Made by a program: the position numbers and the translations under genes
The notes under the pieces: generated by a model
Told to the model about the DNA's origin: nothing
Databases searched by the model: none
The model's input: the letters and a program-made list of their open reading frames with translations, nothing else
Shown here: positions 1 to 64,000 of the stretch, piece by piece
How the letters are laid out: each line of letters begins with the position of its first letter
Position numbering within the stretch: the first letter of the stretch is position 1
Source of the DNA: Marinitoga piezophila KA3
Lineage (GTDB): Bacteria; Thermotogota; Thermotogae; Petrotogales; Petrotogaceae
Reading direction: 5' to 3'
Length of the DNA stretch: 64,000 nt
Assembly (NCBI RefSeq): GCF_000255135.1
Contig: NC_016751.1
Coordinates: 1,674,001-1,738,000, forward strand

Positions 1-780
1 TCCGCCGTAATGGGAATTACCTACAATCATATCATTGAAAATTCCTATATTCGTAAGATTTTTTCCAAATTGTGCGATCTTTTTTTGATAATTATCAGAA
101 AATTCAAAAATTCCACCTTCAAAATATTCACCTAAATAATAATAATCATTGTATTTTACAATATCAATAGGGAACAAAATACGTTTTAAGTTTATTATAA
201 AATCTTCTTTTGAAAGATCGAAAAGCAATTTATAAGTTTTTAAAATGTCATCCTTTTCGTTTTCATACATAGGAACCATAATGTCATCATCTATAATTGA
301 AATAAAAGGAGCACGTACAGGGAATTTATAAAAATTATCGATTTTAAGCTTTTGCTTGTCTATTATATATAAACCATAAGGATTAATTGTAGTAATATAA
401 AATTTATCATTTGAATATTTCATATTAATAGGTCTCGCGTAAAGCTTTAATTTCCTGCTCAAACTTCCCCATTTATTAATAACCTTTATTGAAGGGTCGC
501 CGTTGTCTATAACATATAGATAATTATTAATATAATATCCCGCCATTGGAATTGAAAGTATTCCGTTGTCCACATACAATACAGTGTCACCATTTACATA
601 ATCTACTACTTTAGCTGTTCCACTATAATTACAAATTGTAGCATAATTCCCATAAATGTCTATATGAAAGGTTCTTTCGCCAACGGGGATCTTATCAACA
701 ACCTGAAATGTATCAGGCGAACCAAATATGTTTATACTTGCCAATAAAATTACTATAAAAATATATAAATATCTTTTCAT
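1..780 (-). CDS. exported beta-propeller-like protein (3' end outside window)
   Basis: The reading frame starts with ATG at 780 and stays open to the window edge (260 codons, no stop). AGGAGG lies about 7 nt upstream. The first 20 residues (MKRYLYIFIVILLASINIFG) form a signal peptide, so the protein is exported. The rest is rich in short alternating beta strands with repeated motifs such as YVIDNGDPSIKVI and FYITTINPYGLYII, which looks like blades of an NHL/WD-type beta-propeller. I cannot name a family or a ligand. It is transcribed away from the OsmC operon. Export is well supported; the propeller fold is inference. Confidence 0.7.
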   Translation of the reverse strand, partial: MKRYLYIFIVILLASINIFGSPDTFQVVDKIPVGERTFHIDIYGNYATICNYSGTAKVVDYVNGDTVLYVDNGILSIPMAGYYINNYLYVIDNGDPSIKVINKWGSLSRKLKLYARPINMKYSNDKFYITTINPYGLYIIDKQKLKIDNFYKFPVRAPFISIIDDDIMVPMYENEKDDILKTYKLLFDLSKEDFIINLKRILFPIDIVKYNDYYYLGEYFEGGIFEFSDNYQKKIAQFGKNLTNIGIFNDMIVGNSHYGG

Positions 781-911
781 CTTCAACCTCCTGGATAATA
801 ACATTCATCTTATAATTATACATCAAAATTTTATATTTACCAACCAAATAATATTTTATAGTTTTTTTAACTCTTAATTTTTATGTTATTTAAAATTAAT
901 CACAATATATG

Positions 912-917
912 TATAAT
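912..917 (+). promoter_or_regulatory. -10 element TATAAT for the osmC-mrp-mtnA operon
   Basis: TATAAT about 50 nt before the first ATG of the operon, within very AT-rich DNA. No convincing -35 hexamer is visible. Confidence 0.4.
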
Positions 918-967
918 ATAAATATATATGACAGAAAAAATCATATTTAAAACAGGAGGTATTAAAT

Positions 968-1384
968 ATGGAATTAGAATTAAAACATATGGGTGGAATG
1001 CAATTTGTAGCTAAGACACCTTCTGGACACGATGTAATAATAGATGCCTCGCCTGAAGTTGGAGGAGCAAATACAGGGCCAAGAGCTCTTGAATTATTCT
1101 TAGCAGGAATTGGTGGATGTACAGGAATAGATGTAGCATTGATTTTAAAGAAAATGAAAGTAAATTATAAAGATTTAAGAGTAAAATTAGAAACAGAAAG
1201 AAAAGAAGATCATCCAAAAGCATTTACAAAAATAAATATCAAATATTATTTTAAAGGAAAAGATCTTCCAATGGAAAAATTAGAAAGAGCAGTAAAATTA
1301 TCTCAGGAAAAATATTGCTCTGCTTCTGCAACTGTAAAAGGTGTGGCAGAAGTTACATATGAGATAATTGTTGAGGAGGAATAA
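968..1384 (+). CDS. OsmC family protein
   Basis: A 138-residue protein of typical OsmC/Ohr length. The family detoxifies organic hydroperoxides with two redox cysteines; here they are Cys51 (in GIGGCTGID) and Cys117 (in EKYCSAS), placed as in the family. The helix around Cys51 follows the usual LELFLAGIGGC pattern. AGGAGG at 954-959 sets the ATG. It is the first gene of a tight operon with Mrp and MtnA. Many OsmC-like proteins in anaerobes have no proven substrate, so peroxidase activity is a family-based inference. Confidence 0.9.
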   Translation: MELELKHMGGMQFVAKTPSGHDVIIDASPEVGGANTGPRALELFLAGIGGCTGIDVALILKKMKVNYKDLRVKLETERKEDHPKAFTKINIKYYFKGKDLPMEKLERAVKLSQEKYCSASATVKGVAEVTYEIIVEEE

Positions 1385-1385
1385 T

Positions 1386-2207
1386 ATGGCAGATAAAAAA
1401 ATTCAATTTAATTTACTAAATCAGGATGATTTAAAAAATATCAAACACATAATAATGGTAATGAGTGGTAAAGGTGGAGTTGGAAAATCTACAATAGCTG
1501 TAAATTTAGCTGTAGCCCTTTCTCTCGAAGGAAGAAAGGTTGGATTAATGGATATTGACATGCATGGTCCAAACGTAATGAGAATGCTTGGTGGAACAGA
1601 AAAAGATCATCCATACCAGGTTGGAGAAAAGATTTTACCGCCAGAAGTAAATGGAATAAAAGTTATATCAGTTTCTCAATTTGTACCGGAATCAGGAAAA
1701 CCAATAGTATGGAGAGGTCCGATAAAAACAGGAACTATAAAACAATTCTTTAACGATATTGAATGGGAAGACTTAGATTATCTCGTTATTGATGCACCTC
1801 CCGGAACAGGTGATGAACCATTAACAGTAATGCAGATGTTAAAAAGATTTGATGGTGCAATTATAGTAACAACACCTTCTGAAGTATCAAAAGATGATGT
1901 TGAAAGAGCAATTAATTTCTTTACAGTAATGAACAAAAAAGTATTGGGACTTGTTGAAAATATGGCATACTTTGAATGTCCAAATTGCCATACAAAGCAC
2001 TACATATTTGGTAAAAACGGTGCAAAAAGTCTGGCAGAAAAATATAATCTTCCAATTTTAGCAGAAATACCAATTAGTGAAGAAATAAGAACAAATATGG
2101 ATAACGGAAAGCCTGCAGCATACTTTGGAAAACCAGAACATGTAGCTCCATATGTTCAATTAGCTAAAAAGGTAATTGCTGAAGTGGAAAAGGATGAAGA
2201 AAAATGA
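1386..2207 (+). CDS. Mrp/NBP35-type Fe-S cluster carrier ATPase
   Basis: A P-loop ATPase of the Mrp/ApbC (NBP35) family, about 273 residues, that carries and delivers iron-sulfur clusters in the cytoplasm. The deviant Walker A GKGGVGKST is at residues 28-36, DAPPGTGDE is the Walker B/switch region, and a cluster-binding CxxC (ECPNCH) is near residues 198-201. An in-frame GTG 18 nt upstream is possible, but a GAGGAGGA Shine-Dalgarno sits just before ATG 1386, so I chose that start. The stop overlaps mtnA by ATGA, indicating translational coupling. Confidence 0.92.
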   Translation: MADKKIQFNLLNQDDLKNIKHIIMVMSGKGGVGKSTIAVNLAVALSLEGRKVGLMDIDMHGPNVMRMLGGTEKDHPYQVGEKILPPEVNGIKVISVSQFVPESGKPIVWRGPIKTGTIKQFFNDIEWEDLDYLVIDAPPGTGDEPLTVMQMLKRFDGAIIVTTPSEVSKDDVERAINFFTVMNKKVLGLVENMAYFECPNCHTKHYIFGKNGAKSLAEKYNLPILAEIPISEEIRTNMDNGKPAAYFGKPEHVAPYVQLAKKVIAEVEKDEEK

Positions 2208-3241
2208 GCAAGTTAAAAACTATGTCCATGGAATGGACTGGTGAAGAATTCATATTAATAGATCAAAGATATTTACCATTAGAAGAAAAATATGTAACCT
2301 GTAAAACATATGAAGAAGTTGCAAAATCAATTAAAGATATGGTTGTTAGAGGTGCTCCTGCAATAGGAGCCTCTGCAGCCTTTGGATATGTTCTTGGCGT
2401 AAAAGAATTTATAGGTAAGCCAGAATTTGAAGAAAAAATGAAAGAGGTTAAAAAAACACTTGCCAACACACGACCTACAGCGGTAAACCTTTTCTGGGCT
2501 CTTGAAAGAATGGAAAAAAGACTAAATGAAATAAAAAATGAAGAAAATATTGTTGAATTAATTGAAAAAGAAGCTCTTGATATTGCATTTGAAGATATAG
2601 AAGCCAATAAAACAATGGGGAGATTTGGTGGCGAGTTATTAAATGATGGAGATACCGTTTTAACCCATTGTAATACAGGCTCCCTTGCTACAGTAGATTA
2701 TGGAACGGCACTTGGAGTAATCAGAGGCGCAAGGGATATGGGAAAAGATATAAAGGTATATGCTGATGAAACAAGACCATATCTACAGGGTGCAAGACTT
2801 ACAGTATGGGAGTTATATAAAGACGGATTTGATGTAACATTAATTTCCGATAATATGGCCGGTTGGGTAATGAAACAGGGAAAAATAAATGCTGTAATTG
2901 TTGGTGCAGATAGAATTGCTGCAAATGGAGATACTGCAAACAAAATAGGAACATATTCAGTTGCAGTGCTTGCAAAAGAGCATGGAATCCCATTTTATGT
3001 GGCAGCACCATTATCTACAATAGACCTTGATACACCAACAGGAAATGAAATTCCAATTGAAGAAAGATCACACGATGAAGTTAGGTATTGTCATAAATCA
3101 AAAATGGTTCCTGAAGAAATAAAAGTTTATAATCCTGCTTTTGATGTTACACCAAACGAATTAATTACAGCGATTATTACAGAAAAAGGCGTTGTAAGAC
3201 CACCATATAATGAAAATTTGAAAAAACTCTTTGAAAAATAA
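2204..3241 (+). CDS. mtnA: S-methyl-5-thioribose-1-phosphate isomerase
   Basis: A 345-residue member of the eIF2B-alpha/MtnA family, which converts methylthioribose-1-phosphate to methylthioribulose-1-phosphate in methionine salvage. Diagnostic segments are VVRGAPAIGASAAFG, the catalytic-Cys loop LTHCNTGSLATVDYGTALG, TRPYLQGARLTVWEL and the catalytic-Asp segment VGADRIAANGDTANKIGTY. Length and motifs match MtnA rather than the ribose-1,5-bisphosphate isomerase branch, though some Thermotogota enzymes also accept deoxyribose or ribose phosphates. Its start overlaps the Mrp stop by 4 nt. The tmRNA follows after about 30 nt from its own promoter. Confidence 0.93.
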   Translation: MSKLKTMSMEWTGEEFILIDQRYLPLEEKYVTCKTYEEVAKSIKDMVVRGAPAIGASAAFGYVLGVKEFIGKPEFEEKMKEVKKTLANTRPTAVNLFWALERMEKRLNEIKNEENIVELIEKEALDIAFEDIEANKTMGRFGGELLNDGDTVLTHCNTGSLATVDYGTALGVIRGARDMGKDIKVYADETRPYLQGARLTVWELYKDGFDVTLISDNMAGWVMKQGKINAVIVGADRIAANGDTANKIGTYSVAVLAKEHGIPFYVAAPLSTIDLDTPTGNEIPIEERSHDEVRYCHKSKMVPEEIKVYNPAFDVTPNELITAIITEKGVVRPPYNENLKKLFEK

Positions 3242-3250
3242 AACAATTTA

Positions 3251-3259
3251 TGATATAAT
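3251..3259 (+). promoter_or_regulatory. extended -10 promoter of the tmRNA (TGATATAAT)
   Basis: TGATATAAT ends 13 nt before the first base of mature tmRNA, a normal place for transcription to start just upstream of the RNase P cleavage site. Confidence 0.6.
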
Positions 3260-3272
3260 ATTGCGTTGTATC

Positions 3273-3633
3273 GGGGGCGAAACGGTTTCGACGGGGGTAG
3301 AGTAAGTCGGAAAGCGAGCCGTGGAAGACTGTAACCACGTAAAACAATCGGTCAAAAAGAGAATTGCCGAAGAAAATTACGCATTAGCTGCTTAATATAA
3401 TATAACGCAGCCGTCCTTCTAACCGTTGGGGCCGAGCGGTTAGCAAGGGCGTCATAAAATTGGCCCTTACCTGAAATCCATTCTCCCGGGATTTCGGGGA
3501 CAATTCAGGGAGATAGTCTGGCGTTAGCCTGCCTGTGGGCGAACGCCAGGCGAAAGCAAAACACAGGCTGCGCTCGGAGACGTCCGGCTTACTCTACTTT
3601 CGGACGCGGGTTCGACTCCCGCCGCCTCCACCA
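3273..3633 (+). ncRNA. ssrA: transfer-messenger RNA (tmRNA)
   Basis: The RNA rescues stalled ribosomes by trans-translation. The 5' end GGGGGCG pairs with CGCCTCC at 3623-3629 to form the seven-base-pair acceptor stem, followed by discriminator A and a genome-encoded CCA. The TPsiC arm is GGGTTCGACTCCC and the 5' domain has GGTTTCGACGG. The message domain encodes a tag ending EENYALAA before TAA (3366-3395); with GCC as resume codon the encoded part is AEENYALAA. Pseudoknot-rich GC segments follow. A one-piece, unpermuted tmRNA of about 361 nt. Confidence 0.96.
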
Positions 3634-3643
3634 AAATCAAATA

Positions 3644-3676
3644 AAAAAATCGTGCGGAAAACCGCACGATTTTTTT
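3644..3676. terminator. bidirectional intrinsic terminator
   Basis: CGTGCGG-AAAA-CCGCACG stem (3651-3668) flanked by an A run on the left and a T run on the right. It ends the tmRNA on the plus strand and the exported-protein gene on the minus strand. Confidence 0.9.
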
Positions 3677-4286
3677 ATTTGAATAAATTAATATCTGATT
3701 CATATTGGAATTTATCTATTTTATTTGTAGAAAAAAATGCCTGAAATTTTTGTGTACTTTTGTTTTCTTCAGAAATAGAAAAACCAACAAAACAATTAAA
3801 AGTTTCAAATTTATTTTCAAATGATATTCCAATATTTAAAAATAAATCTTCAACGAGTTTGACAGAATATACAGAATATGAATATAATAAATCAAAATGA
3901 CTTATTTTTAATCCTCCGTATAATGAATAAAAATCTTCTTTTCTTCCAATTATAATAGAAAACATATTCATAATATTATCGTTCTCCACAAAATCTTCAT
4001 AACCAATTGCAATATTAAGCGGAATATTAAAAAGAGTATATTTGCTACCATATAAAAAATAAGTTATTTGATAAGTATCGCTATCATTATTAGAAAGAAT
4101 TATTCCGCCTTCTATTTTTTTATCAAATTCATAATAAAGTTTTATAATCGCTGATTGAGTTGATAATCCATATGCCAAACGAAAAGAAGATTCTTCAATA
4201 AATGGCTCGTGAAAATCTATAAATATTCCAAATGAAATAATATAAAACAATTTTATTATAATTACAAATAAGATAATTCTTTTCAT
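3675..4286 (-). CDS. exported protein of unknown function, beta-strand-rich
   Basis: 203 residues with an N-terminal signal peptide (MKRIILFVIIIKLFYIISFG) followed by alternating aromatic/polar stretches typical of small outer-envelope beta-barrels or beta-sandwiches. I recognise no family. ATG 4286 is preceded by GAGTGTGATC, a partial match to the Shine-Dalgarno extension GGTGATC. It lies 36 nt downstream of another exported protein of similar character and probably shares its transcript. The stop falls in the T tract of the shared terminator. Confidence 0.7.
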   Translation of the reverse strand: MKRIILFVIIIKLFYIISFGIFIDFHEPFIEESSFRLAYGLSTQSAIIKLYYEFDKKIEGGIILSNNDSDTYQITYFLYGSKYTLFNIPLNIAIGYEDFVENDNIMNMFSIIIGRKEDFYSLYGGLKISHFDLLYSYSVYSVKLVEDLFLNIGISFENKFETFNCFVGFSISEENKSTQKFQAFFSTNKIDKFQYESDINLFK

Positions 4287-4322
4287 TGGATCACACTCGC
4301 TTTAATATTATGTATAAAGCAC

Positions 4323-5060
4323 CTATAAATTAATTAAAAAACCAGTTCTAACTTTGAAAGAATTTTCCATCCATTTAACTCCTGTTAAAATCTCAACATT
4401 GTTTTCATTATTTATAAAGAGTTTTTTATTAAAATGAATAAAAATCATAGGATGTAAATCAAAAAGCGGTATATCTTCTTCATAAAAAAAAGGTTTTGAA
4501 AATTCTACAGTAATATAATTTTCATAATTAAGTTTAAAGGAAAAAGTACCATAACCTGTATAAATAGGTTCATATTCTTTCATTATTTCTAAAGTATTAT
4601 AATTAACATCATAAATTTTTCTTATTTCCAGTCCAAGAGAAAAAATAGTATTTTCAAGCTCTGTTCCAATATTAATATTTATATATTTTGAATTATGGCG
4701 ATGAAAAAAAGTATATGCATTATAACTCATTAAACTTACAATAAAATTACCAAAATCAGCAGAAAAATCAAAATAACCTCCCAGTGTTATTAAAAGGTCA
4801 ATAGGTAACTCAAATATATTTTGAAAGTCTTTTTTTATATAGATGCCATTTTCATTTGGAAGATTAAAATCTTCAATTGAAAATCCAAATCGAAAATAAT
4901 AATCATCATTGCTTTCCCAGGAAAATTTATCCAGGAGAATAAATACATATGTATTTTTTTTATATGAAGAAACTCTAAAAGGAGATGGAACTTTAGAAAA
5001 AAAAGCCACAATGTTGATAGATATTAAAATCATAAAAATGATAATAAACTTTTTTTTCAT
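4323..5060 (-). CDS. exported protein of unknown function, beta-strand-rich
   Basis: 245 residues from ATG 5060, with GGAAGGGGAG just upstream. The frame is open further 5' to 5180, but that extension has no ribosome-binding site and runs over the predicted promoter at 5137-5145, so I rejected it. A signal peptide (MKKKFIIIFMILISINIVAF) is followed by repeating beta-hairpin-like segments such as NYITVEFSKPFFYEE, suggesting an envelope beta-barrel. No family recognised. First gene of a probable two-gene operon with the gene ending at 3675. Confidence 0.72.
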   Translation of the reverse strand: MKKKFIIIFMILISINIVAFFSKVPSPFRVSSYKKNTYVFILLDKFSWESNDDYYFRFGFSIEDFNLPNENGIYIKKDFQNIFELPIDLLITLGGYFDFSADFGNFIVSLMSYNAYTFFHRHNSKYININIGTELENTIFSLGLEIRKIYDVNYNTLEIMKEYEPIYTGYGTFSFKLNYENYITVEFSKPFFYEEDIPLFDLHPMIFIHFNKKLFINNENNVEILTGVKWMENSFKVRTGFLINL

Positions 5061-5136
5061 TTTATTCTCCCCTTCCTGAAGAATATTTAATTTTAGAATT
5101 TTTATAAAAAATATTCGTCGAATAAACTTCAAGTAA

Positions 5137-5145
5137 ATTATAGCA
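5137..5145 (-). promoter_or_regulatory. extended -10 promoter (TGCTATAAT) for the exported-protein pair
   Basis: On the minus strand TGCTATAAT lies about 75 nt before ATG 5060. It overlaps the rejected 5' extension of that gene and supports the shorter start. Confidence 0.5.
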
Positions 5146-5211
5146 TAACATATTATATAAAAAGATTTATATACAAACAAAATAAGCCGAAAGCCTCATT
5201 TTGTTTTGATA

Positions 5212-5220
5212 TGGTATAAT
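5212..5220 (+). promoter_or_regulatory. extended -10 promoter (TGGTATAAT) of the AAA ATPase gene
   Basis: TGGTATAAT 19 nt before ATG 5239. The surrounding segment from about 5181 is almost identical to 55048-55093, where it stands before a deleted copy of the same gene. The hairpin that is perfect at 55048-55070 is imperfect here. Confidence 0.6.
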
Positions 5221-5238
5221 TGAAGCGGAGGTGGAACG

Positions 5239-6765
5239 ATGAGAACATTTTGTACGTCAGGACCAGTTGATAAGAAAACATGTTATTATGTTGAAAGACC
5301 GGATATAATGGCAGAAGCGCTTGATCATATAGAAAACTGGAGATATTTTACAGTATCTGCACCAAGACAGAGTGGAAAAACCACATTGTTGATGGATATT
5401 GTAGAAAAAGTAAAAGAGAAATATTTGCCAATATTTATATCATTTGAAAGTTTTGGAAGAATAAAAACAGAAGAGATGTTTATAAAAAACTTCAATAAAA
5501 AGGTTAAGAATTTTTTTAAGTTTAATATGGATATAGATTTTGAACCAAAAAAAATATCAGCTATAAGTGAATTAGATGAGTATATAATGGACATAAATAA
5601 AAAGTTTGGAAAAGATGTAATTTTAATGATAGATGAATTTGAAAGGTTAAACGAAACATTAATGAATGAATTTCTACACGTAATAAGAGAAATATATCAT
5701 TCAAGACATGGATATAAACTCAGAAGTGTAATATTAATCAGTGTAAGTTATTTAAGCGGAGTATTGGAAGACAATGCAAGTCCATTTAACATAGCAGAAC
5801 ATATGGAAGTACCATACTTTACAAAAGAACAGGTATATGATTTATTAAGCCAACATGAAAAAGAAACAGGGCAAATATTCGATGAAAAAGTAAAAGAATT
5901 AATATGGCATAACGCAGCAGGGCAACCTGGACTAACCAATGGTCTTGCATATGATTTAGTTACTAAAAAAGCTCCTGGTGAAAAGATTATAACAGTGGAG
6001 CATTTTGAAAAGACACTTGAAGATTATATGTATGTCTATATTGATAAAAATATAGCCAATATATTGCATAAAGCAGAAAAAGAAAAGGAATTAATAATGA
6101 AAATACTATTTGAGCCTGGAAAAGTAAAATTTTCAATATACGATAAAAGAATAAATTTTCTATATCAACACGGAGTAATAGATAATTGTGGAGGTAAATG
6201 CTGTGTAAGAGTACCATTATACTACAAAGCGTTATATACAAGATTTATGCCGGAAATAAACGGAGAAAAAAACTATATGGCAACAATAAATGATACAATA
6301 AAGCCATACATAAAAAAAGACGGAAGTCTTGATTTAAATAAATTACTCGAAAGATATACAGAATATATCAAATTAAGAGGAGCGATAATGTTTAAAGGAA
6401 GGAATTATTATGAAGGAGTATATCAATATAACTTAGACCAATTCTTAAGCTTATATGTAGAAGCAGCAGAAGGAAAGGTATATCCAGAAACACAGGTAGG
6501 AGGAGGAAGGATAGATTTATTAATAAATCTAAATAATAGAGAATATCTAATAGAAATAAAAGCAAATCTAACAGGAAATGAATATGAAAAATCGAAAAAG
6601 CAATTAGTGGAATATTTAAAAAGAAGTGGCTTAAAAGAAGGCTGGCTTGTGATATATTCAGAAGCAATAGAAGATTTCAAACATGAAATAGAAGAAATAG
6701 ATGGAGTAAAAATCAATGTGTGGTTTATAAAAACGAACTTTGAAAGTCCATCGAAAGTGAATTAA
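5239..6765 (+). CDS. AAA-like ATPase with C-terminal PD-(D/E)XK nuclease-like domain
   Basis: 508 residues. The N-terminal domain fits the AAA-like ATPase family (compare Pfam AAA_35/AAA-ATPase_like): GPVDKKTCYYVERPDI, then Walker A APRQSGKTTLL near residues 41-51, and Walker B VILMIDEFERLN. The C-terminal part (about 350-500) has a PD-(D/E)XK pattern with GGGRIDLLI and YLIEIKAN near residues 420-445. Such two-domain proteins occur in many copies in some genomes and have no settled role; defence or mobile-element functions have been proposed. GGAGGTGG precedes the ATG. It converges on the TPR-like gene across a shared terminator. A deleted copy lies at 55098-55148. Confidence 0.8.
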   Translation: MRTFCTSGPVDKKTCYYVERPDIMAEALDHIENWRYFTVSAPRQSGKTTLLMDIVEKVKEKYLPIFISFESFGRIKTEEMFIKNFNKKVKNFFKFNMDIDFEPKKISAISELDEYIMDINKKFGKDVILMIDEFERLNETLMNEFLHVIREIYHSRHGYKLRSVILISVSYLSGVLEDNASPFNIAEHMEVPYFTKEQVYDLLSQHEKETGQIFDEKVKELIWHNAAGQPGLTNGLAYDLVTKKAPGEKIITVEHFEKTLEDYMYVYIDKNIANILHKAEKEKELIMKILFEPGKVKFSIYDKRINFLYQHGVIDNCGGKCCVRVPLYYKALYTRFMPEINGEKNYMATINDTIKPYIKKDGSLDLNKLLERYTEYIKLRGAIMFKGRNYYEGVYQYNLDQFLSLYVEAAEGKVYPETQVGGGRIDLLINLNNREYLIEIKANLTGNEYEKSKKQLVEYLKRSGLKEGWLVIYSEAIEDFKHEIEEIDGVKINVWFIKTNFESPSKVN

Positions 6766-6782
6766 GATAATTCAATAAAAAT

Positions 6783-6807
6783 AATCCTTCCAGAATTTCT
6801 GGAAGGG

Positions 6808-6814
<7 letters not shown>
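6783..6814. terminator. bidirectional intrinsic terminator (family shared with 49179 and 55149)
   Basis: Stem CCTTCCAGA/TCTGGAAGG with A- and T-rich flanks between two convergent genes. The same hairpin sits at the 3' end of the paralogous TPR-like gene (49179-49211) and of the remnant at 55149-55180. Confidence 0.85.
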
Positions 6815-8415
<1,601 letters not shown>

Positions 8416-8605
8416 TAAAAACACCTCAAATAATTTGTAACTCTTTTTTTACATCTATTTTTGTTATTTAATTCATAATAATTCTCAAAAAAAATAAATG
8501 TATTAGATTCTTATAATCGCTATAAAATTATTTTTTAGATTGTTACAATAAAATAACGAAAATGGATTAATAATAAAATTAACAAATGCAAATCCTAAAA
8601 CATTG

Positions 8606-8624
8606 ATAAAAAGAGGATTTTTAT
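8606..8624. promoter_or_regulatory. inverted repeat upstream of peptide promoter, candidate operator (copy 1)
   Basis: ATAAAAA-GAGGA-TTTTTAT, a perfect 7-bp inverted repeat 14 nt before the -35 element. Copy 2 (50865-50883) keeps both arms exactly and changes one spacer base, although most of the intergenic DNA upstream has diverged. Confidence 0.55.
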
Positions 8625-8638
8625 TTTAGAAAAAACAC

Positions 8639-8666
8639 TTGAAAACCATGTTAGAATTGGTAAAAT
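8639..8666 (+). promoter_or_regulatory. promoter of the secreted-peptide gene (copy 1)
   Basis: TTGAAA, a 16-nt spacer, then TAAAAT. The whole promoter matches the one at 50898-50925. The spacer has outward-facing ACCA/TGGT arms that could be a second regulator site. Confidence 0.6.
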
Positions 8667-8716
8667 ATTAGTGTCTTGAAAAATAAAACACATAAAAGGG
8701 GGGAAGGATTTAAAAA

Positions 8717-8848
8717 ATGAAAAAAATAATAACCTTATTTGTTATTTTACTACTAATGTCAGCAAACATTGTTTTTGCTGGAGATAATGATGATGAATAT
8801 AAAACAGATTCAATCAATCCTCAAATCCAAATTGAATTTTCTGAATAA
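8717..8848 (+). CDS. 43-residue secreted peptide, candidate pheromone precursor (copy 1)
   Basis: Encodes 43 residues: a signal peptide (MKKIITLFVILLLMSANIVF, then Ala) followed by a mature part of about 22 residues, acidic at its start and ending INPQIQIEFSE. GGGGGGAAGG precedes the ATG. The gene at 50946-51077 has exactly the same length and the same last ten residues (NPQIQIEFSE). Codon-level conservation of the mature end, while the signal peptide drifts, argues for a real peptide under selection. It is divergent from the TPR-like gene and upstream of two exporter genes. Export is likely; a signalling role is inferred from the architecture. Confidence 0.8.
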   Translation: MKKIITLFVILLLMSANIVFAGDNDDEYKTDSINPQIQIEFSE

Positions 8849-8874
8849 TAAATAATCTATTTCTATTTTTCTCT

Positions 8875-8905
8875 TTTTATATCTACGTAGATATTATATC
8901 AAAAA
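8875..8905. promoter_or_regulatory. conserved palindrome element between peptide and cargo genes (copy 1)
   Basis: Contains the perfect 16-bp palindrome ATATCTACGTAGATAT at 8879-8894. The 31-nt block around it is identical at 51099-51129, in the same place after the second peptide gene. It is not GC-rich and lacks a terminator T tract, so an operator or RNA element is more likely than a terminator. Confidence 0.6.
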
Positions 8906-8962
8906 TTTAGTGAAAAAGATTATCTGAAGGAAGCAATAACTTTGGAAATAGGAGTGTGAGTT

Positions 8963-10519
8963 ATGAAACTAAAAACAAAAAATAATATATTATTTGTATT
9001 AGAAATATTATTGAGAGTAGGATATGGAATAGCAATTCCCTTATTACTAAAGTGGATAATAGATATGTCAATAAAAAGTCCTGAAAAGGCATTGTACGGA
9101 GCGTATATTTATTCAGCAATGGTGCTTATTGAGTTGATGTTATTGTTATATTTTGGAGTGAAGAATAGGCATATATGGCCACATTTTTATACTGAGAAAA
9201 TAAAAAGTTTAATATTAAAGGGATTATATGATAAAAACAAAAAACATGAAAATGGAAAATTAATAAATATAATATTTGATGATTCATATAATGTAGTTGA
9301 ACCAACACAGATATTCTTTGCAATGCTATATGCAAGATTAATAAAAACATTTATAGCTTTTGGAATAATCTGGTATATAGCCGGATTAAAATATTTTTTA
9401 ATATCATTGATATATTTAGCAGTATTGGGAATAAATTCATATATTATTCATAAAATAAAGTATGACGAAATAAATAATGCATATAAAAATCTTATGGATC
9501 ATTATCTGGATTTTATTTCTGGAAATAAGGTTATATACCAATATAATATATTTGATAGCTTCTATAAGTTAAAGGAAAAACATGAAATTAAGAATATAAA
9601 AGAGCAAATGAAATATTATATAAAATATGTTTTTGGAAATCTTTTAAATTCAATATCAACAGTAATATATAATGTAATGATGGTATATTTATTGGTAAAT
9701 GATATAAAAACTGGAATTTTAACTCTTGGAACATATTTTATGATTTTCCAGTTTAAAGAAGATATAACAGATCCACCAGAAGTATTATATTTCTTATTAA
9801 ACGAATTTAAAAAGATAAAAGTAAGTAGAGAAAAAGTTAAAGAAATAGAGGAAATTTCTACAGAAAATACTTATGAAATAATAGGAAATGATTATATAGA
9901 AAAACCTGAAATTGCAGTTGAAAAATTAAAATTTGGATATAATGGGAAGAATAAAATATTTGAAAATTTAAATTTTAAATTTTCAGGGCCAGGATTATAT
10001 TTAATAAGAGGAAAAAGTGGAATAGAAAAAAGTACATTGATAAAAATTCTATTAAAATTTTTTGAGCCAGAATACGGAAATATATTAATAAATGGGAAAA
10101 ATATAAAAGAGGTTAGTCCGGAATATCTGAAAAGAAATATAAAGGTTTTGATGCAGGATAGTTATCATATTAGAGGAACAATAAAAGAAAATATAGATTT
10201 TGGAAGAAATCATGAAGAAGAGAAAATAAAAGAAACAATGCGAAAAACGGGCTTAGAAGATTTAGATGTAAATTATACAATAGATTTTAACGGAGAAAAT
10301 ATTTCAGGAGGACAATTAAAACGTGTATTAATTGGGCGAACTATAATAGACGATTCTCAAATAGTAATTTTTGATGAACCATTTGTAAATATAGACAATA
10401 AAAATAAAGAATTAATAATTGAGATATTGGAAAAAATAAAAGAGAAGAAAATGTGTATAGTAATAACTCATGATCATATCCTTGATACTAAAGCTGACAA
10501 AATATTGGAGTTAGGGTGA
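8963..10519 (+). CDS. ABC exporter half-transporter with degenerate Walker A
   Basis: 518 residues: an N-terminal six-helix transmembrane domain (about 1-290) and a C-terminal nucleotide-binding domain (about 310-518), the layout of ABCB-type exporters. The P-loop reads GKSGIEKST, with Glu where the family has the invariant Gly before Lys. The signature (ISGGQLKRVLIGRT), Walker B (IVIFDEPFVNID) and H-loop (ITHDH) look intact. The start follows GGAGTGTGAG. The stop overlaps the next gene, so the two probably form a heterodimer with one weakened ATP site. The upstream secreted-peptide gene suggests peptide export or immunity (inference). Confidence 0.85.
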   Translation: MKLKTKNNILFVLEILLRVGYGIAIPLLLKWIIDMSIKSPEKALYGAYIYSAMVLIELMLLLYFGVKNRHIWPHFYTEKIKSLILKGLYDKNKKHENGKLINIIFDDSYNVVEPTQIFFAMLYARLIKTFIAFGIIWYIAGLKYFLISLIYLAVLGINSYIIHKIKYDEINNAYKNLMDHYLDFISGNKVIYQYNIFDSFYKLKEKHEIKNIKEQMKYYIKYVFGNLLNSISTVIYNVMMVYLLVNDIKTGILTLGTYFMIFQFKEDITDPPEVLYFLLNEFKKIKVSREKVKEIEEISTENTYEIIGNDYIEKPEIAVEKLKFGYNGKNKIFENLNFKFSGPGLYLIRGKSGIEKSTLIKILLKFFEPEYGNILINGKNIKEVSPEYLKRNIKVLMQDSYHIRGTIKENIDFGRNHEEEKIKETMRKTGLEDLDVNYTIDFNGENISGGQLKRVLIGRTIIDDSQIVIFDEPFVNIDNKNKELIIEILEKIKEKKMCIVITHDHILDTKADKILELG

Positions 10520-10524
10520 GAAGT

Positions 10525-12168
10525 ATGTGGAAAATTATAAAAAATGTTGGATATAAAAATCTGTTTCTCTTTTTTATTTCAGTAATATTTGGAGTATCAA
10601 GTATGATTTTTCAGGTAAAGGTTCCAATGCAAATAAAAGAAATACTGGATGGAGTAATTCAAAATAAAAATTTTGAATTAAATTTGATAATTATGCTATT
10701 TTTATATTATATATTATCAGAACTATCGGAATCAATTTCAAAGGTTTTATCTGTATATTCTCAACTTTTATCTGAAAAGGAATTAAGAAAAAGAATACTG
10801 AAAAATATTATAGAAAATAAGAGAGAAGATATATCTAAAAATGGAATAGGATATATACAGGCAATAATATTTACTGATATAGAAACATTTTTATCAATAA
10901 TGAATCCAAGAATTGTTTTAAGTGTTTTGTCTATAATATATATAATATTATCAAGTTATATAATGTTCCAGATAAATAAGGTTTACACAGTAATTTTAAT
11001 AGCCTATATAATAGTAGTATTTATGTATTTCAGAAAAGCCTGGGAAATAAATTCAAAAGGTTTTGAAAAATTAAGAAATGAAGAAAGGGAAATAAAAGCA
11101 TATACAGAAAATTTATTGAAAGCCAGGGTTGATCTATATTTGTTTAATAAGATAAAACATTTTTTTGATGTTAAATTGAATAATAGGTTTGGAAGCTATA
11201 CTCAAAAAGCAAAAAAAGCATATTCAATTAATCATAAATATATAAATATGTTTCCTGAATTTATTAGAAATACAGCATTCGTATTGATTTTAATAATATC
11301 AATTAATCAATTAATAAAGAGAGAAATAACCTTTGGAACCTTTCAGATGATAATGAGTTATTCAGGAACAATATTGATAATTGCATCGCAATTATCATTA
11401 ATAACAGGTGAAATTTCAAAAGCATTGTCAACCAAAAAGATTTTACAGGAATATATAAGCATTCCAACTAAAAATGAAATAGAAAAAGTTACAGATATTT
11501 CACAAAAAAATGAAATAGAAAAGTTTAATGAAAGTATAAAATCATTGGAAATTGATAAAGCTGGTTATGGATATGAGGATAAAAAAATAATAGAAGGTTT
11601 AACGTTTAAAGCAAAATCAAATGAAGTGATTATATTAAAAGGAAAAAGCGGTAGTGGAAAAACTACATTTTTTGAGGTATTAGTGGGGAATCTTCCGTTG
11701 TTAGATGGTAAAATAAGAATTAATGGCAAAGAATTAAAAGAAAGTATATTAAACAAAACTGCATATATGAATCAAAATGATTATATATTTAAAGAAAGTA
11801 TATATGAAAATATATCTCTTGGAAGAGATATAGATAAAAAAGAAGTGGAAAGGATTTTACAAATTTTAGATTTAAAAGATTTTGATTTAGATTATGAATT
11901 AGAAGAAAATGGGAAAAATATATCCGGGGGGCAAAAATCAAGAATATTACTTGCCAGAACATTAATATCTAAAGAAAAAGAAGTAATATTGCTTGATGAA
12001 CCTTTAACCGGAGTTGATAAAAAAACAAAACAAAAAATATTGGATAGATTAAACGAGTTTTTTAAAAACAAAATAGCTATAATTTCTACACATGATGATG
12101 ACATAACTAAATTGGGAAAGATTATTGATATTGAAAAATATTTAGCAGTAAATAGCAATGAAAAATGA
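10525..12168 (+). CDS. ABC exporter half-transporter, catalytically intact partner
   Basis: 547 residues from ATG 10525, preceded by GGGTGAG; GTG 10516, overlapping the upstream stop, is an alternative start. Six membrane helices (about 15-300), then a nucleotide-binding domain with a normal Walker A (GKSGSGKTT), signature (ISGGQKSRILLART), Walker B (VILLDEPLTGVD) and H-loop (STHDD). With the upstream half-transporter it should form a heterodimeric type IV ABC exporter. Substrate unknown; the 43-residue peptide encoded upstream is the natural candidate. Confidence 0.87.
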   Translation: MWKIIKNVGYKNLFLFFISVIFGVSSMIFQVKVPMQIKEILDGVIQNKNFELNLIIMLFLYYILSELSESISKVLSVYSQLLSEKELRKRILKNIIENKREDISKNGIGYIQAIIFTDIETFLSIMNPRIVLSVLSIIYIILSSYIMFQINKVYTVILIAYIIVVFMYFRKAWEINSKGFEKLRNEEREIKAYTENLLKARVDLYLFNKIKHFFDVKLNNRFGSYTQKAKKAYSINHKYINMFPEFIRNTAFVLILIISINQLIKREITFGTFQMIMSYSGTILIIASQLSLITGEISKALSTKKILQEYISIPTKNEIEKVTDISQKNEIEKFNESIKSLEIDKAGYGYEDKKIIEGLTFKAKSNEVIILKGKSGSGKTTFFEVLVGNLPLLDGKIRINGKELKESILNKTAYMNQNDYIFKESIYENISLGRDIDKKEVERILQILDLKDFDLDYELEENGKNISGGQKSRILLARTLISKEKEVILLDEPLTGVDKKTKQKILDRLNEFFKNKIAIISTHDDDITKLGKIIDIEKYLAVNSNEK

Positions 12169-12186
12169 TATCAAATTTGATAAAAT

Positions 12187-12216
12187 AAATCCCCGTGTAA
12201 TTACACGGGGATTTAT
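12187..12216. terminator. bidirectional intrinsic terminator
   Basis: CCCCGTGTAA/TTACACGGGG stem with AAAT and ATTT flanks between the convergent exporter and malG genes. Confidence 0.9.
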
Positions 12217-12230
12217 TTATGTTATGTGAA

Positions 12231-14840
12231 TTATCCTTTTACTGAACCCTGAGTTAATCCACCTACAAGATATTTTTGCATGGAAAGGAATAGAATAACC
12301 ATTGGAACTGCACCTAATAATGCTGCTGCTGTAAATAGACCCCATTCAGTTTCAAATGGACCTGATGAGAATGTTTGTAATCCGACAGCATATGTGAAGT
12401 TCTGTTCACTTGCAAGAACTATTCTTGCCATAACAAATTCATTGAATGTTCCCATAAATGATAATATAGTTACAACTGCTAAAATTGGTGATGCAAGAGG
12501 CAATACAATTAACCAGAAAGTCTGGAATCTTGTAGCGCCATCAATCATGGCAGATTCTTCAAGAGAATCTGGAATAGTATCGTAATACCCTTTTATAAGC
12601 CACATATTAAATGCAACACCACCAAGATAAACAAATATCAACCCTGATAACGTATCGAGACCTATAAATCCAAAATAATCACCCATGAATTTAAGGATTC
12701 CATATAATGCAACCATATACATAATTGCAGGGAACATTTGAATAAGCATTAAATATAATAACCCTTCTTTTCTTCCTTTAAATCTCATTCTACTAAATGG
12801 ATAAGCTGCAACAGCTGTCATTAAAACTGTTAGTATTGCAGTAATTCCAGCCACGATTATAGAGTTCATGAGCCATCTTAAGAAAGGCTTTCTTTGCTTT
12901 GGATTCCATTTGTCAAGTAGATTATATATATTTCCATCTATTTTTCTTAAATCTGATTTTAAAGCCTTATATTTTACAGAATCAGAAAGGTCTGATACAA
13001 TTCTTGAGGATCTTGAGAGATCAGCCTTTGCAGGACCGTATTTTGAGTTGTATATAGATGAAATTTGCATAATAGGCAAAATATCTGCTGTATATCCACC
13101 ATAATTTAATTTTAAGTAATCATCAGAATTGTTTTTCAACTCTGCTAATTGTGATTCAAATTCTTCTATTATTTTATTAAATGAAACAAGACTTTTCTGG
13201 AATTTTTCATTGGCTTCTTCAATATTTTCTTTTAATGTGAAGATGTTTATATCCTTCTTATCTGGCTTGTAGTATTTAAATATTTTAGAATTTAATAACG
13301 TTGAAATAAATTGTGCTTCTTCATAATTATTAACATCAGCGTTTATAAATTCCTTTACCATTAATAATTCGCCATAATTCTTTAATTTATCAAATTTATC
13401 AAATTCAGTTTTAAGAGAATTGTATAAAGTGTTATATTCATTATTGTATTTTTCTAATTCAGTTTTTATCCTTGAATACTCGCTATCCAATGTTTCAGCT
13501 TCTTTTATATTCGTTGCTAAGGTTAAAACAAGATTTTCAAAGGTTTTTATTGTTGGATTAATAGCTTCAATTACACCTGTAATTGTTTTATATGCGGGAT
13601 TTAAAAATTCCACATCTTTATTTGAATAAATTTTTACTGCATTATCATTTATCCATATGAAAGAACTGGCAAATGATTCAATGTAGGTTTTGTATTCTTT
13701 AAAATCATCGAATAATACAAAATTTTCATTTATTGTAGTAAATGCATTTGAAAGATATTTTGCATTATCCATTAATTTTTGCATTTCCAATGTATAAATC
13801 TTTTTTTCCTTTAAATTGTACTTTTTAAATATATCAACTGCCGAGGAAAGTTTTTCGCCATATGGAGCGTAGATTTCCAATAATGCATTTAAGTCACCAT
13901 TTAATTTTAATATTTCTTTATTCTTTTCGCTAATTTTTGAAGATAATTCATTTGATTTTTTCTGTAAAGAACTAATTTTACTTTCATAATCTTTTAGTTT
14001 TGAAAGCTCATTACCGTATTTTTCATTTTCAAGAGTTGCAAAGTAATCATCAACTTGTTCAGCTGTTTTAGTAATATCCTTCCAATTTGCATATAGTGAT
14101 TTTATAATCGCTGGTAATTTTTGTAATTCTGAATTATCAGGTTGTAACTTTTTCCATTTTTTATATACTCTTATGTTCCAGAGCGTATAGCCTGGTTTTA
14201 AGCCATATATTGTATCAAAAGTTTTAGATATATATGTTTTATTTTCTGGAGTTATAGAGATTTGGTTTAATATGGTTCTTGCTTCATCTCTAAGCTTCAA
14301 ATATTCATTGATTTTAGTTTTTAAAGAGGATATATTTTCATTTATTTCTGATAAATCCATTCCCCTAACTAATTCTTTTTCAATTTCGGAAAGATTTTTT
14401 ACTTCATTATTTCTTGCAGTATTAATGTCATTTAATATTTCATTTGAGTATTTTGAGTTAATATTAGTAAGGATATTTTCAAATCTTAAATTTATATCTT
14501 CGAAATATTGTTTTGTTTCTGATATATATGTTTCAAAATCAGAGATTTGTGTATTTAACTTTTCTCTGGCTTCATCAAATGAAAGAGAAGAATTTTCACC
14601 GATAAAATGTGCAGTACTGTTCATATCTTTTATTAATTCCGGAACAGTAGCTTTTGGGAACAATAAATCTCTATAATAATTAAATGTAATTCTTGATGAA
14701 AATAATTTTGGAGAAAATGCTGCATTATCTCGTCTTACAGATGTTGTAACAACCCAAACTAAAGGGAAAAGCACAATTATAGTGATTATAATAAGAAATA
14801 TATGTCTTAATATATAATTTTTCTTCTGTATCATAGCCAT
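12231..14840 (-). CDS. malG: maltose/maltodextrin ABC permease MalG with giant extracytoplasmic insert
   Basis: 869 residues, about three times a usual MalG (near 280-300). One membrane helix at the N-terminus (about 10-33) is followed by a helical, coiled-coil-rich region of roughly 580 residues (Glu/Lys/Ser/Leu-rich), then the conserved permease core from about residue 650, with the ATPase-contact EAA loop DSLEESAMIDGATRFQTFWL and the typical C-terminal GGLTQGSVKG. By topology the insert faces outward. I recall that Thermotoga MalG proteins are also oversized (not checked). ATG 14840 overlaps the malF stop (TAATG). Confidence 0.9.
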   Translation of the reverse strand: MAMIQKKNYILRHIFLIIITIIVLFPLVWVVTTSVRRDNAAFSPKLFSSRITFNYYRDLLFPKATVPELIKDMNSTAHFIGENSSLSFDEAREKLNTQISDFETYISETKQYFEDINLRFENILTNINSKYSNEILNDINTARNNEVKNLSEIEKELVRGMDLSEINENISSLKTKINEYLKLRDEARTILNQISITPENKTYISKTFDTIYGLKPGYTLWNIRVYKKWKKLQPDNSELQKLPAIIKSLYANWKDITKTAEQVDDYFATLENEKYGNELSKLKDYESKISSLQKKSNELSSKISEKNKEILKLNGDLNALLEIYAPYGEKLSSAVDIFKKYNLKEKKIYTLEMQKLMDNAKYLSNAFTTINENFVLFDDFKEYKTYIESFASSFIWINDNAVKIYSNKDVEFLNPAYKTITGVIEAINPTIKTFENLVLTLATNIKEAETLDSEYSRIKTELEKYNNEYNTLYNSLKTEFDKFDKLKNYGELLMVKEFINADVNNYEEAQFISTLLNSKIFKYYKPDKKDINIFTLKENIEEANEKFQKSLVSFNKIIEEFESQLAELKNNSDDYLKLNYGGYTADILPIMQISSIYNSKYGPAKADLSRSSRIVSDLSDSVKYKALKSDLRKIDGNIYNLLDKWNPKQRKPFLRWLMNSIIVAGITAILTVLMTAVAAYPFSRMRFKGRKEGLLYLMLIQMFPAIMYMVALYGILKFMGDYFGFIGLDTLSGLIFVYLGGVAFNMWLIKGYYDTIPDSLEESAMIDGATRFQTFWLIVLPLASPILAVVTILSFMGTFNEFVMARIVLASEQNFTYAVGLQTFSSGPFETEWGLFTAAALLGAVPMVILFLSMQKYLVGGLTQGSVKG

Positions 14841-16621
14841 TATCTGCTCACCTCTTCAAATGCACCGGATAATTTAAAGTTGAAATAACTAATACCGGAT
14901 ACTATAGCAAAGATTAATATTGAAATAGCACTTGCAAAACCAAAATCCTGACCTCGAGAACCTTCAAAAGCCAATTTATATGTATATGAGATGAGTATAT
15001 CTGTTGAACCTGCAGGTGTTGTTGCTCCTGGCATTGCAGGGCCACCACCTGTTAACAAATATATATTAACAAAATTATTGAAATTAAATGCAAAACTGCT
15101 TACAAGTAAAGGTGTAAGGGAAACCATTAATAATGGTAAAGTAATCTTTTTAAATTGTGTCCAACGTGTTGCTCCGTCAATAGAAGCTGCTTCATAAAGT
15201 TCATCTGGAATACTCTGTAAAGCACCTAAGGTTATTGTCATCATATATGGAAATCCAAGCCATGTATTTACAATCAACACAGCTACCTTTGCCCAAAATG
15301 GGTCATTTAACCATTTTATAGGTTCCAGTCCCAACGTTGTAATAACAAATCTGTTTAATATACCATATGTTTCATTGAAAAAGCCGTTTCTCCATATTAA
15401 TACAGAAATAAATGCCGGAACTGCCCAGGGTATTATTAAAAGAGTTCTATATAATATTCTACCTTTCATATTTTTATCATTAAGCATTAAAGCCAGAATC
15501 ATACCTATAATAAAACTAAACAACACGCTTAAAGCTGCATAAGTAAATGTCCAACCAAAGATTTTAAGAAATGGACCGGAAATCTTTGGGTCATCTTTTA
15601 TACGCTTGAATTGATATGCTCCCACAAAATGCGAATAACCTATAAGTCTTTCTAATTTTCCGTTCTCATTATAATCCCAGAAAGCACCATCTTTTTCTAC
15701 TAATTCCCTATTGGTTCTGGTATTAAATATAATAGTTTTGTATGTTTTTTTATTATTTTTGTATATAGGTTTGACTCTTAATTCATATATTCTATACGAT
15801 TCATTAAATTTCTTATATATGTATCTCGAAGACAGTCTGTAACTTTTTCCTTCTGGTGTTTTTAATTCAAGAGCTCCTATATACTTTTGCCTGAGAACAG
15901 AATTATAAAACGCGGCATTTTTGAAAGTTTCTCTGTCTATAGGTGAATAAAAATATACATATTTCTTTCCAGAATCCGTTTCAAATCCTATAATTTCTTC
16001 GGCCTTTTTTTCTAAAGGCAATTCTTTGAAGGTTTCGTCTATAGCGATTCTTGTGAATGCTGTATAAATTTCGCCATTAATATTTGCTTTTAATTTATCC
16101 TTAGAAATTTCATATAATTCTGAAACTGCTAATTTGGTATTTCCCTTTGCATCTGTTTTTATTTCAGAAGGTTTTTGTGCTAAAAGTAATTTATCATCGT
16201 TATATAAAAGTATTAAAAAATCTTCTGTTGGTTTAAAATCTTTCATAACAACAAATACTTTAAAATTAAAATTTTCACCATTTTGTGGTTCATATAAATA
16301 ATTTGGATCTTCCAATAAAATTTGAATAGCCTGATCTCTTGTAAATAAATGTCCTGTTCCATAATTGGTAAAAGCAGTTTTTACTGTGTAATAAATAGGG
16401 TATACTGTTAAAATAAATAGGAAAAACATTGCAGGTAAGGTATAACGATATGGGTATCCTTTTTTTGAAAATATTGCAATATTTGCGAGTATAGTAAATG
16501 CTGCAATAACAACTGCCAGACCGTAATTTCCCAATCCAGATAAAATAAATATAGTCCAGATTAATCCGGCATTTAGAAGTGCGATAAATGAGTACAACAA
16601 TGCCTTGCCGATGAATTTCAT
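14840..16621 (-). CDS. malF: maltose/maltodextrin ABC permease MalF
   Basis: 593 residues: several N-terminal helices, a large periplasmic P2-type loop (about 100-350), then the permease core with the EAA loop (DELYEAASIDGATRWTQFKK). MalF normally pairs with MalG to form the channel for oligosaccharides handed over by MalE; the ATPase MalK is shared. GGGAGG precedes ATG 16621. No malE or malK is adjacent, so the binding protein and ATPase must lie elsewhere. The exact sugar cannot be read from the sequence. Confidence 0.9.
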   Translation of the reverse strand: MKFIGKALLYSFIALLNAGLIWTIFILSGLGNYGLAVVIAAFTILANIAIFSKKGYPYRYTLPAMFFLFILTVYPIYYTVKTAFTNYGTGHLFTRDQAIQILLEDPNYLYEPQNGENFNFKVFVVMKDFKPTEDFLILLYNDDKLLLAQKPSEIKTDAKGNTKLAVSELYEISKDKLKANINGEIYTAFTRIAIDETFKELPLEKKAEEIIGFETDSGKKYVYFYSPIDRETFKNAAFYNSVLRQKYIGALELKTPEGKSYRLSSRYIYKKFNESYRIYELRVKPIYKNNKKTYKTIIFNTRTNRELVEKDGAFWDYNENGKLERLIGYSHFVGAYQFKRIKDDPKISGPFLKIFGWTFTYAALSVLFSFIIGMILALMLNDKNMKGRILYRTLLIIPWAVPAFISVLIWRNGFFNETYGILNRFVITTLGLEPIKWLNDPFWAKVAVLIVNTWLGFPYMMTITLGALQSIPDELYEAASIDGATRWTQFKKITLPLLMVSLTPLLVSSFAFNFNNFVNIYLLTGGGPAMPGATTPAGSTDILISYTYKLAFEGSRGQDFGFASAISILIFAIVSGISYFNFKLSGAFEEVSR

Positions 16622-16685
16622 GGTGTCCCTCCCTTAAAATAAGTAAATTTTTTATATATTTCCTTTTAAACGTTGATACTTAATA

Positions 16686-16694
16686 ATTATAACA
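16686..16694 (-). promoter_or_regulatory. extended -10 promoter (TGTTATAAT) for malFG
   Basis: Minus-strand TGTTATAAT about 65 nt before the malF start, in the 148-nt region shared with the divergent methyltransferase promoter. No sugar-regulator palindrome was recognised. Confidence 0.5.
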
Positions 16695-16733
16695 TAAAAA
16701 TAGCTATTTTACCATACTTTTTACAAAGAAATA

Positions 16734-16742
16734 TGTTATAAT
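16734..16742 (+). promoter_or_regulatory. extended -10 promoter (TGTTATAAT) for the RNA methyltransferase
   Basis: TGTTATAAT 27 nt before ATG 16770, the same nonamer as the divergent malF promoter. Confidence 0.55.
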
Positions 16743-16769
16743 ATAGAAAAAATTAAGTGTGGTGATATT

Positions 16770-17885
16770 ATGGAATATATGGTGTTATGTTCAATAGGTT
16801 TGGAAAAAATTCTCTCAAATGAATTGAAAAAAATGGGATATAAATTAAAAAATGCAAATAATGGAATTGTTGAATTTTATGGTAAAGAATATGATTATTA
16901 TAAATTAAATATTTTATTGCGTACTGCAGAAAGAGTTATGATTAAAATAGGAGAATTTTATGCAGAAACGTTTGACGAATTATTTGATGGAATTTTGGAT
17001 ATTGATTTAAAACAGTATTTACCAAAAAATGGAAAAATAATTATTGACAAGGTAAGAAGCTCAAAATCAAAGTTATATAATAAATCAACAATTCAATCAA
17101 TTGTAAAAAAATCAATAATTGAAAATTTAAAAAAAGGATATAAAATAAACACGTATAATGAAGAAAAAGGCGTATATAAAATAAGGGTATATATAAAAAA
17201 CAATAAAGTAACCTTGGCGCTCGATACTTCAGGAGATGGCTTGCACAAAAGGGGATATAGAAAATATGTGAGCGAAGCGCCATTGAGAGAAACAATTGCA
17301 GCGGCGATGATATTAAAAAGTGGATGGAAAAGAAGATATCCTTTAATAGATCCATTTTGTGGTTCCGGAACAATTCCTATTGAAGGTGTATTGTATGGTT
17401 TAAATATTCCGCCGGGAATTTATAGAGATTTTTCATTTAATGACTGGTATAATTTTAATTCAAATCTTTTTGATGGAATGAAAAAAGAGTTATTAAAAGA
17501 AATTGATTATAATAAAGAGTTAAAAATATATGGTTATGACAAAGCATATAAAATGATAGAAATTGCCAGAAAAAATGCTGGAAATTTTGATATAAATAAA
17601 TATATAACCTTTGTAAAAGCAAATATGGAAAGTATAAATCTTGATTATAAAGAAGGACATATAATTACAAATCCGCCGTATGGCGATAGATTAAAGGATA
17701 AAGATCATGCAGAAAAAATCTATGAACAGATGAGATATTTAAAAAGAAAATATCCTGATTTTAAATATACTATCATTACTTCACATGAAGAATTTGAAGA
17801 TTTTTTTGGAAGTAAAGCAAAGAATAAAAAGAAAATAATAAATGGAAATCACGAGGCGTATATATATTATTTTGAAGGGGTATAA
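16770..17885 (+). CDS. THUMP-domain class I RNA methyltransferase (YpsC/RlmL-N type)
   Basis: 371 residues. An N-terminal ferredoxin-like/THUMP RNA-binding region (about 1-160) precedes a Rossmann methyltransferase domain of the UPF0020 family, with the SAM-binding segment LIDPFCGSGTIPIEG near residues 193-207 and the catalytic NPPYG near 302-306. The NPPY motif marks N2-guanine or N6-adenine methylation; close relatives act on 23S rRNA m2G. I cannot assign the exact base. The HD-GYP gene follows 2 nt after the stop. Confidence 0.88.
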   Translation: MEYMVLCSIGLEKILSNELKKMGYKLKNANNGIVEFYGKEYDYYKLNILLRTAERVMIKIGEFYAETFDELFDGILDIDLKQYLPKNGKIIIDKVRSSKSKLYNKSTIQSIVKKSIIENLKKGYKINTYNEEKGVYKIRVYIKNNKVTLALDTSGDGLHKRGYRKYVSEAPLRETIAAAMILKSGWKRRYPLIDPFCGSGTIPIEGVLYGLNIPPGIYRDFSFNDWYNFNSNLFDGMKKELLKEIDYNKELKIYGYDKAYKMIEIARKNAGNFDINKYITFVKANMESINLDYKEGHIITNPPYGDRLKDKDHAEKIYEQMRYLKRKYPDFKYTIITSHEEFEDFFGSKAKNKKKIINGNHEAYIYYFEGV

Positions 17886-17887
17886 AA

Positions 17888-19348
17888 ATGAGAAGAGAGT
17901 ACTCAGTAAGAGAGCTATTTGATAGAATGAGTTTAATATTTTTATTTTTGATAATGCTTCTTTTACTGCCACCGAATATATACATGAATATAAGAAAAGA
18001 AACATGTTATAAGGAAAAAATTTACGATAAAATATCAAATTTCTTTTTTACAGAAATTACAAGAGAAATAAATAATCAATTATTAACCGAAAAGGCTGAA
18101 AAGGTCTCAATAGTAGAAAATAATATTGAAAATGCATTAAAAGATGTGGGATCTTTAGGTGGATATTCGGTAATTAAAGATAAGGAACTGCTTACGTTTT
18201 ATAAAGTTAATGATAGTTACTATGTAAAAAGAGTTTTTCTTCCAAATATAATAAAAAATGTGGCAAGGAAATTAGAGTTTGAAGAGAATTTTATGGTTGT
18301 AGATTATAATAAAAAAATAATTTATTCTAACATAGAAAAAAACGTAAATTTAAAAGATAAAAATCTTAATTTAAAAGGTTTGGTAAAAATAGGTGATGCA
18401 TTTTATTATTCGAGATTTAATAATGATACATTTACATATTATCCGTTTTATTTATTAATAGATATTAATGTGCATATATGGGATTATATTATAAAAACTT
18501 CTATACAATGGATTGCTATATTACTTATTATATTTATAATTGTTTTTTATATAGAAAAATCACATTATGAAAAAATTAGAAGGAATATAGAAGAATTTTC
18601 TGAAAAATCAAAGATTATAGGAGAAAAATTAATTCATGGTGAAGATACAAAATTTGAAGTGCCTAAGACAAATATAAAAGAAATAGATGATATAGGGAAA
18701 ACATTATTTATGATGTTTTTGCAAAATATAGAATATATGAAAAAAAATAAGAAGCTTATTCAGGAAATTTTAAAACTCCTTGGAAATATTTCGGAATTTA
18801 GAGATGAAATAACAGGAAACCACATAATACGAGTAGGAAAAGTTTCAAGAATAATTGCAGAAGAGGTATTTGAAGATAAAAAAAAGGTAGAAATGATTTA
18901 TTATGCTGCACAATTACATGATATTGGAAAAATAGGTATTCCTGATTCAATTTTGCAAAAACCCGGAAAATTAGATGATGACGAATTTGAAATAATGAAA
19001 AAGCATACAACAATAGGATATGAAATATTAAAAAAGGTTGATGATGAATTATTTGAAATGGCAAGTAAAATAGCTTTATATCATCATGAAAAATACGATG
19101 GGAGTGGGTATCCAGAAGGATTAAAGGGAGAAGAAATACCTATAGAAGGAAGAATAGTAGCGGTTTGTGATGTGTTTGATGCTTTGTTATCAGAAAGACC
19201 GTATAAAAAAGCTTTTGAATTTGAAGAAGGTGTAAAAATAATTATGAGCGGTGAAGGAAAACATTTTGATCCGAAAATAGTTGAGATTTTTGTGAATAAC
19301 ATAGATAAAATTAGAAACCTGTATAAAAACATGGGGGAAAAAGAATGA
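17888..19348 (+). CDS. membrane-anchored HD-GYP phosphodiesterase with extracytoplasmic sensor
   Basis: 486 residues: helix at about 17-34, an extracytoplasmic domain of about 160 residues, a second helix near 200-220, a HAMP-like/coiled linker, then HD-GYP from about 300. Metal-binding and GYP residues are intact (LHDIGKIGIPD, YHHEKYDGSGYPEG, GRIVAVCDVFDAL). HD-GYP domains hydrolyse cyclic-di-GMP or related dinucleotides. The stop overlaps the start of a solute-binding-like gene by ATGA, so the two are translationally coupled and the latter may be the sensor's ligand-binding partner (inference). Confidence 0.88.
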   Translation: MRREYSVRELFDRMSLIFLFLIMLLLLPPNIYMNIRKETCYKEKIYDKISNFFFTEITREINNQLLTEKAEKVSIVENNIENALKDVGSLGGYSVIKDKELLTFYKVNDSYYVKRVFLPNIIKNVARKLEFEENFMVVDYNKKIIYSNIEKNVNLKDKNLNLKGLVKIGDAFYYSRFNNDTFTYYPFYLLIDINVHIWDYIIKTSIQWIAILLIIFIIVFYIEKSHYEKIRRNIEEFSEKSKIIGEKLIHGEDTKFEVPKTNIKEIDDIGKTLFMMFLQNIEYMKKNKKLIQEILKLLGNISEFRDEITGNHIIRVGKVSRIIAEEVFEDKKKVEMIYYAAQLHDIGKIGIPDSILQKPGKLDDDEFEIMKKHTTIGYEILKKVDDELFEMASKIALYHHEKYDGSGYPEGLKGEEIPIEGRIVAVCDVFDALLSERPYKKAFEFEEGVKIIMSGEGKHFDPKIVEIFVNNIDKIRNLYKNMGEKE

Positions 19349-20442
19349 AAAAAATTCTTGGAATAGCTCTGATTTTAGTATTAATAGGGGTATATATATT
19401 ATATCCAAGAAAAAATATAAATATTGTAACTCAAATGTCTGAAGAAGAAATAATAGGATTAGAAAAAATATTAAAACATTATGAGATGTTTCATTTTATT
19501 AAATTTAATATAATAAGAGTTCCTTTTTCCGGCCATTTTTCAAGAATTCAGGAAATGATAAAACAAAATATTAATATTGATATTGCACGTGTTGATATAA
19601 AAATGCCGGAGTGGTTTAAAAAATATGTAAAATCAGAACCTGTATTGCAGGCAGTGGACACGCTTGTAATGATTTATGATGCGAATGATAAAATAAAACC
19701 GCCAGAAACTATTAATGATTTTTTTGATTTTATTGAAAATAATACTGTAGATATTAATGGAAAGACAATTAAGGATAAAGGTTTTGATAAAGATAAAATT
19801 ATGCAATATGCAGTTTATATTCCATATGTTTCTGGGTGGTGGATGAGTGTTTTATATGGAAGTAATGATAGGAATTTTTTGACGGAAAATGCCGATAAGG
19901 AAAATTTTATTTCTATATCAAGAAGAATAAAATATTATTACAAAAATGGTTTAATTCCGAGAGTGTGTTCGGATTTTTATGAAGAAATGATGAGAATGTT
20001 TATTTCTGGTGATGTAAAAATAATATTTAATGGTCCATGGAGTTTTTCAACTTTAAGAGAAAAAGGTAAAGATTTTAAAGTTTATTATACACCTCGTGGA
20101 TTTTCTGGAAGATTTTCACCTATGGGTGGGCAGCAATGGGTATTATTGAAAGATAATAAATATACCGAGAAAGCATTTGAGTATTTGGGTTCTAATTATG
20201 TTGCAGAAAAGTTTTATGAATATAACAGTACACTGATGCCAAATAAAGGGTTAATAGAAAGATTGGAGAAAAGTGGAAATATTGTAGCCTCACAATTAAA
20301 AGATGCAGTTAAAATAGATAAAAACACAGATTATATATTATATGAATTTTTTTCCAATGAATTTGTGGAATATTTAAACGATAAAATAAGTGAGGAAAAA
20401 TTATTTGAAAGCTGGCTTAATAAAATAAAATATAAAAAATAA
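19345..20442 (+). CDS. membrane-anchored solute-binding-protein-like protein
   Basis: 365 residues with an N-terminal hydrophobic segment (MKKILGIALILVLIGVYILY) lacking a lipobox Cys, so probably an uncleaved anchor. The rest resembles family 1 extracellular solute-binding proteins (MalE-like), e.g. INIVTQMSEEEI and a late segment SPMGGQQWVLLKDNKYTEKA that matches the C-lobe pattern. No permease is adjacent. It is translationally coupled to the HD-GYP gene, which suggests a sensory rather than transport role. Fold assignment fair, function uncertain. Confidence 0.72.
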   Translation: MKKILGIALILVLIGVYILYPRKNINIVTQMSEEEIIGLEKILKHYEMFHFIKFNIIRVPFSGHFSRIQEMIKQNINIDIARVDIKMPEWFKKYVKSEPVLQAVDTLVMIYDANDKIKPPETINDFFDFIENNTVDINGKTIKDKGFDKDKIMQYAVYIPYVSGWWMSVLYGSNDRNFLTENADKENFISISRRIKYYYKNGLIPRVCSDFYEEMMRMFISGDVKIIFNGPWSFSTLREKGKDFKVYYTPRGFSGRFSPMGGQQWVLLKDNKYTEKAFEYLGSNYVAEKFYEYNSTLMPNKGLIERLEKSGNIVASQLKDAVKIDKNTDYILYEFFSNEFVEYLNDKISEEKLFESWLNKIKYKK

Positions 20443-20465
20443 GGGGTTTTAAAACCCCTTATTTT
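20441..20465. terminator. bidirectional intrinsic terminator
   Basis: AAGGGGTTTT/AAAACCCCTT stem followed by ATTTTAATTT, between the convergent solute-binding-like gene and upp. Confidence 0.85.
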
Positions 20466-20475
20466 AATTTAATTT

Positions 20476-21123
<648 letters not shown>

Positions 21124-21143
21124 CTATATTTAAATTCTTTAAC

Positions 21144-21152
21144 ATTATATCA
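21144..21152 (-). promoter_or_regulatory. extended -10 promoter (TGATATAAT) for upp
   Basis: Minus-strand TGATATAAT about 35 nt before the upp start codon. Confidence 0.55.
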
Positions 21153-21162
21153 TAAAATATAC

Positions 21163-21191
21163 TTGGAAGTGTGAAAAAATTTTGATAAAAT
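21163..21191 (+). promoter_or_regulatory. promoter of the ABC-2 permease gene
   Basis: TTGGAA, a 17-nt spacer, then TAAAAT, 36 nt before ATG 21228. Confidence 0.5.
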
Positions 21192-21227
21192 ATAAAAAGA
21201 TGATGTCAAATTAGAAGGAGGAAAAAA

Positions 21228-22403
21228 ATGAAAATATTTAGCCTGATGAAATATGAACTCATAAAAATTTTTCGAAATAAAGGATTTATTATATCAATAA
21301 TTCTAATTCCGTTTTTGTTAGCATATCTTGGTTCTAATTTGTTTCCAGAAAATATGCTGGCAGATTATAAAATTGCTGTTTATAATGAGGATAATTCATT
21401 TTTGGGTAAATTTGGATTTATGTTTTTAAGTCAATTTTTTAAATGGAAAGATGCTGTACAGCTTTCCTCTAAAACAGAGATGACAGAAGCCATTAAAGAA
21501 AATAAATTTGATTCAATTCTAATTATTCCAAAAGGATTTATGAATGATTTAAAGAATTACAAAAAAACACAATTAATAATTGTTCCCAACCCGAACGATT
21601 TAAATAGCAGTGTTGCTATTTATACCGTGGTAAAAGCATTATTTAATGAATTGGCAGGAATTCCTGAAATTTCAGTTGGTTCAACAACGCAATTTGTTTT
21701 AAAAGGAGGTATTTCAGTAGATAAGGATAGAGTACCTCCGGAAATTACCATAAAGATCCCCGATATAAAAGATGGATCTTTAAAAAATGTTAAAGGTGCA
21801 TCATTGGATTTTCAGGATATGCTAGCTCCATCATCAATACTCGTATTAATATTGATATTTTCAATGGGAGGAATTGGTATATCTGTTTCACAAACAAGAG
21901 AAAATGGATTACTTGATATATATAGAGCAAATGGGCTTAAAATCTGGGAATTTTCAGTATATAAGTTATTGACATATGTATTTCTTGGGTTAATTTCAAG
22001 TTTTATAACCTGGTATGTTTTTGAACATTATGGAACAAATTTTGCTGGGAGTGAAATTAATTTAGTAATTTTAATAACATTAAATGTAATAATGTTTGCT
22101 ACTTTTGGGCTGTTAATAGCATCTATTGCCAAAACTACAAGAACAACAACATTTATGCTCGCTATATTTATTGGAGTTATGATTTTATTTGGCGATGTAT
22201 TAATCTCCATTCCTAAGGAATCTGTATGGTATAAATGGTCATATGCATTACCTATAAAATATTCCATAGATTCTTTAAGAAAAGTAGCTTTATTAAATTA
22301 TAATCTTTCTATGATTCAAAAAGATATATTCATTATGGTTGGATTTACAATTATAGCCTTTTTTATAAGTTATTTATCTCTATCACATGTTGAAAGAAGA
22401 TGA
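21228..22403 (+). CDS. ABC-2 family permease without adjacent ATPase
   Basis: 391 residues of the ABC-2 type (DrrB/YhgE-like) permease family: a first helix (about 20-38), a large extracytoplasmic domain of about 180 residues, then five helices in the C-terminal half. The family exports drugs, polysaccharides or peptides with a separate ATPase. No ATPase gene is next to it, so it must pair with one elsewhere or act alone. GGAGG precedes the ATG. Monocistronic, closed by a strong terminator. Confidence 0.8.
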   Translation: MKIFSLMKYELIKIFRNKGFIISIILIPFLLAYLGSNLFPENMLADYKIAVYNEDNSFLGKFGFMFLSQFFKWKDAVQLSSKTEMTEAIKENKFDSILIIPKGFMNDLKNYKKTQLIIVPNPNDLNSSVAIYTVVKALFNELAGIPEISVGSTTQFVLKGGISVDKDRVPPEITIKIPDIKDGSLKNVKGASLDFQDMLAPSSILVLILIFSMGGIGISVSQTRENGLLDIYRANGLKIWEFSVYKLLTYVFLGLISSFITWYVFEHYGTNFAGSEINLVILITLNVIMFATFGLLIASIAKTTRTTTFMLAIFIGVMILFGDVLISIPKESVWYKWSYALPIKYSIDSLRKVALLNYNLSMIQKDIFIMVGFTIIAFFISYLSLSHVERR

Positions 22404-22416
22404 TTAAAATTATAAT

Positions 22417-22447
22417 AAAATAGCAATGCCAAAGGCATTGCTATTTT
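22417..22447. terminator. bidirectional intrinsic terminator
   Basis: TAGCAATGCC-AAA-GGCATTGCTA stem with A and T flanks between the convergent permease and kbl genes. Confidence 0.9.
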
Positions 22448-22449
22448 AT

Positions 22450-23634
22450 TTATTTTATAATATTTAATTCTTTACCGATTTTTTCAAATTTTTCAACAGC
22501 GAAATCAAGATCTTCTTTTGTATGTGCTGCACTAATCATAACCCTGATTCTTGCTAATCCTTTTGGTACTGTAGGATATCCAATTGATTGAGCGAAAATG
22601 CCCTCTTCAAAGAGTTTTAAACTAAACTCTTTTGCAACCTTTGCATCATATAACATTACAGGTGTAATAGGTGTTTCGCTATGCCATGTGTCAAACCCAA
22701 GTGCATTTAATTTTTCTTTGAAGTATTTTGCATTATCCCATAATCTTTCTACAACTTCTCCGCTTTCAACAAGTATTCTTACAGCTTCAAGAGCAGCGCC
22801 TGCTTCTGCTGGGGATAATGAACTACTAAATAAGAAAGGTCTTGCTTTTTGTTTTAAATAGTCTATTAATTCCTTTTTACCAGCTACAAAGCCTCCAACA
22901 ACACCAAATGCTTTAGAAAGAGTACCAACCTCTATATGAACTCTTCCGTGTAGGTGGAAATGGTCTACAATTCCTCTTCCACTTTCACCAAGAACTCCTT
23001 CTCCGTGTGCATCATCAACCATAACAATAGCATCATACTTTTCAGCAACTTCAACAATTTCTGGTAATGGAGCTAAATCGCCATCCATACTGAAAACACC
23101 ATCTGTGATAATTAAGAGTCTTCTTGCTCCAGCTTCTTTAGCTTCTTTTAATTTTTCTTCAAGATCCTTAACGTCTTTATGTTTCCATACGTATTTTTTT
23201 GCTTTTGATAATCTTACACCGTCTATAATACTTGCATGGTTTAATTCATCTGATAATATTGCATCATCTTTAGTTGTAATTGCAGGAATAACTGCCTGGT
23301 TAGCATTAAATCCTGATTGAACAACTAAAGTTGCTTCAGTTTTTTTAAATGCAGCAAGTTCTTTCTCAAGTTGTGTATGTATATCCATTGTACCTGCAAT
23401 ACTTCTTACAGCACCAGGACCTACTCCATATTTTTCTATTGCTTCTATAGCAGCTTTTTTCATTCTTTCATTATTCGCGAAACCAAGATAATTATTTGAA
23501 CAAAGATTTAAAACTTTTTTTCCATCAACTTCAAACCATGCACCCTGAGCGCTTTCAAGTGTTCTAATAGTTACAAATAATCCATTTTCCTTTAATTCAT
23601 TCATTTCAGCTACAAGTTGTTCATAGAAATTCAT
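22450..23634 (-). CDS. kbl: glycine C-acetyltransferase (2-amino-3-ketobutyrate CoA ligase)
   Basis: 394 residues of the PLP-dependent alpha-oxoamine synthase family. Landmarks are [11 protein letters not shown], the PLP-contact [15 protein letters not shown] and the PLP-lysine region [14 protein letters not shown]. With Tdh it cleaves threonine-derived 2-amino-3-ketobutyrate plus CoA into glycine and acetyl-CoA. The gene follows tdh by 12 nt; this pairing separates it from the near-identical BioF and HemA family members. Confidence 0.93.
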
Positions 23635-23646
23635 TTTCTCTCCCCC

Positions 23647-24693
23647 TTATTCAGAGATTTTAAGGATTATTTTACCACTTTTTTTAGAATTCATAATTTC
23701 AAAACCTTTTTCAAATTCTTCCATTGGTAATACATGTGTAATAACCTTTGAAAGATCGAGTTTTTTTGTTCTTAGCCATTCTGATGCTATTTGCCATGTT
23801 TCGAACATTTTTCTTCCTGTAATACAATGTATATTTATACCTTTAAATACGGCAGTATTCATTTCAAATGGAACAGGATTAGTTGGAAAAACGCCAAGTA
23901 TAACAGCATCTCCGCCATTAGTTAAAGCATTTATTCCTTGATTTAAAGCATTAGGATTACCTGACATTTCAAGTAAAACATCTGCGCCATCATCATTTGT
24001 TAATTTCATAACTTCTTCTACAAGATTTTCTTCAAGAGGGTTTATAATATAATCTGCTCCCATTTCTTTAGCCATATTCATTCTATATTCTGAAGGTTCA
24101 CTTACTATTATTGTAGCAGCACCAGATACCTTTGCAACCTGAACAGCCATAACTCCAATTGGACCTGCACCTGTAATTAAAACGGTTTTTCCTCTTAAAT
24201 CAACTGCAGTAGCTGTATGTATAGCGTTTCCAAGGGGTTCCATAACAGAAGCAAACTCTCTTGGTATAGATGGATCAAGTTTCCATAACACAATTTCAGG
24301 TACTACAACATACTCTGCAAAAACACCGTCTCTATCCACACCTAATATCTGCATATTTTTACATATGTGCATTTTACCAGTTTTACATTGTTTACAAACG
24401 CCACATGGAATATGTGTTTCTGCAGCAACAATATCTCCCGGTTTTAATCCTTTTACCATAGGACCAACTTCAACAACTTCACCAACAAATTCATGACCAT
24501 CAATTTGTGGAGTTTTAATTCTTTGCTGTGACCATTCATCCCATTTCCAGATATGTAAATCAGTTCCGCATATGGAAGCATTTAAAACTTTAACCTTTAC
24601 ATCATTTGGCTCTTTAATTTCAGGAATTTCAACTTCTTCAAGCGAAAATCCTTTTCCAGGTTCTTTTTTGACAATAGCCTTCATTGTTCCCAA
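23647..24693 (-). CDS. tdh: L-threonine 3-dehydrogenase (zinc-dependent MDR family)
   Basis: 348 residues. Oxidises threonine to 2-amino-3-ketobutyrate with NAD. Catalytic zinc ligands appear in ICGTDLHIWKWDEW and DGHEFVGEV, the structural-zinc Cys cluster in CGVCKQCKTGKMHIC, and the NAD-binding GAGPIGVMAVQVAK follows. The start may be TTG 24693, which has AAGGATGGTGA at good spacing, or the inner ATG 24684. First gene of the tdh-kbl operon, giving a threonine-to-glycine plus acetyl-CoA route. Confidence 0.93.
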   Translation of the reverse strand: MGTMKAIVKKEPGKGFSLEEVEIPEIKEPNDVKVKVLNASICGTDLHIWKWDEWSQQRIKTPQIDGHEFVGEVVEVGPMVKGLKPGDIVAAETHIPCGVCKQCKTGKMHICKNMQILGVDRDGVFAEYVVVPEIVLWKLDPSIPREFASVMEPLGNAIHTATAVDLRGKTVLITGAGPIGVMAVQVAKVSGAATIIVSEPSEYRMNMAKEMGADYIINPLEENLVEEVMKLTNDDGADVLLEMSGNPNALNQGINALTNGGDAVILGVFPTNPVPFEMNTAVFKGINIHCITGRKMFETWQIASEWLRTKKLDLSKVITHVLPMEEFEKGFEIMNSKKSGKIILKISE

Positions 24694-24825
24694 CAGAGTT
24701 CACCATCCTTTTTAGTTTTCGTACTTTAAGTTTATCGCAAAAATGAAAAAAATTTCAATGTCATTTTTTTCAGGTTACGTGCAATTAGATGTTTTAAAAA
24801 ACAATGAAGGTTAAATATGTGTGAT

Positions 24826-25320
24826 TTACTTAGGATTATAATAATACAATTCTTCATCTTCAGTAATTAGCTCGCTGGATAGTAATTTTTGTATTTTATC
24901 CTGAGAAATATATGTTAAAACAAATTCTTTGGGTAATCCTTTTATTTTTTGACTTCTATTATGTAATTTTTTTAAATTTAATAATAATATTTCTTCTTCT
25001 GGTTTTTTCATAAAAGAAGCTATTTCCATAAAGATTATTTTTAAATTAAAAAAGAATTGTTCCATGTAATTTGGATCCTTTAAAAGGTCTCTAAATAAAG
25101 AATAAGAATCTTTTTTAAAACGAGTTTTTCCAACTTTATAATAATCAATAATATTTAATCCAAAAATTAATGAATCAAGACCAAAATAATCATCTTCGCA
25201 AAATACCTGCCCCATCTTTTCATCATTTCCATATTTTAATACAGAAATTACAACGCCGCTTTGTATATATGCAATTTCCTGAACTTCTTTTGAAAGGTTT
25301 GTAATTAAAGAAACTTCCAT
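24826..25320 (-). CDS. hypothetical protein, degenerate cNMP-binding-like
   Basis: 164 residues. The segment SGVVISVLKYGNDEKMGQVF followed by CEDDYFGLDSLIFG follows the beta-roll pattern of cyclic-nucleotide-binding domains but lacks the phosphate-binding cassette. The C-terminal part is helical and ends with a possible small winged-helix-like segment (LPKEFVLTYISQDKIQKLL). It starts 2 nt after a clear cNMP-domain gene and ends an operon with a penicillin-binding protein. No function can be assigned. Confidence 0.6.
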   Translation of the reverse strand: MEVSLITNLSKEVQEIAYIQSGVVISVLKYGNDEKMGQVFCEDDYFGLDSLIFGLNIIDYYKVGKTRFKKDSYSLFRDLLKDPNYMEQFFFNLKIIFMEIASFMKKPEEEILLLNLKKLHNRSQKIKGLPKEFVLTYISQDKIQKLLSSELITEDEELYYYNPK

Positions 25321-25322
25321 GA

Positions 25323-26159
25323 TTATTCACCTTCATTCTTTTTATTAAATAAGTTAAGATACATTTCATAATTTTCTATTCTAATTAACATTTCTCCCCA
25401 GGAAGGAATCCCCCAGAAACGCAATATTTCAAGGTATTCTTCTAAAATTTCCTGTATTCTTTCTCTATCTTTACAAAAAATGGTAGATAGATATAAAAAA
25501 TATTTTACAAGCGCTCTGTCTTCTATTTCTATTGATTTCTCAAAAGCATATATTAAGTCCTCACACAATACATTATTGCTTAAATTCTTTCTTATATAAT
25601 TTGTTGTATATACTATTATTCCGGGAAGGTCTAAATTATCTTTATCAAATAAAGCCTTAAAACTTTCAGCTGCAACATCAGGATCATCCGGCAATTCAGT
25701 TTCAAATATTTCACCGGCATTTAAGATTTGATCTAATTCTGATAATAATGCGTCTGTTTCATCTAAAATTAAATCATCCAATACATCGCGTTTATTAAGG
25801 GCGCGAGCTTTCATTTTTAAAAGTTCTGAAATATCAGGAATAACTCCAAAAACACTTTTATAAAATAAATTTATGTAAAGATTTGAAATATGCTCAAAAA
25901 ATTTTTCGAATTCTTTTTCATCAATTAATTTTATAAGCGTTTCCTTGCTTATTTTTAAAACTTCAACCCGAGTATTTGCTATATAACTTTCAAGCAAAGG
26001 TTTTCCAGTAATAAAACTCATTGTACCTATAAAATCACCTGGCTGTAATTCGTTGTTTTTTAAAGAAGTCATAACCTTTCCGGAGATAATATAATAACAA
26101 AAATTATACGTTTCATTTTCTTTTAAAATTACTTCGCCAGGATTAAAAAAGTCTTTCAT
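25323..26159 (-). CDS. cyclic-nucleotide-binding-domain protein
   Basis: 278 residues. An N-terminal CAP-type effector domain (about 1-100) is visible: FFNPGEVILKENETYNFCYY, YIISGKVMTSL, ELQPGDFIGTMSFITGKPL. The C-terminal 170 residues are helical and acidic, without a recognisable DNA-binding motif, so it is not an ordinary Crp/Fnr regulator. The gene follows the penicillin-binding protein by 4 nt and precedes a related degenerate protein by 2 nt. A link to envelope growth is suggested only by context. Confidence 0.78.
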   Translation of the reverse strand: MKDFFNPGEVILKENETYNFCYYIISGKVMTSLKNNELQPGDFIGTMSFITGKPLLESYIANTRVEVLKISKETLIKLIDEKEFEKFFEHISNLYINLFYKSVFGVIPDISELLKMKARALNKRDVLDDLILDETDALLSELDQILNAGEIFETELPDDPDVAAESFKALFDKDNLDLPGIIVYTTNYIRKNLSNNVLCEDLIYAFEKSIEIEDRALVKYFLYLSTIFCKDRERIQEILEEYLEILRFWGIPSWGEMLIRIENYEMYLNLFNKKNEGE

Positions 26160-26163
26160 AAAA

Positions 26164-28167
26164 TCACCTTCTAATTTTAAAATATAAATCAGGAAACTCT
26201 GTATCCATGAATAATATATCAGTTGAATCTTTGTCTATTTGTGTTTGGTTAGGAATATTTTCATATTCGAAAATATGAGGATTACTATCTTTGTTTAATA
26301 ATTTGTTTGATTTATAATAGTAATCTGGAAATAGGAATTCATAATTTTGAATATTTTTTATATATCCTGATTTACTATATCTCAACTCTGAAATATTAAA
26401 TTTTGTAGATAAAAACGTTGTTAATGAATCATTCTGTTTATTGCTTAATTCTAAATAATAATATGGGACATGTGCAAATGAATTATATGAATAATAATTT
26501 CCTAAAATCTTTCTGGCGGCTGGTATTGCGTGTGTTGTTGATAATAAGAATTTTCCATCAACTCTTGTGGATATAGTTATCTTTCCGTCAAATCCAGAAA
26601 ACCAAACAGAGTTATCAGCCGTTCCTGTTTTTCCATAAAAATCTCTTTTAGACGCAAATAAATTTCTGGCAGTTCCTTCTTCAACAACCTCTTTTAATAG
26701 TTTATTCATTGTATTATAAGAAGTATTAGAAATGGTTTTAATCTTTCTTTCAATTTTAGGTTGTCTTTTATAAATAACATTTCCGTTTTTATCCATAATT
26801 TCATCGATTATATAAATTTTAGGTATTAATCCAAAATTAGGGAATATTGTAAAAGCGCGAGCTATATTGTAGGTATTACTTTCAATAGTTCCAAGAGAAA
26901 TAGTAATATCATCAGGATAATATGCGTCCATACCAATTTCATTTTTAAGAAAGTTTTCAACGATTTTTATTGATTCGGTTGGACTATTTCCAAGCTTTAG
27001 AAATAATTGTATTGAAGGTATATTAATAGAATGAATCAAAGCTTCTTTGAGAGATACACTGCCTCTAAATGTCTTTTCAAAATTTTTAGGAGCCCAATTT
27101 CCAATTTTTAAAGGTTCATCTATTAATTGAGTTTCCGGAGAAAAACCTTTTTCTATTGCCAGTAAATAATAAAAAGGTTTTATATTAGAACCGATTTGAC
27201 GTTTTGATTTAAAAACATCATATTGGCTGCCAAAAAAAGAAATTATTTCTCCGGTTTTGTTATTTAATAAAATAGCATTTTTTGAAGCATCCCAGGTATC
27301 TTTTACTGTTTCAAATAAATCTCTATTAATAGTAGATTTAATAATATACCCACCATTTTTAATACCCAATCTATCGGCTTCTTCCTTTATTGCAAGAACA
27401 AGTTGTAAGTTATTATCATCAAAATCAGGTTTTTTAAAGGTCATTTCATTTAACAATTGAGTATAATTTTTATATTCTTCTTTTGATAAAAAATTATTTG
27501 TGAATAGTGAGTCAAGTATAATAAGCCCCTGTTTTTTTGCTTTTAATGGGTGTTTATAAGGATTATAGTATTCTGGTGCATTTAATATTCCAACGAGTAC
27601 AGAAATTTCAGCCATATTTAAGTCTTTTAGTTCTTTATTATAGTATCTTTTGGCTGCAGCGCCAAATCCATTTATATCATTACCAAGATAAGCAGTATTT
27701 ATATAAGCTTCAAGTATATCATTTTTTGTGTAATTTCTCTCAACCCAGAAAGAGATGAATATTTCTATAATTTTCCTGGTAATAACTTTTTTTCTTGTTA
27801 GATAAATATTCTTAACAATTTGTTGGGTTAAGGTACTTCCGCCATATGAAGTTCCGTGCAAAATATTTGTTATAATAGCTCTTGTAAACCCTTTTAAATT
27901 AAACCCCGGATGTCCATAAAAATCCCTATCTTCTGACCATAATAATATAAAAGTTAAATCTACGGGAATATCTTTAAACTCAATATACTTAAACTTAGGT
28001 GGAAATATTTCATTTCCGTCAGAAAAGAGATATGTATTATAATTATTGTTTATAGAAAAAATAGAACGTGATTTATATATAGAATAAGAGTATCCAAGTA
28101 GTATAATACTGATAAGTAATGAGACAATAACACCAGAAAAAAAATATTTCAAAGCATATTCCTCCAT
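26164..28167 (-). CDS. class A penicillin-binding protein (transglycosylase/transpeptidase)
   Basis: 667 residues with an N-terminal membrane anchor (about 7-30). The glycosyltransferase 51 domain (about 55-230) shows the catalytic-Glu motif WSEDRDFYGHPG and GGSTLTQQIVKN. The transpeptidase domain has the active-site SxxK as GSNIKPF near residue 330, SxN as HSINIPS, and KTG in YGKTGTADNS near 512. It polymerises and cross-links peptidoglycan on the outer face of the inner membrane. It heads an operon with two cNMP-binding-like genes. Confidence 0.93.
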   Translation of the reverse strand: MEEYALKYFFSGVIVSLLISIILLGYSYSIYKSRSIFSINNNYNTYLFSDGNEIFPPKFKYIEFKDIPVDLTFILLWSEDRDFYGHPGFNLKGFTRAIITNILHGTSYGGSTLTQQIVKNIYLTRKKVITRKIIEIFISFWVERNYTKNDILEAYINTAYLGNDINGFGAAAKRYYNKELKDLNMAEISVLVGILNAPEYYNPYKHPLKAKKQGLIILDSLFTNNFLSKEEYKNYTQLLNEMTFKKPDFDDNNLQLVLAIKEEADRLGIKNGGYIIKSTINRDLFETVKDTWDASKNAILLNNKTGEIISFFGSQYDVFKSKRQIGSNIKPFYYLLAIEKGFSPETQLIDEPLKIGNWAPKNFEKTFRGSVSLKEALIHSINIPSIQLFLKLGNSPTESIKIVENFLKNEIGMDAYYPDDITISLGTIESNTYNIARAFTIFPNFGLIPKIYIIDEIMDKNGNVIYKRQPKIERKIKTISNTSYNTMNKLLKEVVEEGTARNLFASKRDFYGKTGTADNSVWFSGFDGKITISTRVDGKFLLSTTHAIPAARKILGNYYSYNSFAHVPYYYLELSNKQNDSLTTFLSTKFNISELRYSKSGYIKNIQNYEFLFPDYYYKSNKLLNKDSNPHIFEYENIPNQTQIDKDSTDILFMDTEFPDLYFKIRR

Positions 28168-28241
28168 ATTTAAAGACTTTTTAATAAAAGTAGTATATAA
28201 TAAAAACGCTATTAATATTATATCATATTGGGAGTGGGAAC

Positions 28242-28796
28242 TTGAAATATCTTTTGAGATTTAAGAAATCCGGGAAATCTGCTTATATTTCGCATAATGA
28301 TACACTGGAAGAAATAGAACGTATCTTTAGACGTGCTAAAATAAAAATGGAATTTACAAAAGGTTTTCATTCAAAACCAAAAATGAGTATAGCCCAGGCT
28401 ATTCCTCTGGGATATATAAATAGAAGCTTATATGTAACCCTTAATACAATAGAAGAATATGATTTTTCCAGATTAAATGATTTTATGTCAGAAGGATTTA
28501 GATTATTAGATTATAAAAAGGTGGAGGATAACTTTAAAATAAAAATAAAATATTACAGTTTCAGGGTTTATCTTTCCAGAAATTTGTTCGATAAATTTAT
28601 TGAAGAATATAACAAAATGAAAGAGCGATTTATTGATTTTGAATATTATATAAACAAAAAAGGGATTTATGTGTTAAAATATAAACAGGAGTACAATAAA
28701 GTATATAATATATGGAAAACTTTTTCCGATACAAAAGAAGACTTTTTGTTTTATCCCATAGTATATGATGCGATTTGGGGGGAGAAAATTGAGTAA
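28242..28796 (+). CDS. DUF2344 (TIGR03936-type) radical-SAM-linked protein
   Basis: 184 residues. The N-terminus matches the DUF2344 family: [19 protein letters not shown], then [19 protein letters not shown] and [13 protein letters not shown]. Family members are usually fused to or beside a radical SAM protein (TIGR03960), which is not adjacent here. TTG 28242 follows GGGAGTGGGAA. The stop overlaps the receiver-gene start by 8 nt. Function unsettled; RNA modification has been suggested for the family by context. Confidence 0.82.
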
Positions 28797-29157
28797 AAAA
28801 ATCCTTATAGTAGATGATTCTGATGTGTTGAGAAAAATATTAAATTTTAATTTTAAAAAAGAAGGTTTTGAAGTTCACGAAGCAAGGGATGGTGAAGAAG
28901 GACTTCAAAAAATAAAAGAATTAAAACCTGATGCAGTATGTTTGGACATTATGATGCCCAAAATGGATGGTTTTACTGTTTTAAAAAAATTAAAAGAAGA
29001 AAATATATCCCTTCCAATACTTGTTCTTACAGCAAAAGGTGGGGAAGAAGATGAGGAATTAGCTCTTTCATTAGGAGCTTTTAAAGTTGCAACAAAACCA
29101 TTTAGCCCTAAAAATATAGTGGATATAATAAAACAGGCGGTGGGGGGAAATGGATAA
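28789..29157 (+). CDS. single-domain response regulator (CheY-like receiver)
   Basis: 122 residues, receiver only. The acidic pair is in [10 protein letters not shown], the phosphorylation Asp in [14 protein letters not shown], the Thr in ILVLTAKG and the Lys in [10 protein letters not shown] chose TTG 28789, which has GGGGGGAG upstream; a longer frame from 28765 would overlap the previous gene further. The downstream PP2C phosphatase overlaps by 8 nt, so the receiver probably acts together with it. No cognate histidine kinase is adjacent. Confidence 0.9.
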
Positions 29158-30562
29158 AAGTACCCAGTATGGACTTGAAATATATAACAAATTAAACGAA
29201 AAGCTGGCATATTATAAAAAAGAAGATCAACCCAAAGATTTAGAAGAAATAAAAAAACGTATAGAAGTTTTGATAGATGTGCTTTTTGAAGAAGGGGAAA
29301 GTTATAGAACGCAATTAGAGGAATTTTCGCTTCAACTTGAAGCACAGGTTGAAGAGTTATCCAAACTATATGAAGAATTAACCGCTGTTCTTGATATAGG
29401 TAAAATTTTAAATGAAACATTAGATCCACATGGTTCGATGGAAAGTATAATAAAAAGAATTAAAGATATAATAAGCTATAATGATATTATTGTGGGAGAA
29501 TTTTCCGATTTTCCTCCACGAAAAGATTTTAGTATACTGCATGCTGATTTTACCATATTGGATTTTGAAAAAACAGTTCAAATAATAGATTACTTAAATG
29601 CCGAAGGTAAAATAAAACCTATAATTCTTGAAAAACATCCAATAACTCATGAAGAAGTACCTATAATGTTTATACCAATAGAATCCAGAATGAAAGTATG
29701 GGGATTCTTCCTTTTTTATGGTTCAAGTAAAGGATTATTTACAGCAGGTAATAGAAAAATAATGGAATCTGTTGCGGAACAAATAGCTTTTAGTTATGAT
29801 ACTTTAGATTTCTTAAACAAAAAAATTGAACAGGAAAAATTAGAAGAACAGTTGAGAATAGCTTCGGAGATTCAGCAATCATTACTTCCAAAAACTTTAC
29901 CGGAATTTGAAAATGTGGATATTCATGCATTTTATAGACCAGCATATGATATAGGTGGAGATTATTATGATGTTGTAAAAATGGATGATGACAAGGCATT
30001 TTTAGTTCTTGCAGATGTTTCAGGTAAAAGCGTACCTGCAGCATTGATTATGACATCATTTAGATCTATTTTAAGGCACGAACTGGAGTCTAATAACGAT
30101 CTAACAACTATAGTATATAAATTAAACAATTACATTTCAAAAGAAATTCCGCAGGATAGGTTTGTTACTGCAATATTCATTATTCTTGATTACAAAGAAA
30201 AGAAACTGGAAATGATAAATTGTGGGCATAATCCGACATTGATAATAAAAGACGGAGAATTACTTAGTTTTGAAGCTGAATATATGCCTGTTGGAATTAT
30301 GGATGGTTTTTTCTTTGAAAGTCAAACATTAGAATATGAGAATGAAATTAATATAGCTATTTACACAGATGGTATAACTGAAGCAAGAAATATGGAAAAA
30401 GAAGAATTTGAATTAGAGAGACTCACGGAATTATTTGTTAAGTCGAGAGAATTAAGTTCTAAAGAAACGCTGGAACGAATTATAAAGAAACTCGATGAAT
30501 TTGTTGGCGGGGCGCCACAACACGATGATACTACAATAATGATAGTTAAATCAAAAGTATAA
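29150..30562 (+). CDS. PP2C-type (SpoIIE/RsbU) serine phosphatase with GAF-like sensor
   Basis: 470 residues: an N-terminal coiled coil (about 1-80), a GAF-like domain (about 85-230), then a SpoIIE-type phosphatase domain (about 240-470). Landmarks are [16 protein letters not shown], the metal-binding [26 protein letters not shown] and [10 protein letters not shown], ending [10 protein letters not shown]. Such phosphatases dephosphorylate anti-sigma-factor antagonists; no STAS or anti-sigma gene is nearby. It overlaps the receiver gene and is probably controlled by it. Confidence 0.9.
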
Positions 30563-30574
30563 GGAGGTTTTATT

Positions 30575-31327
30575 ATGTCAGGTCACAACAAGTGGGCAAA
30601 TATAAAGCATAGAAAAGCAGCTCAGGATGCAAAAAGGTCAAAGATCTTTACAAAATTAATCAGAGAATTAACAGTTGCTGCTAAAGAAGGTGGAGATGAT
30701 CCAGAAGCAAATCCAAGATTGAGAACAGCTATTGAAAAAGCAAAAGATGCAAATATGCCAAAAGATAAGATTGAAGCTGCAATTAAAAAAGGTGCTGGAG
30801 GAACAGATGCAGATTCTTATGTAGAAATAATGTATGAAGGTTATGGTCCTGCAGGTGTAGCAATAATAATGAGAGCATTAACAGATAACAAAAACAGAAC
30901 TGCTCAAGAAGTAAGACATATTCTTTCAAAAAATGGAGGAAGTCTTGCTGAAAGTGGAGCTGTTGCATGGAATTTTGAAAGAAAAGCTATGATTACAGTT
31001 CCAAAAGAAGAAGTAGCAGATCTTGACGAATTTATGATGGAAGCTTTAGATGCGGGAGCAGAAGATGTTATAGAAGACGAAACAATACAGGTAATAGCTG
31101 CACCAGAAGATATGGTTCAGGTAAGAGATACATTAAAAGATAAAGGCTTTACAGTGAAAGCATCATTAACATATATTCCTAAAAATACAGTAAAGATAGC
31201 AGGTAGCGATGCTGAAAAAATGTTAAAGTTAATAGATGCTCTTGAAGATAGCGATGATATTCAAGAAGTATTTGCAAATTTTGAAATTGATGATGAAGAA
31301 ATGGAAAGATTAGCACAAAAAATGTAA
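30575..31327 (+). CDS. yebC: YebC/PmpR family protein (TACO1-like)
   Basis: 250 residues, standard family length. The N-terminal [20 protein letters not shown] and [12 protein letters not shown] are diagnostic. Members are annotated as transcription regulators, and more recent work on YebC/TACO1 links them to translation of proline-rich stretches. AGGAGG precedes the ATG. Last gene of the DUF2344-receiver-phosphatase-yebC run, closed by a terminator. Confidence 0.95.
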
Positions 31328-31339
31328 TTTCAATAATTC

Positions 31340-31366
31340 AGGGGCATCTATGCCCCTTTATTTTTA
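31340..31366 (+). terminator. intrinsic terminator after yebC
   Basis: AGGGGCA-TCTA-TGCCCCT hairpin followed by TTATTTTT. Confidence 0.85.
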
Positions 31367-31390
31367 ATAAAAATAAAATGAGGAGTCAAA

Positions 31391-32179
31391 ATGAAAAGAA
31401 TATCTGTTATAATAATAATGATAACATTAGGAATAATTACATTTTCAAAGAACATACAATTTACATATAAAAATAATGGTGATTTGAGAACAACATTTGA
31501 CTTTACATTTGAAGCAACAGACTTATATGTTGCCGGGTTAAGTTTTTATATAGATTTAAAGGCTGAAAATTTTGAAAATAATATTGAAGTTTCTGAATTA
31601 AACAAAGTTTTAAAATATCTTGATTTCTCACAACCCGGTTTTAGTATAAAGTATAAATATAAAAATCCAAATTTTGATGATTATAATTATTTTAAATGGG
31701 TAAATGAATCGTTTATAATAACTTTCGAAAATGCGTTTTATAAATATCCAGTGGCATATGTAGTTTCAAATGGAATGTTGGGATTAAATTTGTATAATGG
31801 AAAAAACAACTTTTATTACTGGATAAATTCATCGAATTTTTCTGAATTAGCAATTGGATATTATTATAATGGATCTGAACTTAAAGTGGGTTTTTTTTCA
31901 AATTCAATTAATAAAAAATATAATTATGGAATTTTTTTAGTAGTTGGAAATACATGGATGATAGGTTTTTCAAAAGAAGAGATAGATGTAGAAATCATAA
32001 ATAAAAATATAAATTTAAAATATACATTTTTGTCCAAAAATGAAAATAATATATACAGTGAATTTTTTAATATAAATTCTGGAAAATTTGAAATAAATAT
32101 TCCAATAATAAAAGATAGAATATATTTTACAATACTGCCTAAAAAGGTTTATGGAATTACTTTTAATTTAGAAATGTAG
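31391..32179 (+). CDS. exported protein of unknown function, beta-strand-rich
   Basis: 262 residues with a signal peptide (MKRISVIIIMITLGIITFS) and alternating hydrophobic/aromatic strands (e.g. NNFYYWINSSNFSELAIGYY), suggesting a small envelope beta-barrel. No family recognised. GAGG precedes the ATG. It lies between yebC and cheR on the same strand, 11 nt before cheR. Confidence 0.7.
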   Translation: MKRISVIIIMITLGIITFSKNIQFTYKNNGDLRTTFDFTFEATDLYVAGLSFYIDLKAENFENNIEVSELNKVLKYLDFSQPGFSIKYKYKNPNFDDYNYFKWVNESFIITFENAFYKYPVAYVVSNGMLGLNLYNGKNNFYYWINSSNFSELAIGYYYNGSELKVGFFSNSINKKYNYGIFLVVGNTWMIGFSKEEIDVEIINKNINLKYTFLSKNENNIYSEFFNINSGKFEINIPIIKDRIYFTILPKKVYGITFNLEM

Positions 32180-32190
32180 GAGGAATAAGT

Positions 32191-33009
32191 ATGAACGAAA
32201 AAAGCCTTTACACATCACCATATGATGACAACGAATATAAATGGCTATTGGACAACATAGCGAAACATTTTGAACTTGATTTAAGGGGTTATAAACAGCA
32301 TAGGGTTAGAAGAAGAATAGACATGATTATGAGGAAATATTCTTATAAAGATTATAAAACATATTTCAATGACTTAAAAAAAGATCCTAAGAAATGGGAT
32401 GAATTTCTTGATAAACTCACAATAAACGTTACAGAATTTTTCAGAAATCCAGAAAAATGGGAATATTTAAAGAAAAATGTTTTACCGCGTTTAATGAAAG
32501 AAAGTGGATCAAAAACCAAATTATGGAGTGCAGGTTGTTCAACAGGTGAAGAGCCGTACACATTATCCATAATACTTGAAGAATTAAAAGCGCCAAAAAC
32601 CATAAAAGTTATGGCTACAGATCTTGATAAATTTGTTATTGCAAAAGCTAAAAGAGGAGTTTATTCTTCAAGATCGCTCGTGAATATTTCAGAAGATCTA
32701 AAGAATAAATACTTTAAAAAGGTTGGGCCTGATTCATATGAAGTATCTCCAATAATAAAATCAAGAGTTGTATTTAAACAACATAATTTATTAATGGATC
32801 CATTTGAAAAAAATCTTGATCTTATTGTATGTAGGAATGTTGTAATATATTTTGATATGGAAGCTAAAAATGGATTATATAAAAATTTTGCAGCTTCATT
32901 AAGAAAAGGTGGAGTGTTATTCGTTGGTTCAACAGAAAGAATTTTTAATTATAGAAGTCTTGGCCTCGAAGTAATTGAACCGTTCTTCTATCAAAAAGTG
33001 AGTGATTAA
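32191..33009 (+). CDS. cheR: CheR-type chemoreceptor glutamate methyltransferase
   Basis: 272 residues. An N-terminal helical CheR domain (RRIDMIMRKYSYKDYKTYF, NVTEFFRNPEKWEYL) precedes the SAM-binding domain with LWSAGCSTGEEPYTLSI near residue 112 and LIVCRNVVIYFD. Methylates glutamates of methyl-accepting chemotaxis proteins. No other chemotaxis gene is in the window. GGAGGA precedes the ATG. Confidence 0.94.
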   Translation: MNEKSLYTSPYDDNEYKWLLDNIAKHFELDLRGYKQHRVRRRIDMIMRKYSYKDYKTYFNDLKKDPKKWDEFLDKLTINVTEFFRNPEKWEYLKKNVLPRLMKESGSKTKLWSAGCSTGEEPYTLSIILEELKAPKTIKVMATDLDKFVIAKAKRGVYSSRSLVNISEDLKNKYFKKVGPDSYEVSPIIKSRVVFKQHNLLMDPFEKNLDLIVCRNVVIYFDMEAKNGLYKNFAASLRKGGVLFVGSTERIFNYRSLGLEVIEPFFYQKVSD

Positions 33010-33011
33010 AC

Positions 33012-33470
33012 TTGGACTGGTTAATACCTATAATCTTGTTTTTAGATCAAATTACAAAAGTACTTGCCAGAGAATATCTTATTGGAAAAAACATAGAGAT
33101 AATAGGAGATTATATAACATTAACATATGTAACAAATACAGGAATGGCGTTTGGAATGTTAAAAGGCCATTCCTTTTATCTTGGATTAGTTTCAACGATA
33201 ATTGTGACAATTATATATATTTATAGAAAAATTTATATGAATAATAACAAGTCGTTATTATTTGACATAGCCACGGTTTTTATTATAGGGGGAGCTATGG
33301 GAAACCTTTATGATAGAATAAGATTTGAATATGTTGTTGATATGTTTAGTGTAAAATACTTTTCAGTTTTTAATGTTGCTGACTCATTTGTTACAATTGG
33401 AGGTATTTTACTGGCAATATATTTTATAAAAAAGGAGAGAAATTATACGTGGAAGAAAACTTCCTGGTAA
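33012..33470 (+). CDS. lspA: lipoprotein signal peptidase (signal peptidase II)
   Basis: 152 residues with four membrane helices. Cleaves prolipoprotein signal peptides at the inner membrane. Catalytic aspartates lie in YVVDMFSV and FNVADSFVTIGG; the family motif LDQITKVLA starts the protein and GGAMGNLYDRIRF is intact. TTG 33012 is the first usable start, 2 nt after cheR. The 3' end overlaps the rluD-like gene by 22 nt, as commonly seen for lspA-rluD. Confidence 0.94.
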   Translation: MDWLIPIILFLDQITKVLAREYLIGKNIEIIGDYITLTYVTNTGMAFGMLKGHSFYLGLVSTIIVTIIYIYRKIYMNNNKSLLFDIATVFIIGGAMGNLYDRIRFEYVVDMFSVKYFSVFNVADSFVTIGGILLAIYFIKKERNYTWKKTSW

Positions 33471-34372
33471 CTAATAGAGAAGATGGGTGGAGACTTGATA
33501 AATTTGTAGTGGAAAAGGTTCCTGATTGGATATCAAGAACATATGTTCAAAAAGCTATTAAACAGGGGCAAATAATAGTAAATGGAGAACTGAAAAAACC
33601 ATCATATAAAGTAAAAAATGGTGAAGTGGTTTCAATAGAAGTTCCAGATAAACCACCAACAATAGAGGTGTTACCTGAAAACATACCTTTAAATATTATA
33701 TATGAAGACAAAGATATTATAGTAATAAATAAACCACCTTCAATGATAGTTCATCCAGTTGCAAATAAGGTTAGTGGAACACTTGTAAATGCTATACTTT
33801 ATCATTGCAAAGATTTACAGGGAATAGGCGGAGAAATTAGACCGGGTATAGTTCATAGACTGGACAAAGATACCTCAGGTGCAATTGTAGTTGCTAAAAA
33901 TGATAGAGCACATCAATCGCTAAGTGCTCAGTTTAAGGATAGAAAAACTAAAAAAACATATATAGCTTTGGTAAAAGGTATTTTAAAGAAAAAGCAGGGT
34001 GAAATAAATCAACCACTTGCGAGACATCCTCAAATAAGAATAAAAATGGCGGTTGTGCCGGGAGGAAAAGAATCAATTACGGTATATAAAATAATAAAAG
34101 AATTTGGAGATAAAGCGTCGCTTGCATGGATACACCTTAAAACAGGAAGGACGCATCAAATAAGAGTACATTTTAAATATATTGGGCATCCATTGTTTGG
34201 TGACGAAGTATATGGTAAAGCATATGAAGATTATAAATATGGAATAAAAAGACAGATGCTTCATGCATTAAAATTAGGTCTTTTTCATCCGAGAACCGGT
34301 GAATGGATGGAATTTGTGGCACCATTACCAGAAGATTTTAAAAAAGCTATTGTCAATATAGAAAAATTATAA
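33449..34372 (+). CDS. RluD/RluC-family 23S rRNA pseudouridine synthase
   Basis: 307 residues. An N-terminal S4 RNA-binding domain (WRLDKFVVEKVPDWISRTYV) is followed by the RluA-type catalytic domain with the catalytic Asp in HRLDKDTSGAIVVAKN near residue 138 and TGRTHQIRVHFKYIGHP. Length and neighbour (lspA) point to RluD (pseudouridines of helix 69), but RluA-family specificity is hard to fix from sequence. GTG 33449 follows AAAGGAGAG inside lspA. Confidence 0.9.
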   Translation: MEENFLVTNREDGWRLDKFVVEKVPDWISRTYVQKAIKQGQIIVNGELKKPSYKVKNGEVVSIEVPDKPPTIEVLPENIPLNIIYEDKDIIVINKPPSMIVHPVANKVSGTLVNAILYHCKDLQGIGGEIRPGIVHRLDKDTSGAIVVAKNDRAHQSLSAQFKDRKTKKTYIALVKGILKKKQGEINQPLARHPQIRIKMAVVPGGKESITVYKIIKEFGDKASLAWIHLKTGRTHQIRVHFKYIGHPLFGDEVYGKAYEDYKYGIKRQMLHALKLGLFHPRTGEWMEFVAPLPEDFKKAIVNIEKL

Positions 34373-34442
34373 CAGAAAATTAACATACTCTTGTTATATA
34401 TTAAAAGATATTGTCGTAAAATAAAGCGCGAGGTGTTATTTT

Positions 34443-34997
34443 ATGTTAAATGATAAATTACATGACCAAAAATTAATATATGATCTTGATAAAATAGAAG
34501 AAAAAGAAGAATATACATTTGAAATAACATGGGAAAAATTAGATACACCAGAAGGTGTAGTGGATATAGTAAAACCTATAAAAATACAATTTGATATAAC
34601 AAAAACATCTCAGGGATATATATTAAAAGGTAATCTAAAAACAACTGTAAAACTTGTCTGTTCAAGATGCTTAAAAGAATATGAGCAGGATATAAATGGT
34701 GAGATAGAAGCATATTATATAGACGATAGGCTTCAGGATATATTCACCAAAAATGAAAAATTGGAAACACTGGATAACATAATATTCTATTCTGATATGA
34801 AGGTTGATATAACCGATAGGATAATAGAAGCAATAATGATGGAAATTCCAGAAAAACCATTGTGTAAAGAAGATTGTAAAGGATTATGTCCAATATGCGG
34901 GATAGATTTAAACGAAAATCCAGATCATAAACATGAAGAGCAGTATATAGATCCAAGAATGGCTAAATTGCTTGATATATTTGGCGACGAAGAATAA
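34443..34997 (+). CDS. yceD: DUF177/YceD family protein
   Basis: 184 residues. The family is found almost always before rpmF, as here, and has been linked to 23S rRNA accumulation. Four Cys in two pairs can be seen early and late: LVCSRCLKEYEQ and CKEDCKGLCPICGIDLN, the latter a probable zinc site. It starts 70 nt after the rluD-like gene and likely begins the yceD-rpmF-plsX run. Confidence 0.9.
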   Translation: MLNDKLHDQKLIYDLDKIEEKEEYTFEITWEKLDTPEGVVDIVKPIKIQFDITKTSQGYILKGNLKTTVKLVCSRCLKEYEQDINGEIEAYYIDDRLQDIFTKNEKLETLDNIIFYSDMKVDITDRIIEAIMMEIPEKPLCKEDCKGLCPICGIDLNENPDHKHEEQYIDPRMAKLLDIFGDEE

Positions 34998-35029
34998 TAA
35001 AAATAAATAAATTTTAGGAGGGATTATAA

Positions 35030-35215
35030 ATGGCTGTACCTAAGCAAAAAACATCAAGAGCAAGAACACACAGAAGAAGAGCAGCAAATTTATACAAAGC
35101 AGTAAAGGTTAATGTAGTAAAATGTCCAAACTGTGGCGAACCAAAACTCCCCCACAGAGTATGTTTAAACTGCGGATACTATAACGGAAAACAGATCTTA
35201 GAAATAGGAGAATAA
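35030..35215 (+). CDS. rpmF: 50S ribosomal protein L32
   Basis: 61 residues. The N-terminus (MAVPKQKTSRARTHRRRA) is diagnostic. A zinc ribbon of two CxxC pairs (CPNCGEPKLPHRVCLNCGYY) means this is the zinc-binding form. AGGAGG precedes the ATG. plsX follows 2 nt after the stop, the common rpmF-plsX arrangement that links ribosome and lipid synthesis. Confidence 0.97.
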   Translation: MAVPKQKTSRARTHRRRAANLYKAVKVNVVKCPNCGEPKLPHRVCLNCGYYNGKQILEIGE

Positions 35216-35217
35216 TA

Positions 35218-36210
35218 ATGCCTGAAAAAGCCAGAATCGGCTTGGATTTATTTGGTGGAGATAACGCGCCCAACGCTACACTTGAGGGCGCGATTTTTGC
35301 ATTAAAAAATAACTTTGTCGATTCTGTATACTTAATTGGGGGAGATCAAAGTTTAAAAGAAAAAATACCAGAAGAATTACATAAAAAATTTATATTTATA
35401 AAAGCAGAAAACACAGTTACCAATAATACCAAACCAACAGATGTATTAAAACTAAAAACAAGTTCTATTTATATAGGTAATGAAATGATGAAAAATGGTG
35501 AAATAGATGCATTTGTTAGTGCTGGAAGTACAGGCGCTTTATTGGCAGCGGGAACATTTGTTTGTGGTAGAATTAAGGGAATTGATAGACCAGCATTGGT
35601 AATACCATTACCTGGGAAAAAAGGAAAGGTAAGAGTTCTTGTTGATGGCGGAGCAAATGCAGAATTAAAACCAAAACATTTTGTTTCGTTGGCAAAAGAA
35701 GGAATTGCCTTTGCAAAGTTTCTGGGAATAGAAAATCCAAAAGTAAAAATATTAAATATAGGAACCGAAGAGGAAAAAGGAACAAAATTGGTTAAAGAAG
35801 TTTCAGAAATATTTAAAGAAGATTCAAAAATAGTATATGATGGATTTGTTGAAGGAAGAGACATTTTTGAAGAAAATGTAGATGTAATAGTTACAGATGG
35901 TTTTACAGGAAATACAGTTTTAAAAACAGTAGAAGGAACAGCATATTATATTCTTTCTGAATTAAAGGAAAAAATATCAAAAGGTGGATTTTTTGCAAAA
36001 ATAGGTGCGTTATTAATGAAAAATGCATTAAAAGGCTTAAAATCCAGTCTTGACTATAGACAATACGGAGGAACCTTCTTCTTAGGGATTAACGGAATAC
36101 TTGTAAAGGCACATGGTTCTTCTGATTCTGAGGCCATTGCAAATGCACTAAAAGTAGCTCAAAAAGCAGTGGAAGAAGATATAGTGTCAAAGATAAAGGA
36201 ATTGTTATAG
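35218..36210 (+). CDS. plsX: phosphate acyltransferase PlsX
   Basis: 330 residues. Converts acyl-ACP to acyl-phosphate for phospholipid synthesis at the membrane. Landmarks are the N-terminal IGLDLFGGDNAPNATLEG, SAGSTGALLAAGTFV, VLVDGGANAELKP and VTDGFTGNTVLKTVEG. Fatty-acid partners fabD/fabH are not here. glmS follows after 12 nt. Confidence 0.95.
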   Translation: MPEKARIGLDLFGGDNAPNATLEGAIFALKNNFVDSVYLIGGDQSLKEKIPEELHKKFIFIKAENTVTNNTKPTDVLKLKTSSIYIGNEMMKNGEIDAFVSAGSTGALLAAGTFVCGRIKGIDRPALVIPLPGKKGKVRVLVDGGANAELKPKHFVSLAKEGIAFAKFLGIENPKVKILNIGTEEEKGTKLVKEVSEIFKEDSKIVYDGFVEGRDIFEENVDVIVTDGFTGNTVLKTVEGTAYYILSELKEKISKGGFFAKIGALLMKNALKGLKSSLDYRQYGGTFFLGINGILVKAHGSSDSEAIANALKVAQKAVEEDIVSKIKELL

Positions 36211-36222
36211 GAGGAATTAAAA

Positions 36223-38049
36223 ATGTGTGGAATTGTGGGACTTGTAGGGAAAAAAGAAGCAAAAGTAAAGGATATAATAAATGGATTACAAAAATTAGAA
36301 TATAGAGGATATGATTCTGCAGGAATAGCATTTTCAAATAATGGGAAGGTAGAGCTTGTTAAAAAAACAGGGAAAATAGAAAATCTAAGAAAAGAATTAA
36401 ACTCTCAATTAGAAAAAGAAATAAATATAGGTATCGCACATACAAGGTGGGCTACGCATGGAGGAGTAACAGATGAAAATGCACATCCACATACAGATTG
36501 TACAGGAAAAATTTCATTGGTTCATAATGGAATAATAGAAAACTTTCAGGAATTAAGGGAAGAATTAAAAGAAAAAGGACATAAATTTAAATCAGAAACA
36601 GATACAGAAGTAATAGCGCATTTAGTCGAAGAATATTATGAGGGAGATTTATTTGAAGCGGTATTAAAAGCAATAAAAAGATTAGATGGGGCATATGCCA
36701 TAGGAGTAATACATGCTGAAGAAAAGAAAATAGTATCAGTTAGAAAAGGAAGTCCGTTAGTAGTTGCACATAATGAAAATTATTCATTATTGGCATCAGA
36801 CGTGACACCAATATTAAAATATACAAAAGACGTATATTTTATGAATGACAATGAAATGGCGGTATTAGAACCAGGAAAGATAGAATTTTATAACGTAAAT
36901 GGTGAAAAAATAGAAAAGGAACCTGTACACATAGATTGGGATGAAGCAGCAGCAGAAAAAGGCGGATACGAACACTTTATGTTAAAAGAAATATTTGAAC
37001 AACCAGAAGCATTAAAATCGGCAATAGCTGGAAGGATAAAAAATGGGAAACCAATAATATCAGAAATAAAAGAATTAGAAGAATTCATAAAAAAAGATTT
37101 AAAAAAGATATTCATAGTAGCCTGTGGGACAAGTTATCATGCAGGATTAGCATTTAAATACTTCATGAACAGATATTCAAAAATAGACGTGGATATAGAA
37201 GTAGCCTCAGAATTCAGGTACATGAATCCACATGTAAATGAAAATACATTAGTAATAGCAATATCCCAATCAGGAGAAACAATAGATACACTAGAAGGGA
37301 TAAGAATAGCAAAAGAAAAAGGAAGTAAAGTAGTAACAATAAGCAATGTATTTGGATCAACAATACCAAGGGAATCACATGGTGCAATATACATGAATAC
37401 TGGACCAGAAATAGGAGTAGCAGCAACAAAGACATATACAGCACAAATAGCAATATTATATGCATTGGGTGCAAAAATAATAGAAATAACAGAAGGATTA
37501 ACAGAAGAAATAGAAAAAATATTATCAGATATAGAAAAAATGCCAGAAATATATGAAGAAGTATTAAAAAATGCAGAAAAAGTAAAAGAACTATCAAGAG
37601 AATATGTAAATTATCAGCACATGATGTATATAGGAAGAGGATTTGGATATCCAACAGCATTAGAAGGAGCGTTAAAACTCAAAGAAATCAGTTATATACA
37701 TGCAGCGGGATATCAGGCAGGAGAATTAAAACATGGACCAATAGCATTATTAGATGAACAATTTCCAGTATTTGCAATAATACCCAAAGACTCATTATAT
37801 GAAAAAATGAAATCAAACTTAATGGAATCAAGAGCAAGAAACGCAAATATAATAGCAATAACAACAGAAGGAAACGACGAAATAAAAGAACTTACAAATG
37901 AATATCTATTTGTACCAGAAGCAGAAGAAGCGTTATATCCATTAGTAATAGCGCCGATTATACAGTTATTCTCATATTATGTAGCAGTATTAAGGAAGTT
38001 AGATCCTGATAAACCAAGAAACCTTGCCAAAAGTGTTACAGTAGAGTAA
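36223..38049 (+). CDS. glmS: glutamine--fructose-6-phosphate aminotransferase (isomerizing)
   Basis: 608 residues, normal length. Makes glucosamine-6-phosphate for cell-wall precursors. The N-terminal Ntn glutaminase begins MCGIVGLVGKK with the catalytic Cys after Met, followed by IAHTRWATHGG. Two SIS isomerase domains follow (IVACGTSYHAG; AISQSGETIDTLEG) and the C-terminus ends KPRNLAKSVTVE. The 3' two thirds are notably T-poor on the coding strand, with ATA, ACA and CCA preferred. No glmS ribozyme is seen in the 12-nt gap upstream. Confidence 0.97.
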   Translation: MCGIVGLVGKKEAKVKDIINGLQKLEYRGYDSAGIAFSNNGKVELVKKTGKIENLRKELNSQLEKEINIGIAHTRWATHGGVTDENAHPHTDCTGKISLVHNGIIENFQELREELKEKGHKFKSETDTEVIAHLVEEYYEGDLFEAVLKAIKRLDGAYAIGVIHAEEKKIVSVRKGSPLVVAHNENYSLLASDVTPILKYTKDVYFMNDNEMAVLEPGKIEFYNVNGEKIEKEPVHIDWDEAAAEKGGYEHFMLKEIFEQPEALKSAIAGRIKNGKPIISEIKELEEFIKKDLKKIFIVACGTSYHAGLAFKYFMNRYSKIDVDIEVASEFRYMNPHVNENTLVIAISQSGETIDTLEGIRIAKEKGSKVVTISNVFGSTIPRESHGAIYMNTGPEIGVAATKTYTAQIAILYALGAKIIEITEGLTEEIEKILSDIEKMPEIYEEVLKNAEKVKELSREYVNYQHMMYIGRGFGYPTALEGALKLKEISYIHAAGYQAGELKHGPIALLDEQFPVFAIIPKDSLYEKMKSNLMESRARNANIIAITTEGNDEIKELTNEYLFVPEAEEALYPLVIAPIIQLFSYYVAVLRKLDPDKPRNLAKSVTVE

Positions 38050-38064
38050 TGGAGGTGAAAATTA

Positions 38065-38424
38065 GTGAAGATAAAATCAGAAGAGGAAATTTTTGAATTG
38101 GCAAAAAAAATATATAAAGTAATTGATGAAAAAGACGGAATAAATATAAAAGTATTGGATATGAAAAACAGCCCTCTTCTTGTTGATTACTTTATAATTG
38201 CAACAGGAAATTCAGAAACACATTTAAATGCAATAAAAGAAGCTGTTGTTGAAGAGTTTAAGAAAAATGATCATCAATTATTATATTACGATAGAGATAG
38301 AATAACAGATTGGATTATAGTTGATGGCGGTAGCATAGTTGTTCATTTATTTAGTGAAAAAGCAAGAGAATTTTATGATTTAGAAGGATTATGGGTGGAA
38401 TCAGAAAGAATTAAAATAGATTAA
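38065..38424 (+). CDS. rsfS: ribosomal silencing factor RsfS (Iojap/YbeB)
   Basis: 119 residues. Binds L14 and blocks subunit joining when nutrients are scarce. Family landmarks: DYFIIATGNSETHLNAI, DWIIVDGGSIVVHLFS and AREFYDLEGLW. GTG 38065 follows GGAGGTGA. It precedes the rpsB leader. Confidence 0.94.
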   Translation: MKIKSEEEIFELAKKIYKVIDEKDGINIKVLDMKNSPLLVDYFIIATGNSETHLNAIKEAVVEEFKKNDHQLLYYDRDRITDWIIVDGGSIVVHLFSEKAREFYDLEGLWVESERIKID

Positions 38425-38493
38425 CCTCGCACGCCGGGTATATGGTTTCCCCGGTGCCCTTAAAAGGGTCGGAAGCCAGAAAAACGGCGGAGG
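38425..38493 (+). promoter_or_regulatory. structured mRNA leader of rpsB, candidate autoregulatory element
   Basis: GC-rich island in AT-rich DNA. CCTC (38425-38428) pairs with GAGG (38490-38493); CGCCG (38432-38436) with CGGCG (38485-38489); TGGTTTCC (38443-38450) with GGAAGCCA (38471-38478, one G-U); CCC (38457-38459) with GGG (38466-38468). The nested helices sit just before the rpsB ribosome-binding site, where ribosomal-protein leaders usually act. The S2 link is by position only. Confidence 0.65.
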
Positions 38494-38520
38494 TAAAAAC
38501 CAAAATGGAGGTGTTTTTAA

Positions 38521-39327
38521 ATGGCAGTTATTAGCATGAAACAGTTATTAGAAGCAGGTGTTCACTTCGGTCACAGAACAAGAAGATGGAATCCTAAAAT
38601 GAAACCTTATATTTTCACAGAAAGAAAAGGCATTTACATCATTGACTTACAAAAATCATTAAAGGCTGTAGAAGAAGCTTACGAATTTGTAAGAGATCAA
38701 GCAGCAGAAGGTAAGGTTATTATGTTCGTTGGTACAAAGAAACAGGCACAGCAAATTATTGCTGAAGAAGCAAAAAGAGCAGGAGCATACTACGTAAATA
38801 ACAGATGGTTAGGGGGGTTATTAACAAACTTCCCAACAATCAAAAAGAGAATTAAAAAATTAGAAGAATTAGATGAATTTGTAAATTCAGAAGAATTTGA
38901 AAAATTACCTAAAAAAGAACAGAGTAAAATCAAGAAAACATACGAAAAACTTGACAAAAACCTTGGTGGTTTAAGAGGAATGAAAAGAATTCCTGACTTA
39001 TTATTCTTAATCGATCCAAGAAAGGAACAAATTGCAGTTGCTGAAGCAAATATGTTAGGTATTCCTATCATTGCTTTAGTTGATACAAACTGTGATCCTG
39101 ATCCAATAGATATAGTAATTCCAGGAAACGATGATGCAATTAGAGCAATAAAATTAATTTCTTCAAAAATTGCAGATGCATACATCGAAGGAAGAGAAGG
39201 AAGAATGGGAGAAGAAGCTGCAGCAGAAGCAGCAGAAGAAGAAGTTGTAGATGCAGTAGAAGAAGTAACAAAAGCTAAAGTAGAAGCAGAAGAAAAATAC
39301 GGAGATGTTGTTGAAGAAGAAGAGTAA
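38521..39327 (+). CDS. rpsB: 30S ribosomal protein S2
   Basis: 268 residues. Clear S2: [58 protein letters not shown] and [20 protein letters not shown]. The acidic Glu/Ala-rich C-terminal tail is longer than in E. coli. GGAGGTG precedes the ATG. A terminator follows directly, so the usual partner tsf is not co-transcribed here. Confidence 0.97.
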
Positions 39328-39344
39328 TAATAACAATTAACATA

Positions 39345-39376
39345 AATCCCGAGAATATTTTATTCTCGGGATTTTT
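39345..39376 (+). terminator. intrinsic terminator after rpsB
   Basis: AATCCCGAGAATA/TATTCTCGGGATT stem with T tract. Confidence 0.92.
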
Positions 39377-39404
39377 TATATTATATACATAAACTGAATA
39401 TTCA

Positions 39405-39413
39405 TGATATAAT
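39405..39413 (+). promoter_or_regulatory. extended -10 promoter (TGATATAAT) of the cobalamin operon
   Basis: TGATATAAT 55 nt before the cobU-like ATG. No cobalamin riboswitch can be recognised in the short leader. Confidence 0.55.
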
Positions 39414-39468
39414 ATTAGTTGATTAAATGAAAAATAAATGAGTTAATAATAAAATAAAGAGGTGAAAA

Positions 39469-40029
39469 ATGGCCAAAATTATTTTAATTACAGGCGGAGC
39501 TCGTAGTGGAAAAAGTACATTTGCGCAGGAAATAATAAGCAAAAAATATAAAAATATCTTATATATAGCCACTGCAATACCTTTTGATGCAGGAATGAAA
39601 GATAGAATAAAAAAACATCAGGAAATGAGGTCAAAAACATGGAAAACAATAGAACAATACAAAAACTTTGAAAATATTGAGAGAAAACCAGAATTCTTAA
39701 ATGCAAATGGGATTATTTTTGAATGCATTACTCTAATGATAACCAATATTTTAATGGATGAAAAGATAGATTTTGAAAACATTGACTATAAAAAGCTTGA
39801 AAATATAGAAGAAAAGATTATAAAAGAAGTTGAGGTTATATTGGATTTAGTGAGAAAATATAATAAATATATAGTAATAGTAACAAATGAAGTGGGAATG
39901 GGTATAGTCCCGGCATATATGTCTGGAAATATTTTCAGAGATATTGCAGGAAGAGTGAATCAATATATAGCCAAAAGAGCAGATGAAGTATATATCACTA
40001 TTTCAGGTATACCACTTAAATTAAAATAG
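39469..40029 (+). CDS. cobU: adenosylcobinamide kinase / GTP guanylyltransferase
   Basis: 186 residues. Phosphorylates adenosylcobinamide and forms AdoCbi-GDP, an assembly step of the B12 nucleotide loop. The P-loop ITGGARSGKSTFAQE is at the N-terminus; the family's IATAIPFDAGMKDRIKKHQ, ITLMITNIL and TNEVGMGIVPAYMSGNIFRD are all present. First gene of cobU-cobS-cobC plus a PurM-like gene. Confidence 0.93.
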   Translation: MAKIILITGGARSGKSTFAQEIISKKYKNILYIATAIPFDAGMKDRIKKHQEMRSKTWKTIEQYKNFENIERKPEFLNANGIIFECITLMITNILMDEKIDFENIDYKKLENIEEKIIKEVEVILDLVRKYNKYIVIVTNEVGMGIVPAYMSGNIFRDIAGRVNQYIAKRADEVYITISGIPLKLK

Positions 40030-40039
40030 GGGTGTAAAA

Positions 40040-40780
40040 ATGAAAGATATTATGAAAGGGATAATTCTTATAATAACCTTTTTTACAAGAATACCAATAA
40101 AATATGAATTTGAATTTTCTGAAAAGTACTTTAAAAAGGGAATAATATTTTTTCCAATTATAGGATTATTTATAGGAGAACTTATGTTTTTAATATTGAA
40201 ATTATCCAATTATATTGATAGAAATATAGTGATATTTTTTACATGGATTTTTTATATATGGATTACAGGTGGAATACATCTTGATGGTGTTGCAGATAGT
40301 TTTGATGGGTTGTTTAGCAATAGAAAAAAAGAAAGAATTCTTGAAATTATGAAAGACAGTAGAATAGGAACATTTGGAGTGATTGGGCTATTAATTGTTT
40401 TGGGATTTGAAATCCTTATGAGTTATTATTCAACATATTCTGTAATTATAATGCCTATGGTTAGTAGAAGTGTGCTTATATTTATATCCTCAATAACAAT
40501 ATATGCAGGTAAAAAGGATGGATTAGGAAATATTTTTATAGACAATTGTAATTTAAAAAAATCCATAATTTCATTTTTAATGGTAATTTTAGTAGCTGTT
40601 TTCTTAAACATAAAATTAATTTTTGCCGTTATAGGAACATACATATTTTCGTTTGTGATTTTAAAGTATATTGAAAAAAGAATAAACGGAATAACAGGAG
40701 ATATAGCCGGGTTAATTATAGAATCATCTCAAGGAATATATTTATTTTTATCATATATAATTTTATTAGGAGTAAATTAA
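40040..40780 (+). CDS. cobS: adenosylcobinamide-GDP ribazoletransferase (cobalamin synthase)
   Basis: 246 residues, a polytopic membrane protein with about six helices. Joins AdoCbi-GDP with alpha-ribazole(-phosphate). The conserved acidic motif appears as GGIHLDGVADSFDGLFSNR followed by MKDSRIGTFGVIGL, and NGITGDIAG near the C-terminus. It begins 10 nt after cobU and its stop overlaps the phosphatase start by one base. Confidence 0.93.
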   Translation: MKDIMKGIILIITFFTRIPIKYEFEFSEKYFKKGIIFFPIIGLFIGELMFLILKLSNYIDRNIVIFFTWIFYIWITGGIHLDGVADSFDGLFSNRKKERILEIMKDSRIGTFGVIGLLIVLGFEILMSYYSTYSVIIMPMVSRSVLIFISSITIYAGKKDGLGNIFIDNCNLKKSIISFLMVILVAVFLNIKLIFAVIGTYIFSFVILKYIEKRINGITGDIAGLIIESSQGIYLFLSYIILLGVN

Positions 40781-41331
40781 TGAAATTATTATTGCTAAGA
40801 CATCCAGAAACAGTAGCAAATATAAAAGGTATATTTAATGGTTGGAAAGATTATCCATTAACTGAAAAAGGGAAATTACAGATGAAAAATATAGTAAAAG
40901 AATTGGAAAAAATACCTGTTGATAGGGTATTTACCAGCCCATTGCCAAGAGCATATAATCTTGCAAAAATAATTGCTGAACAGAAGAAAATTAAAGTGAG
41001 AGTATATGAAGAATTAAAAGAAATTAATTTTGGAAAGTTTGAAGGAAAAACCTTCCAGGAAATAGAAAAAGAATTTCCTGATGAATGTAAACAATGGTTG
41101 GATAATTATAAGACCTTTAAATTTCCTGAAGGTGAGAGTTTTGAAGATTTTAATGAAAGAATTTCTTATTTCCTGAAAAGCATCGAAAAAGGTGCAAATA
41201 AGACATATCTAATAGTTACTCATCTTGGTGTAATTAGAGTAATATTAACAAAAATATATAATTGGGATATTGATAAAATGTGGGAGATACAATGTGAAAA
41301 TGGAAAATATATAGAGGTGAATATAAAATGA
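40780..41331 (+). CDS. cobC: histidine phosphatase family protein, probable alpha-ribazole phosphatase
   Basis: 183 residues of the phosphoglycerate-mutase-like superfamily. The catalytic loop is LLLRHPETVAN (Pro where RHGE is usual), and TSPLPRAYNLAKII, INFGKFEGKTFQEIE and VTHLGVIRVIL follow. Removal of the alpha-ribazole 5'-phosphate is inferred from its place between cobS and a PurM-like gene. Both ends overlap neighbours by 1-4 nt. Confidence 0.82.
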   Translation: MKLLLLRHPETVANIKGIFNGWKDYPLTEKGKLQMKNIVKELEKIPVDRVFTSPLPRAYNLAKIIAEQKKIKVRVYEELKEINFGKFEGKTFQEIEKEFPDECKQWLDNYKTFKFPEGESFEDFNERISYFLKSIEKGANKTYLIVTHLGVIRVILTKIYNWDIDKMWEIQCENGKYIEVNIK

Positions 41332-42056
41332 AAATAAAAAAATTTAGAGATTTAACTATTATTGATATGGAAAATAAAAAACTTGTAATAGCCTGCGATT
41401 CTTCAGGGGCAGTAGGTGATAAAGAATTTGATATAGTAAAAACAGAACCTGAAATAGTTGGATATTATGCTACTCATGTTGCAATGGCTGAAATTATTTC
41501 TTATGGTGCTAAACCAATAGTTGTAGTTAATACTCTTTCTGTTGAAATGAATAATACAGGAAAAAAGATTATAAATGGAATAAAAAAATTATTAAAGGAA
41601 ATAAATATTGAAGAAAATATTATAACAGGCAGTACCGAAGAAAATTTTCCTACCGTTCAAACCGGAATAGGTGTGACAATTATAGGAATTACCAATAAAG
41701 GTATAGAATTTGTATCAAATAAAAATGATTATTGTGTTGCAATTGGAATTCCGCGTGTTGGAGAAGAAGTGCTAAAAAGTAGGGATATTGTGACAATCAA
41801 AGATATATTAAAAATAAGAAATCTGGAATTTGTGCATGAGATGATACCAGTTGGTTCAAAAGGAATAACTCATGAAATAAAGGAAATTGAAAAATCAGGG
41901 AAATACAAATTTGTTTTTAATAAAAACATAAAAATAGATTTATCAAAAAGCGCAGGACCTTCGACATGTGTGCTGGTTACATTAAAAAAAGAAAATATTC
42001 CAGAATTAAAAAAAGCTATAAGTCTTCCAGTTGTTGAAATAGGAAAGTTAGTGTAA
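41328..42056 (+). CDS. AIR-synthase-related (PurM-like) protein, possible alpha-ribazole kinase
   Basis: 242 residues of the PurM/SelD-type ATP-binding superfamily: an early VIACDSSGAVGDKEFD and HVAMAEIISYGAKPIVVVN, and ITGSTEENFPTVQTGIGVTI. Shorter than PurM or ThiL. Given the cobUSC context, a CblS-like alpha-ribazole kinase, described in some Firmicutes as a PurM-like protein, is a reasonable guess. It overlaps cobC by 4 nt and a strong terminator follows. Confidence 0.7.
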   Translation: MKIKKFRDLTIIDMENKKLVIACDSSGAVGDKEFDIVKTEPEIVGYYATHVAMAEIISYGAKPIVVVNTLSVEMNNTGKKIINGIKKLLKEINIEENIITGSTEENFPTVQTGIGVTIIGITNKGIEFVSNKNDYCVAIGIPRVGEEVLKSRDIVTIKDILKIRNLEFVHEMIPVGSKGITHEIKEIEKSGKYKFVFNKNIKIDLSKSAGPSTCVLVTLKKENIPELKKAISLPVVEIGKLV

Positions 42057-42064
42057 ATAATTCC

Positions 42065-42101
42065 ACATAAAAACCGGTTGTGATAAAACCGGTTTTTATG
42101 T
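42065..42101 (+). terminator. intrinsic terminator of the cobalamin operon
   Basis: Long stem ACATAAAAACCGGTT/AACCGGTTTTTATGT, loop GTGATAA. Confidence 0.92.
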
Positions 42102-42104
42102 ATT

Positions 42105-42156
42105 ATGACAGAATAAAAAGAAATAAAATAATTTTATTCCAATAAATGACAGAATA
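42105..42156. promoter_or_regulatory. pair of direct repeats ATGACAGAATA, candidate regulator site
   Basis: ATGACAGAATA occurs exactly at 42105-42115 and 42146-42156, start-to-start distance 41 nt (about four helical turns), upstream of the operon that encodes a LytTR-type regulator. LytTR proteins bind paired direct repeats, so autoregulation is plausible. The match to the published LytTR consensus is weak. Confidence 0.5.
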
Positions 42157-42214
42157 TCAGAAAAAGTTTTTAAAAATATTTTTTATATATTATAGTAATT
42201 GTGGAGGTGATAAA

Positions 42215-42853
42215 ATGAAGCCTAAGTGGTTATTGATTATAATATTTTTATTATCACTTATCGTATTTGGAGGAAGCAGTGGATTTTATTTGGGAATGTC
42301 GTATATTCCTGTATCAGAAATAAAAAGTCCTGATAATTCAATTGATTTACATGATGGAGTATTATATCCTTTGTATGGTTTTAGGATGAATGTAGATAAA
42401 TTTTATTTTGGTATTGAAGGAACTATGAATATGGAAAATAATACCAATAGTCTTCAAATATCTTATGAAGGAGGAAAAGTTGGATATATTTTTAATATAT
42501 TTAACAAAATAGGAGTGGATCTTGGGATATTAGGAGGACATTACACTCAAAGTTTTCTAAAAGTAGTTGATGGTGGGAAGACATTAGAAGATTTTAAAAA
42601 TAATACTGCTATTCATTATATAAAGCTTTCGAAAGATTATTATATATTATCTCCATCAATGGGAATGCATATTTATTTTACAAAACATTTTGGATTATTT
42701 TTAAAGGGAGCATATAATTTTGGATATTCTCAATCTGGATGGTATTTTGAAGATGATCCTTCATTGTATATAGTAAGAGATAGCAGTGAAACGAATAACT
42801 TTTTAAAATGGTATGATATTTCTGTCTTTCTTGAAATTGGTTCCTTATATTAA
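42215..42853 (+). CDS. exported beta-barrel-like protein (paralogue of the gene at 43710)
   Basis: 212 residues from ATG 42215, which has GGAGGTGAT upstream; an upstream ATG at 42146 lacks a ribosome-binding site and lies within the repeat element. Signal peptide (KWLLIIIFLLSLIVFG), then Gly/Tyr-rich strands typical of outer-membrane barrels (VDLGILGGHYTQSFLK, GLFLKGAYNFGYSQSGWYFE). Shares the VDGGKTLEDFKNN-type segment and length with the protein two genes downstream. First gene of an eight-gene run. Confidence 0.75.
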   Translation: MKPKWLLIIIFLLSLIVFGGSSGFYLGMSYIPVSEIKSPDNSIDLHDGVLYPLYGFRMNVDKFYFGIEGTMNMENNTNSLQISYEGGKVGYIFNIFNKIGVDLGILGGHYTQSFLKVVDGGKTLEDFKNNTAIHYIKLSKDYYILSPSMGMHIYFTKHFGLFLKGAYNFGYSQSGWYFEDDPSLYIVRDSSETNNFLKWYDISVFLEIGSLY

Positions 42854-42865
42854 GGAGGGAACAAA

Positions 42866-43696
42866 ATGAATATCAGAGAATATTGGTTTTTATTTCCGAT
42901 AACAGCATTAATATTAATGATTTTCTCTTTTAATCTGGAAAATTATAATGTGAGTTCTCAGGTAATACAACCGAATAAATCAATTGAAATTAATGGAATA
43001 GATATTATAAAGATTAATTATCCAGCGGTTAGGATAAAATTTGATCCCGAAAGTAATAAAATATATTTTTCAGATAAAATAATACTTGTGAAAAAAGAAA
43101 ATATGGTTGAAGTAAGAAGTAGTAACCCGTCATTATTTGGAAGTCAGAACATTATTGAAATTGTTATCGGGACTAAAAAAAGATATAAAAATGTAATTAT
43201 AGATACAGCTTCAGCAGAGATATATGGAAAGTTAAATACAGAATTTTTTGATATTGATTCTATGAACATCAAATTTCGAGATTTTGAAATTAATAACAAT
43301 ACAGAATTTAAAGTGGATGGAACAAGCGTTTCTATAATCAACAGTTATATTAAAACCAAAAAGATATATATGGATACAACATCTTTAAAATTTTTAAATA
43401 CTCTAATAACAGCTGATTTAATAGATCTTGATGGAACAACTATTAGTGTTGAAGGGGAAATAAATGTACATGAATTATATATAGATGGAACAAGTGTTAA
43501 ACTTAACTTTAAATGTAAAAATTTAAAAAATATAAAAATTTCATCAACAACACTTAGTGGTGAAATATATTATCTTGATATGTGGGATGGAATTCGTAGA
43601 TTAGAAAGTAATGAAATTTCAAATAATTTAATTATATATGTAAAAAAAGAAAATCCCGGAATAATTGATTTCAAGGGAAAAATAAAAAAATATTAA
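42866..43696 (+). CDS. DUF4097-like exported beta-helix protein
   Basis: 276 residues. An N-terminal hydrophobic segment (FLFPITALILMIFSF) is followed by repeated short strands with a recurring D-x-T/S motif (VIIDTASAEIYGK, KVDGTSVSIINS, YMDTTSLKFL, LDGTTISVEG, YIDGTSVKLNF), the regular pattern of DUF4097/GIN-type right-handed beta-helices. In Firmicutes such domains sit in envelope-stress operons. It lies between two barrel-like genes, 12 nt after the first. Confidence 0.72.
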   Translation: MNIREYWFLFPITALILMIFSFNLENYNVSSQVIQPNKSIEINGIDIIKINYPAVRIKFDPESNKIYFSDKIILVKKENMVEVRSSNPSLFGSQNIIEIVIGTKKRYKNVIIDTASAEIYGKLNTEFFDIDSMNIKFRDFEINNNTEFKVDGTSVSIINSYIKTKKIYMDTTSLKFLNTLITADLIDLDGTTISVEGEINVHELYIDGTSVKLNFKCKNLKNIKISSTTLSGEIYYLDMWDGIRRLESNEISNNLIIYVKKENPGIIDFKGKIKKY

Positions 43697-43709
43697 AGAG
43701 GTGAATTCT

Positions 43710-44351
43710 ATGAAAAAAAATATAATAATTTTAATGATGATTCTTTCTACCAGTATAATTTTCGCATTTAATTTTGGTTGGGGAGGTTCCCAGATACAGT
43801 TTATTCCAGAAAGCTCGTTGCAACAATTAATACCTTTAAATGATTTAAAAATTAATGGAGGAATGGTATTATATGGTGGCAGTGGTGCAGGAAGAATTGC
43901 AAATGGAATTTATATTGGAGGCCAGGGTGAATCTGGTAGTTTAAGAACAGGCGAATATGAAATTAGTATAAATCAGGGTTTCTTTATGTTCGGAACACAT
44001 TTAAATCCATTTAAAATATTATCTTTTGAAGTTGGTCTGGGATTTGGTGGAAGCGAAATAGCAATAAAAAAATTTGTTGATGGAGATGCAAATACTATAG
44101 ATGATTTCGTAAATTCACCTCAAAAAGTGCCTTATATAGTATCTTTAAATACAGATATGTTTGCATTAAATACACAGGCTAAAATATATTTAAATCTTGC
44201 TGAATTTTTTAGTATAATAGTACATGGTAATTTTATATATGGCTTTTCATCAGATGGCTGGAAAATAGAAAATACATATAATTTAAAAGATACATTACCA
44301 ACTAATTATTATTATTACACAATAGGTGCAGGTGTAATGTGGGGATTTTAA
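43710..44351 (+). CDS. exported beta-barrel-like protein (paralogue of the gene at 42215)
   Basis: 213 residues from ATG 43710 after AGAGGTGAA; the open frame begins 9 nt earlier. Signal peptide (MKKNIIILMMILSTSIIFA), Gly-rich N-terminal mature part, then barrel-like strands (FSIIVHGNFIYGFSSDGWKI). The segment VDGDANTIDDFVNSP matches the paralogue. Function unknown; probably an outer-envelope partner in the same system. Confidence 0.75.
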   Translation: MKKNIIILMMILSTSIIFAFNFGWGGSQIQFIPESSLQQLIPLNDLKINGGMVLYGGSGAGRIANGIYIGGQGESGSLRTGEYEISINQGFFMFGTHLNPFKILSFEVGLGFGGSEIAIKKFVDGDANTIDDFVNSPQKVPYIVSLNTDMFALNTQAKIYLNLAEFFSIIVHGNFIYGFSSDGWKIENTYNLKDTLPTNYYYYTIGAGVMWGF

Positions 44352-44365
44352 AAGGGGATGGATAA

Positions 44366-45010
44366 GTGAAAAATAAAAATATTTATATATTTTTAATTAT
44401 ATATCTGATAAATATTATTACCTTTTCAACTCCAATTGAAAAAGAGTTTGAAAAAATAGAAAATAATCTTAAAAGTAATCCTTTTAAAAAAGAATACATA
44501 AAGGATCTGGAAGATTTTTACATAAAGAATTTTAATGATTTAAATATATCACTAATAGATAAATTGCTTGAGTTAAACAGTGAAATAATAGATACCTGTT
44601 CATATGCTATTTTAAAAGAAATCAGGGGAAGCTTATTGGTAAAAAAAGCAAAATATGAATGGTTCTTACCTTTAAAATATTATTATATATATACCGGGAT
44701 GCTTGAAATGAAACATGTAATAGAAGAGGATTTTGATAATTTAACATATAGATATATTCGTGCAAAAACAGCATATGATATATCCGAATATAATTTTGCA
44801 CATGAAATTTCATTAAAAGATTTTGAATACATATATTTAAGAGTTCAGGAAAAGAAAGAATTTTTAAAAAGGTATGACTTTGGAGAAGTACTATATAAAT
44901 TGGGAATATTATATAAAAAAGTTTCTCCTATAAAATCTCAAAAATATTTTAACGAATTAAAAGAGTATAAAAATTCTATATATTATAAAAGGGTGTATGA
45001 TGAAAAATAG
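44366..45010 (+). CDS. exported helical-repeat protein of unknown function
   Basis: 214 residues from GTG 44366. A signal peptide (IYIFLIIYLINIITFS) is followed by alpha-helical segments of about 34 residues (YIRAKTAYDISEYNFAHEIS, YKLGILYKKVSPIKSQKYF) suggestive of TPR-like repeats. No family recognised. Its 3' end overlaps the histidine kinase start by 14 nt, tying it to the two-component system. Confidence 0.7.
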   Translation: MKNKNIYIFLIIYLINIITFSTPIEKEFEKIENNLKSNPFKKEYIKDLEDFYIKNFNDLNISLIDKLLELNSEIIDTCSYAILKEIRGSLLVKKAKYEWFLPLKYYYIYTGMLEMKHVIEEDFDNLTYRYIRAKTAYDISEYNFAHEISLKDFEYIYLRVQEKKEFLKRYDFGEVLYKLGILYKKVSPIKSQKYFNELKEYKNSIYYKRVYDEK

Positions 45011-46022
45011 ACGATTATTAAAGGTTTTGTTGATAACACAATTAATAGCCTTATCAATTACATATTTTATATATCTTTATACGCCATATTTTAATATACA
45101 AATTAGTCTGATTATTACGGAATTATTTGTTACAACTATAGGTGTAATATACTATATCTCAACAGAAATGTTGTTTCATACAGTAAAAATAGAAATAAAA
45201 TTTTTAAGACGTATAATAAAAATTCTTATTTTTGTATTTAGCTTTTTTTCAGGGGTATTTATTGCTGAAGACCTCATTTCAAGATTGCTATCATATACTT
45301 TTTTTTCTACGGAGAAGTATGTTCTTTTAATATATAGCATAATTGTATTGATATTAACTTTACTTTTGATAATAATATATTATAAGCTTAAAAATAAGAT
45401 AGAGGAAAATGAAAAGTTAAAACAGGAAAAGTTAAAAGCTGAATTAAAAGCATTGCGTTCAAAGCTAAATCCGCATTTTTTATTTAACACGTTAAATACC
45501 ATAATTGATCTTGCGTACACATCACCAGAAAAGGTTGAACAGGTGGTGATAAACCTTTCAGATATATATAGAAAGGTATTATATTCATCAGATAAGGATT
45601 TTTGTACAGTAGAGGAAGAAATATCTTTGATAAAAGAATATCTTGAAATTGAAAAAATTAGATTTGGAAGTCGATTAAAATGTAATTTTGAAATTTCAAA
45701 AGAAACATTAAAATTAAAAATTCCTCCATTTATTCTGGAACCTTTTGTTGAAAACGCGGTTATTCATGGAATATCTCCAAAAAAAGAAGGAGGAATCATA
45801 ACAATAAAAACATACTTAGAAAAAAATACGCTTTTTCTTGAAATTTGGGATAATGGTTCAGGAACACATAAAAATATTCAGTATGGTTTTGGAATAAACA
45901 GCGTAATAGAGCGATTAAATCTTATATATAAAAATAATGCTGAAGTAAAAATATTAAAAAATAAACCTTCTGGCGTAAAAGTGATTATTTTAATAAAAAA
46001 TATAAAGGGGAATGAACAATGA
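44997..46022 (+). CDS. LytS/YehU-family sensor histidine kinase
   Basis: 341 residues: about four N-terminal membrane helices (about 8-135), a coiled linker, then a His_kinase (PF06580-type) domain with the phospho-His motif LRSKLNPHFLFNTLNTI near residue 160 and ATPase boxes PFILEPFVENAVIHGI and IWDNGSGTHKN...YGFGINSVIERL. No large extracytoplasmic sensor, so it may sense the membrane or partner proteins. Overlaps the response-regulator start by ATGA. Confidence 0.92.
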   Translation: MMKNRRLLKVLLITQLIALSITYFIYLYTPYFNIQISLIITELFVTTIGVIYYISTEMLFHTVKIEIKFLRRIIKILIFVFSFFSGVFIAEDLISRLLSYTFFSTEKYVLLIYSIIVLILTLLLIIIYYKLKNKIEENEKLKQEKLKAELKALRSKLNPHFLFNTLNTIIDLAYTSPEKVEQVVINLSDIYRKVLYSSDKDFCTVEEEISLIKEYLEIEKIRFGSRLKCNFEISKETLKLKIPPFILEPFVENAVIHGISPKKEGGIITIKTYLEKNTLFLEIWDNGSGTHKNIQYGFGINSVIERLNLIYKNNAEVKILKNKPSGVKVIILIKNIKGNEQ

Positions 46023-46765
46023 TAAAATGTGTTATAATTGAAGATGAAATTCATGCTTCAAATAGGCTTGAAAAGATGTTGGGAAATTTTGAAGATATAC
46101 AGATATGCGGTAAAGCATTTGATGGAGATGAAGGCGTTGAACTTATCGAAAAAGAAAGACCAGAACTTGTATTTTTAGATATAAATCTTCCTGGAAAAAA
46201 TGGATTTGAAGTTTTAAAATCCATTTCCTATGAACCATTTGTGATATTTATAACGGCATATCAGGAATATGCTATAAAAGCATTTGAAGAAAATGCTATA
46301 GATTATTTATTAAAACCATTTGATTTAAAAAGATTAAAAAGCTCAATTGAAAGAATATATGAACGAAAACCAAGAATTAAAAAAGAAAAAATTGTTGAAA
46401 TCGATGAATTCATAAATAAAAAAGCGAACTACCAGAAGATTTTTACAGTAAAAGATAATGATGAAATACTGGTAATACCGGAAAAGGATATAGTATATTT
46501 TAAAGCGGAAGAAAAATACGTCTTTTTATGCACCAAAAATAAGGAATATTATTACAACAGAACATTAAAGCAACTAGAAAGTGAAATAGATCCAGAAGTA
46601 TTTATAAGAATACATAAAAGCTATATAGTTTCAATAAATTATATAAAAAAATTCAAACGATTATTTATAAGAGAATATATCGTTGAATTAAATGATTTAA
46701 AAAACACAGAGTTAAAGATAGGAAGAAGCTATTTGCATGAATTAAAAGAAAAATTTGGATTTTAA
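46019..46765 (+). CDS. LytTR-family response regulator
   Basis: 248 residues: an N-terminal receiver (VIIEDEIHA, phospho-Asp in LVFLDINLPGKNGFE, FITAYQEYA, LKPFD) and a C-terminal LytTR DNA-binding domain (YFKAEEKYVFLCTKNKEYYY, FIRIHKSYIVSINYI). It should be phosphorylated by the kinase encoded just upstream. The direct repeats at 42105-42156 are the candidate target. An ABC transporter gene follows after 21 nt. Confidence 0.93.
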   Translation: MIKCVIIEDEIHASNRLEKMLGNFEDIQICGKAFDGDEGVELIEKERPELVFLDINLPGKNGFEVLKSISYEPFVIFITAYQEYAIKAFEENAIDYLLKPFDLKRLKSSIERIYERKPRIKKEKIVEIDEFINKKANYQKIFTVKDNDEILVIPEKDIVYFKAEEKYVFLCTKNKEYYYNRTLKQLESEIDPEVFIRIHKSYIVSINYIKKFKRLFIREYIVELNDLKNTELKIGRSYLHELKEKFGF

Positions 46766-46786
46766 TAAATTCTGGGGGTGTAATTA

Positions 46787-47539
46787 GTGATAAGAGCAAA
46801 AAACTTAGTAAAAAAATTTGGAGATTTTACAGCAGTTGATAATGTAAGTCTTAATATTAAACCAGGAGAAATTTATGGATTTCTTGGACCAAATGGAGCA
46901 GGAAAAACAACAACTATAAGAATGCTAACAGGTACTTTAAGACCTACAAGTGGTGAAGTTGAAATATTGAACATGAACATGAAAGAAAAAGAAATTGAAA
47001 TAAAAGCAAATATAGGAGTAGTTCCAGATGAACCAAGAATGTACGAAAATCTTAGAGGAACAGAATTTATAGAATTCATAATGAATATATATGAAGTGGA
47101 TAAAACAGAAGCAAAAAAAAGATTTGACGAAATATGTGAAATATTTGAAATAAATTATCTCGATTCATTTATAGGAGATTATTCACATGGTATGAAACAA
47201 AAATTAATGGTGGCTTCTGTATTAATGAGAAAACCGAAAGTAATATTCCTTGATGAGCCTACAGTTGGACTTGACGCAAAATCGGCAAAACTTTTAAAAA
47301 TGTTAATAGAAAAGTATGCTAAAGAAGGTGCAACCATATTTATGACAACACATATTTTAGAAATAGCAGAGAAAATGTGTGATAGAATAGGGATTATCTC
47401 AAAAGGAAAACTTATAGCCGAGGGTACATTGGAAGAATTAAAGCATTTATCTGAAACAGACGAAAAACAATCACTTGAGGATTTATTCCTTGAATTAACT
47501 GGTGCTGGAGAATTGGATGACATAATAAAAGAGCTATAA
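46787..47539 (+). CDS. ABC transporter ATP-binding protein
   Basis: 250 residues from GTG 46787. Walker A FLGPNGAGKTTTIRML, signature YSHGMKQKLMVASVL (His in place of the first Gly of SGG, as tolerated in this ABC-2 branch), Walker B VIFLDEPTVGLD and H-loop MTTHILE. Pairs with the large permease encoded 12 nt downstream. Context (LytS/LytR, envelope proteins) suggests export or resistance to an envelope-active compound, which is inference. Confidence 0.92.
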   Translation: MIRAKNLVKKFGDFTAVDNVSLNIKPGEIYGFLGPNGAGKTTTIRMLTGTLRPTSGEVEILNMNMKEKEIEIKANIGVVPDEPRMYENLRGTEFIEFIMNIYEVDKTEAKKRFDEICEIFEINYLDSFIGDYSHGMKQKLMVASVLMRKPKVIFLDEPTVGLDAKSAKLLKMLIEKYAKEGATIFMTTHILEIAEKMCDRIGIISKGKLIAEGTLEELKHLSETDEKQSLEDLFLELTGAGELDDIIKEL

Positions 47540-47551
47540 TGGGGTGAAAAA

Positions 47552-49159
47552 ATGAAAAGCAAAATATGGTTAATATTAAAATATTCATATCAAAATAAAG
47601 TAAGACCCAGAAAAAATAAAAAAGGTATTATTAAAAGAAGAGGTCCATGGGGTGCATTGTTTGCATATTTATTCCCAATGGTTATATTTGGGGGAACTTT
47701 AGCACCTATAGTTTATTTCATGTTTAAAAATCTAAATGTACCATTATCGCAATTTGGTATGAATACTCCATGGAATTTGCTTGATATAATTTTTGGAATG
47801 TGGTTTCTTACAATGGGATTTATGTTTTTCTTAAACTATTCTCCGGCGATAGTTGCGAATTTATTTGAAAGTGAAATTACACAGTTGCTCCTTGTAATGC
47901 CGGTAAAACGATTTGAAATATATACAGCAAGTGCGATAGATAGCCTTATAATGGCTGGAATACCTTTGGGAATGATGATACCAGTATTTGTTGTATATGC
48001 TATGCTCATGAAAACAAATATAATTTTAACGATATTAGCTGGATTAGGTTATATTTTATTTCTTATGTTATTATCGAATTTTGGCGGAGTAATTCTTTCA
48101 AGATTCTTAACAAAAACTTCTGCAAAACGCTGGACAATGATAATGTATTTTGTAAGTATATTTTTATATGTTGGCGGGACTAATCTATTACCTTCACTTG
48201 TTGCTGATAATAGCCTTGAAGAACTTGTAGCTGCGTTTAATAAAACTATAGGGCTCATATTAAATGATTTCTGGCCACATACATGGGTTTTAAAGGCTAT
48301 GAATGGGAGCATTACCTTTTTAGCAATTTTATATGTAGTTATATCTATTCTTGGTTATTTTATATATGGAATATCTAATACAATGGAGTTTAATACATCT
48401 TCAGGAAAAAAGGAAAAGCATTCTCAAAAAGAAATATCTATAAAACATTCAAAATTCCCGATGTTTAAAAAAGATTTCAAGTTGTTATTTAGAGATTCAC
48501 AAACATTCTTTTTAATTTTATATCCAATATTTTTGCCAATAATATTTATTTTTACATCTGAATCACTTGAAATGATAGGAACAATGTATGTTTTATTATC
48601 CTCTATGTATGCTGCTATGATTGCATTATATTCGGTAACCTATGAAGGAAAAATTTGGCCAATTCCAAAATTGTATCCATTAAAACCATGGGAACTTATA
48701 TTTTCTAAGGTTTTGATACCAGTATTTATATTTACATTGGAATATGTAATATTAGTGATAGCTATAATTTTAATGAAAAAATCATCATCTATTATATTTT
48801 ATAGTATAATTCCAATATTTCTTATTATATTATATTCAGCTATTTTGGGAGTAAGTATGTATTTAAAAAATCCAAAAAGAGACTTATCGCAAAAAAATGT
48901 TCTCAATGGTAAAGAAGTGTTTATTCTTGAAGGAATTAGTTTAAGTTTTACTTTAGGTATTTTTGTTCTTGGAAATCTTTATATTGCATCATTAAAAAAC
49001 CCTTCAATGAAAGATAAATTTATAGACTGGCTTTTTGATTCGCCATTTTTATATCATTTTATAGGCGCCGGGATACCAATATTTCTACTCTGCCTTACAA
49101 TATATCTAATTGTAAAGGAAACAAAGAAAATTCACAAGTTACTTATTTCATGGGAATAA
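47552..49159 (+). CDS. ABC-2-like permease, large multi-spanning form
   Basis: 535 residues with about 10-12 membrane helices in two halves separated by a hydrophilic linker (about 285-310, KKEKHSQKEISIKHSKF). Partner of the ATPase encoded just upstream. Such double-length permeases occur in bacteriocin-immunity and Na+-efflux-type exporters; the substrate here is unknown. Last gene of the operon before the convergent TPR-like gene. Confidence 0.85.
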   Translation: MKSKIWLILKYSYQNKVRPRKNKKGIIKRRGPWGALFAYLFPMVIFGGTLAPIVYFMFKNLNVPLSQFGMNTPWNLLDIIFGMWFLTMGFMFFLNYSPAIVANLFESEITQLLLVMPVKRFEIYTASAIDSLIMAGIPLGMMIPVFVVYAMLMKTNIILTILAGLGYILFLMLLSNFGGVILSRFLTKTSAKRWTMIMYFVSIFLYVGGTNLLPSLVADNSLEELVAAFNKTIGLILNDFWPHTWVLKAMNGSITFLAILYVVISILGYFIYGISNTMEFNTSSGKKEKHSQKEISIKHSKFPMFKKDFKLLFRDSQTFFLILYPIFLPIIFIFTSESLEMIGTMYVLLSSMYAAMIALYSVTYEGKIWPIPKLYPLKPWELIFSKVLIPVFIFTLEYVILVIAIILMKKSSSIIFYSIIPIFLIILYSAILGVSMYLKNPKRDLSQKNVLNGKEVFILEGISLSFTLGIFVLGNLYIASLKNPSMKDKFIDWLFDSPFLYHFIGAGIPIFLLCLTIYLIVKETKKIHKLLISWE

Positions 49160-49178
49160 AAAAATTTGAGAAGTTAAA

Positions 49179-49211
49179 AATAACCCTTCCAGAAATTCTG
49201 GAAGGGTTATT
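49179..49211. terminator. bidirectional intrinsic terminator (same family as 6783)
   Basis: AATAACCCTTCCAGAA/TTCTGGAAGGGTTATT stem shared by the convergent permease and TPR-like gene. Confidence 0.9.
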
Positions 49212-50649
49212 TTAAAAACCTCTCAATAATATCATCAAGTAAAACTCTTTCATCATCTTCAAAAGAGTAATAACCAAGAGCAACACGCTTATAGCCTAAA
49301 CCATATTTAAGAGCAAAATCACGAACCTTTCCTTTTGGATAAGGAGTAATGGGCCATTTAATATCGTATCGAACGCAATTTCTTAAAAACACATCAAATA
49401 TTCTCATTTCCTCATCACTGAGCTTAAAATAATTAAAAACAAATTCCTTAAAGTTCTTTGTTTTCTTAAAAAGCTCAGTGATGAGTTTTTTTCTTGCTAA
49501 ATAAAATGGTGAAATATTATATTCCGCATCTTCAACATCTTCAGAATTCAATAATCTTCTTTCAACTTTCTTCAAATTAAAATCACTCATCATAACATTA
49601 AAAAAATACATCTTCTCATAATTAGCAGAAAAGAATTTAATGATTTTATCTTTATTACCTTCAAAAATCAATTTCAAAATATGACTCTTTGTAAAAAATG
49701 GTTTTTCTATTAATGCTGTATATGCTGAGAAGAATAATATTGGGATTTTATGATTTTTAATTTTTTCTATGATGGAAAGGTTATCTCTGAAATTATGAGA
49801 GATAATTTTTTTAAAACTTCTATTTCTGAAAAAGCTTTTATTATTATAAACCTCTTCAAAATCAGATTTAATCTCAAAAGATACATTATTCTTATAATTC
49901 ATAACAACGGATGAAATATCAAATAAATTTAAAGACTTATTTATTTTATATACCTCAAAAATCGTATCAAACCAGTTATAGGTATAATTTAAATCATCGA
50001 AATAATAGCCAATATAATATTCAAGTAAATTTGCAGGAATTAAAGCCTTCTTTTTATCTTCATTTCTCATCCACCATGCAGCACCATTTAAACCATTACA
50101 CATCATAGTTGGATGTGGAAAGTCTTCTGCAAGAAAATAACCTTCTATGAATAATTCATATGCTTTATTATATTCTTCATTTTTAATATGTTCTCTTGCA
50201 TGAGAATATTTTAAAATAGCCTTATCTACATTATTTTTTTCATAATTATCAGAATATATTTTAAAATCATTAGTTATATTATATGATTTATTAAATAGAT
50301 TCAATCCTGGTAATATTAAACATCTTGCATAAGCTGGAAGGTTTTCAAAATTGTTTCTTAATATAATAACTTCTTTTTTCGCTAAATCAGATTTTCCTAT
50401 TTTATAGTACAAAGAAATGAGTTCAAATCTTGCTAATTCTTTTAATATTGTTGTTGTTGTTGTTGTTGAAATAGTTTTATTTGCATAAAATATAGCAGAA
50501 TCAAAATCTCTTTTCCATTTTGATTTTAATAACAGAAAATAAAATTTTAAAGAAATATCTTTTGTATTCTCAAATAAAAAATTGATTACGGGATAAGAAA
50601 AATATCCAAAACTAATAATATCAATAATATTCTTCGTAGAAGAGTTCAT
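49207..50649 (-). CDS. TPR-like helical-repeat protein, candidate peptide receptor (copy 2)
   Basis: 480 residues from ATG 50649 after AAAGGGTGAT; GTG 50658 is less likely. Paralogue of the protein at 6808-8415. The N-terminal half is clearly related, the middle (about 225-300) is largely unalignable and shorter, and the last about 185 residues differ at only about ten positions by eye; DNA is equally similar there, which points to recent duplication or gene conversion. TPR-like segments EEYNKAYELFIEGYFLAEDF and HPTMMCNGLNGAAWW are shared. Six Thr codons replace the ten-Thr run. It is divergent from the second secreted peptide and the RiPP cluster. Confidence 0.75.
   Translation of the reverse strand: MNSSTKNIIDIISFGYFSYPVINFLFENTKDISLKFYFLLLKSKWKRDFDSAIFYANKTISTTTTTTILKELARFELISLYYKIGKSDLAKKEVIILRNNFENLPAYARCLILPGLNLFNKSYNITNDFKIYSDNYEKNNVDKAILKYSHAREHIKNEEYNKAYELFIEGYFLAEDFPHPTMMCNGLNGAAWWMRNEDKKKALIPANLLEYYIGYYFDDLNYTYNWFDTIFEVYKINKSLNLFDISSVVMNYKNNVSFEIKSDFEEVYNNKSFFRNRSFKKIISHNFRDNLSIIEKIKNHKIPILFFSAYTALIEKPFFTKSHILKLIFEGNKDKIIKFFSANYEKMYFFNVMMSDFNLKKVERRLLNSEDVEDAEYNISPFYLARKKLITELFKKTKNFKEFVFNYFKLSDEEMRIFDVFLRNCVRYDIKWPITPYPKGKVRDFALKYGLGYKRVALGYYSFEDDERVLLDDIIERFLK
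50450..50467. repeat. in-frame trinucleotide microsatellite (GTT)6
   Basis: Six GTT units (ACA, Thr, on the coding strand), at the position of the ten-unit tract in copy 1. Confidence 0.95.
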
Positions 50650-50864
50650 ATCAATCACCCTTTTTAAATTAACTATTTTGTTACATACAAAATAAAAATC
50701 TAAGGAACTTAAGCTTAATTAGAATATAAAAAATCTCAGATGAAAATGTGAAATATCTAAAAAAACGTAAATAAGCCCTGCATAAAAACTTTACGGTTAA
50801 ATTACGAAGATTAAGAAAAAGAAAATTAATAAAAATACAACAAAAATGAAATTTTGAAACACTG

Positions 50865-50883
50865 ATAAAAAGCGGATTTTTAT
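50865..50883. promoter_or_regulatory. inverted repeat upstream of peptide promoter, candidate operator (copy 2)
   Basis: ATAAAAA-GCGGA-TTTTTAT, the same arms and position relative to the promoter as at 8606-8624. Confidence 0.55.
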
Positions 50884-50897
50884 TTTGAAAAAGACAC

Positions 50898-50925
50898 TTG
50901 AAAACCATGTTAGAAATGGTAAAAT
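50898..50925 (+). promoter_or_regulatory. promoter of the secreted-peptide gene (copy 2)
   Basis: TTGAAA, 16 nt, TAAAAT, nearly identical to 8639-8666. The spacer carries ACCAT/ATGGT inverted arms. Confidence 0.6.
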
Positions 50926-50945
50926 TTAAAGCAGGAGGTGGGATA

Positions 50946-51077
50946 GTGAAAAAGATAATTATTTTAATATTAATAGGAATAATCATGTTTTCATCAATAG
51001 TATTAGCAGGAGATAACGATAAAAAATATAAAACAGATTCATACAATCCTCAAATCCAAATTGAATTTTCTGAGTAA
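50946..51077 (+). CDS. 43-residue secreted peptide, candidate pheromone precursor (copy 2)
   Basis: GTG start after GCAGGAGGTGGGATA. 43 residues: signal peptide (KKIIILILIGIIMFSSIVLA), then GDNDKKYKTDSYNPQIQIEF and a final Ser-Glu. Relative to copy 1, the mature part differs at three positions only (DE to KK, I to Y), while the signal sequence is freely changed. Same length and the same flanking promoter and palindrome. It leads directly into the Cys-rich precursor/radical SAM operon, so it may be the signal that controls peptide production (inference). Confidence 0.8.
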   Translation: MKKIIILILIGIIMFSSIVLAGDNDKKYKTDSYNPQIQIEFSE

Positions 51078-51098
51078 TCAACTAAAATCTATTTTCTA

Positions 51099-51129
51099 TT
51101 TTATATCTACGTAGATATTATATCAAAAA
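51099..51129. promoter_or_regulatory. conserved palindrome element between peptide and cargo genes (copy 2)
   Basis: Palindrome ATATCTACGTAGATAT at 51103-51118 inside a 31-nt block identical to 8875-8905. A possible -10 (TACAAT, 51133-51138) lies just downstream, so it could control a second promoter for the precursor genes. Confidence 0.6.
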
Positions 51130-51168
51130 ATATACAATACCAAAATAGGAGAAAGGAGGTGTGATAAA

Positions 51169-51312
51169 ATGAAATGGATTGAGAGAAATGATGAATATTC
51201 AGAAGAATTCTGGTGTCCATGCAAAGGACCTGTGTGTTTTTTAGATTGTTGGATATTATGTACTTGTAATGGACCAGGAGGATGTTATGAAGCCTGTACA
51301 ATAGTTCAATAA
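51169..51312 (+). CDS. Cys-rich RiPP precursor peptide 1
   Basis: 47 residues with eight Cys. Leader begins MKWIERNDEYSEE, core starts FWCPCKGPVCF and includes CTCNGPGGC. It has an almost complete Shine-Dalgarno (AAAGGAGGTGTGAT). First of four tandem precursors before the radical SAM gene, sharing the M-x-W-I-E start and CxCxGxxxC motif. No signal peptide, as expected for a precursor exported by an ABC system. It closely resembles precursor 6 at the DNA level. Confidence 0.82.
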   Translation: MKWIERNDEYSEEFWCPCKGPVCFLDCWILCTCNGPGGCYEACTIVQ

Positions 51313-51333
51313 GAATTTTTGGAGGTGGAATTT

Positions 51334-51483
51334 ATGAAATGGATTGAAAAAGACAATGAATTTGAACTTGATTTTAAATTTTCTTGTAATATTTTACCAA
51401 TCGTTTGTCCATGCTATGGGGAAAGTTGCTTGTTTAAGTGTCATTGTCAGGGAGATCATTCATGTCATGAGCAACATTTTTAA
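51334..51483 (+). CDS. Cys-rich RiPP precursor peptide 2
   Basis: 49 residues with seven Cys. Starts MKWIEKDNEFELDF, has CPCYGESC and the late motif CHCQGDHSC. GGAGGTGG precedes the ATG. Lies 21 nt after precursor 1. Confidence 0.82.
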   Translation: MKWIEKDNEFELDFKFSCNILPIVCPCYGESCLFKCHCQGDHSCHEQHF

Positions 51484-51518
51484 TTTAAGCAATAATTAAG
51501 GTAGAAAGGGGATTGATA

Positions 51519-51680
51519 ATGTATTGGATTGAAAATGATGAAAATAATAACTTATTAAATAGTTTTTGGTGTCCTTGTAGAGGAGAAATATGTTTGTTTA
51601 AAAGTTGCACCTGTTATGGCGGGGCGTGTAAATATCATTGCGAATGGAAACATGTATGCTATTCTCAATTAACTCCTTAA
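51519..51680 (+). CDS. Cys-rich RiPP precursor peptide 3
   Basis: 53 residues with eight Cys. Starts MYWIENDENNN, followed by FWCPCRGEICLF and a one-residue-shorter form of the late motif (CTCYGGAC), then an extra C-terminal Cys-containing tail. GAAAGGGG precedes the ATG. Confidence 0.8.
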   Translation: MYWIENDENNNLLNSFWCPCRGEICLFKSCTCYGGACKYHCEWKHVCYSQLTP

Positions 51681-51701
51681 AATGTAGAAAGGGGAATAAA
51701 T

Positions 51702-51845
51702 ATGAAATGGATCGAAAAAAATTATAATGATTATTTTATGTGTGGAGGATGTAAAATTTTAAAATTTATTTGTTTGTGTTTCGGTATTCAATGTTTAATT
51801 GCATGTAATTGCGATGGAAATGGAATATGTAATGAGAAAGGGTGA
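51702..51845 (+). CDS. Cys-rich RiPP precursor peptide 4
   Basis: 47 residues with eight Cys. Starts MKWIEKNYNDYFMCGGC and ends with the motif CNCDGNGIC. GAAAGGGG precedes the ATG. The WCPC element is replaced by CGGC. Its stop lies just before the radical SAM start. Confidence 0.8.
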   Translation: MKWIEKNYNDYFMCGGCKILKFICLCFGIQCLIACNCDGNGICNEKG

Positions 51846-51850
51846 GAAAT

Positions 51851-53179
51851 ATGAAACCTTCAAAATATAATTTTATATTTGAATATGAAAAAAATATTCT
51901 TATATATAATGCTTTGAGCGGAGGTTTTGCAATAATTGAACCAGAAGTTAAGAAAGCATTATCTTCAGAAAAAGATTTAGAAGAATTTATAAACAAAGAA
52001 AAAAATAAAAAAATCTATAAAGAATTAAAAAAAGGGAAATTTATTGTTGATTTTGATGAATTAAAATATATAAATTTTATATATAACTCATTAAAATTTG
52101 AAAAAAAAGGATTAGGGTTAACCATTGCCCCAACAATGAATTGTAATTTTGCATGTGAATATTGTTACGAACTAAGAAAAAAAGTATTTATGGATAAAGA
52201 AGTAAAAAACTCAATTGTGGATTTTGTAAAACAAAATATAAATGAAATAAATTATTTATCAGTGTCATGGTATGGCGGAGAACCTTTACTAGATTTAAAA
52301 ACTATAAAAGAACTGTCAAAAGAATTTATAAAATTGTGTCAAAGTAATAATATAAAATACACCGCATCAATAGTAACAAACGGATATTTATTAAATTCAA
52401 AAGTAGCAAAAGAATTGAAAAATTTAGAAATAAAAACTGTTCAAATAACAATAGATGGTCCAAAAAAAATTCATGATAAAAGAAGACCTTTAATAAATGG
52501 AAAAGGAAGCTTTGAAACTATAATAAATAATATAAAAGGAGCAAAGGAATATTTTGAACATATAAGTATAAGGATTAACATAGATAAAACAAACGAAGGT
52601 AAAATAATTGAATTGTTAAAATATTTAAAAAATGAAGGATTAACAGAAGAAAATTGTAGCCCATATCTTGCATTTGTAGATGTATCGACAGAAGTATGTA
52701 GAGATATAGAAATAAATTGTATTGATATAAAAAATCGTTCAGAATATATGATAGAAAGAGTAAAAGAGGCGTATGAAGAAGGTATAAATATTATAAAATA
52801 TCCAACTCCTATGTATTCGCAATGCGGTGCAGTAAAACCAAATAGTTTTGTAATAGATCCAGAAGGATATATGTATAAATGCTGGCATGAAGTGGGAATA
52901 AAAGCATTAGCGATAGGGAATATAAAAGGAAATGAAAAGAATAAAAATTTTGATAGATATTTAAAATGGAATACATTTAATCCTTTAAATTACAAAGAAT
53001 GTAAAAATTGTAAGTTTTTACCATTATGTATGGGGGGCTGTCCGGATAAAACATTATTTAAGTATAATGGAATACAAGAAGAAGGATGTACAATGTATAA
53101 ATATAATCTCGAAGAAATGTTAAAAATGCATCTGAAAGCAAAATTGAAAAAAGGCTTTTTACCAATACCAGTAAAATAA
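51851..53179 (+). CDS. radical SAM/SPASM peptide-modifying enzyme
   Basis: 442 residues from ATG 51851, preceded by GGGTGAG; an in-frame GTG 51842 is less likely. The N-terminal about 90 residues (IYNALSGGFAIIEPEVKKAL) look like the leader-binding region of SCIFF/ranthipeptide maturases. The radical SAM cluster is CNFACEYCYE near residue 98, SWYGGEPLL follows. The C-terminal SPASM region has Cys in YSQCGAVKP, YKCWHEVG, CKNCKFLPLCMGGCPD and EEGCTMYK for auxiliary clusters. It sits between Cys-rich precursors, so thioether formation is the likely chemistry (inference). Confidence 0.9.
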   Translation: MKPSKYNFIFEYEKNILIYNALSGGFAIIEPEVKKALSSEKDLEEFINKEKNKKIYKELKKGKFIVDFDELKYINFIYNSLKFEKKGLGLTIAPTMNCNFACEYCYELRKKVFMDKEVKNSIVDFVKQNINEINYLSVSWYGGEPLLDLKTIKELSKEFIKLCQSNNIKYTASIVTNGYLLNSKVAKELKNLEIKTVQITIDGPKKIHDKRRPLINGKGSFETIINNIKGAKEYFEHISIRINIDKTNEGKIIELLKYLKNEGLTEENCSPYLAFVDVSTEVCRDIEINCIDIKNRSEYMIERVKEAYEEGINIIKYPTPMYSQCGAVKPNSFVIDPEGYMYKCWHEVGIKALAIGNIKGNEKNKNFDRYLKWNTFNPLNYKECKNCKFLPLCMGGCPDKTLFKYNGIQEEGCTMYKYNLEEMLKMHLKAKLKKGFLPIPVK

Positions 53180-53192
53180 GGAGGGGATTTTT

Positions 53193-53342
53193 ATGTCATG
53201 GATAGAGGAACCAAAAAAACCAGAAGAAAAAATTTGCTGGTTCAAATGGTTAGACGATTTTTTTGATTGGTTTAAACATACTTTTCATATTTTTGAATGT
53301 AATTGTGAAGGCGAAGGAGTTTGTCTTGAAGTAAGGGAGTGA
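53193..53342 (+). CDS. Cys-rich RiPP precursor peptide 5 (divergent)
   Basis: 49 residues with four Cys. Starts MSWIEEPKKPEEK, then a Trp/Phe-rich amphipathic stretch (WFKWLDDFFDWFKH) and the conserved late motif CNCEGEGVC. It lacks the WCPC element and half of the cysteines, so it may be a differently processed product or a helper peptide. AAGGAGGGG precedes the ATG. Confidence 0.78.
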   Translation: MSWIEEPKKPEEKICWFKWLDDFFDWFKHTFHIFECNCEGEGVCLEVRE

Positions 53343-53346
53343 AATA

Positions 53347-53493
53347 ATGAAGTGGATTGAGAGAAATGATGAATTCTCAGAAGAAATATGGTGTCCTTGT
53401 AAAGGACCTCATTGTTTAATACATTGGTGTGAACTATGTATAATTTTATGTGATTGTAAAGGTGAAAACTTTTGTAAAAAAAATTTTAATTAA
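53347..53493 (+). CDS. Cys-rich RiPP precursor peptide 6
   Basis: 48 residues with eight Cys. Starts MKWIERNDEFSEEIWCPCKG, very close to precursor 1 including at the DNA level, and ends with CDCKGENFC. It starts 4 nt after precursor 5. The likeness suggests a duplication on either side of the radical SAM gene. Confidence 0.82.
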   Translation: MKWIERNDEFSEEIWCPCKGPHCLIHWCELCIILCDCKGENFCKKNFN

Positions 53494-53505
53494 TCCGGTG
53501 AAACC

Positions 53506-54318
53506 ATGAAAACAATAAAAAAATTCCTGTATTTTCTGGTAAGAGATGTATTAATATGGAAAAGCTACAAAACACAGGCAGTATTGGGGATACTGAGTGG
53601 ATTCCTGGGATTATTGCAATTTGGATTCATGGGAAGGTTTATAGCCCAGGGGAATTACTTTCCAATGATAGAGCAGTATGGAGGAAACATACTAGCATAT
53701 TTCATATCAGGAAGCGTATTCATGAGTTACACTACTCTCTCCTTAACAACATTCAAAAGTGTAATAAGACAGGAGCAGGTAATGGGAACAATAGAATACC
53801 TGCTCCTGTCGGAAACACCATTATGGGAAGTATTTATATACACAATCTTCTCAAGATTGGTATTTACAATAATAAACACAGGAATAGTATTTATATTCTT
53901 AATATACACATTTGATGTAGAAATAAAAATGAATATAATAGCATCAATAATATTATTGATAATAACAATGATAAGTTTAAGTGGAATAGGGTTATTAAGT
54001 GCAGGGTTCATAATGCTAACCAAAAAAGGAGACCCGGTAAGTTGGGTATATTCATTCTTAACAGGAATGTTTTCAGGGATATACTATCCGGTGGAAATAT
54101 TGCCAAAATGGATAAGGGGAGTATCGTATATACTACCAACAACATATGCAATGGATGGATTGAGAAAAACATTAATAAAAGGATACAGTCTATACGAAAT
54201 AAAAGAGGATATAATAATCCTGATAATAATGACAGCAATAATATTACCAATAGGGATATACTGGTTCAGAGAATCATTTAACAAAGCCAGGAAATATGGC
54301 ACAATATCGCAGTATTAG
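53506..54318 (+). CDS. ABC-2 type permease of the RiPP cluster
   Basis: 270 residues with about six membrane helices and the ABC-2 core (GIGLLSAGFIMLTKKGDPVSW, FSGIYYPVEILPKWIRGVSY, LPTTYAMDGLRKTL). Pairs with the ATPase encoded 11 nt downstream to export or give immunity to the modified peptides. No peptidase domain is present, so leader removal needs another enzyme. Its DNA is T-poor and A-ending in codon choice compared with the precursor genes. Confidence 0.88.
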   Translation: MKTIKKFLYFLVRDVLIWKSYKTQAVLGILSGFLGLLQFGFMGRFIAQGNYFPMIEQYGGNILAYFISGSVFMSYTTLSLTTFKSVIRQEQVMGTIEYLLLSETPLWEVFIYTIFSRLVFTIINTGIVFIFLIYTFDVEIKMNIIASIILLIITMISLSGIGLLSAGFIMLTKKGDPVSWVYSFLTGMFSGIYYPVEILPKWIRGVSYILPTTYAMDGLRKTLIKGYSLYEIKEDIIILIIMTAIILPIGIYWFRESFNKARKYGTISQY

Positions 54319-54329
54319 GAAGTGAAACA

Positions 54330-55052
54330 ATGGAAAAAATAATAGAAATCAAAAACCTGACAAAAATATACAAAAATGGAATAAAAGCACTGGAAAATAT
54401 AAATCTAACAATAAACCGAGGAGAAAAAATAACAATATTTGGACCAAATGGAGCAGGAAAAACAACATTAATAAAAACAATAGGAATGTTCATAATACCG
54501 GATAAAGGAAAAATAACAATAAAAGGATATAACATAAAAAAAGAATCAAAAAAAATAAAAAAATTAATATCAATAGCGACATCAAATGAAAGGTCATTCT
54601 ATTACAGATTAAGCTTAGAAGAAAATCTAAACTTCTTTGGAATGTTAAACAACCTAACAGGAAAAGAATTAAAAAAGAAAGTGGAAAAAGGATTAAAAGA
54701 AATGGGGCTATACGAAACCAGGAAAATAAAGTATATGGAAGCATCAACGGGGATGAAAAGGAGATTAAATCTAGCAAGGGCATTAATAAAAGAAGCGGAA
54801 ATATATTTACTTGATGAACCGACAAATGGAGTGGATATAGAAACGAAAATAAAGATATATGAAATAATGGAAGAATTAAGTCAAAAAGGAAAAACAATAA
54901 TCTTAGCCAGCCATGATGTAAGTGAAATAGAAAAAACAGACAGGATAGTGGTATTAAAAAAAGGGAAAATAACAGCAGATAAAAAAACAGGAGAAATCCT
55001 GGAAAAAACAACGAGAAAAAATGAAGAAAAATTGCTGGAATTAATCAAATGA
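54330..55052 (+). CDS. ABC transporter ATP-binding protein of the RiPP cluster
   Basis: 240 residues. Walker A FGPNGAGKTTLIKT, signature ASTGMKRRLNLARAL, Walker B IYLLDEPTNGVD, H-loop ASHDVSE. Partner of the permease just upstream. The TGA stop lies within the left arm of the terminator hairpin. Codon style is the same T-poor, A-rich type as the permease gene. Confidence 0.9.
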   Translation: MEKIIEIKNLTKIYKNGIKALENINLTINRGEKITIFGPNGAGKTTLIKTIGMFIIPDKGKITIKGYNIKKESKKIKKLISIATSNERSFYYRLSLEENLNFFGMLNNLTGKELKKKVEKGLKEMGLYETRKIKYMEASTGMKRRLNLARALIKEAEIYLLDEPTNGVDIETKIKIYEIMEELSQKGKTIILASHDVSEIEKTDRIVVLKKGKITADKKTGEILEKTTRKNEEKLLELIK

Positions 55053-55070
55053 GGCGAAAGCCTCATTTTG
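55048..55070 (+). terminator. intrinsic terminator of the RiPP operon
   Basis: AATGAGGC-GAAA-GCCTCATT followed by TTG. The homologous segment at 5181-5200 retains the loop and right arm, but the left arm no longer pairs. Confidence 0.75.
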
Positions 55071-55078
55071 CTTTGATA

Positions 55079-55087
55079 TGGTATAAT
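55079..55087 (+). promoter_or_regulatory. orphan extended -10 promoter (TGGTATAAT) before the deleted AAA gene
   Basis: Same nonamer and flanks as the functional promoter at 5212-5220, but it now faces only a gene remnant. Confidence 0.6.
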
Positions 55088-55097
55088 TGAAGAGTAG

Positions 55098-55148
55098 AAT
55101 GTGTGGTTTATAAAAACGAACTTTGAAAGTCCGTCGAAATTGAATTAA
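55098..55148 (+). pseudogene. 3' remnant of an AAA ATPase/PD-(D/E)XK gene
   Basis: The stretch starting AATGTGTGGTTTATAAAAAC matches the last about 50 nt of the gene at 5239-6765 with few changes, including its stop codon. Because the 5' flank and promoter of that gene also persist at 55048-55093, nearly all of the coding region has been lost by an internal deletion with a junction at about 55093-55098. Confidence 0.85.
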
Positions 55149-55180
55149 AATAACCCTTCCAGATTTCTGGAAAGGTTATT
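55149..55180. terminator. third copy of the shared bidirectional terminator
   Basis: AATAACCCTTCCAGA/TCTGGAAAGGTTATT, one mismatch in the stem; same family as 6783-6814 and 49179-49211. Confidence 0.75.
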
Positions 55181-55220
55181 TTAAAAACCTCTTAATGAGT
55201 TTATCAAAGAAATGGCTCTG
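55176..55220 (-). pseudogene. 3' remnant of a TPR-like regulator gene
   Basis: On the minus strand the last codons read DKLIKRFLK-stop, matching the C-termini DEIIERFLK and DDIIERFLK of the two intact TPR-like proteins, in frame and next to the same terminator. The remainder of the gene is absent; the fusion gene ends 11 nt beyond. Confidence 0.75.
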
Positions 55221-55231
55221 TTTTTATAAAA

Positions 55232-57103
55232 TTAAATTCTAAATATCTCCATTAATTCTTCATCGAGTGTAGCGTTTATAATATCGTTTTTTATGAGGAT
55301 ATCGTAGAAATTATATACTTTTTCTTCCAATTCTTTGCCAGAAACATATTTAAAGGTTACCCTTTCAAGGAATTTTTCTACATTCTTTATAGGTGCTCTC
55401 ATCATGTCAAATGAAAGTTTTGCAGCTTCTTTTCTATTTTCATTTACCCAGTTTATAGCAGCTTCCAATTCTTCCAATAATACCTTTGTAATTTCAGGAT
55501 AGTTTCTAACTAAATCGCCTTTTAAAACCATTCCAGCATTTGGTAACAAACCAAAACCATCATTAATTTCATTCCAGATCTTTCCGTAATCAAGTTCAGA
55601 ATATTCTATATTACTTTCTTCGAGTGCCTGCATAACAAAACCTGCTTCTGGTTCTCTTAATAATACGGTATCAACTTTCCCTGAAAGGAAATCCATCATA
55701 ATCTCCTTTGGTCTTCCAAAAGGATTACCGTATGAAAAGTTGAAATCTTCTATATTTAAACCTTTTGCCTGAATTAAGTATTTTGTTATTTTTGCTGGTG
55801 GTGCATCTTCAAAAAGAGGTAGATGTATGGTTTTGCCCTTTAAATCTTCAAGGCTTTTAGCCTTATAACCGCGAGTTATAATAGAAAAATTATCCCATAC
55901 AAATACAACAGGCATTTTTACATCAACGTCTCTTAATTTTGCTGCAGTAATTAAAGCAGAAAAACTAATATCAGCTTTGCCATTTACAATCCAGCCAAGA
56001 TGTTTTTCCGTTTCTTCCCAGATTTTTAACTCTTTAATGTTTACAACCTTTTTTAATCGTTTTGACTGTAATAATCTCATTATTATCGGATATCCCACAG
56101 GTGTTGCAGATTGAATAGTTACTGTTGGTTTTCCATTATCTTCAACATTTTCTTCTTCATCTTCAATTCTTCGTTTGAAATAAACCTTTACTTCATATGG
56201 ATTTACCTGTTCTATTTCCGCATCAAAACCCATTCCATCAAGCATGTTAATTAATGGCGTTGGAACAAAGGTTTGAACAAGAACAAATCCTTCTCCTGGA
56301 TTTAACGAATAAGCTTTCTTGATAATTATATCAAATGGATCCTGCTGCATCATTCTAACGTCAAGAACCTCATAATCTTCAATATTTGTGCTTTCTTTTG
56401 AAGGATTATATACAGAAACTCTAACTTTAAATGTATTGTATTTTTTTATGTTATATAGGTATTCCATATCTTCGATTATTTTTATAACGGGTTCTAAATC
56501 AATATTACCTTCAAAAACAACGGATTCACCGGATTTTAAGTCTTTTAATTGCTCAATTACAACACCAAGATTTTCAATATTACTTTCAGGTATTTTTATA
56601 ATTTCTTCCGGTTCTTTCCAGGTAATTTCAGAGCTATTAAACTCTTCTTCTGATTCCCTAATACATTCAGGAAAAAGCTTGTATAATTCTTTTTCAAGAC
56701 CTAATTCCTTATTTACAGTATGTAATATTTCACACAATGAAACGCCTGTCATTTTAGCAGCATTTTTAAATGTTGCAAATTTTGCAACAGTATTCCACAT
56801 TACAGGATTTTGCATGGTTTTGAATTTTGGCGAAATTTTTACAAGTATTTCTTTTAATTGTGGATATTTTTCTATTGTTTCTTTTACGTTTGAATTTCCT
56901 GTAATTGGTTCAGGCTTTTCATATAATATAGCTCCAGTAGGACAGATTTCCATAGCTTTCCTGGATTTGATTAACTCTTCATCATTTTCAGGTTGTTTAA
57001 AAACAACAGCCTTTCCATCTTCGATTCTGAAATTTTCAGGTGCTGTTCTAACACAGGCCTTACATGCAATGCATTTTTCTTTTATTACCTTATATTTTTC
57101 CAT
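55232..57103 (-). CDS. four-domain fusion: ferredoxin, DUF1858, DUF2249, NMT1-like substrate-binding domain
   Basis: 623 residues from ATG 57103 (AGAGGTGATC upstream); GTG 57112 is less likely. Domain 1 (about 1-65): one [4Fe-4S] ferredoxin site, CIACKACVRTAPENF with a fourth Cys in MEICPTGAI. Domain 2 (about 80-145): DUF1858-like (FKNAAKMTGVSLCEILHTVN). Domain 3 (about 180-320): DUF2249-like (VLDVRMMQQDPFDIIIKKAY). Domain 4 (about 325-620): periplasmic-binding fold of the SsuA/NMT1 type. There is no signal peptide, so the binding domain appears to be cytoplasmic. DUF1858/DUF2249 occur in nitric-oxide and hybrid-cluster repair contexts. Ligand unknown. Confidence 0.82.
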   Translation of the reverse strand: MEKYKVIKEKCIACKACVRTAPENFRIEDGKAVVFKQPENDEELIKSRKAMEICPTGAILYEKPEPITGNSNVKETIEKYPQLKEILVKISPKFKTMQNPVMWNTVAKFATFKNAAKMTGVSLCEILHTVNKELGLEKELYKLFPECIRESEEEFNSSEITWKEPEEIIKIPESNIENLGVVIEQLKDLKSGESVVFEGNIDLEPVIKIIEDMEYLYNIKKYNTFKVRVSVYNPSKESTNIEDYEVLDVRMMQQDPFDIIIKKAYSLNPGEGFVLVQTFVPTPLINMLDGMGFDAEIEQVNPYEVKVYFKRRIEDEEENVEDNGKPTVTIQSATPVGYPIIMRLLQSKRLKKVVNIKELKIWEETEKHLGWIVNGKADISFSALITAAKLRDVDVKMPVVFVWDNFSIITRGYKAKSLEDLKGKTIHLPLFEDAPPAKITKYLIQAKGLNIEDFNFSYGNPFGRPKEIMMDFLSGKVDTVLLREPEAGFVMQALEESNIEYSELDYGKIWNEINDGFGLLPNAGMVLKGDLVRNYPEITKVLLEELEAAINWVNENRKEAAKLSFDMMRAPIKNVEKFLERVTFKYVSGKELEEKVYNFYDILIKNDIINATLDEELMEIFRI

Positions 57104-57332
57104 AAAGATCACCTCTTATATATTTTTAAATTAATTCCGATAATTTTTATCTAATTATATTATATACCATTTGTATATATATTTGTGTGAAGAAATACTC
57201 AGGGAATTGAAATTTATGTTAAGAATTTATTTCTAAAAGTCGAACAACAAAACTGGAATAATATTTTCATTCTTTATTTAAAAATTAACATAACTTTAAT
57301 TAATTAGGGTGAGAAATATGATAAAATATTTC

Positions 57333-57389
57333 GGAACGGGTCTAAGGTCTTAAAGCCAGAATGGTACCTTAGCCCACTATTATTATTCC
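57333..57389 (+). promoter_or_regulatory. structured leader of rplU, candidate L21 leader
   Basis: GGGTCTAAGGT (57338-57348) pairs with ACCTTAGCCC (57366-57375), closed by GGAA (57333-57336) with TTCC (57386-57389). It lies just before the rplU ribosome-binding site, as the Bacillus L21 leader does. The 220 nt farther upstream are AT-rich and hold nothing I recognise. Confidence 0.6.
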
Positions 57390-57405
57390 AAGAGGAGGTG
57401 ACTTT

Positions 57406-57717
57406 ATGTACGCTATTATTGAAGTTGGCGGAAAACAGTACAAGGTAGAAGAAGGAATGGAACTTTACACAGAAAAGCTCGTTGGATACGAACCAGGAGC
57501 AGAAGTTGTTCTTGACAAAGTTTTATTTGTAAAGGGAGACTCAGCAAAGATAGGAAAACCTTATGTAGAAAACGCAAAGGTTGTTGCTGAGGTTGTAAAA
57601 CATGGAAAAGACAAAAAAGTATTAGTTGTAAAGTTCCAGGGTAGAAAAAACTACAGAAGAAAGAAAGGACATCGCCAACACTACACAGCTTTAAAAATTA
57701 AAAAGATTGAAGCTTAA
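57406..57717 (+). CDS. rplU: 50S ribosomal protein L21
   Basis: 103 residues. Diagnostic [17 protein letters not shown] and [29 protein letters not shown] precedes the ATG. First gene of the conserved rplU-prp-rpmA operon. Confidence 0.98.
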
Positions 57718-57725
57718 TACCAAAA

Positions 57726-58022
57726 ATGATTAAAGTAAGTTTTAATCTAAAAAAAAGGGAAATTGAAATCAAAGGACATGCAAACTTTGATGAATATGGA
57801 AAAGATATTGTATGTAGTGCTGTAAGCGTATTAACGCAATTTATTGCAGAGATAGTGAAAAGTGAAAAAGTCGGTAAATACATAAAGAAAGACGGATATT
57901 TAAAAATCAATTGGTCAAAAGATGAGATGATAGATAAACTCGCTAATTATCTTTATTATGCACTGATTAGCATTGAAGAAAGTTATCCTGATAACTTGAA
58001 AGTGGAGGTGAATAGTAAATGA
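57726..58022 (+). CDS. prp: ribosomal-processing cysteine protease Prp
   Basis: 98 residues between rplU and rpmA. The catalytic His and Cys are in [20 protein letters not shown]. Prp removes the N-terminal extension of L27 in bacteria that have one, and the adjacent L27 does. Its stop overlaps the rpmA start by ATGA. Confidence 0.93.
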
Positions 58023-58294
58023 GAATAGATCTTCAACTCTTTTCTTCAAAGAAGAGTGGAGGTACTGCAAAAAATGGAAGAGACAGTAAACCAAAGTACC
58101 TCGGAGTTAAAAAAAGTGATGGACAGAAAGTAATTCCAGGAAACATCATTGTAAGACAAAGAGGAACACATTTCCATCCTGGAAATAACGTGGGAATGGG
58201 AAAAGATTATACAATTTTTGCTAAAATAGAAGGTTATGTAAAGTTTGAAATGAAGAATAACAGAAAATACATCAGCGTTTATCCAGAAAAGTAA
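58019..58294 (+). CDS. rpmA: 50S ribosomal protein L27 with Prp-cleavable extension
   Basis: 91 residues. The N-terminus [15 protein letters not shown] carries the extension; by analogy with LQFFA-S/A sites, Prp should cut after Phe/Ser so that the mature protein begins near SSKKSGG. Downstream, [19 protein letters not shown] is standard L27. An uncut extension would sit in the peptidyl-transferase centre. Confidence 0.96.
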
Positions 58295-58306
58295 GCTGGT
58301 GAGAGA

Positions 58307-58837
58307 ATGAGCCGTGTAAAAATGTTATCCACGGCAGGGATATTGGGAGCGTTATCTGTATTGTTGATGTTTATAGAAATTCCTATATTCCCTTTTGCAA
58401 GTTTTTTGAAATATGATCCAAGTGCTCTTTTGATAATTGCATCATTATTGCTTTTTGATTGGAGAACAGCTGTATTCTCATTATTAACCAAAGATATAGT
58501 GTTTTATTTTGTGAAGTCCGGAGATATTATAGGAGTTTCGATGGATTTTGTAGCTATTTTAACCTTTATTTCGGTTTTAGCCTTTTTAAAATTAAATATG
58601 AACAAATATATTAAATATATAATTAGTTCTATAATGGTTGGAATAGCGATGGTTTTAATGAATATGGTAATAATCCCAATCTATTTTAAGATGTCTTTTA
58701 GTGATGCAGCAAAGTATTTTGGATTAAGTACCTGGACATTGATAATTACAATAATCGCTTTTAATATGATAAAGTTTATTGCCAATGGCATTTTAGGAGA
58801 CTTGTTATATAATAGAATAAAAAATTTCTTTTCCTAA
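58307..58837 (+). CDS. ECF transporter S component, probably riboflavin (RibU-like)
   Basis: 176 residues with six membrane helices. The segment [20 protein letters not shown] matches the RibU pattern (LKxDPSD). Substrate-binding S components use a shared ECF ATPase module encoded elsewhere. No FMN riboswitch precedes it, so riboflavin specificity rests only on the motif. It starts 12 nt after rpmA. Confidence 0.8.
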
Positions 58838-58854
58838 GAAAGGAGGACAGTAAA

Positions 58855-59301
58855 ATGGCTTCAATTATGACTCAAAAGAGTTATTTGGCTAAAAATGAAG
58901 AAGTTGAAAGAAAATGGTATGTTGTAGATGCAGAAGGTAAATCTTTAGGTAGATTAGCTGCACAGATTGCTAGAATTTTACAGGGAAAACACAAACCTAC
59001 ATATACACCTCATGTTGATACAGGTGATTATGTAATTGTTATAAATGCTGAAAAGGTGGTTTTAACAGGTAAAAAATTAACACAGAAAAAATACTACAGA
59101 CATTCTGGATATCCAGGAGGATTAAAAGAACAAACAGCAAAAGAAATTCTTGAAAAATACCCTGAAAGATTAATCGAAAAAGCAGTTAAGGGTATGCTTC
59201 CAAAAACAAAATTAGGAAGACATATGTACAAAAAGTTAAAGGTTTATGCTGGTTCTAATCACCCTCATGAAGCACAAAAACCAGAAAAGTTGGAATTATA
59301 A
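58855..59301 (+). CDS. rplM: 50S ribosomal protein L13
   Basis: 148 residues. [37 protein letters not shown] and [19 protein letters not shown] are diagnostic. AGAAAGGAGG precedes the ATG. Pairs with rpsI. Confidence 0.98.
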
Positions 59302-59315
59302 GGAGGGATTAATAA

Positions 59316-59723
59316 ATGGCTGAATTTATAGATTATTACGGAACAGGTAGAAGAAAGGCTTCAGTTGCAAGAGTTCACTTAAGACCTGGTGAAGGAAAAA
59401 TAAGAGTAAACAAAAAAGAATACGCAAACTTAACAGAATACTTTAACAATAATCCTGTATGGTCAAAACACGCACTTGAACCATTAACAGTAACAGAAAA
59501 TGAAGGTAAATTCGATATTGTTATTACAGTTAATGGTGGCGGAATGAATGGACAGGCTGGTGCTATAAGATTGGGTATTGCAAGAGCATTACTTCAATTT
59601 GATGAAAATTTAAGACCAGTTTTAAGAAAACACGGATTATTAACAAGAGACCCAAGAGAAGTAGAAAGAAAGAAATACGGTCTCAAGAAAGCAAGAAGAG
59701 CACCACAATTCTCAAAGAGATGA
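59316..59723 (+). CDS. rpsI: 30S ribosomal protein S9
   Basis: 135 residues. [40 protein letters not shown] and the basic C-terminus ([12 protein letters not shown]) are diagnostic. AGGAGGG precedes the ATG. A terminator-like hairpin follows. Confidence 0.98.
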
Positions 59724-59761
59724 TTTTGTTCGCTGCTTGAGAAGAATTTTGTATTTAATAA

Positions 59762-59783
59762 GGGAACGGTTTTTACCGTTCCC
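59762..59783 (+). terminator. intrinsic terminator-like hairpin after rpsI
   Basis: GGGAACGGT-TTTT-ACCGTTCCC followed by ATACTTTTG; the T tract is weak, so read-through into dnaG is possible. Confidence 0.7.
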
Positions 59784-59811
59784 ATACTTTTGATTATCTG
59801 GAGATGGTATT

Positions 59812-61536
59812 TTGATACCAAGAGAAGTTATTGATGAAATAAATTCAAGATTGGATATAAAGGATATAGTTGGAAGTTATCTTTCCTTAAAAAAGACTGG
59901 AAAGAATTATACTGCTTTATGTCCATTCCACCCTGAAGATACTCCATCCTTTTTTGTTTTTCCAGCTACAAATACCTTTCATTGCTTTGGTTGCGGAGCG
60001 CATGGAGATCCCATAACATTTATTCAAAAATATGAACATCTTACCTTTATAGAGGCTGTAAAAAAGGCAGCTGTTATGGCAGGTATAGATGTATCTAAAT
60101 ATTTGAAAAAAAGAGAATTGCCTCTTGAATTGCAAATTTTCGAAGATTATCATAAAAGATATCATGAAATCCTGTTAAACCTTCCAGATAACCATGTAGC
60201 CTGGAAATATTTAAATAAAAGAGGAATAAATAGAGATAATGCTATAAAGTTTGAACTTGGTTTTTCAAATGGCAGTATTAAATCTTTGATATTAGATAAA
60301 ATGGATATTTCAAGAGATATAGGAGCATCTCTTGGAATTATCAGAAAAGACGGTAGCGAAGTTTTTTCAAATAGAATAATAATTCCTATAAAAGATGATT
60401 ACGGTCGCATTGTAGCCTTTGCAGGAAGAAGTATAAACAATGAAAAACCAAAATATTTAAACAGTCCTGAAAATAAGTATTTTCAAAAATCTAATTTGTT
60501 GTTTTTATTTGATAAATCCAAAAATATAATAAAAAGAGAAAAATATTCTATTCTTGTTGAAGGATATTTTGATGCAATTCAAATGCATATAAATGGATTT
60601 GAGAATACCGTTGCTGTTTTAGGTTCATCTTTTACTCAATTGCATGCAAGAAAATTAATAAAATATACAGATAAAATAATTACCATGTTTGATATGGACG
60701 AAGCAGGGAGAAACGCGACATTACGTTCATTGGATTATCTCATATCCTATGGATTTCAGGTTGCTATTGCGCAATATACTGAAAAAGATCCTGATGAATT
60801 AATTCAAAAACATGGTGAAAATGGAATTTTAAATACATTGGAACAGTCGAAAAAATTTTATGATTTCATACCTGAATATTTTAAGGATAAATACAACCTT
60901 GAAGATGAATTTGGTGTGGAACAATATCTTGAAAAAATGGCAGAATGGTATATAAAATTTCAACGATCAAAACATGTTGCAGTAACAGATGCGTTTATAA
61001 AAAGAATAGCTATAATACTTTTGAAACCTGAAAATACAATAAAAAAAGCAATAGAAAATATCTTAAAATATAAAAAGTTCAATAAAAAGGTTATTCCATA
61101 TATATCTGTTGAAGCTGAAGAAAAAAGCGAAAAAAATTATAATGAACTTGATAAACAGTTAATATGGTTATGGATAAAACATAAAAAATATAGAGATATG
61201 TTATTAACGCATTTGAAAGCAGAAGATTTTGAAGGGCTTGGAAAGGAATTTTTTTCTTTTGCCAAAAACGGAGAAGATCTTTCTTATATACTTGAAAATG
61301 GAAGTGAAGAGTTAATAGATTTAATCAAAATTTCATGGAATTTTGATTATGATATAGAACCAGATAAAGTTTTTTCAAGTCTAATAGAGACAGTGGAGAG
61401 GTTGCGTAAAGAGCGAGAGGTTAAAGCGCTAAGACAAAAACTAAAGAATACCACAGATGACAGAGAAAAAAAAGAAATAATGAAAAGAATCTTTGATTTA
61501 CTCGCTACGCTCAAAAAGCGAGGAGGTGGTTTTTAG
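59812..61536 (+). CDS. dnaG: DNA primase
   Basis: 574 residues from TTG 59812, after GGAGATGG. The N-terminal CHC2 zinc finger reads [20 protein letters not shown] followed by HCFGCGAHG; the Toprim domain shows [10 protein letters not shown] and MFDMDEAGR. The C-terminal helicase-binding part is present. Synthesises replication primers. The stop overlaps the rpoD start (TAGTG), the classical dnaG-rpoD pairing. Confidence 0.97.
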
Positions 61537-62795
61537 TGGCAGATAAGGATTTGATGAAGACCATTGAGGAAATAGGAAATCTGGAGATTGGCGAAGTTAG
61601 CGAAGGGCAGGAATATGTAAAAGCCCGAAAGAGAAAATCCTCAGACAAAAAGCCAAAAACCTTTGAAAAAATGGTAAAGGATCTTGTTAAAAAAGCTAAG
61701 AAGAACAATATGGTATTAACGTATGAGGATATTGATAAATCACTTCCTGCTGAACTGGATACAGAATTAATAGAAAAGATATATGAAGCACTTGAAAATG
61801 AAGGAATAATGATAGATGATGGTACCCAGCTTGATGATGAAAGTTTAAATGAAATAGAAGAAGTAATGGCAGCTGAAGGAGCTGCTGCAATTGATTTAAT
61901 GGATTATTTAGGGGATGGAGAAACTCAGATTTTTGACAATATGTCATTAAAAGATCCTATAAAGGTTTATCTAAAAGAAATAGGGAAGATTAAGTTGTTA
62001 ACACCTCAAAGGGAAAAACGATTGGCAAAAAAAGCTCAAGAAGGTAATAAAAAAGCAAGAGATGAATTGATAAAAGCTAATTTAAGGCTTGTTATATCTA
62101 TTGCAAAAAAATATATAGGAAGAGGATTATCCTTTCTGGATTTGATTCAGGAAGGAAATATAGGATTAATAAAAGCGGTAAATAAGTTTGATTATAAGAA
62201 GGGATTTAAATTCAGTACATATGCAACATGGTGGATTAGACAGGCTATAACAAGAGCTATTGCTGATCAGGCAAGAACTATAAGAATCCCAGTGCATATG
62301 GTTGAAACAATAAACAAATTCAATAAAATTATCAGAGAATATTTGCAGGAACATGGTGAATATCCTTCACCAGAAAAACTTGCAGAATTAACAGGAAAAC
62401 CAGTTGAAAAGGTAAATGAAATCCTTTTAACAGCAAGGGAAACAATATCTGCTGACTCACCGCTTGGAGCATCAGATGAAGATGATTCAACAATAGGTGA
62501 TTTTATAGCAGATGATACATTGGATAAACCAGCAGAAGTTGCTATGAAAATGTTATTGAGAGAAGAACTTGAAAAAATTCTTGATACATTGCAGCCAAGA
62601 GAGGCAATGGTATTGAAAATGAGATATGGCCTTCTTGATGGTAAGGTAAAGACTCTTGAAGAGGTTGGACAGTATTTTAATGTAACAAGAGAAAGAATAA
62701 GACAGATTGAAGTTAAGGCATTGAGAAAGTTAAGACATCCAAGCAGAAGCGCTCAATTAAAAGAATTAAGTTCTATGCTTGGAAAAGAGTTATAA
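61536..62795 (+). CDS. rpoD: RNA polymerase primary sigma factor (sigma-70)
   Basis: 419 residues from GTG 61536, after GGAGGTGG. Region 1.1-like ([19 protein letters not shown]), 1.2 ([17 protein letters not shown]), 2 ([33 protein letters not shown]), 3, and 4 with the HTH ([20 protein letters not shown]) are all present. It is the main sigma factor and fits the extended -10 promoters seen here. Confidence 0.98.
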
Positions 62796-62807
62796 TGGAG
62801 GATTCAT

Positions 62808-64000
62808 ATGGACGAAAAAGTGTTTAATATAAAACGTGAATATTCTATACCAGAATTCTTCAAAGAAGAGTTAGATAGTGAACAGCTTGATGCCGTTATA
62901 AACTCCACAGGAAGATCATTAATAATTGCAGGCCCGGGTTCAGGAAAGACCCGGGTCATTACATATAAAATCGCATATTTGCTTTCTCAAGGCATAAAAC
63001 CGGAAAATATTTTATTGGTTACTTTTACAAGAGCTGCTGCTCGTGAAATGGTAGAAAGGGTAAGAAATGTAACCAATGTAGATACATCTTCACTAACTGC
63101 AGGTACCTTTCACCATGTGTGTAATATGATTTTAAGGAGATATGCAAAGGTTATTGGATATGAAAATAACTTTACTATTCTCGATTCAGAAGATGCGAAG
63201 GATTTAATGAGAATAGCAAAAAATGAATATAAGGAAACATTAACAAAGGAAGAAGCCAAACAAATTCCAGGTGAAGGGGTTATTTTAAAGATTATAGGAT
63301 ATGCCGCAAATACGTTAAAATCCATTCGTGAAGCAATATTGGATATGGCTGCATATTTAATTGATTATCAAGAGGATATAGAAAGAATATATATGAATTA
63401 TCTTGAAATGAAGAAAAAAATAAATGCAATGGATTATGATGATATGCTAATAAATACATTGCATCTTTTAGAAACAAATGAGGATATAAGAAATTATATA
63501 GCTTCAAAATATCAATGGGTATTGGTAGATGAATTTCAGGATACCAGTCTTGTTCAATTGAGAATAGTTGAATTTTTATCCAGTGTGCATAAAAATCTTA
63601 TAGTTGTTGGTGATGATTCGCAAAGTATATATTCATTTAGGGGTTCAAGATTTGAAAATGTTGAAGAGTTTCAGTCACATGAAGATGTAAAATTATTTAA
63701 AATTCAAACAAATTATAGAAGTGTTCCTGAAATAGTTGAATTAGAAAATTATCTTATTCCAACACACTCTATTCCAAAAAAATTAAAACCATATAGAAGT
63801 TCCTATCATATGAAACCAGTAATAGTGAAAACATATGATGAATTAGAACAGGCAGATTTTATAGTGCAACTTATAGAAAATAAATTTGATGAAGGTGTTT
63901 CTCCAGAAGAAATAGCTATATTATACCGTTCCCATAGTTTATCAATGGTACTACAACAAAAATTGGACGTAAAAAAGATTTCATATAAATTATTATCTGG
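62808..64000 (+). CDS. UvrD/Rep/PcrA-type superfamily 1 helicase (3' end outside window)
   Basis: The frame runs from ATG 62808 to the window edge (397 codons). Helicase motifs in order: Q-motif LDSEQLDAVINS, I AGPGSGKTRVIT, Ia LLVTFTRAAAREM, II LVDEFQDTSL, III VVGDDSQSIYSFRG, IV QTNYRS. This is a 3'-5' DNA helicase used in repair or replication restart. GGAGGATTC precedes the ATG, 13 nt after rpoD. Confidence 0.94.
   Translation, partial: MDEKVFNIKREYSIPEFFKEELDSEQLDAVINSTGRSLIIAGPGSGKTRVITYKIAYLLSQGIKPENILLVTFTRAAAREMVERVRNVTNVDTSSLTAGTFHHVCNMILRRYAKVIGYENNFTILDSEDAKDLMRIAKNEYKETLTKEEAKQIPGEGVILKIIGYAANTLKSIREAILDMAAYLIDYQEDIERIYMNYLEMKKKINAMDYDDMLINTLHLLETNEDIRNYIASKYQWVLVDEFQDTSLVQLRIVEFLSSVHKNLIVVGDDSQSIYSFRGSRFENVEEFQSHEDVKLFKIQTNYRSVPEIVELENYLIPTHSIPKKLKPYRSSYHMKPVIVKTYDELEQADFIVQLIENKFDEGVSPEEIAILYRSHSLSMVLQQKLDVKKISYKLLS

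Follow-up and report, generated by a model that had tools for sequence, protein, structure and literature searches.

A probable Clo7bot-like RiPP operon of Marinitoga piezophila KA3 with a proposed peptide-receptor switch

Among described systems, the closest in layout is Clo7bot (CtpM, TIGR04334) of the Bacillota, where tandem Cys-rich precursors of ~40–55 aa with short M-x-F-I-x-x-P starts are encoded together with one radical SAM/SPASM enzyme and a downstream ABC transporter. In Paraclostridium, an annotated Clo7bot locus has seven Clo7bot peptides plus an additional Cys-rich ORF, their starts being of the MKFIKKP type, followed by the maturase and the ABC transporter. A second related group is TIGR04463 (‘rSAM_vs_C_rich’) with the CefA/CefB (Cys-every-fifth) system, and a more distant one is that of the SCIFF ranthipeptides, in which a single SCIFF precursor is served by a maturase such as CteB with an RRE + SPASM layout. 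Neither Clo7bot nor TIGR04463 was mentioned in the literature searched.

On the regulatory side, the closest counterparts are the RRNPPA systems (Rap, Rgg, NprR, PlcR, PrgX, and AimR), also of the Bacillota, where a small secreted propeptide gene lies next to the gene of a cytoplasmic TPR protein that may or may not carry an HTH, often near biosynthetic operons. The Thermotogota are a diderm thermophile phylum, and the RRNPPA literature examined makes no mention of Thermotog* and describes no peptide-receptor system there, a silence that is no more than weak evidence of novelty. In this phylum, the TM1298–TM1336 locus of Thermotoga maritima, with its peptide TM1316, was reportedly described by Frock et al. 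in 2013, and that work is not known to have described its cassette as a receptor-peptide pair. The TM1316 locus is a stationary-phase locus whose induction is unexplained.

The window, a stretch of 64,000 nucleotides whose own positions are used below, comprises bases 1674001–1738000 of the 2,231,407-base M. piezophila KA3 chromosome, the genome having one small second contig. It holds six precursor genes, a radical SAM/SPASM maturase, and an ABC pair, preceded by a regulator/secreted-peptide cassette that goes beyond what the preliminary description of this DNA had covered. We consider it reasonably probable that the whole is a RiPP operon of Clo7bot-like type governed by a peptide-receptor switch.

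The cassette begins with a gene (49207–50658, minus strand) divergent from the precursor operon and encoding a 483-aa helical protein, a candidate receptor or regulator belonging to a Thermotogota-wide family with a TPR-like N-terminus. Of 103 Thermotogota genomes, 59 encode members of this multi-copy family, which is absent from plasmids; the present genome has about eight copies that are substantially complete. Distant members carry a central Cro/C1-type HTH (in L098, HTH_26 at residues 296–345 of 545, 30.5 bits against a cut-off of 22), a stretch that the short Marinitoga subclass to which the window copy belongs has lost. TPR_12 matches were found in eight of 38 members, all of them weak and below the curated cut-off (best E 1.4e-4), and none in the window copy, which itself gave no match to Pfam or NCBIfam and no significant TPR or HTH. 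Against PDB sequences, the family profile found no RRNPPA protein, only pumilio, designed or consensus TPR, and other weak matches, and an AlphaFold2 model of the protein, made with its one window paralog, was unusable (pLDDT 41.6, pTM 0.31).

On the other strand, a σ70-like promoter (50898–50925, plus strand; TTGAAA-16-TAAAAT with TG before the −10), a consensus match only that is conserved between paralogous cassettes, lies 5′ of a GTG-started gene for a 43-aa secreted-type peptide (50946–51077, plus strand). In this candidate signalling propeptide, a signal sequence is followed by the tail NPQIQIEFSE. The peptide is common to seven cassettes of this genome, and its tail is the most constrained part (pN/pS 0.36). 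Its match to the NCBIfam family PhrA_Strep (E 0.0065) is below cut-off and is a lead only. Next comes a palindrome, ATATCTACGTAGATAT (51103–51118), which is a candidate operator: its 14-base core has six exact matches in the genome, each of which stands in front of a cassette copy, and all six exact TATCTACGTAGATA sites of this genome are found about 445–490 nt in front of a cassette regulator. In genome G003, one TATCTACGTAGATA immediately precedes a radical SAM gene that has no regulator anywhere near it, and the cassette copy at 2194005 is without both secreted peptide and palindrome. Since the cassettes of this genome are recent paralogs, their common peptide and palindrome stem in part from duplication.

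Several other cassettes deserve mention. A second one in the window has a longer regulator paralog (6808–8424, minus strand), a secreted peptide (8717–8848, tail NPQIQIEFSE), and the palindrome (8879–8894), and downstream of it are two ABC exporter half-transporters (8963–12168) without a radical SAM gene. Elsewhere in this genome, further cassettes (L077, L078, L079, and L080) each lie 5′ of a radical-SAM or ABC operon, and some short ORFs with Cys residues, MKTIKKFKILEIGTYNVEEPNFCGFCSFCSPIWGKKVLTK (L078) for example, are possible further RiPP precursors. A paralogous RiPP locus in this genome (L037, G000:C2:1574.7–1584.0 kb) combines a cassette with three radical SAM genes, a Cys-rich MEFVNEP precursor, and an ABC pair that is a close copy of the one in the six-precursor operon. 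A near-identical protein of 508–510 aa (M..MFCTSGPVDKKTCYYVERPDIM..., P-loop RQSGKTT), possibly of a mobile or island-associated ATPase family, adjoins several cassettes (window 5239–6765, L077 11788–13320, and L078 5478–7010).

Across the phylum, a divergent secreted-type ORF was found at the same position in 36 of 49 distinct members of the regulator family, compared with none of the 49 on the opposite strand and 17 of 490 random segments. The operons 3′ of the cassettes are mostly of the radical-SAM or ABC-export kind. Among the matches listed, 23 of 34 radical SAM genes lay no more than 6 kb from a member of the regulator family, where 1.3 were expected, and not one of 20,000 rotations, which used the coordinates of those matches, gave a value as high. 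The same picture is found in genome G093, which we take to be T. maritima MSB8, where a region at 1325–1353 kb (L163/L164) has three copies of the regulator, each with its divergent secreted-type ORF. That region also holds a 31-aa peptide, MQKMPKPVVPNDYLNPGKGCGGAGLVCGWCG, presumably TM1316, before a radical SAM gene, together with two Cys-rich MEFLNxP peptides, two radical SAM enzymes, an ABC pair, and HicAB pairs. A wider proposal can be drawn from this, namely that the Thermotogota possess a peptide-receptor system of their own, outside the Bacillota RRNPPA set. It would consist of a TPR/HTH-type receptor and a divergent secreted propeptide, with about eight cassettes in this genome and a common palindromic box, and would chiefly control operons for radical-SAM RiPPs and for export, among them the stationary-phase locus of T. 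maritima and the six-precursor operon. We regard the prospects of this wider proposal as evenly balanced.

In such a switch, the 43-aa peptide would leave the cell, be cut down to a short signal from its C-terminal end (about NPQIQIEFSE), and be taken up again, whereupon binding by the 483-aa protein would alter operon expression. The gene of the peptide would stand first in the operon, which would give autoinduction. The alternative that survives best accepts the RiPP operon and denies the signalling pair: the 483-aa protein would answer some other cue, and the 43-aa peptide would have an immunity or envelope role connected with the exported products. It accords with the company that the secreted peptide keeps, which is export and RiPP operons, with the missing HTH region of the window protein, and with the fact that no import or processing step for the peptide is known. 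However, the peptide is linked to the regulator (in the 36 of 49 cases, divergently and at a similar distance), including cases in which the operon that follows encodes only ABC transporters, and a short conserved tail behind a signal sequence is pheromone-like. We judge this alternative unlikely and keep to the peptide-receptor switch as the preferred account of the cassette.

The operon proper opens with four precursor genes, P1 (51169–51312; 47 aa, 8 Cys), P2 (51334–51483; 49 aa, 7 Cys), P3 (51519–51680; 53 aa, 8 Cys), and P4 (51702–51845; 47 aa, 8 Cys), and two more follow the maturase gene, P5 (53193–53342; 49 aa, 4 Cys) and P6 (53347–53493; 48 aa, 8 Cys), the latter a close paralog of P1. 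All six are on the plus strand, and a plausible ribosome-binding site, as judged by eye, precedes each. The preliminary description had claimed six short ORFs with 4–8 Cys, an M-x-W-I-E start, and a CxCxGxxxC tail that is one residue shorter in P3, and in these respects it was right, positions and strand included. The start is found in all six and the full tail in five, with CxCxGxxC in P3. An additional upstream C(P/L)CxGxxC in every precursor except P5, which is without the first CPCxG motif, means that the motif occurs twice in those five. The degenerate string ATGNNNTGGATHGAR (ATG-NNN-TGG-ATH-GAR) has nine matches in the 2.24-Mb genome, six of them the starts of P1–P6, while its reversed control has none across the same 2.24 Mb; this clustering is not due to chance. 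Orthologs of all six, in the same arrangement, are present in a Marinitoga relative (G006). Pooled dN/dS between the two sets is 0.18, the changes concentrate at the third position of codons and within residues 6–15, and nearly all Cys are kept. The precursor genes are under purifying selection.

A profile of the precursors found them in only four of 103 Thermotogota genomes, all four Marinitoga, the fifth match being weak and interrupted by stops. When the precursors were searched against NCBIfam and Pfam, no family exceeded its cut-off, neither a known RiPP model nor a metal-binding family. A zinc-binding family identity was dropped because there was no match at all. The precursor family is called new because nothing in NCBIfam or Pfam matches it above cut-off, and on these profile searches it appears to be lineage-restricted as well. 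Same-type loci of other Marinitoga and their relatives have the leaders MEF(V/I/L)NxP, MEWIMKP, and MLWIIKP, and considering these Thermotogota starts together with the MKFIKKP of Clo7bot, M-x-W-I-E is one form of a short leader of the general type M-x-aromatic-aliphatic.

The maturase gene (51851–53179, plus strand) has an ATG start and encodes 442 aa. Its radical SAM motif CX3CX2C (C98/C102/C105) and seven SPASM cysteines (C325, C344, C384, C387, C393, C397, and C413) are invariant in 21 homologs, and it exceeds the cut-off of TIGR04085 (68.5 bits against 27). The curated equivalogs are another matter, as it meets none of their NCBIfam cut-offs: TIGR04463 scores best (354.3 bits, cut-off 525), followed by the Clo7bot maturase TIGR04334 (334.5 bits, cut-off 600) and, also below cut-off, the CefB maturase (294 bits) and the ranthipeptide maturase PapB (163 bits). 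The SCIFF maturase TIGR03974 comes last, and a SCIFF identity is ruled out by its score (105.1 bits, cut-off 425). The family profile covers nearly the full length of CteB (5wgg) and aligns residues 8–86 with its RRE-bearing N-terminal region; the N-terminus has no Pfam PqqD/RRE match. On this ranking and this alignment, the enzyme belongs among the peptide maturases in the Clo7bot/C-rich branch and is not of SCIFF type. Accordingly, the SPASM cysteines that the preliminary description had noted are confirmed, its SCIFF/ranthipeptide-type assignment finds no support, and the comparison with ranthipeptide enzymes that it suggested puts both PapB and SCIFF beneath TIGR04463, Clo7bot, and CefB, with all under cut-off. 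The ABC exporter it had recognized is also there, as family matches to an ABC-2 type, DrrB-like permease (53506–54318, plus strand), a candidate exporter/immunity subunit, and a DrrA-like ATPase (54330–55052, plus strand). No leader protease gene was found inside the operon.

The six-precursor locus is very probably a RiPP operon. The RRE-like N-terminal region of the enzyme would bind the very short M-x-W-I-E leader. The enzyme would then abstract hydrogen at an acceptor residue, and in each core the thiol of a Cys would close a thioether, at the alpha or a non-alpha carbon; for the predicted products we can only infer thioether chemistry. An unlinked protease would cut off the leader, the ABC pair would export the set of related products and/or protect the producer, and the products might serve in competition or signalling. 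Counting against this scheme are the failure of the precursors to match any known RiPP model, P5 being without most of the cysteines, the equivalog scores of the enzyme, all under cut-off, and the lack of a leader protease gene in the operon. Alternatively, the six peptides could be unmodified or bind metal, in the manner of a small metallothionein or zinc ribbon, with the radical SAM enzyme acting on some other substrate. CxC pairs are indeed frequent in metal sites, and no homolog whose product is characterised was found. What makes this quite improbable, beyond the lack of any metal-binding match above cut-off in Pfam or NCBIfam, is the enzyme itself, with its full SPASM set and RRE-like N-terminus, and the company it keeps: enzyme and precursors stay together in intact orthologous clusters, and even a distant enzyme of 43% identity (G005) has M-x-W-I precursors of its own. 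One precursor of that G005 locus resembles CefA weakly (E 0.001, below cut-off).

Decayed relatives of the RiPP operon also exist. When public genome contigs were scanned with the enzyme, the only match was Marinitoga lauensis, which has two near-identical degraded orthologous clusters (L033 and L034), the enzyme full of stops and several precursors still open. This genome itself has a fossil copy at ~2.22 Mb (L002, G000:C2:2221030–2222336; 2222230) with a truncated regulator and a decayed P1. That the window operon might likewise be part of a decaying, non-functional RiPP island, as these broken copies could suggest, is highly improbable, as all window genes are open and dN/dS against G006 is 0.18 for the pooled precursors and 0.10 for the maturase.

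As a RiPP operon, the locus pairs a single thermostable radical SAM maturase with six natural variants of the core, a small set from which acceptor rules could be read. The cassette in turn suggests a possible genetic basis for control of peptide production by population or growth phase in Thermotogota, and with it the induction of the T. maritima TM1316 locus in stationary phase can be tested directly.

Compared with Clo7bot, then, the locus has the same tandem short precursors, single radical SAM/SPASM enzyme (38% identity), and downstream ABC transporter, so that the arrangement, which the preliminary description had offered as a candidate new multi-precursor family, is a known one; the multi-precursor operon stands, and it is the precursor family that is new. 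Unlike those of Clo7bot, these precursors lie on both sides of the enzyme, combine an M-x-W-I-E start with CxCxG(x)xxC, and fit no model. TIGR04463 with CefA/CefB has the best enzyme score and a weakly CefA-like G005 precursor in its favour, but the window precursors do not match CefA and are without the Cys-every-fifth spacing. To the SCIFF system, there is distant enzyme homology, with six divergent precursors here against one SCIFF. The T. maritima locus shares the phylum, radical SAM enzymes, small Cys peptides, ABC transporters, and the cassette, in three copies there; it differs in its HicAB pairs and in the 31-aa TM1316-type precursor, which is unrelated in sequence. The cassette itself resembles RRNPPA in organisation, whereas the domain order of its family is TPR-HTH-C-terminal, with the HTH central rather than N-terminal and absent from the window copy, and the phylum is another. 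RRNPPA membership is not claimed, because the likeness is one of organisation and the domain order differs; RRNPPA-like quorum control of RiPP operons would be the best reading.
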